Below, in pieces: positions 1-17,076 of a DNA stretch of 17,076 nt. The stretch lies in contig NQJG01000011.1 in NCBI GenBank assembly GCA_002256465.1, forward strand, positions 1 to 17,076. The letters are read 5' to 3'. The notes beneath the pieces are model-generated. The model was not told the origin of the DNA and did no database searches. It was given only the letters and a program-made list of their open reading frames with translations. How positions within the stretch are numbered: position 1 is the first letter of the stretch; the number at the start of each line of letters is the position of its first letter. The translations under genes were made by a program, and so were the position numbers. The DNA is from Methylococcaceae bacterium NSP1-1. GTDB lineage: Bacteria; Pseudomonadota; Gammaproteobacteria; Methylococcales; Methylomonadaceae.

Positions 1-1005
1 CCAGAAAAATTCTGCATCGGAAAGACGGGGGGTTACCACGCGCTCATTACCGTGCTGTATGGACTCAGGATTGCTGCTTTCAATGTTGCTGAAAGTAATG
101 AAGTTCGCCAGTAAACCGCCGTCGGCATTTTTAACCGGAAAGTATTTCTGGTTGGTTTGCATCGTGGTAATCAGCACTTCCGGCGGCAACTCCAGAAAAC
201 GCGAGTCAAAAGTCCCGGTAATCGGCACCGGCCATTCGTTCAGGGCAGCAATCTCTTCCAGCAAATCATCCTCGATATGCGCCTTACCGTTCACTGCGGA
301 GGCAGATTTTTGTGCCGCTTCACGGATAATGGTCTTTCTCTGTTCAAAATCGGCAATCACGCGACCTTGTTGGTATAGGGTATCTGCGTAGTCTTCCGGC
401 TTAGCCAGGGTGATTTTTTGTGGCGCATGAAAGCGGTGCCCTTGGGTTGCTGCACCAGTTTGTAACCCCAAAACTTCCGTGTTTATGACGCTGTTGCCGT
501 AAAGCAAAACAGCCCAGTGTACAGGTCTGACAAACTCCGTAGTAAAACTGCCCCAGCGCATACGCTTGGCGATCGGCAGTCCGGCGATGCTCTGGCGGAT
601 AATGTCGGGGATCAGGTTTTCAGTCGCTTGTCCTTTGATGGCTTGGGTAAAGCTGAGCCATTCGCCTTTGTCGGTTTTCAAGCGTCCCAGTTGCTCGAAA
701 CAGGTGCCGCAGCTGACTGCAAAACCCATAGCTGCTTTGCTGGGTGTGCCGTCGGGCGCAAATGCCGCCTGTATTGCCGGGCCGCGTTTTTCTACGATTT
801 TATCGGGCTGTGCGCTAGCCAGGTTTTCAATAAAAACGGCTAGACGTCTGGGGGTGGCGTAAGCCTTGCTGCCGGTAAATGTTAACTCGGCGGCATTAAG
901 CCCCTGAACGATGTTATTCAACAACGCGTTGCTCAGTTTCAGCAAGGTTTTGGGCGGCAGCTCTTCCGAACCCAGTTCGAATAGTAAATGTTTGCTTGTA
1001 CTCAT
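1..1005 (-). CDS. glyS: Glycyl-tRNA synthetase beta subunit (5' part, runs off the window)
   Basis: Beta subunit of the bacterial alpha2-beta2 glycyl-tRNA synthetase, a cytoplasmic enzyme that charges tRNA-Gly. Reading the minus strand from an ATG at 1005 gives 335 uninterrupted codons to the window edge, so only the N-terminal half is present (the family is about 690 residues). The protein opens MSTSKHLLFELGSEELPPK, the typical GlyS start with the E-L-G-S/T-E-E-L-P motif. It also contains ATPRRLAVF, the GRVIADFEQR stretch and LSDAEFFW just before the edge, all conserved in this family. The start lies 1 nt after the glyQ stop, and GGGAG sits a few bases upstream inside the end of glyQ, so the two subunits are probably translated together in equal amounts. 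The frame is clean and I see nothing odd. Confidence 0.97.
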   Translation of the reverse strand, partial: MSTSKHLLFELGSEELPPKTLLKLSNALLNNIVQGLNAAELTFTGSKAYATPRRLAVFIENLASAQPDKIVEKRGPAIQAAFAPDGTPSKAAMGFAVSCGTCFEQLGRLKTDKGEWLSFTQAIKGQATENLIPDIIRQSIAGLPIAKRMRWGSFTTEFVRPVHWAVLLYGNSVINTEVLGLQTGAATQGHRFHAPQKITLAKPEDYADTLYQQGRVIADFEQRKTIIREAAQKSASAVNGKAHIEDDLLEEIAALNEWPVPITGTFDSRFLELPPEVLITTMQTNQKYFPVKNADGGLLANFITFSNIESSNPESIQHGNERVVTPRLSDAEFFW

Positions 1006-1006
1006 G

Positions 1007-1921
1007 TTATGCTCCCTGCTCGGTTAACATCGGGAAGCCCAACGATTCCCTGCGTTGATAATAGGCTTCGGCTACGGATTTGGCCAGGTTTCTGACCCTT
1101 AACAGATAGCGTTGGCGCTCGGTAACCGAAATGGCGTGACGCGCATCCAGCAGGTTAAAGGCGTGAGAAGCTTTCAGCACCATCTCATAGGCCGGTAACG
1201 GTAAATTCAGTTCGATCAGCTTGGTGCATTCCTGCTCGTAGTTATTGAAACACTCGAACATGAACTCGACGTTGGCGTGTTCAAAGTTGTAAGCAGACAT
1301 TTCCACTTCATTTTGATGAAACACGTCACCGTAAGTGACCATGCCGAATGGGCCTTTAGTCCAGACCAAATCATAAACGCTTTTAACGCTCTGCAAGTAC
1401 ATGGCAATTCGCTCCAGGCCGTAAGTGATTTCTCCGGTGACTGGCCGGCATTCCAGACCGCCGACTTGCTGAAAATAAGTGAACTGCGTCACTTCCATTC
1501 CATTTAGCCAGACCTCCCAACCTAGACCCCAGGCGCCTAATGTAGGCGATTCCCAATTATCTTCGACAAATCGAATATCGTGTTCGAGTAAATCAAGGCC
1601 CAGATATCGTAATGAGCCAAGATAAAGTTCCTGGAAATTGTCTGGTGACGGTTTTAAAACCACCTGAAACTGGTAGTAATGTTGCAGGCGATTGGGATTT
1701 TCACCAAATCGTCCATCAGTAGGGCGGCGAGAGGGCTGAACATAGGCTGCGTTCCACGGTTCAGGACCTATAGCCCTTAAAAAAGTAGCAGGATGAAAAG
1801 TCCCCGCGCCTACTTCCTGATCCAAAGGTTGTAATAAAATACAACCCTGAATTGACCAATATTCTTGTAAAGCCAGAATAAGTCCCTGAAAAGTTGATAA
1901 ATCGTTGTTTGTACTCGACAC
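1007..1921 (-). CDS. glyQ: Glycyl-tRNA synthetase alpha subunit
   Basis: Alpha subunit of the tetrameric glycyl-tRNA synthetase. It carries the class II catalytic core that makes glycyl-adenylate. The 304-residue protein has the family's normal length and its hallmark stretches: [18 protein letters not shown] near residues 31-48, [37 protein letters not shown] and the [10 protein letters not shown] segment. The start codon is GTG at 1921 ([12 protein letters not shown]). No convincing Shine-Dalgarno sequence lies before it, and the alternative upstream GTG runs straight into a stop. It is first in the glyQ-glyS operon, with glyS 1 nt downstream. A TATAAT -10 box lies 36 nt upstream. The identification is secure; only the exact start is open. 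Confidence 0.97.
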
Positions 1922-1956
1922 GGTGTCTACACGTTAGGCAATAAAAAGGTCCTCAA

Positions 1957-1962
1957 ATTATA
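1957..1962 (-). promoter_or_regulatory. Candidate -10 box for glyQS
   Basis: A perfect TATAAT lies on the minus strand in an AT-rich stretch, 36 nt before the glyQ GTG. I could not find a matching -35 hexamer at 16-18 nt, so this is a half-supported sigma-70 promoter. Confidence 0.35.
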
Positions 1963-2057
1963 TCCTAAAAAAATTTTTATAGTATGGTTTGGAACGGATT
2001 GATAAGAAACAGTGGGATATGCTGGAGACGAACAATCTCTAACACAAAGAGCATTAA

Positions 2058-3227
2058 TTAATGTAAGTCTTCTTGTCCGTCATCTTTTTGAATAGGTTGC
2101 AGTGATAAACTGCCAATCAAATCGCTTTTTGATTTATTGGAGGATATATCTGGAGATGAGGAGCCAAGCCCTGCACTCAGATTGATTTTTAACTTGAGGT
2201 TATTTGGGGAATCAGAATTTTGCAATGCTTCTTCCAGAGAAATAGTGCCTTCTTTAAATAATCTCAGTAAATGGCTATCAAAAGTTTGCATGCCGACATT
2301 TTCTGACTTTTCCATGACTTCTTTTATACCGTGTATATCGCCTTTTTGGATTAAATCGCGAATCAGTTGTGTGCCCAATAAAATTTCAATCGCGGCGGTG
2401 CGTTTTCCGTCAATGGTTGGAACCAGTCTTTGAGAGACAAAGGCTTTTAGATTTAGCGACAAATCCAGTAATAATTGATTATGGCGTTCTTCCGGGAAGA
2501 AGTTGATGATTCTGTCGAGCGCCTGATTAGAGTTATTGGCATGCAGCGTTGAAAGGCACAAATGACCGGTTTCTGCAAAAGCCAAGGCATGCTCCATAGT
2601 CTCCCTGGAACGGATTTCACCGATCAGAATGACATCGGGAGCCTGGCGCAGGGTGTTCTTGAGAGCATCTTCATAAGTTAAGGTATCAACACCGACTTCT
2701 CGTTGGTTGATCAGAGATTTTTTGTGTGGGTGGATATATTCAATAGGGTCTTCAATGGTGATGATATGACCGGAGGCATTGCTATTGCGATAATCAATGA
2801 GCGCCGCTAAAGAAGTCGATTTCCCTGAGCCTGTTCCTCCGATAAACAATATCAGTCCGCGTTTTTCCATAATGGATTTTTTAAGTATGGGCGGCAATCC
2901 CAGCTTGTCAGCATTTGGAATATCCATCTTGATATTGCGAATGACCAGTGCAAAACTGCTTCGTTGCTTAAAAATATTGACCCTGAAGCGGCCAACTCCA
3001 GGCTCTGAAATAGCCAGATTCATTTCAGGAATATTTTCAAATGCTTTTTGCTGATCTTCATCCATAAGGCTATAGGCGATTTCTTTTATTCGAGGCGGTG
3101 TCAACTTAACGTTCTCCAGCGGTTTCAATACACCTTGAAATTTGGCGGCTGGAGGTGCGTCTATGGTTAAATAAAGGTCAGAGCCATCGTTTTGGACGAG
3201 GATTTTTAAATAGTCTTTGAATTCCAT
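2058..3227 (-). CDS. pilU: Type IV pilus twitching-motility ATPase PilU
   Basis: Hexameric cytoplasmic ATPase of the PilT/PilU family that powers or assists retraction of type IV pili at the inner membrane. Counting from the ATG at 3227, the 389-residue protein shows a Walker A (GGTGSGKST, about residues 130-138), an Asp box (ITIEDPIEYIH, 157-167), a Walker B (DVILIGEIRSRET, from 198) and a His box (STLHANN, 226-232). The start MEFKDYL, the GMQTFDSHL stretch and the C-terminal DSPNNLKLKI segment point to PilU rather than PilT. A GTG at 3260 would add 11 residues, but MEF is where PilU proteins usually begin. The tail beyond DSPNNLKLKI is serine-rich and low in conservation. pilU is usually found beside pilT; here its upstream neighbour is a divergent, unrelated gene, so it stands alone in this window. 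Confidence 0.93.
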   Translation of the reverse strand: MEFKDYLKILVQNDGSDLYLTIDAPPAAKFQGVLKPLENVKLTPPRIKEIAYSLMDEDQQKAFENIPEMNLAISEPGVGRFRVNIFKQRSSFALVIRNIKMDIPNADKLGLPPILKKSIMEKRGLILFIGGTGSGKSTSLAALIDYRNSNASGHIITIEDPIEYIHPHKKSLINQREVGVDTLTYEDALKNTLRQAPDVILIGEIRSRETMEHALAFAETGHLCLSTLHANNSNQALDRIINFFPEERHNQLLLDLSLNLKAFVSQRLVPTIDGKRTAAIEILLGTQLIRDLIQKGDIHGIKEVMEKSENVGMQTFDSHLLRLFKEGTISLEEALQNSDSPNNLKLKINLSAGLGSSSPDISSNKSKSDLIGSLSLQPIQKDDGQEDLH

Positions 3228-3316
3228 AGTGAGTCCAGTATCAGGAATGAATGTAAGCACTTTTAAGTTTAGGTTACGAGTCTTGGAAGTTGAAGCCGAA
3301 TTAAAAAATAAATGCG

Positions 3317-3322
3317 TATAAT
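3317..3322 (+). promoter_or_regulatory. Candidate -10 box for the PP-loop/TusA/CDF/argJ cluster
   Basis: TATAAT lies 28 nt before the ATG at 3351, in the 123-nt gap between pilU and the divergent cluster. A TTGAAG at 3290-3295 is 21 nt away, which is too far for a good -35 pairing, so only the -10 is well supported. Confidence 0.4.
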
Positions 3323-3350
3323 ATGCTTATTTTTAAGATATTAGATTGAT

Positions 3351-4394
3351 ATGAGTAAACAAAGAAAAGCAGTGGCATTGATTTCCGGCGGTCTGGATTC
3401 AATGCTGGCAGCAAAAACTGTAATGGAACAAGGTGTTCATGTTGAGGGCATTAATTTTTTTACCGGTTTTTGTGTAGAAGGTCATACTCACGCCATTCGA
3501 GAAAAAGATAAAGCCAAACCCAAGCGCAATAACTCTTTATGGGTTGCCGAACAGTTAAGCATAAAACTGCATATTGTCGATGTTATCGAAGAATATAAAA
3601 ATGTGCTGATCAATCCGAAACATGGTTATGGCGCGCACATGAATCCTTGTCTTGACTGTAAAATTTTCATGGTTAATAAGGCCAAACAATGGATAGTGGA
3701 AAATAATTTTGACTTCATTATTACCGGTGAAGTCATCGGCCAACGCCCGATGTCTCAGCGTAAAGGCACTATGCCAATTGTGGCAAAACAATCGGGCGCT
3801 GATGATTTATTATTGCGTCCTTTGTGTGCTAAAAATCTACCCCCAACTCTGCCTGAGCTTGAGGGCTGGGTCGATAGAGAAAAGTTGCATGATATTACCG
3901 GACGGTCACGCAAGCCACAGATGGCAATGGCTGCACAGTTTGGCTTTGATGATTATGCTCAGCCTGCCGGCGGCTGCTGTTTCCTGACCGACAAGTATTA
4001 TTCAGCAAAACTGGTCGATTTATGGAAATCGCAAGGTAATAAAGAGTACGAACTGGATGATGTCATGTTATTAAAAGTCGGGAGACACATCAGACCGCAA
4101 GCAAATTTCAAACTTATTGTAGCAAGAGAGGAAGGTGAAGGACGCTTCTTGCAAGGTTATAAAAAAGATTTTATCAGTATGAATAGCTTAAGCCATACCG
4201 GTCCACTAGTGCTGATAGACGGCTCGGCTTCAGCTGAGGATTTATATTTGGCTGCCAGAATTACTGCCCGTTACGGTCAGGGACGAGATGCCGAACACGT
4301 CGATATTAATGTCATGAACAAAGATGGCTCAGAAAGAACTATTCAGGTCAAGCCGTTTAAAAAAGAAGACATGCCCAAGGAATGGTTTATATGA
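3351..4394 (+). CDS. PP-loop (MnmA/ThiI-like) ATPase with C-terminal NFACT-R (DUF814) domain
   Basis: Probable RNA-thiolation-type enzyme that adenylates its substrate; the substrate itself is not known. The 347-residue protein starts with an adenine-nucleotide alpha-hydrolase fold: the PP-loop SGGLDS sits at residues 12-17. It carries NPCLDCKIFM with Cys100 and Cys103, resembling the catalytic cysteine region of MnmA. A second cysteine pair lies in PAGGCCFLTDK (Cys209-210), roughly where MnmA has its persulfide cysteine. Residues from about 225 on resemble the NFACT-R/DUF814 RNA-binding domain (LKVGRHIRPQ, the LIVAREEGEG stretch, HTGPLVLIDG). Databases often label relatives as tRNA (5-methylaminomethyl-2-thiouridylate) methyltransferase, which I would not take literally. 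The next gene is a TusA-like sulfur carrier, which fits a sulfur-relay partner. The PP-loop call is firm, and the thiolation role is inference from motifs and neighbours. Confidence 0.85.
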   Translation: MSKQRKAVALISGGLDSMLAAKTVMEQGVHVEGINFFTGFCVEGHTHAIREKDKAKPKRNNSLWVAEQLSIKLHIVDVIEEYKNVLINPKHGYGAHMNPCLDCKIFMVNKAKQWIVENNFDFIITGEVIGQRPMSQRKGTMPIVAKQSGADDLLLRPLCAKNLPPTLPELEGWVDREKLHDITGRSRKPQMAMAAQFGFDDYAQPAGGCCFLTDKYYSAKLVDLWKSQGNKEYELDDVMLLKVGRHIRPQANFKLIVAREEGEGRFLQGYKKDFISMNSLSHTGPLVLIDGSASAEDLYLAARITARYGQGRDAEHVDINVMNKDGSERTIQVKPFKKEDMPKEWFI

Positions 4395-4453
4395 GAGGTA
4401 CACGTTTCAATAAGCCAAGTTCCTCGAAACTTGAATCTTGCAGTTGATTTTAT

Positions 4454-4680
4454 ATGCATAAAGAAACTCTAAATGCACGGCGTTTACTCTGTCCGTTACC
4501 CGTCATTCGCACCCAGGATAAAGTCAAACAGCTAAAGGCTGGCGACCGGTTGGAGTTATTTGTACTGACCCCGGTGTAATGCAGGATATTCCAGCATGGT
4601 GTCGTATTAATGGTCATAAAGTGCTGGAAACCATTTCCGGTGATCATGAATATATTATTATTCTGGAAGTAGGCCCGTAA
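4454..4680 (+). pseudogene. tusA: TusA/SirA-like sulfur carrier, interrupted by a 1-nt deletion
   Basis: TusA-family proteins are small cytosolic carriers that pass sulfane sulfur through a Cys-Pro motif. From the ATG at 4454 the frame reads MHKETLNARRLLCPLPVIRT, with the signature LLCPLPVI, then meets TAA at 4577-4579 after 41 codons. Shifting by one base near 4555/4556 restores the family sequence: CTDPGVMQDIPAWCRINGH followed by KVLETISGDHEYIIILEVGP, ending in a TAA at 4678-4680. The simplest repair is GAGTT back to GAGGTT, one lost G, which gives LEVICTDPG and a 75-residue protein of normal size. The final TAA overlaps the ATG of the transporter (TAATG), so the reading frame was coupled to it. 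No canonical slippery heptamer is visible, so programmed frameshifting is unlikely. It is either a true point deletion or an assembly indel. The conserved second half suggests a recent event. Confidence 0.88.
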
Positions 4681-5834
4681 TGGCTGAAATTCTTGATACG
4701 ACAAGAATTAGAAAACTGAAAGCCAGAGCAAGCTATATTGGCGCGGCGGTTAATGTTTTTCAGACACTTATCAAGATTGGTTTTGGCATTTTGGGGCAAT
4801 CAGCTGCTTTAATCGCCGATGGCATTCATTCTTTATCGGATTTACTTAGCGACCTTTTAGTTATAATTGCCGTTAGATTGGGGAGTCGCGAAGCTGATTA
4901 TGATCATCCCTACGGACATCGTCGGTTTGAAACTATCGCAACAGTCATTTTAGGTATCAGTTTGATTGCTGTCGGCGGTGCAATTACATGGTCTGAGATG
5001 AATCGTATGACGCATCCTGAACATCTGCCTGTGCCTAATGCCATAGGCCTGGGCATTGCGTTGGTATCGATATTAGTTAATGAATGGCTGTATCATTACA
5101 CCAAACGTATCGCGAGACAAACCCGCTCTAAATTGTTACTGGCCAATGCCTGGCACCAGCGCAGCGATGCTATTTCATCAATTGTAGTGTTATTCGGCAT
5201 AGGCGCCGTGATGCTGGGCTATCCCCTGGCAGATGCGATTGCCGCCATCGTTGTTGCGTTGATGATTGCAAAAATCGGTTTGAACCTGGTCCTTGAGAGT
5301 ATCAAAGAGCTGGTTGATACGTCATTGCCGCCTAACCTGGTTGCCGAAATTCGCACCACGATCATGGGCATTGATGGCGTTGAAGGCATTCATTTATTGC
5401 GAACCCGGCATATGGGCGAAGATGCGTTGATTGATGCCCATATCGTTGTTGATCCTCGCATTACCGTTTCAGAAGGCCATAGCATAGGCGATACAGTCAG
5501 AGACGAGTTGATTAGCCGCTTTGATGACGTTATGGATGTGCTGGTGCATGTTGATCCTGAAGATGATGAAGGACGGTTTGAGCACGGCAAGCCGCTAACT
5601 CGCCGTGATGTAAAGGTTTTATTAGATAGGTATCTGGCAGATTTTAAGGCGTCTATGGACGATTTCAGAATTCATTATTTAAATGGACAGATTGAGGTCG
5701 AAGTCATTTTACCGTTTGCCCTCAGCGAGCAGCCGCAAAAATTAGCTGCACTAAAAAAGCAATGCAAACTGATGAAGATCAAAGTTAAAAAAATTAATAA
5801 CGTCACACTATTTTTTAAACAAAAGGAGGATTAA
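4680..5834 (+). CDS. Cation diffusion facilitator (CDF) family metal exporter
   Basis: Inner-membrane antiporter that exports divalent metal (Zn, Fe, Mn or Co; the ion cannot be read from sequence). The first ~210 residues hold the six-helix CDF domain. Metal-site motifs are visible in helix 2 (DGIHSLSDLLSD, with His50 and Asp54) and helix 5 (AWHQRSDAISS, His159 and Asp163), plus the family's YGHRRFE after helix 2. The cytosolic C-terminal domain contains GIHLLRTRHMGEDALIDAHI and VHVDPED. About 85 more residues follow (from about 300), so the protein is 384 residues against roughly 300 for a typical bacterial CDF. The added part has a strand-rich stretch (IEVEVILPFAL) and a lysine-rich end. 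It overlaps the tusA stop by 1 nt, and argJ starts 3 nt after its stop. Confidence 0.92.
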   Translation: MAEILDTTRIRKLKARASYIGAAVNVFQTLIKIGFGILGQSAALIADGIHSLSDLLSDLLVIIAVRLGSREADYDHPYGHRRFETIATVILGISLIAVGGAITWSEMNRMTHPEHLPVPNAIGLGIALVSILVNEWLYHYTKRIARQTRSKLLLANAWHQRSDAISSIVVLFGIGAVMLGYPLADAIAAIVVALMIAKIGLNLVLESIKELVDTSLPPNLVAEIRTTIMGIDGVEGIHLLRTRHMGEDALIDAHIVVDPRITVSEGHSIGDTVRDELISRFDDVMDVLVHVDPEDDEGRFEHGKPLTRRDVKVLLDRYLADFKASMDDFRIHYLNGQIEVEVILPFALSEQPQKLAALKKQCKLMKIKVKKINNVTLFFKQKED

Positions 5835-5837
5835 CAA

Positions 5838-7052
5838 ATGGCGGTAGGACAGTGCAATTTTCCAGACATGCTTGATGTACCGGGAATAATGCTGGGCACA
5901 GCCTGTGCGGGTATCAAGCAAACAGTCAAGGATGATATTTTGGTTATTCAAATGGCTGAACAGTCAACATGTGCTGCTGTATTTACTCAAAATGCATTTT
6001 GTGCTGCGCCTGTGCATGTCGCAAAAGCCAATCTGACCCATGAGCCACGCTGGTTGCTGATTAATTCAGGCAATGCCAATGCAGGAACCGGTGAACAGGG
6101 AATGCAGGATGCTCTGCTTACTTGTGCTGAACTTGCCAGAATCGTAGGTGGCGGAGCCAAGCAAGTGCTGCCTTTTTCCACGGGCGTGATTGGACAACCC
6201 TTGCCGGTAGCCAAAATTAAAGCAGTCTTACCGGAAGCAATAAGAAATCTGTCGCTTAATAATTGGGATAAAGCCGCACGCGCAATTATGACCACGGACA
6301 CTTTTCCCAAAGGCATTTCTAAAGTCATCACCATTGCTGGAAGGTCCATCACGATAAACGGCATTTCCAAAGGTGCTGGCATGATACAGCCAAATATGGC
6401 AACAATGCTGGGCTTTATCGCCACTGACGCCAAAATTAACCAGGCTCTGTTGCAGATATGTTTAACATTAGCTGTTGAGCAGTCATTTAATCGTATTACA
6501 GTTGATGGCGACACCTCGACTAACGATGCATGCGTAGTGATGGCTAGCGGCTGCTCAACTGCACCGGAAATTACCGCAGGCAGTGAACATTATGCAATTT
6601 TTGCCGATGCCCTTATGAGCGTTTGCAAGCAATTAGCAGAAGCCATTGTTAGAGATGGCGAAGGTGCAACCAAATTAATGCGTATCGTCGTCAAAGAAGC
6701 ATTGCACGATGAAGAAGCGGTGCGAGTCGGTAAAACTATTGCTCACTCGCCGCTGGTGAAAACAGCTTTTTTTGCCAGCGATCCAAATTGGGGACGGATT
6801 CTTGCCGCTGTTGGCCGCTCAGGCGTAGAAAGCATGATACTGGAAAACGTGCAAATTTTTTTAGACGACGTTTGTATCGTTAGAAATGGTGGCCGCGCCG
6901 ATGATTACACCGAAGAAGCAGGGCAAAGAGTGATGGACAGAGACGAAATCACTGTGACGGTTAAACTGGGGCGTGGTAAAGCTTCACAGGAAGTTTTAAC
7001 CTGTGACTTTTCTTACGACTATGTGAAAATTAATGCGGAATATAGGACTTGA
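5838..7052 (+). CDS. argJ: Bifunctional ornithine acetyltransferase / N-acetylglutamate synthase ArgJ
   Basis: Moves the acetyl group from N-acetylornithine to glutamate, recycling acetyl in arginine synthesis; some members also make N-acetylglutamate from acetyl-CoA. The 404-residue length is normal. Visible motifs are INSGNANAGTGEQGM (about 75-89), FSTGVIGQPLP (113-123) and TTDTFPKG (152-159). The self-cleavage site is in KGAGMIQPNMATMLGFIATDA, where the precursor should split between Ala188 and Thr189, Thr189 being the nucleophile. The frame also contains TVDGDTSTND and SDPNWGRILAAVGRSG. An AGGAGG at 5824-5829 lies 8 nt before the ATG, the best ribosome site in the cluster, so translation need not depend on coupling to the transporter. 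It stands apart from other arg genes, which is common in proteobacteria. Confidence 0.97.
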   Translation: MAVGQCNFPDMLDVPGIMLGTACAGIKQTVKDDILVIQMAEQSTCAAVFTQNAFCAAPVHVAKANLTHEPRWLLINSGNANAGTGEQGMQDALLTCAELARIVGGGAKQVLPFSTGVIGQPLPVAKIKAVLPEAIRNLSLNNWDKAARAIMTTDTFPKGISKVITIAGRSITINGISKGAGMIQPNMATMLGFIATDAKINQALLQICLTLAVEQSFNRITVDGDTSTNDACVVMASGCSTAPEITAGSEHYAIFADALMSVCKQLAEAIVRDGEGATKLMRIVVKEALHDEEAVRVGKTIAHSPLVKTAFFASDPNWGRILAAVGRSGVESMILENVQIFLDDVCIVRNGGRADDYTEEAGQRVMDRDEITVTVKLGRGKASQEVLTCDFSYDYVKINAEYRT

Positions 7053-7999
7053 AACTGCTACAGGTTGCTGTCGGCGTAGTAAAAAGCACCGATGGACAAG
7101 TTTTAATTTCCCTGCGCGATGAATCTTTGCATCAAGGGGGATTGTGGGAGTTTCCCGGCGGTAAGATTGAATCCGGGGAATCCGCTGAAGAAGCGTTGGC
7201 ACGGGAACTCAAAGAAGAGCTAAATATTGATGTAATAAAAGCAACACCGCTGATTACCGTTAAGCATCAATACCCTGATTTAGCCGTACAGTTGAATGTG
7301 TTTTTAGTGGAGCATTTTTCAGGTGACGCTAAAAGCTGTGAAGGTCAGCCATTCAAATGGGTCAATACAGGCGAATTGGCAAATCATGCATTTCCAACTG
7401 CCAATCGGCCCATTATAACCGCCGCTCAATTACCACCCTATTATGCAATTTTGGACGATGTCGATGAGTCGCAGTTATTGACTAATCTGCACAAAATATT
7501 AATCCGAGGGATTAAACTGATCCAACTAAGGTTAAAAACATTACACACCGATGCTATAAAAAATTTTATTGAACAAGCTTATCCCTTGTGTAAGCGACAA
7601 GGGGCATCGTTATTAATAAATTCTGCCGTTAAAAATGCAGAAGATTTTGCTGTTGATGGCATTCATTTAACCAGCCGACATTTAATGTCTATAACCAAGC
7701 GACCAGCATTCCCACGCGGTACATCGGAGCAAGCACACTGGGTCGCTGCCTCATGCCATAACCTTCCGGAATTACAGCACGCGCAAAAAATAGGTGTTGA
7801 CTTTATCGTTTTAGCGCCGGTGTTAGCAACTAAAACACATCCGGAAACAGAGCCGTTAGGATGGGAGCAATTCGCCAAACTGGTTTCTAAAACAAATCTG
7901 CCTGTTTATGCGTTGGGGGGGCTTTCTGAATCCAGTTTGGATATGACGAGGCAAGCAGGAGGTCAGGGAGTTGCCGCAATCAGAGCTTTTTTGGAGTAA
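7049..7999 (+). CDS. Nudix hydrolase (MutT-like) fused to a ThiE-like domain
   Basis: Two-domain protein. Residues 1-130 form a MutT/8-oxo-dGTPase-like Nudix domain that should remove oxidised nucleotides. The Nudix box runs from Gly38 to Ile60 (GGKIESGESAEEALARELKE and on), with Glu44, Arg52-Glu53 and Glu56-Glu57 in place; the usual Gly near its end is Asn59. WEFPGGK and PTANRPI are also typical. Residues from about 135 resemble thiamine-phosphate synthase ThiE (KLIQLRLK, DGIHLTSRHL, LAPVLATKTHPE, ALGGLSESSL). Several residues expected of active ThiE (G-Q-D after the HL, and the phosphate-binding serine context) are not obvious, so this half may have another role. The start is TTG, and its TTGA overlaps the argJ stop by 4 nt, so expression is probably coupled to argJ. 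This fusion is known in gammaproteobacteria. Confidence 0.88.
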   Translation: MKLLQVAVGVVKSTDGQVLISLRDESLHQGGLWEFPGGKIESGESAEEALARELKEELNIDVIKATPLITVKHQYPDLAVQLNVFLVEHFSGDAKSCEGQPFKWVNTGELANHAFPTANRPIITAAQLPPYYAILDDVDESQLLTNLHKILIRGIKLIQLRLKTLHTDAIKNFIEQAYPLCKRQGASLLINSAVKNAEDFAVDGIHLTSRHLMSITKRPAFPRGTSEQAHWVAASCHNLPELQHAQKIGVDFIVLAPVLATKTHPETEPLGWEQFAKLVSKTNLPVYALGGLSESSLDMTRQAGGQGVAAIRAFLE

Positions 8000-8136
8000 T
8001 GATAAGGGTTACGCGCATGCCATGGAAAAAAACGGCCTTGTATCGTAAGCCATGTTTGTGATAATGTTGCTGCTACCTTGTTCATTTATTGATAATAAAA
8101 GATGCAGTGAATAGATAAGTAAGATTCAAAATGAGA

Positions 8137-8180
8137 AACCCTGACACTTTAGGTGTTTGAAACGTTAATATTTCAGGGTT
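8137..8180. repeat. Inverted repeat with 8-bp arms
   Basis: AACCCTGA at 8137-8144 is mirrored exactly by TCAGGGTT at 8173-8180, with a 28-nt loop. There is no T-run after it on either strand, so it is not a standard terminator. A small repeat element or mRNA hairpin is possible. Chance cannot be excluded. Confidence 0.4.
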
Positions 8181-8256
8181 CGAACTGAATTCGCGGGAAG
8201 GAAAAAATATTTTCTGTTGCGTAGGTTGTAAAGCCATTTGCATGATACTGCACAAC

Positions 8257-8270
8257 AAACAGCGCTGTTT
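8257..8270. promoter_or_regulatory. 14-bp perfect palindrome, possible operator
   Basis: AAACAGCGCTGTTT is a perfect 14-bp palindrome about 290 nt upstream of the DUF3422 promoter, in non-coding DNA. Its dyad symmetry suits a dimeric repressor. No regulator gene is nearby and I do not recognise the motif as a known site. Confidence 0.3.
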
Positions 8271-8554
8271 TCCCCAATCAAGCCGGCAGCATATCGACTA
8301 TTTGACTTCAGCCCCTCCCAGTTGCGGCCAATACTCAATTTAACCTAACAACCTGCCAGCTTCTTCGATTCATGCGGTAGTGAGTTAATTTCTTAAATTG
8401 ATCTGAAAAGCAGCCTCCTTTCGCTAGTGCCTTTTTGGATTGCAAAACAAACAAGCTGCAACGATATTTTTGGTGCGACAATTCTCCCATCACGGTAAAC
8501 CATAAGCGGTAAGCTGTGAAATTAAAACGAAAGATATCCTTCAAGGGACAATTA

Positions 8555-8583
8555 TTGCTCTACTTGAATTTTTAGATTATAAA
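8555..8583 (+). promoter_or_regulatory. Sigma-70-type promoter for the DUF3422 gene
   Basis: TTGCTC (8555-8560) and TATAAA (8578-8583) are separated by exactly 17 nt. Transcription would begin near 8590, only about 3 nt before the GTG start at 8593, which suggests a leaderless mRNA and would explain why no Shine-Dalgarno sequence is seen. Confidence 0.5.
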
Positions 8584-8592
8584 AAAATACCT

Positions 8593-9897
8593 GTGACGAT
8601 TTTATTCCCCATTCCTAAAAATCATCCACAACGCTTTGTACTTCACAACGAAGTCCACGCCAGAGCGCCATTGATTCTCAGTTTGCCAGTTAGAGCCAGC
8701 CATCTTGCGCTATTACTGTCAAATGAAGAAAAAATGCAAGAACGTAAGCACTTGGTAACACTTTGTGAAAGATTTGGTGTCGCACCGCCTGAAAAAGAAG
8801 CGGATCACTTTAGTGCTACCTTTAATTCGTTTCAAATACGCTGGGAACAACACGGCGAATTTAGTACTTACAGTTTTTATGTACACGATACCCCTAAAGA
8901 TCCTTTTGCGGATCCTGCCTTAAAAAAAGTGCCGGTGGATTGGCTATCGCAATTAACCGGGCAAGTCATTGTTGCGGCTCACGCATCAATTGTCTCCGCT
9001 GCTGATATTAATTATAAGGAGAATGTTGATTTAGCACCGCTCTCGGCTTACTTTGCAGGCAATCCAATCATCGGTTCTAGGGTAACTGGCGGTGCAGCAT
9101 CGGTATTCACAGATTTTCGCCTTCATGTTGATGGTTTTAGCCGTTTTTTGATTATTAACCATGGCTTAAGAACAGCCCAGGCAGGACGCTTGTTGCAACG
9201 ATTATTTGAAATTGAAGTGTATCGGGTTATGGCGTTGCTTGCTTTTCCAATTGCGCGCAAACTGTACCCGGCATTAAAGACGTGCGATCGGTTACTGTAT
9301 ACCATTACTAACGCAATGACCCTACCTGACAATAATGATGCTGAATTATTGGATGAGTTAACCACACTGGCCGCTGAAGTTGAAAATCATATCTCCAGCA
9401 ATCACTTTCGCTTTGCGGCTGCCAGTGCCTATTATCAACTGGTGGAACAGCGGGTAAACGATTTACGGGAAGTTCGAATTCAAGGTATTCAGACTTTGGG
9501 TGAATTTATTAAACGGCGATTAGAACCGGCGATTAATACCTGCGAATCAATCTCGCACCGTTTTACCCTACTTTCTGAACGAGTCAGTAACGCAAGTCAG
9601 TTATTACGCACGCGTGTCGACATTATTATTGAGCGACAAAATCAGGGGTTACTCACGTCAATGGCCTTACGAGCAAAAATGCAACTGCGGATGCAACAAA
9701 TGGTTGAAGGCATCTCGATGGTCGCTATTACCTATTATGCGGCCAGCCTTATCGGTAAAATAGCCGAAACGCTACATATTATTGGCTGGAAAGTCAATCC
9801 GGGACTCATTGAAGGTATTTCCATTCCCTTTATTTTGATAATTATCGCTATTAGTATTAAAAGAATTCATAAGATCATAGCCAATACCACCGAATAA
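8593..9897 (+). CDS. DUF3422 family membrane protein
   Basis: Uncharacterised protein family found in proteobacteria; its function is unknown to me. The 434 residues begin with the family hallmark HPQRFVLHNEVHARAPL near residues 11-27. They also show SRVTGGAASVFTDFRLHVDGF, a GLRTAQAGRLLQRLFEIEVYR stretch, and a long helical middle (about 240-370) likely to form coiled coil. Two membrane segments lie at the C-terminus (roughly 377-398 and 408-428), followed by a basic tail, so most of the protein should face the cytoplasm as a tail-anchored domain. The start is GTG with no ribosome site, directly behind a promoter. It is a single-gene unit convergent with the DUF4407 gene. Confidence 0.88.
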   Translation: MTILFPIPKNHPQRFVLHNEVHARAPLILSLPVRASHLALLLSNEEKMQERKHLVTLCERFGVAPPEKEADHFSATFNSFQIRWEQHGEFSTYSFYVHDTPKDPFADPALKKVPVDWLSQLTGQVIVAAHASIVSAADINYKENVDLAPLSAYFAGNPIIGSRVTGGAASVFTDFRLHVDGFSRFLIINHGLRTAQAGRLLQRLFEIEVYRVMALLAFPIARKLYPALKTCDRLLYTITNAMTLPDNNDAELLDELTTLAAEVENHISSNHFRFAAASAYYQLVEQRVNDLREVRIQGIQTLGEFIKRRLEPAINTCESISHRFTLLSERVSNASQLLRTRVDIIIERQNQGLLTSMALRAKMQLRMQQMVEGISMVAITYYAASLIGKIAETLHIIGWKVNPGLIEGISIPFILIIIAISIKRIHKIIANTTE

Positions 9898-9933
9898 CGA
9901 GATCACACCAATATGCGGTTACACTATTGGAAA

Positions 9934-9955
9934 GGCGCTATAGTAGTAAAGCGCC
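9934..9955. terminator. Hairpin between convergent genes, weak terminator candidate
   Basis: GGCGCT (9934-9939) pairs with AGCGCC (9950-9955) around a 10-nt loop, between the convergent DUF3422 and DUF4407 genes. On the minus strand it is followed by TTTCC, and on the plus strand by a C/T stretch without a T-run. The position fits a shared terminator, but the tails are poor. Confidence 0.4.
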
Positions 9956-9981
9956 CCCCTCAAATTACCGGCAAAATAAAG

Positions 9982-11628
9982 TTAATCTTTAAAAAAACTA
10001 TCAAGCTTTTGCCGGTCTGATTGAGCGAATGATCGAATCAGATTCTTAAAATTTTCATCCAGATCTTGTTTAAGCAGGTTGACGTTTAAATGCTCAATAA
10101 TGGATTGTTCCTTGCTGGCGAGTTCAGAAAATTGCGTTACTGTCTGATGACGTTGATGTATAAATTCAAGTACTTTGTTATGACCTTCTGCCATATCAAC
10201 TTTCGCTTCATAAACACCAACTCGTGCCATTTTTAGCACGACTGCCAGCATATCGATGGCCAAAAATAACAACATAAAAATTAAAAAGACCAGCAAATTG
10301 TGCCAGGAAACGCCTTGGTTAGGAAAAATAAGTTGAGTGAGTATTTCCGTTTGCGTCAACACATCAGGCTTTAAATTGGTAATAAAGGCATCTTTTTCTG
10401 CACAGCGACGGCTTATGAGATCTTGTTGCTCACGAAGCGACGCGAGATTTTTTTGATCAAGGTCGTGTTGTTTCACGCGGATTGTTTTTAATTCGTCGCG
10501 TTCTTTCTCGCATTGTTTTTTTGAGGCTTGTTTGACTTCGATTAATTGGTTGGCAATTTTTTCGTTAAGTTGACTGATTTGCCCTTCTAACGCAACAATT
10601 TCTTTGCCAAGCCTGATGCTGTCATCTTTCCGATCACTTGCTTGACTCAGCCATTTTTTACATTGCGTACCCTTTTTGCAGCCACGAACCCCGGTAAAGC
10701 CAGTACCGGCAGCCCCTTGTTTTTCTTTCTCGGCGTTTTCAATAAATAATGCAACGTCCTGGTTAGCCTGGATTTGTTTAGCTTTTAAGACTTCCAATTC
10801 CTGGTTTAATTTTTCAATTGTGGGCGCGTCTGCCAAAGTTGAAAGAGGTGTGTTATCGGTACAAATGGGGGGATCAAAAAGTTGATTGCTGTTCTTTAAT
10901 TCGTTGCGAAACTGAGTAATTTTTTCATCGAATAAACGAATATCGCTTTGAGGATTTTTTAGATCACACTGTTTGGCCAGGTTATTGCGTTCCGTTTTTA
11001 TGCGTCCTTCGTTGTAGGCGGCATCTATGCGTTCGCTGAACAAAAGCAGGACCACCGGGTGAGCAACGGTTACGGCAATAAGCAAGGCAATCGCAAATCT
11101 TATAGAAAATTGCCCTACTTTTCCCCAAAAGGAAAAGCCTTTCCTATAAGTCGCCAGTAATGCTCTATCCATCAGCAGAATCATGCATGACCAAACAAGG
11201 GCGACTGGAACTATGGTATAAACACTAAAGTTTAAGGTGTAGAGCAAAAAAGAAGCGGTAACAATCGCTAATAAGGCAGGAATCAAAACGGTTCCGCCGA
11301 GCGCCGCATGTTTTTTTTGTTCTGATTCCGGGCAAGTTGCCAGGATTTTTGGACTGACTCCGGATAGCCAAATAAAAAAGCTTTCGAGTTTATTAACCGA
11401 AAGCTTGGCTTCAGGTGAGTTATTCTTTAAATTTGAATTTTCAAGCGTATCAGTAAAATGCCTGAATTCTTCTACAGAAAAATCGAAACCATGTTCTTTG
11501 GCAAAATTATCGATAGCTTGGTCTCGATATTTATCAGGGATCGCTTGTAAAGTTTTATTAAAAAGTTGAAAAAAATCGAAATCATTCCGAATTTTTTGAT
11601 AAAAACGCTGTACTTCTCCAAGCGACAT
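9982..11628 (-). CDS. DUF4407 membrane protein with an N-terminal Nif11-like domain
   Basis: Membrane protein of unknown function, 548 residues. Residues 1-60 match the Nif11 leader domain of RiPP precursors: MSLGEVQRFYQKIRNDFDFF, then AIDNFAKEHGFDFSVEEF. From about 83 it becomes DUF4407, with FFIWLSGVSPKILATCPESE and three membrane helices at about 109-131, 136-157 and 173-197. A charged coiled coil covers about 205-430, a fourth helix lies near 446-468, and a cytoplasmic tail follows. By the positive-inside rule both ends are cytoplasmic and the coiled coil is periplasmic. That loop holds at least six cysteines (for example in RGCKKGTQCKKW) that could form disulfides. No Gly-Gly or Gly-Ala cleavage site is obvious between the Nif11 part and the first helix, so the domain may bind a partner rather than act as a cleaved leader. 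The ATG at 11628 has AGAAGAG upstream. It is transcribed alone and divergently from the 12001 gene. Confidence 0.85.
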   Translation of the reverse strand: MSLGEVQRFYQKIRNDFDFFQLFNKTLQAIPDKYRDQAIDNFAKEHGFDFSVEEFRHFTDTLENSNLKNNSPEAKLSVNKLESFFIWLSGVSPKILATCPESEQKKHAALGGTVLIPALLAIVTASFLLYTLNFSVYTIVPVALVWSCMILLMDRALLATYRKGFSFWGKVGQFSIRFAIALLIAVTVAHPVVLLLFSERIDAAYNEGRIKTERNNLAKQCDLKNPQSDIRLFDEKITQFRNELKNSNQLFDPPICTDNTPLSTLADAPTIEKLNQELEVLKAKQIQANQDVALFIENAEKEKQGAAGTGFTGVRGCKKGTQCKKWLSQASDRKDDSIRLGKEIVALEGQISQLNEKIANQLIEVKQASKKQCEKERDELKTIRVKQHDLDQKNLASLREQQDLISRRCAEKDAFITNLKPDVLTQTEILTQLIFPNQGVSWHNLLVFLIFMLLFLAIDMLAVVLKMARVGVYEAKVDMAEGHNKVLEFIHQRHQTVTQFSELASKEQSIIEHLNVNLLKQDLDENFKNLIRSFAQSDRQKLDSFFKD

Positions 11629-11666
11629 GCTGTTACTCTTCTTTTAGGGTTAGGTTCAGGAATTGG

Positions 11667-11672
11667 ATTATA
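11667..11672 (-). promoter_or_regulatory. Candidate -10 box for the Nif11-DUF4407 gene
   Basis: A perfect TATAAT on the minus strand, 38 nt before the ATG at 11628. Upstream hexamers (TTAACT at 19 nt, TTGTCA at 14 nt) are poorly spaced, so the -35 is uncertain. Confidence 0.4.
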
Positions 11673-11771
11673 AATACGCTATCGAATGACAAGTTAAACT
11701 TTTAAAATGCAGTTAGTTTTAACCGAGAGAAGGCGCTAGTTGGAGCTTGATAGATTTAAATCGTTTATAGT

Positions 11772-11788
11772 GGTTATTAACGATAACC
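11772..11788. repeat. Inverted repeat in the divergent promoter region
   Basis: GGTTAT (11772-11777) is mirrored by ATAACC (11783-11788) around 5 nt. It lies between two divergent genes, where a shared operator would be expected. With 6-bp arms in AT-rich DNA, chance remains possible. Confidence 0.3.
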
Positions 11789-12000
11789 TTTGTGCTTTTT
11801 ATTAAATTAAAGTTCAAAAAATCCGGGAAATACCGGCATGACATTTAGCTTTTTTCACCCAATTCCGTCCTCTGCCGATATGTCGGCTCACTTTCAATTT
11901 ATAACTTTCTCTTTAATCTAGGTAACAAGTGAAACCGTCAGCAATTCAGTTCAATATCAGAAGTCCAGATTAACGCCAACCCTGAAAAGGATAAATCAAA

Positions 12001-12474
12001 ATGACTTTTAAAATAAAAGATTTAAACAGATCACAAAAGACGCGCAACAGATTGGCTAAAATAGCTCGTGAATTAAAGCTCGCTTTACCATCTACCTGCA
12101 AAATCGATGATGTTTGCGTATTGATTACCGACGATAAAGGCCCGCACAGTTTTCAGGGCAAGAATAAAGAACAAAACGCATATTTCAACCAAATGGATAA
12201 GCGTAGCAGACCGGCCATTGTCGTTATCACAAAAGAACCAATTCGAATTCAATTCGATTGGCTGAGTTACCCGGACGAGTTGAAAGTTAATAAGGTGATA
12301 AACAAGATGTGCAAGTTGAGTTCTGACTATACGTCTGGAATATATAAAACCGTAAAAATAAAACCCTTCTCCGATGATGTGGGATCATTAGAGATTATCA
12401 AAGGCTTCACCACCGTAGAGCAGGCGTTGGAATTAGCGCAACGTATGCAGTTGGCTATTGCTGAAATACTTTAG
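12001..12474 (+). CDS. Hypothetical 157-aa protein
   Basis: I do not recognise this protein. It is soluble-looking, with no signal peptide or membrane helix, and strongly basic at the N-terminus (KIKDLNRSQKTRNRLAK). The middle is mixed alpha/beta (the IDDVCVLITDDKGPHSFQGK stretch, RPAIVVITKEPIRIQFDWL), and a helical end reads TTVEQALELAQRMQLAIAEI. It looks like a compact single domain rather than a fragment. The ATG has a good ribosome site, AAAGGA at 11986-11991, 9 nt upstream, which supports that it is expressed. Its divergent neighbour is the Nif11-DUF4407 gene across a 372-nt gap. No downstream gene shares its strand until beyond the window. Confidence 0.7.
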   Translation: MTFKIKDLNRSQKTRNRLAKIARELKLALPSTCKIDDVCVLITDDKGPHSFQGKNKEQNAYFNQMDKRSRPAIVVITKEPIRIQFDWLSYPDELKVNKVINKMCKLSSDYTSGIYKTVKIKPFSDDVGSLEIIKGFTTVEQALELAQRMQLAIAEIL

Positions 12475-12510
12475 AAATCCCTGCCCATGCCCCCAGTATG
12501 TCGAGACAGT

Positions 12511-12529
12511 AAAAAAACGCCGTTAGCGT
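12511..12529 (-). terminator. Rho-independent terminator candidate facing left
   Basis: On the minus strand ACGC (12520-12517 on the complementary side) pairs with GCGT around a 5-nt loop and runs into seven T residues (complement of 12511-12517). An outer CGAGA/TCTCG pair (12502-12506 with 12533-12537) can embrace it. It lies about 190 nt downstream of the small-gene pair at 12718-13065 and could end that transcript. The stem is short. Confidence 0.45.
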
Positions 12530-12717
12530 CAATCTCGTCGATTAGTTAAAGACAACCTGGTTTCCTTAAAATCTTGAACATGGCTGTTTCAAAAATGAGA
12601 TGCAAAGCTTGATGACCATGAACTTCCAGTTATTTTAAAAAACCGAAAACTTGACCGCGTGGAGTATAATTTTGTATAAGAAGGCAGATGAAGATTTCGA
12701 GAACTAACTTCTCTTAT

Positions 12718-12945
12718 TCACTGCTTTTCTGTATCATTTAAAGGTTTCATATCCTCTAAAAACCTATACATCGGTATGCTTTTTAACTCCCTACTTATTA
12801 CCTTTTTGTTCTTTCTTTGATACTCCACCTGATACTGATACTGCATCATTTTCGTTAAGTCTTCTTGATCCTCCGGCACCTTCAGCACGATGCAAATATG
12901 TCCTATATTATCAAGCCATTTGCTGTCTTTTTTTATTGCTAACAT
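12718..12945 (-). CDS. Hypothetical 75-aa protein, second gene behind the riboswitch candidate
   Basis: Unrecognised small soluble protein, rich in charged residues (MLAIKKDSKWLDNIGHICIV at the start, then many Gln, Lys and Glu). A strong ribosome site, AGAGGAAAGG, lies just before the ATG at 12945, which argues for a real gene. Its start overlaps the stop of the preceding small ORF (shared ATGTTAG), the usual sign of translational coupling. The first ~20 residues could form a beta hairpin, followed by a helix with QYQYQVEYQRKNKK. Size and pairing would also fit a toxin-antitoxin partner or a regulator, but no family resemblance supports that. Confidence 0.6.
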   Translation of the reverse strand: MLAIKKDSKWLDNIGHICIVLKVPEDQEDLTKMMQYQYQVEYQRKNKKVISRELKSIPMYRFLEDMKPLNDTEKQ

Positions 12946-13065
12946 TGCCTTTCCTCTAAATATTTTGGTAATTTTCCACTAGGTTTTGCAGATAACTTTG
13001 CAAAATGCTTATAAACCGGTTGATAGTAACCGCCCACTGAAACTACATCTTTGCTTAGATTTCAT
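12939..13065 (-). pseudogene. Small ORF behind the riboswitch candidate, shifted by one extra base
   Basis: The ATG at 13065 follows a near-ideal ribosome site (GAGGAG, 7 nt away) but its frame stops after 18 codons (stop at 13009-13011). Removing one A from the AAA right after the ATG opens a frame of 41 residues. It begins MNLSKDVVSVGGYYQPVYKH, has KPSGKLPKYLEERQC at its end, and overlaps the start of the 75-aa gene. The repaired frame uses the ribosome site, ends at the coupled start and looks protein-like, so I believe it is the ancestral one. The 12 residues before YY end in Gly-Gly, loosely like a short double-glycine leader, but this is weak. The extra A could be an assembly error. If it is not, the 18-codon ORF might act as a leader peptide for the next gene. 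Confidence 0.5.
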
Positions 13066-13072
13066 TGTTTAT

Positions 13073-13098
13073 CTCCTCTTTTTTATTTTTATGAGGAG
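13073..13098 (-). promoter_or_regulatory. Hairpin that can hide the ribosome binding site of the small ORF
   Basis: On the minus strand CTCCTC (complement of 13093-13098) pairs perfectly with the Shine-Dalgarno GAGGAG (complement of 13073-13078) across a 14-nt A/T loop. It lies between the terminator and the start codon at 13065. It would form only in transcripts that pass the terminator, giving a second layer of control on translation. Confidence 0.5.
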
Positions 13099-13101
13099 CA
13101 C

Positions 13102-13159
13102 AAAAAAGCCGAACGCCTCAATGTGACTTTAACGAAGTCATACTCGGCAATTCGGCTTT
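13102..13159 (-). terminator. Rho-independent terminator that overlaps the riboswitch candidate
   Basis: On the minus strand AAAGCCGAA (complement of 13151-13159) pairs over 9 bp with TTCGGCTTT (complement of 13105-13113) and is followed by a run of six Ts (complement of 13102-13107). Inside the arm a second helix, TGACTT/AAGTCA (13124-13129 with 13135-13140), caps a 5-nt loop. The first terminator strand is also the 3' strand of the aptamer candidate, so the two folds exclude each other, as in an ON-type transcriptional riboswitch. Confidence 0.65.
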
Positions 13160-13222
13160 CCTGATTTAGGATCCGCAACTTTCTGTCCCTACGTTACCAT
13201 AGGTTTGGCTTTATTGATCAAA
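13143..13222 (-). ncRNA. c-di-GMP-I (GEMM-I)-like riboswitch candidate
   Basis: GEMM-I aptamers bind cyclic di-GMP and control nearby genes. On the minus strand, read 5' to 3', the order of conserved pieces matches: GCCAAACC (13209-13202), a hairpin CCTATG-GTAA-CGTAGG with a GNRA tetraloop (13203-13188), GGGACAGAAAG (13189-13179; consensus GGGACGCAAAG), GGATCCTAAATC (consensus GGnCCTAAAnC) and AGCCGAATTGCCGA (consensus AGCCGGGTTGCCGA). Deviations are real. The consensus GGCAAACC is GCCAAACC, placing C where the ligand-contacting G20 is expected. The helix next to it (normally GGC with GCC) does not form well here, because the partner reads GTTGC. It is therefore a divergent member, a decayed one, or one with altered ligand choice. 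The terminator and the ribosome-site hairpin downstream make a sensible expression platform. Confidence 0.55.
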
Positions 13223-13428
13223 TTAAAATAATCCTACCATAATTTTAAAAAAGTTTCTACTGAATATTTTTTTCAACTTTGAATGCTTTGAACTAACCAG
13301 TAGTCAAGGGAACTATAGGCTTAACAATGCAGTCATTTTAATGGTCCTGCCATAAATCTGAATCGCTGCTCCTGGCAGAAACCGACCGTTTGGAAAAGGC
13401 TATATGCCGCTAATCTTATCAAATCAAT

Positions 13429-13782
13429 TTACTTGACAGGCTTTTCATCATTCAACGCATACCAGCCAATGGTAATCCTGTAAACTAACAACACGACTGT
13501 TGCAATTAAAATAAAAAAACCGACACCCATTTCTAAAGTCACCCCGGACACAGCAAACCCTGCCAAAGTTATCCAAACGGTTTTGATTTGCCAGTTGAAA
13601 TGAGATTCTAGCCAAGTCCCCTGCACTTCTTTTCGCTTGTAGAAGTTAATCGCCACTCCCAGCAGCAATGGCAATCCTGCCAGCATAAAGGTTAGTGCCT
13701 GACATAGGTAGACTGTGGCCGCCAGTTTTTTTAAAGTTTGCAATTTCTCAGTATCTTTTTGTTCAGTCGTAATATCATTCAT
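13429..13782 (-). CDS. Small DUF4870-like integral membrane protein
   Basis: 117-residue membrane protein of unknown role. A hydrophilic N-terminus (about 1-22) is followed by a first hydrophobic segment (YLCQALTFMLAGLPLLLGVA, about 26-45). Then comes a cytoplasmic-type loop with NFYKRKEVQGTWLESHFNWQ and two more hydrophobic stretches (about 68-84 and 86-104), ending YRITIGWYALNDEKPVK. The NY-x-KR-x-E-V-x-GTWLESHF pattern is shared with small membrane proteins annotated as DUF4870 or COG3671. The start at 13782 is supported by a GCAGG ribosome site. It is transcribed in the same direction as the riboswitch-led pair downstream and glcF upstream, but gaps of about 100 nt or more separate them. 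Confidence 0.75.
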   Translation of the reverse strand: MNDITTEQKDTEKLQTLKKLAATVYLCQALTFMLAGLPLLLGVAINFYKRKEVQGTWLESHFNWQIKTVWITLAGFAVSGVTLEMGVGFFILIATVVLLVYRITIGWYALNDEKPVK

Positions 13783-13885
13783 AATAAACCTGCCTATTGA
13801 GTTTTTTTGTTACATGATTTTTCAATCAAATAATATCATACTATCTAATGCCTAACAGGTCTGTCATATACTACAAAAACCAGTG

Positions 13886-15106
13886 TTAATTCCCAAAAGC
13901 CGCATCCAGTACCTCTATCCAATGCCTGACCGGAATAGAGGTCATACTTTGAATATGTGTCAGACAGCCGATATTTGCAGTGGCGATAACATCCGGTTCC
14001 GCACTTTCCAGTGCATTGACTTTATCCTGCAATAATTGCTGCGATAATTTCGGCTGCAGCAGCGAATAAGTCCCGGCCGAACCACAACACAAATGCGGAT
14101 TGGCTACCGTGCTTATGTCAAATCCCAGGCTGCCCAATAGGGTTTCCACTGCGCCCCCCAATTGTTGTCCGTGCTGCAGAGTGCAGGGAGATTGAAACGC
14201 CACCGTGCCGATAATGTCGGGTTTTAACGACGATAAATCCTCAGCAGCCAGAACTTCAACCAAATCCCGCGTTGCGGTTGAAATTCGTTGGGCTTTCTCT
14301 GCATAAAAAGAATCATGCTTTAAGATGTCACCGTATTCTTTCACCATCAAGCCACAGCCACTCGCCGTCATCACAATCGCTTCCACGCCCTGTTCCAGAT
14401 ACGGAAGCCACGCATCGATATTGCGACGCATGAAATCCAAAGCGTCCGCGTGTTCCGACAGGTGATAACTTAACGCCCCGCAACAACCCGCCGTTGGTAC
14501 AACTAGCAGGCTGATTCCCAATTTATCCAAAACCCGTACCGCCGCTGTGTTAATCGCAGACCCGAGTATGGGTTGCACACAGCCCGCCAATACCAGCATT
14601 TTCCTTCTGTGGGTATTTTGTGGCGATTGTAAACCCGTTTGGCGAATATCAGGAATTTTGCTGCGCAAACGGGCGGGTATCATGGGCTTAAAGATTTGCG
14701 CACATCGGAACAATAAGGCGAAACGTCGCGGATACGGTAACACTGCGCACAGTAGGCGACGTTTAACACGCTCCATCCACGAACGGCGCACTTGTTGCTC
14801 GACAACAGCGCGCCCTATATCCAGTAAACGCCCATAATTTACCCCCGACGGACAGGTAGTTTCGCACGCACGGCAAGTCAGGCAGCGATCCATATGTTGC
14901 TGCGTTTGTTTGCTGGCCGCAACCCCTTCCAATACCTGCTTGATCAGGTAAATGCGCCCGCGCGGACCGTCACGTTCATCACCCAGTATTTGATAAGTCG
15001 GACAAGTGGCATTGCAAAAACCGCAGTGCACACAGGAACGCAGAATAGCTTCGGCTTCCTGTGCCTGGGCAGTATTTTCTAATGCAATCAGTGTACGGGT
15101 TTGCAT
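13886..15106 (-). CDS. glcF: Glycolate oxidase iron-sulfur subunit GlcF
   Basis: Iron-sulfur subunit of the membrane-associated glycolate dehydrogenase, passing electrons from the FAD subunits to the quinone pool while glycolate is oxidised to glyoxylate. The 406-residue protein has two 4Fe-4S motifs, CVHCGFCNATCPTY (from residue 25) and CLTCRACETTCPSGVNYG (from about 74). Two CCG-type domains follow (GCVQ...AGCCGAL and SPCTLQHG...HLCCGSAGTY). Length and order are normal and the frame is intact. Its ATG shares one base with the stop of the glcE reading (TAATG), so it was translationally coupled to a gene that is now interrupted. Confidence 0.95.
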   Translation of the reverse strand: MQTRTLIALENTAQAQEAEAILRSCVHCGFCNATCPTYQILGDERDGPRGRIYLIKQVLEGVAASKQTQQHMDRCLTCRACETTCPSGVNYGRLLDIGRAVVEQQVRRSWMERVKRRLLCAVLPYPRRFALLFRCAQIFKPMIPARLRSKIPDIRQTGLQSPQNTHRRKMLVLAGCVQPILGSAINTAAVRVLDKLGISLLVVPTAGCCGALSYHLSEHADALDFMRRNIDAWLPYLEQGVEAIVMTASGCGLMVKEYGDILKHDSFYAEKAQRISTATRDLVEVLAAEDLSSLKPDIIGTVAFQSPCTLQHGQQLGGAVETLLGSLGFDISTVANPHLCCGSAGTYSLLQPKLSQQLLQDKVNALESAEPDVIATANIGCLTHIQSMTSIPVRHWIEVLDAAFGN

Positions 15107-16163
15107 TACCAGCCCTCATATAATCGCCCGACATTAAAAATGCCGTGCGGATCAAATGCCAGTTTAATGTTGCGATGCAATTGCCACAGACCCTTAGACA
15201 AGGGCTGGAATTCACCGCCCAAGGGCGACCGAAACCGGCAGGCATAACCTCCTCGCACGTGTGCAGCTTGAAAAATTGTCTCTACAGGTTGATCGGATTT
15301 CAACCAGCGTAAGGCACCGCCCCAGTCGATAAACCATGTACCCGGTAAATTGGGTTGCGCTGTCGCTGAAGCCAGTGACAAACGCCACAGCGTTGTCTCA
15401 CCCTGAAAAAAACCCAATCTTTGCTCGCGCACATCCGCCCAAAACGAAGCAGCCTCATTATCAGGAAGTATATCGCCGCCGAGTTTTAGCTGCGCAGCTG
15501 CAATGGCTGTTTCCGCACCTGACAGACGAATCCGCACCGCCTCGCCATCAAAACATGCCGCTGATATTGGCCAGTTCTGGCCCGCCCAACGATTCATCTG
15601 CATCAGTGCAGCGCAAATATTAGCGTAATATCGGCTTCCGGTTGCGGCAACACTTTCATCGAAATGTCCAGTACCACGCCCAGCGTACCGAGTGCACCCA
15701 CCATCAAACGCGACACATCAAAACCGGCGACATTCTTCATTACCTCGCCGCCAAATTTGAGGATTTCTCCGTGGCCGTTCAGAAGTTTTGTCCCCAACAC
15801 AACATCCCGCACCGCACCTGCGTAAGGTCTACGAGGGCCGGATAAACCAGTCGCTACTGCACCACCCAAAGTCGCATCCGATCCAAAATGCGGCGGTTCA
15901 AATGCCAGCATTTGCCCGTGTTCTGCCAAAACTGCCTCGATGTCAGCCAGGCGTGTACCGCAACGGGCAGTTATAACCAGTTCAGTCGGCTCATAATTGA
16001 TGATGCCACGGTGTTCAGCAACTGACAACGGCTCACCTTGCGTGGGTCGGCCATAAAATGCTTTGCTACCGTTACCGACGATATCCACAGAGGTTTGGTC
16101 GGCAATCGCGGCTAACACCCGCTCACGTAACAACACACTGGCATCAGAGTCGGATTCAATCAT
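15106..16163 (-). pseudogene. glcE: Glycolate oxidase FAD-binding subunit GlcE, split by a small deletion
   Basis: GlcE is the second flavin-type subunit of glycolate oxidase. The 5' part (16163 down to 15603) begins MIESDSDASVLLRERV, contains VGNGSKAFYGRPT, ELVITARCGT, a GGAVATGLSGPRRPY stretch and FGGEVMKNVAGFDVSRLMVG, and stops soon after KVLPQPEADITLIFALH. The 3' part resumes in another frame as QMNRWAGQNWPISAACFDG and continues through FIDWGGALRWLKS to FDPHGIFNVGRLYEGW. Against the family spacing a few residues are missing between FAL and ALMQMNRW. The frame change needs a loss of 3n+1 nt, and about 13 nt fits. A GCTG repeat lies at the junction (GCGCTGCACTG, near 15605-15620), as expected from slippage or repeat-mediated deletion. 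The start at 16163 lies 4 nt after the glcD stop. The second half has its own ATG at 15603, but as a lone C-terminal piece it is unlikely to work. Confidence 0.85.
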
Positions 16164-16167
16164 GGCT

Positions 16168-17076
16168 TCAAAACCTGTCGAGTTCGGGGTGCGGTGTGTG
16201 ACCATGATGGACATGCAGCGCTCCATATTCTGCGCAACGCGGGAGACTTGGAATCGCCTTGCCTGGATTCAGCAAGCCGCATGGATCGAATGCCGCTTTG
16301 AGCGCATGAAACTGGCGCAATTCAGCGCTGGAAAATTGCACACACATCTGGTTTATTTTCTCCATGCCAACCCCATGTTCACCTGTAATCGTACCACCCG
16401 CCGCCACGCATAGTTGCAAAATCTGACTGCCAAATGCTTCAGCGCGCGCCAACTCACCCGGCTGATTGGCATCATACAAAATCAAGGGATGTAAATTGCC
16501 GTCGCCGGCATGAAACACATTAGCCACAGCAAGACCAAACTCTTCCGATAAAGCTGCGATACCTCGCAACACTTCAGCCAAACGCCTTCTGGGAATCGTA
16601 CCATCCATACAATAATAATCCGGCGACAAGCGTCCGACTGCCGGAAATGCCGCTTTGCGTCCCGCCCAAAACTTTTTACGCTCGGCTTCGTTTTGTGCAT
16701 GCCGTACCTCAGACACACCGTTAGCGAACAAAATAGCTTGAGCGCGTTCCAAATCAGCCGCCACCTGCCATACCATCCATTTCGCACAGCACCAGGGCGG
16801 CGGCTTCAACCGGATAACCCGCATGAACAAACGCTTCAGCGGCACGAATCGCCAGGTTATCCATCATTTCCAGGCCGGCAGGGATTAATCCTGCACCTAT
16901 AATGGCCGTGACCGCTTCTCCCGCTTGCTCAATGTCCGCAAATACAGCCAGCAATGTCGAAGCCGTTTCCGGCAACGGCAATAATTTGAGTGTGACTTCA
17001 ACAATCACACCCAACAAGCCCTCCGAACCCGTTAGCACCGCCAGCAAATCATAACCCGCGCAGTCCAGACCTGCCC
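16168..17076 (-). pseudogene. glcD: Glycolate oxidase catalytic subunit GlcD (3' part), with a frameshift
   Basis: FAD-linked catalytic subunit of glycolate oxidase; only the C-terminal ~300 residues lie in the window and the gene runs off the right edge. The frame entering from the edge reads LLAVLTGSEGLLGVIVEVTL, LEMMDNLAIRAAEAFVHAGY and VLCEMDGMAGG, then ends at TGA (16754-16756). In a second frame it continues as VAADLERAQAILFANGVSEV, PAVGRLSPDYYCMDGTIPRR, NVFHAGDGNLHPLILYD, GGTITGEHGVGMEKINQMC and HVHHGHTPHPELDRF. Joining the two needs 2 nt more (or 1 fewer) near 16757-16770. GCAGAGGTG losing one AG would explain it and would read DGMAEVAADLER. The heme-independent FAD/metal residues (HAGDGN, GEHG) are present after the break, so the damage is confined to the junction. 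This is the first gene of glcD-glcE-glcF here. Confidence 0.88.

Follow-up and report, generated by a model that had tools for sequence, protein, structure and literature searches.

The pilM riboswitch of Geobacter metallireducens, a cGAMP-responsive GEMM-Ib member that resembles the element treated here, is described in the accessible part of PMC9262584 as an ON switch whose aptamer and terminator exclude each other. There, the terminator captures the cytosine that pairs with the ligand, and binding is then lost. The available portion of PMC3764141 names G20, C92, A47 and A48 as the key ligand contacts of class-I aptamers and describes a contact of A49 with the G45-C22 pair; its list of highly conserved positions, as given in that portion, includes C22 and G45 and excludes 21 and 46. 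Switches of the same class precede PEP-CTERM genes in the methylotroph Methylophaga (PMC12530212, available text). Our search of the open-licence literature on c-di-GMP-I riboswitches in Methylobacter found nothing.

A class-I aptamer on the minus strand

The window, that is, the whole 17,076-nucleotide stretch of Methylococcaceae bacterium NSP1-1 that was analysed, contains at 13219-13143 of the minus strand an element that, judged from its sequence, is a genuine member of the c-di-GMP-I riboswitch class and mostly ordinary in kind. It matches the full-length Rfam covariance model RF01051 (c-di-GMP-I, GEMM-I) with 53.7 bits, above the cut-off of 35, at an E-value of 2.9e-8 for the whole window and both strands, and it is the only match over the cut-off in this genome. 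The original prediction, which had placed the element in the GEMM-I class and proposed this very search, was borne out as to the class; RF01786 (c-di-GMP-II), also proposed, gave no covariance-model match at E up to 10. Folding of the element region yields a z-score of -3.59, and an equally good fold was found in 1 of 200 dinucleotide shuffles.

All of the predicted GEMM-I blocks are found within 13219-13102 of the minus strand: AAACC (13206-13202), the GTAA loop (13197-13194), GGGAC-AG-AAAG (13189-13179), GGATCCTAAATC (13174-13163) and AGCCGAATTGCCGA (13157-13144). They build an aptamer with a weak P1, a P2 helix (13203-13198 with 13193-13188) capped by a GUAA tetraloop, and a P3 helix in three segments (13180-13177/13152-13149, 13175-13173/13155-13153 and 13171-13168/13162-13159); several non-standard pairs are flagged in the Rfam alignment. 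With the RF01051 consensus the element shares G20, A47, C92, a GNRA loop on P2 and the P2/P3 layout, whereas it differs in a 21-46 pair flipped to C-G, in C.A at 22-45 and in the weak P1. It also scores close to the variant family c-di-GMP-I-GGC (RF03167), with 50.5 bits, under that family's cut-off of 59, and with an E-value smaller than that of RF01051 in a short search, so that RF01051 is displaced there. The printed RF03167 consensus has G at position 47, while the element has A47; the "GGC" of the family name is presumably tied to this G. Two relatives (L064 and L065) attain the RF03167 cut-off with 59 and 60.1 bits.

The register of the binding site

In the register of the Rfam alignment the element reads A19 G20 C21 C22 ... 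G42 A43 C44 A45 G46 A47. Vibrio numbering was transferred by our own count, which agrees with the positions named in the accessible text of PMC3764141. G20, C21 and C22 accordingly fall at 13209, 13208 and 13207 of the minus strand, and A45, which faces C22, G46, which pairs with C21, and A47, on which the ligand stacks, at 13184, 13183 and 13182. It had been proposed that a C replaces the ligand-contacting G20. This reading was rejected as being out of register: G20 is kept, the changed base is position 21, and the ligand contacts G20, A47 and C92 are all canonical. The further claim that the adjoining helix is non-complementary holds for one half of this two-pair helix, since C22.A45 is unpaired, but fails for the other, where C21 pairs with G46. 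Hence, the element carries a flip of the usual G21-C46 and a mismatch in the place of the usual C22-G45.

How common these changes are was examined in several samples. In the window's genus, RF01051 matches occur in 11 of 35 genomes and number 64 in total, with up to 18 in some relatives. By scripted scan, pair 21-46 is C-G in 57 of the 64, G-C in 3 and something else in 4, two of which (L212 and L214) are misplaced and by eye have C-G at both pairs. Pair 22-45 is C-G in 40, U-A in 11, C.A in 5, U.G in 5, A.G in 2 and A.A in 1. A pattern that required C21-C22, G46 and A or G at 45, and that thus leaves U22 forms outside the count, occurs at least 126 times in at least 117 stretches of the genome_contigs collection. 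The exact 31-base span was found at least 99 times; among the matches listed, at least 97 have G45 and at least 2 have A45 (L078, Nitrospiraceae; L157, Methylococcaceae). These counts make the C21-G46 flip common and C22.A45 rare-looking in that collection. On this comparative basis the flip is ordinary variation; the idea that it signals a new ligand class was discarded in view of the at least 97 exact-span occurrences with G45, which come from a wide variety of bacteria.

In a sample of the family, presumably Methylomonadaceae, 103 of 201 genomes contain a class-I match. Position 20 itself varies in related switches, being C in L019, L209 and L215 and, as in cGAMP switches, A in L028, L032, L074, L237, L261 and L266. 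Class-I switches can also be clustered within kilobases, as seen for five at 110752-115707 of contig G002:C145 and three at 1324174-1326663 of G010:C1; some clustered switches directly precede PEP-CTERM-like genes.

Terminator-coupled relatives

With the 121-base element as a DNA query (E 0.001, at most 3 candidates scored per genome), matches were obtained in 52 of 237 family genomes and 17 of 29 genera. An alignment of 41 sequences was assembled, 39 of them from the 42 matches extending at least to query position 119. Of the remaining three, L240 was dropped because the script did not find its core, G216:C181 because it is partial and L070 because it is divergent. The other two aligned sequences, L067 and L073, were entered manually. 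L157 was omitted as a copy of L236, and L066, L071, L072 and L074 were left out because their terminator arm is lacking or they are divergent or misaligned. In L066, L072, L221 and L070 the terminator arm is broken or missing or the aptamer degenerate, with intact copies in the same genomes.

Throughout the 41 sequences, pair 21-46 is C-G and position 47 is A; C92 is present in 39 and G20 in 38, the other 3 (L237, L261 and L266) having A at position 20. Pair 22-45 is U-A in 24, C.A in 13, U.G in 4 and C-G in none; although conserved in the class, C22-G45 is therefore no strict requirement. Since 13 of the 41 sequences share C22.A45, the mismatch is not a sign of local decay; on comparative evidence it marks a lineage, in which it probably forms a tolerated wobble. 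Within the window's genus, all 6 elements with a detected terminator have U-A or C.A at 22-45, while a terminator was detected in none of the 40 elements with C-G and in none of 18 other non-C-G elements; the detector misses L025, whose terminator is visible by eye, and L074 is misplaced. An unlikely reading is that a terminator-coupled branch of class-I switches in the methanotroph family gave up C22-G45 in favour of U-A, C.A or U.G, and that the weaker pair adapts the switch to transcriptional control by retuning its affinity, its kinetics or its choice of dinucleotide. The association between pair 22-45 and the terminator would be explained equally well if the branch simply shares a common ancestor.

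One strand in two predicted, exclusive folds

The predicted intrinsic terminator (13159-13102, minus strand) consists of a 9-bp helix in which AAAGCCGAA (13159-13151) pairs with TTCGGCTTT (13113-13105), and of a run of six Ts (13107-13102), just as originally described. A simple terminator scanner that admits loops of 3-8 only reported none. The strand from 13159 to 13147, i.e. the 3' side of P3 up to C92 (13147), is also the 5' arm of the terminator. When transcripts that begin at 13222 are folded, P2 plus P3 has the lowest energy at all sampled lengths between 75 and 111 nt. At 115 nt it is overtaken by the terminator fold, with -31.4 kcal/mol compared with -28.5 kcal/mol when P3 is forced, and C92 is then paired within the terminator. 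The shared strand and the mutual exclusion known from pilM are thus found here on a computed and comparative basis, and the competition that had been predicted between aptamer and terminator gains support from both the fold computation and covariation in the 41 relatives.

Within this alignment, 95.5% of 738 aptamer cells are paired, and 8 of 18 aptamer pairs, including 5 of the 6 in P2, change on both sides; cells changed on both sides number 45, as against 10.2 in shuffles, and sliding controls reach at most 50.1% pairing. For the terminator, 93.8% of 533 cells are paired, compared with 92.2 in shuffles, and 4 of 13 pairs change on both sides, a number reached by 41 of 500 shuffles. Here, 16 cells are changed on both sides, as against 5.1 in shuffles, and sliding controls stay at or below 58.9%. 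The number of further pair types in the terminator is not above that in shuffles, 409 of 500 of which reach it. Among the 41 relatives, one terminator pair is not kept in 17, the shared aptamer pair is broken in 3, and L263 is without a U run.

Because kinship inflates the shuffle tests, more weight is placed on the sliding controls and on a three-way pattern at the shared column (13152). Read as P3 partner, shared base and terminator partner, this column gives U-A-U in 17 relatives, C-G-U in 10, C-G-C in 8, U-G-U in 2 and U-G-C in 1, and so is compatible with both folds in 38 of the 41; the misfits are C-A-U (2) and C-U-U (1). A smaller set of 8 relatives displays the same covariation trend.

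Downstream genes

After the U run follow a Shine-Dalgarno-like stretch (13080-13073) and an ATG (13065-13063), all on the minus strand. The conserved body of a small protein (13061-12942), of which an intact 41-aa relative (P0089) exists, lies in a frame that differs from that of the ATG; this frame shift in the first downstream gene may be real or an assembly fault. Next is a 75-aa orphan gene (12945-12718), probably the last of the unit. A database search with its product gives 88 proteins with E no higher than 0.001, one of them its own entry; where a source is given, most are metagenomic. Among 237 family genomes the gene occurs in the window's own only, and none of 47 pattern stretches in genome_contigs and none of 13 in viral_contigs was confirmed as encoding a relative. 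Comparison with Pfam, NCBIfam and PDB sequences gave nothing over the cut-off and no recognisable domain; weak DUF4222 matches appear in 3 of 24 members of the protein set, and the predicted structure has a mean pLDDT of 56.4 and a pTM of 0.29.

The frames that follow other switches of the genus have a hydrophobic N-terminus in 27 of 35 cases and a PEP-CTERM-like tail in 14 of 35, by a crude measure and a crude pattern, respectively. Hydrophobic N-termini are likewise found in 16 of the 19 frames of the terminator-coupled set; the window's frame is among the 3 without. Exported PEP-CTERM-like targets are a feature that related switches of the genus share with those of Methylophaga (PMC12530212, available text), whereas the targets in the window are small orphan proteins that lack PEP-CTERM-like features. 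Elsewhere in the window (9982-11628), a protein with a Nif11-type N-terminus fused to a DUF4407 domain is encoded.

Proposed mechanism and ligand

The element very probably works as a c-di-GMP-I riboswitch of the transcriptional ON type, as supported by the two folds, both kept by paired changes, and by the shared column, which covaries with both partners. Against this reading count the mismatch at a highly conserved pair that A49 contacts, the weak P1, the lapses in terminator and shared-strand pairing among the relatives, the smaller E-value of RF03167 in the short search, the frame shift in the first downstream gene and upstream promoter-like sites that do not exceed expectation. According to the computed folds, P2 and P3 would form first during RNA synthesis. 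Binding of c-di-GMP at G20, A47 and C92 could then hold the 3' strand of P3 and C92 within the aptamer, which would permit read-through into the small downstream genes. Without ligand, the shared strand is predicted from computation and covariation to pair with the later GGCGUUCGGCUUU, so that the terminator forms and transcription stops. That ligand should prevent termination is suggested by the capture of C92 in the terminator together with the analogy to pilM.

A20 is the change linked to cGAMP binding. The element has G20 in contrast to the cGAMP-responsive pilM switch, and is predicted to favour c-di-GMP. The window's genome, which is about 77% complete, yields 6 GGDEF and 4 EAL matches. 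At the site that we take to carry Ser in Hypr enzymes, all 6 GGDEF domains found have Asp, as is typical of diguanylate cyclases. Together with G20, this makes c-di-GMP the most likely ligand, as a leaning rather than a proof. In Cd1, binding was little affected when the base equivalent to G20 was mutated, according to the accessible part of PMC9262584, and G20 alone is therefore no proof of the ligand.

Decay or a changed ligand choice had been put forward. With G20, A47 and C92 canonical, the 21-46 flip common and C22.A45 recurrent in 13 of 41 relatives, neither is supported as the leading explanation. A decayed riboswitch, in which C22.A45 spoils the pocket and the terminator alone or nothing still works, is improbable. 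In its favour are the mismatch in a conserved pair, the frame shift in the first downstream gene and the single match over the cut-off in this genome, where some relatives have up to 18. Against it, the same C.A is found in relatives that keep both folds, P2, P3 and the terminator are intact in the window, and the open 75-aa frame is matched by many close relatives. The same architecture could also recognise a different dinucleotide, be it cGAMP or an unknown one, which we regard as very improbable. The changed pair adjoins the pocket, three aligned relatives have A20, the Cd1 mutant hardly differed in binding (PMC9262584, accessible part) and RF03167 scores close, but the three ligand contacts argue against it, as does the lack of a Hypr-like GGDEF domain among the six found in the 77% complete genome.

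Finally, the likeness to a riboswitch could be due to chance, with the hairpin serving merely as the terminator of the upstream 117-aa gene (13429-13782), which is encoded on the same strand. The stretch that separates this gene from the element has promoter-like sites that are weak and no better than expected (4 on both strands, with 1.9 expected). Yet the RF01051 E-value and the covariation of both folds across relatives render this extremely unlikely. The ON-switch mechanism is backed by good comparative evidence, with one unusual pair.

Significance

The analysis corrects the misreading of G20 and also maps natural variation at the sites surrounding the class-I pocket. The 41 natural switches, in each of which one strand would take part in two exclusive folds, form a test set for the effects of C.A and U-A on binding and switching. 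For the methane oxidisers, the related switches of the family would extend to this group the c-di-GMP control of exported proteins that is reported, in the available text of PMC12530212, for the methylotroph Methylophaga.
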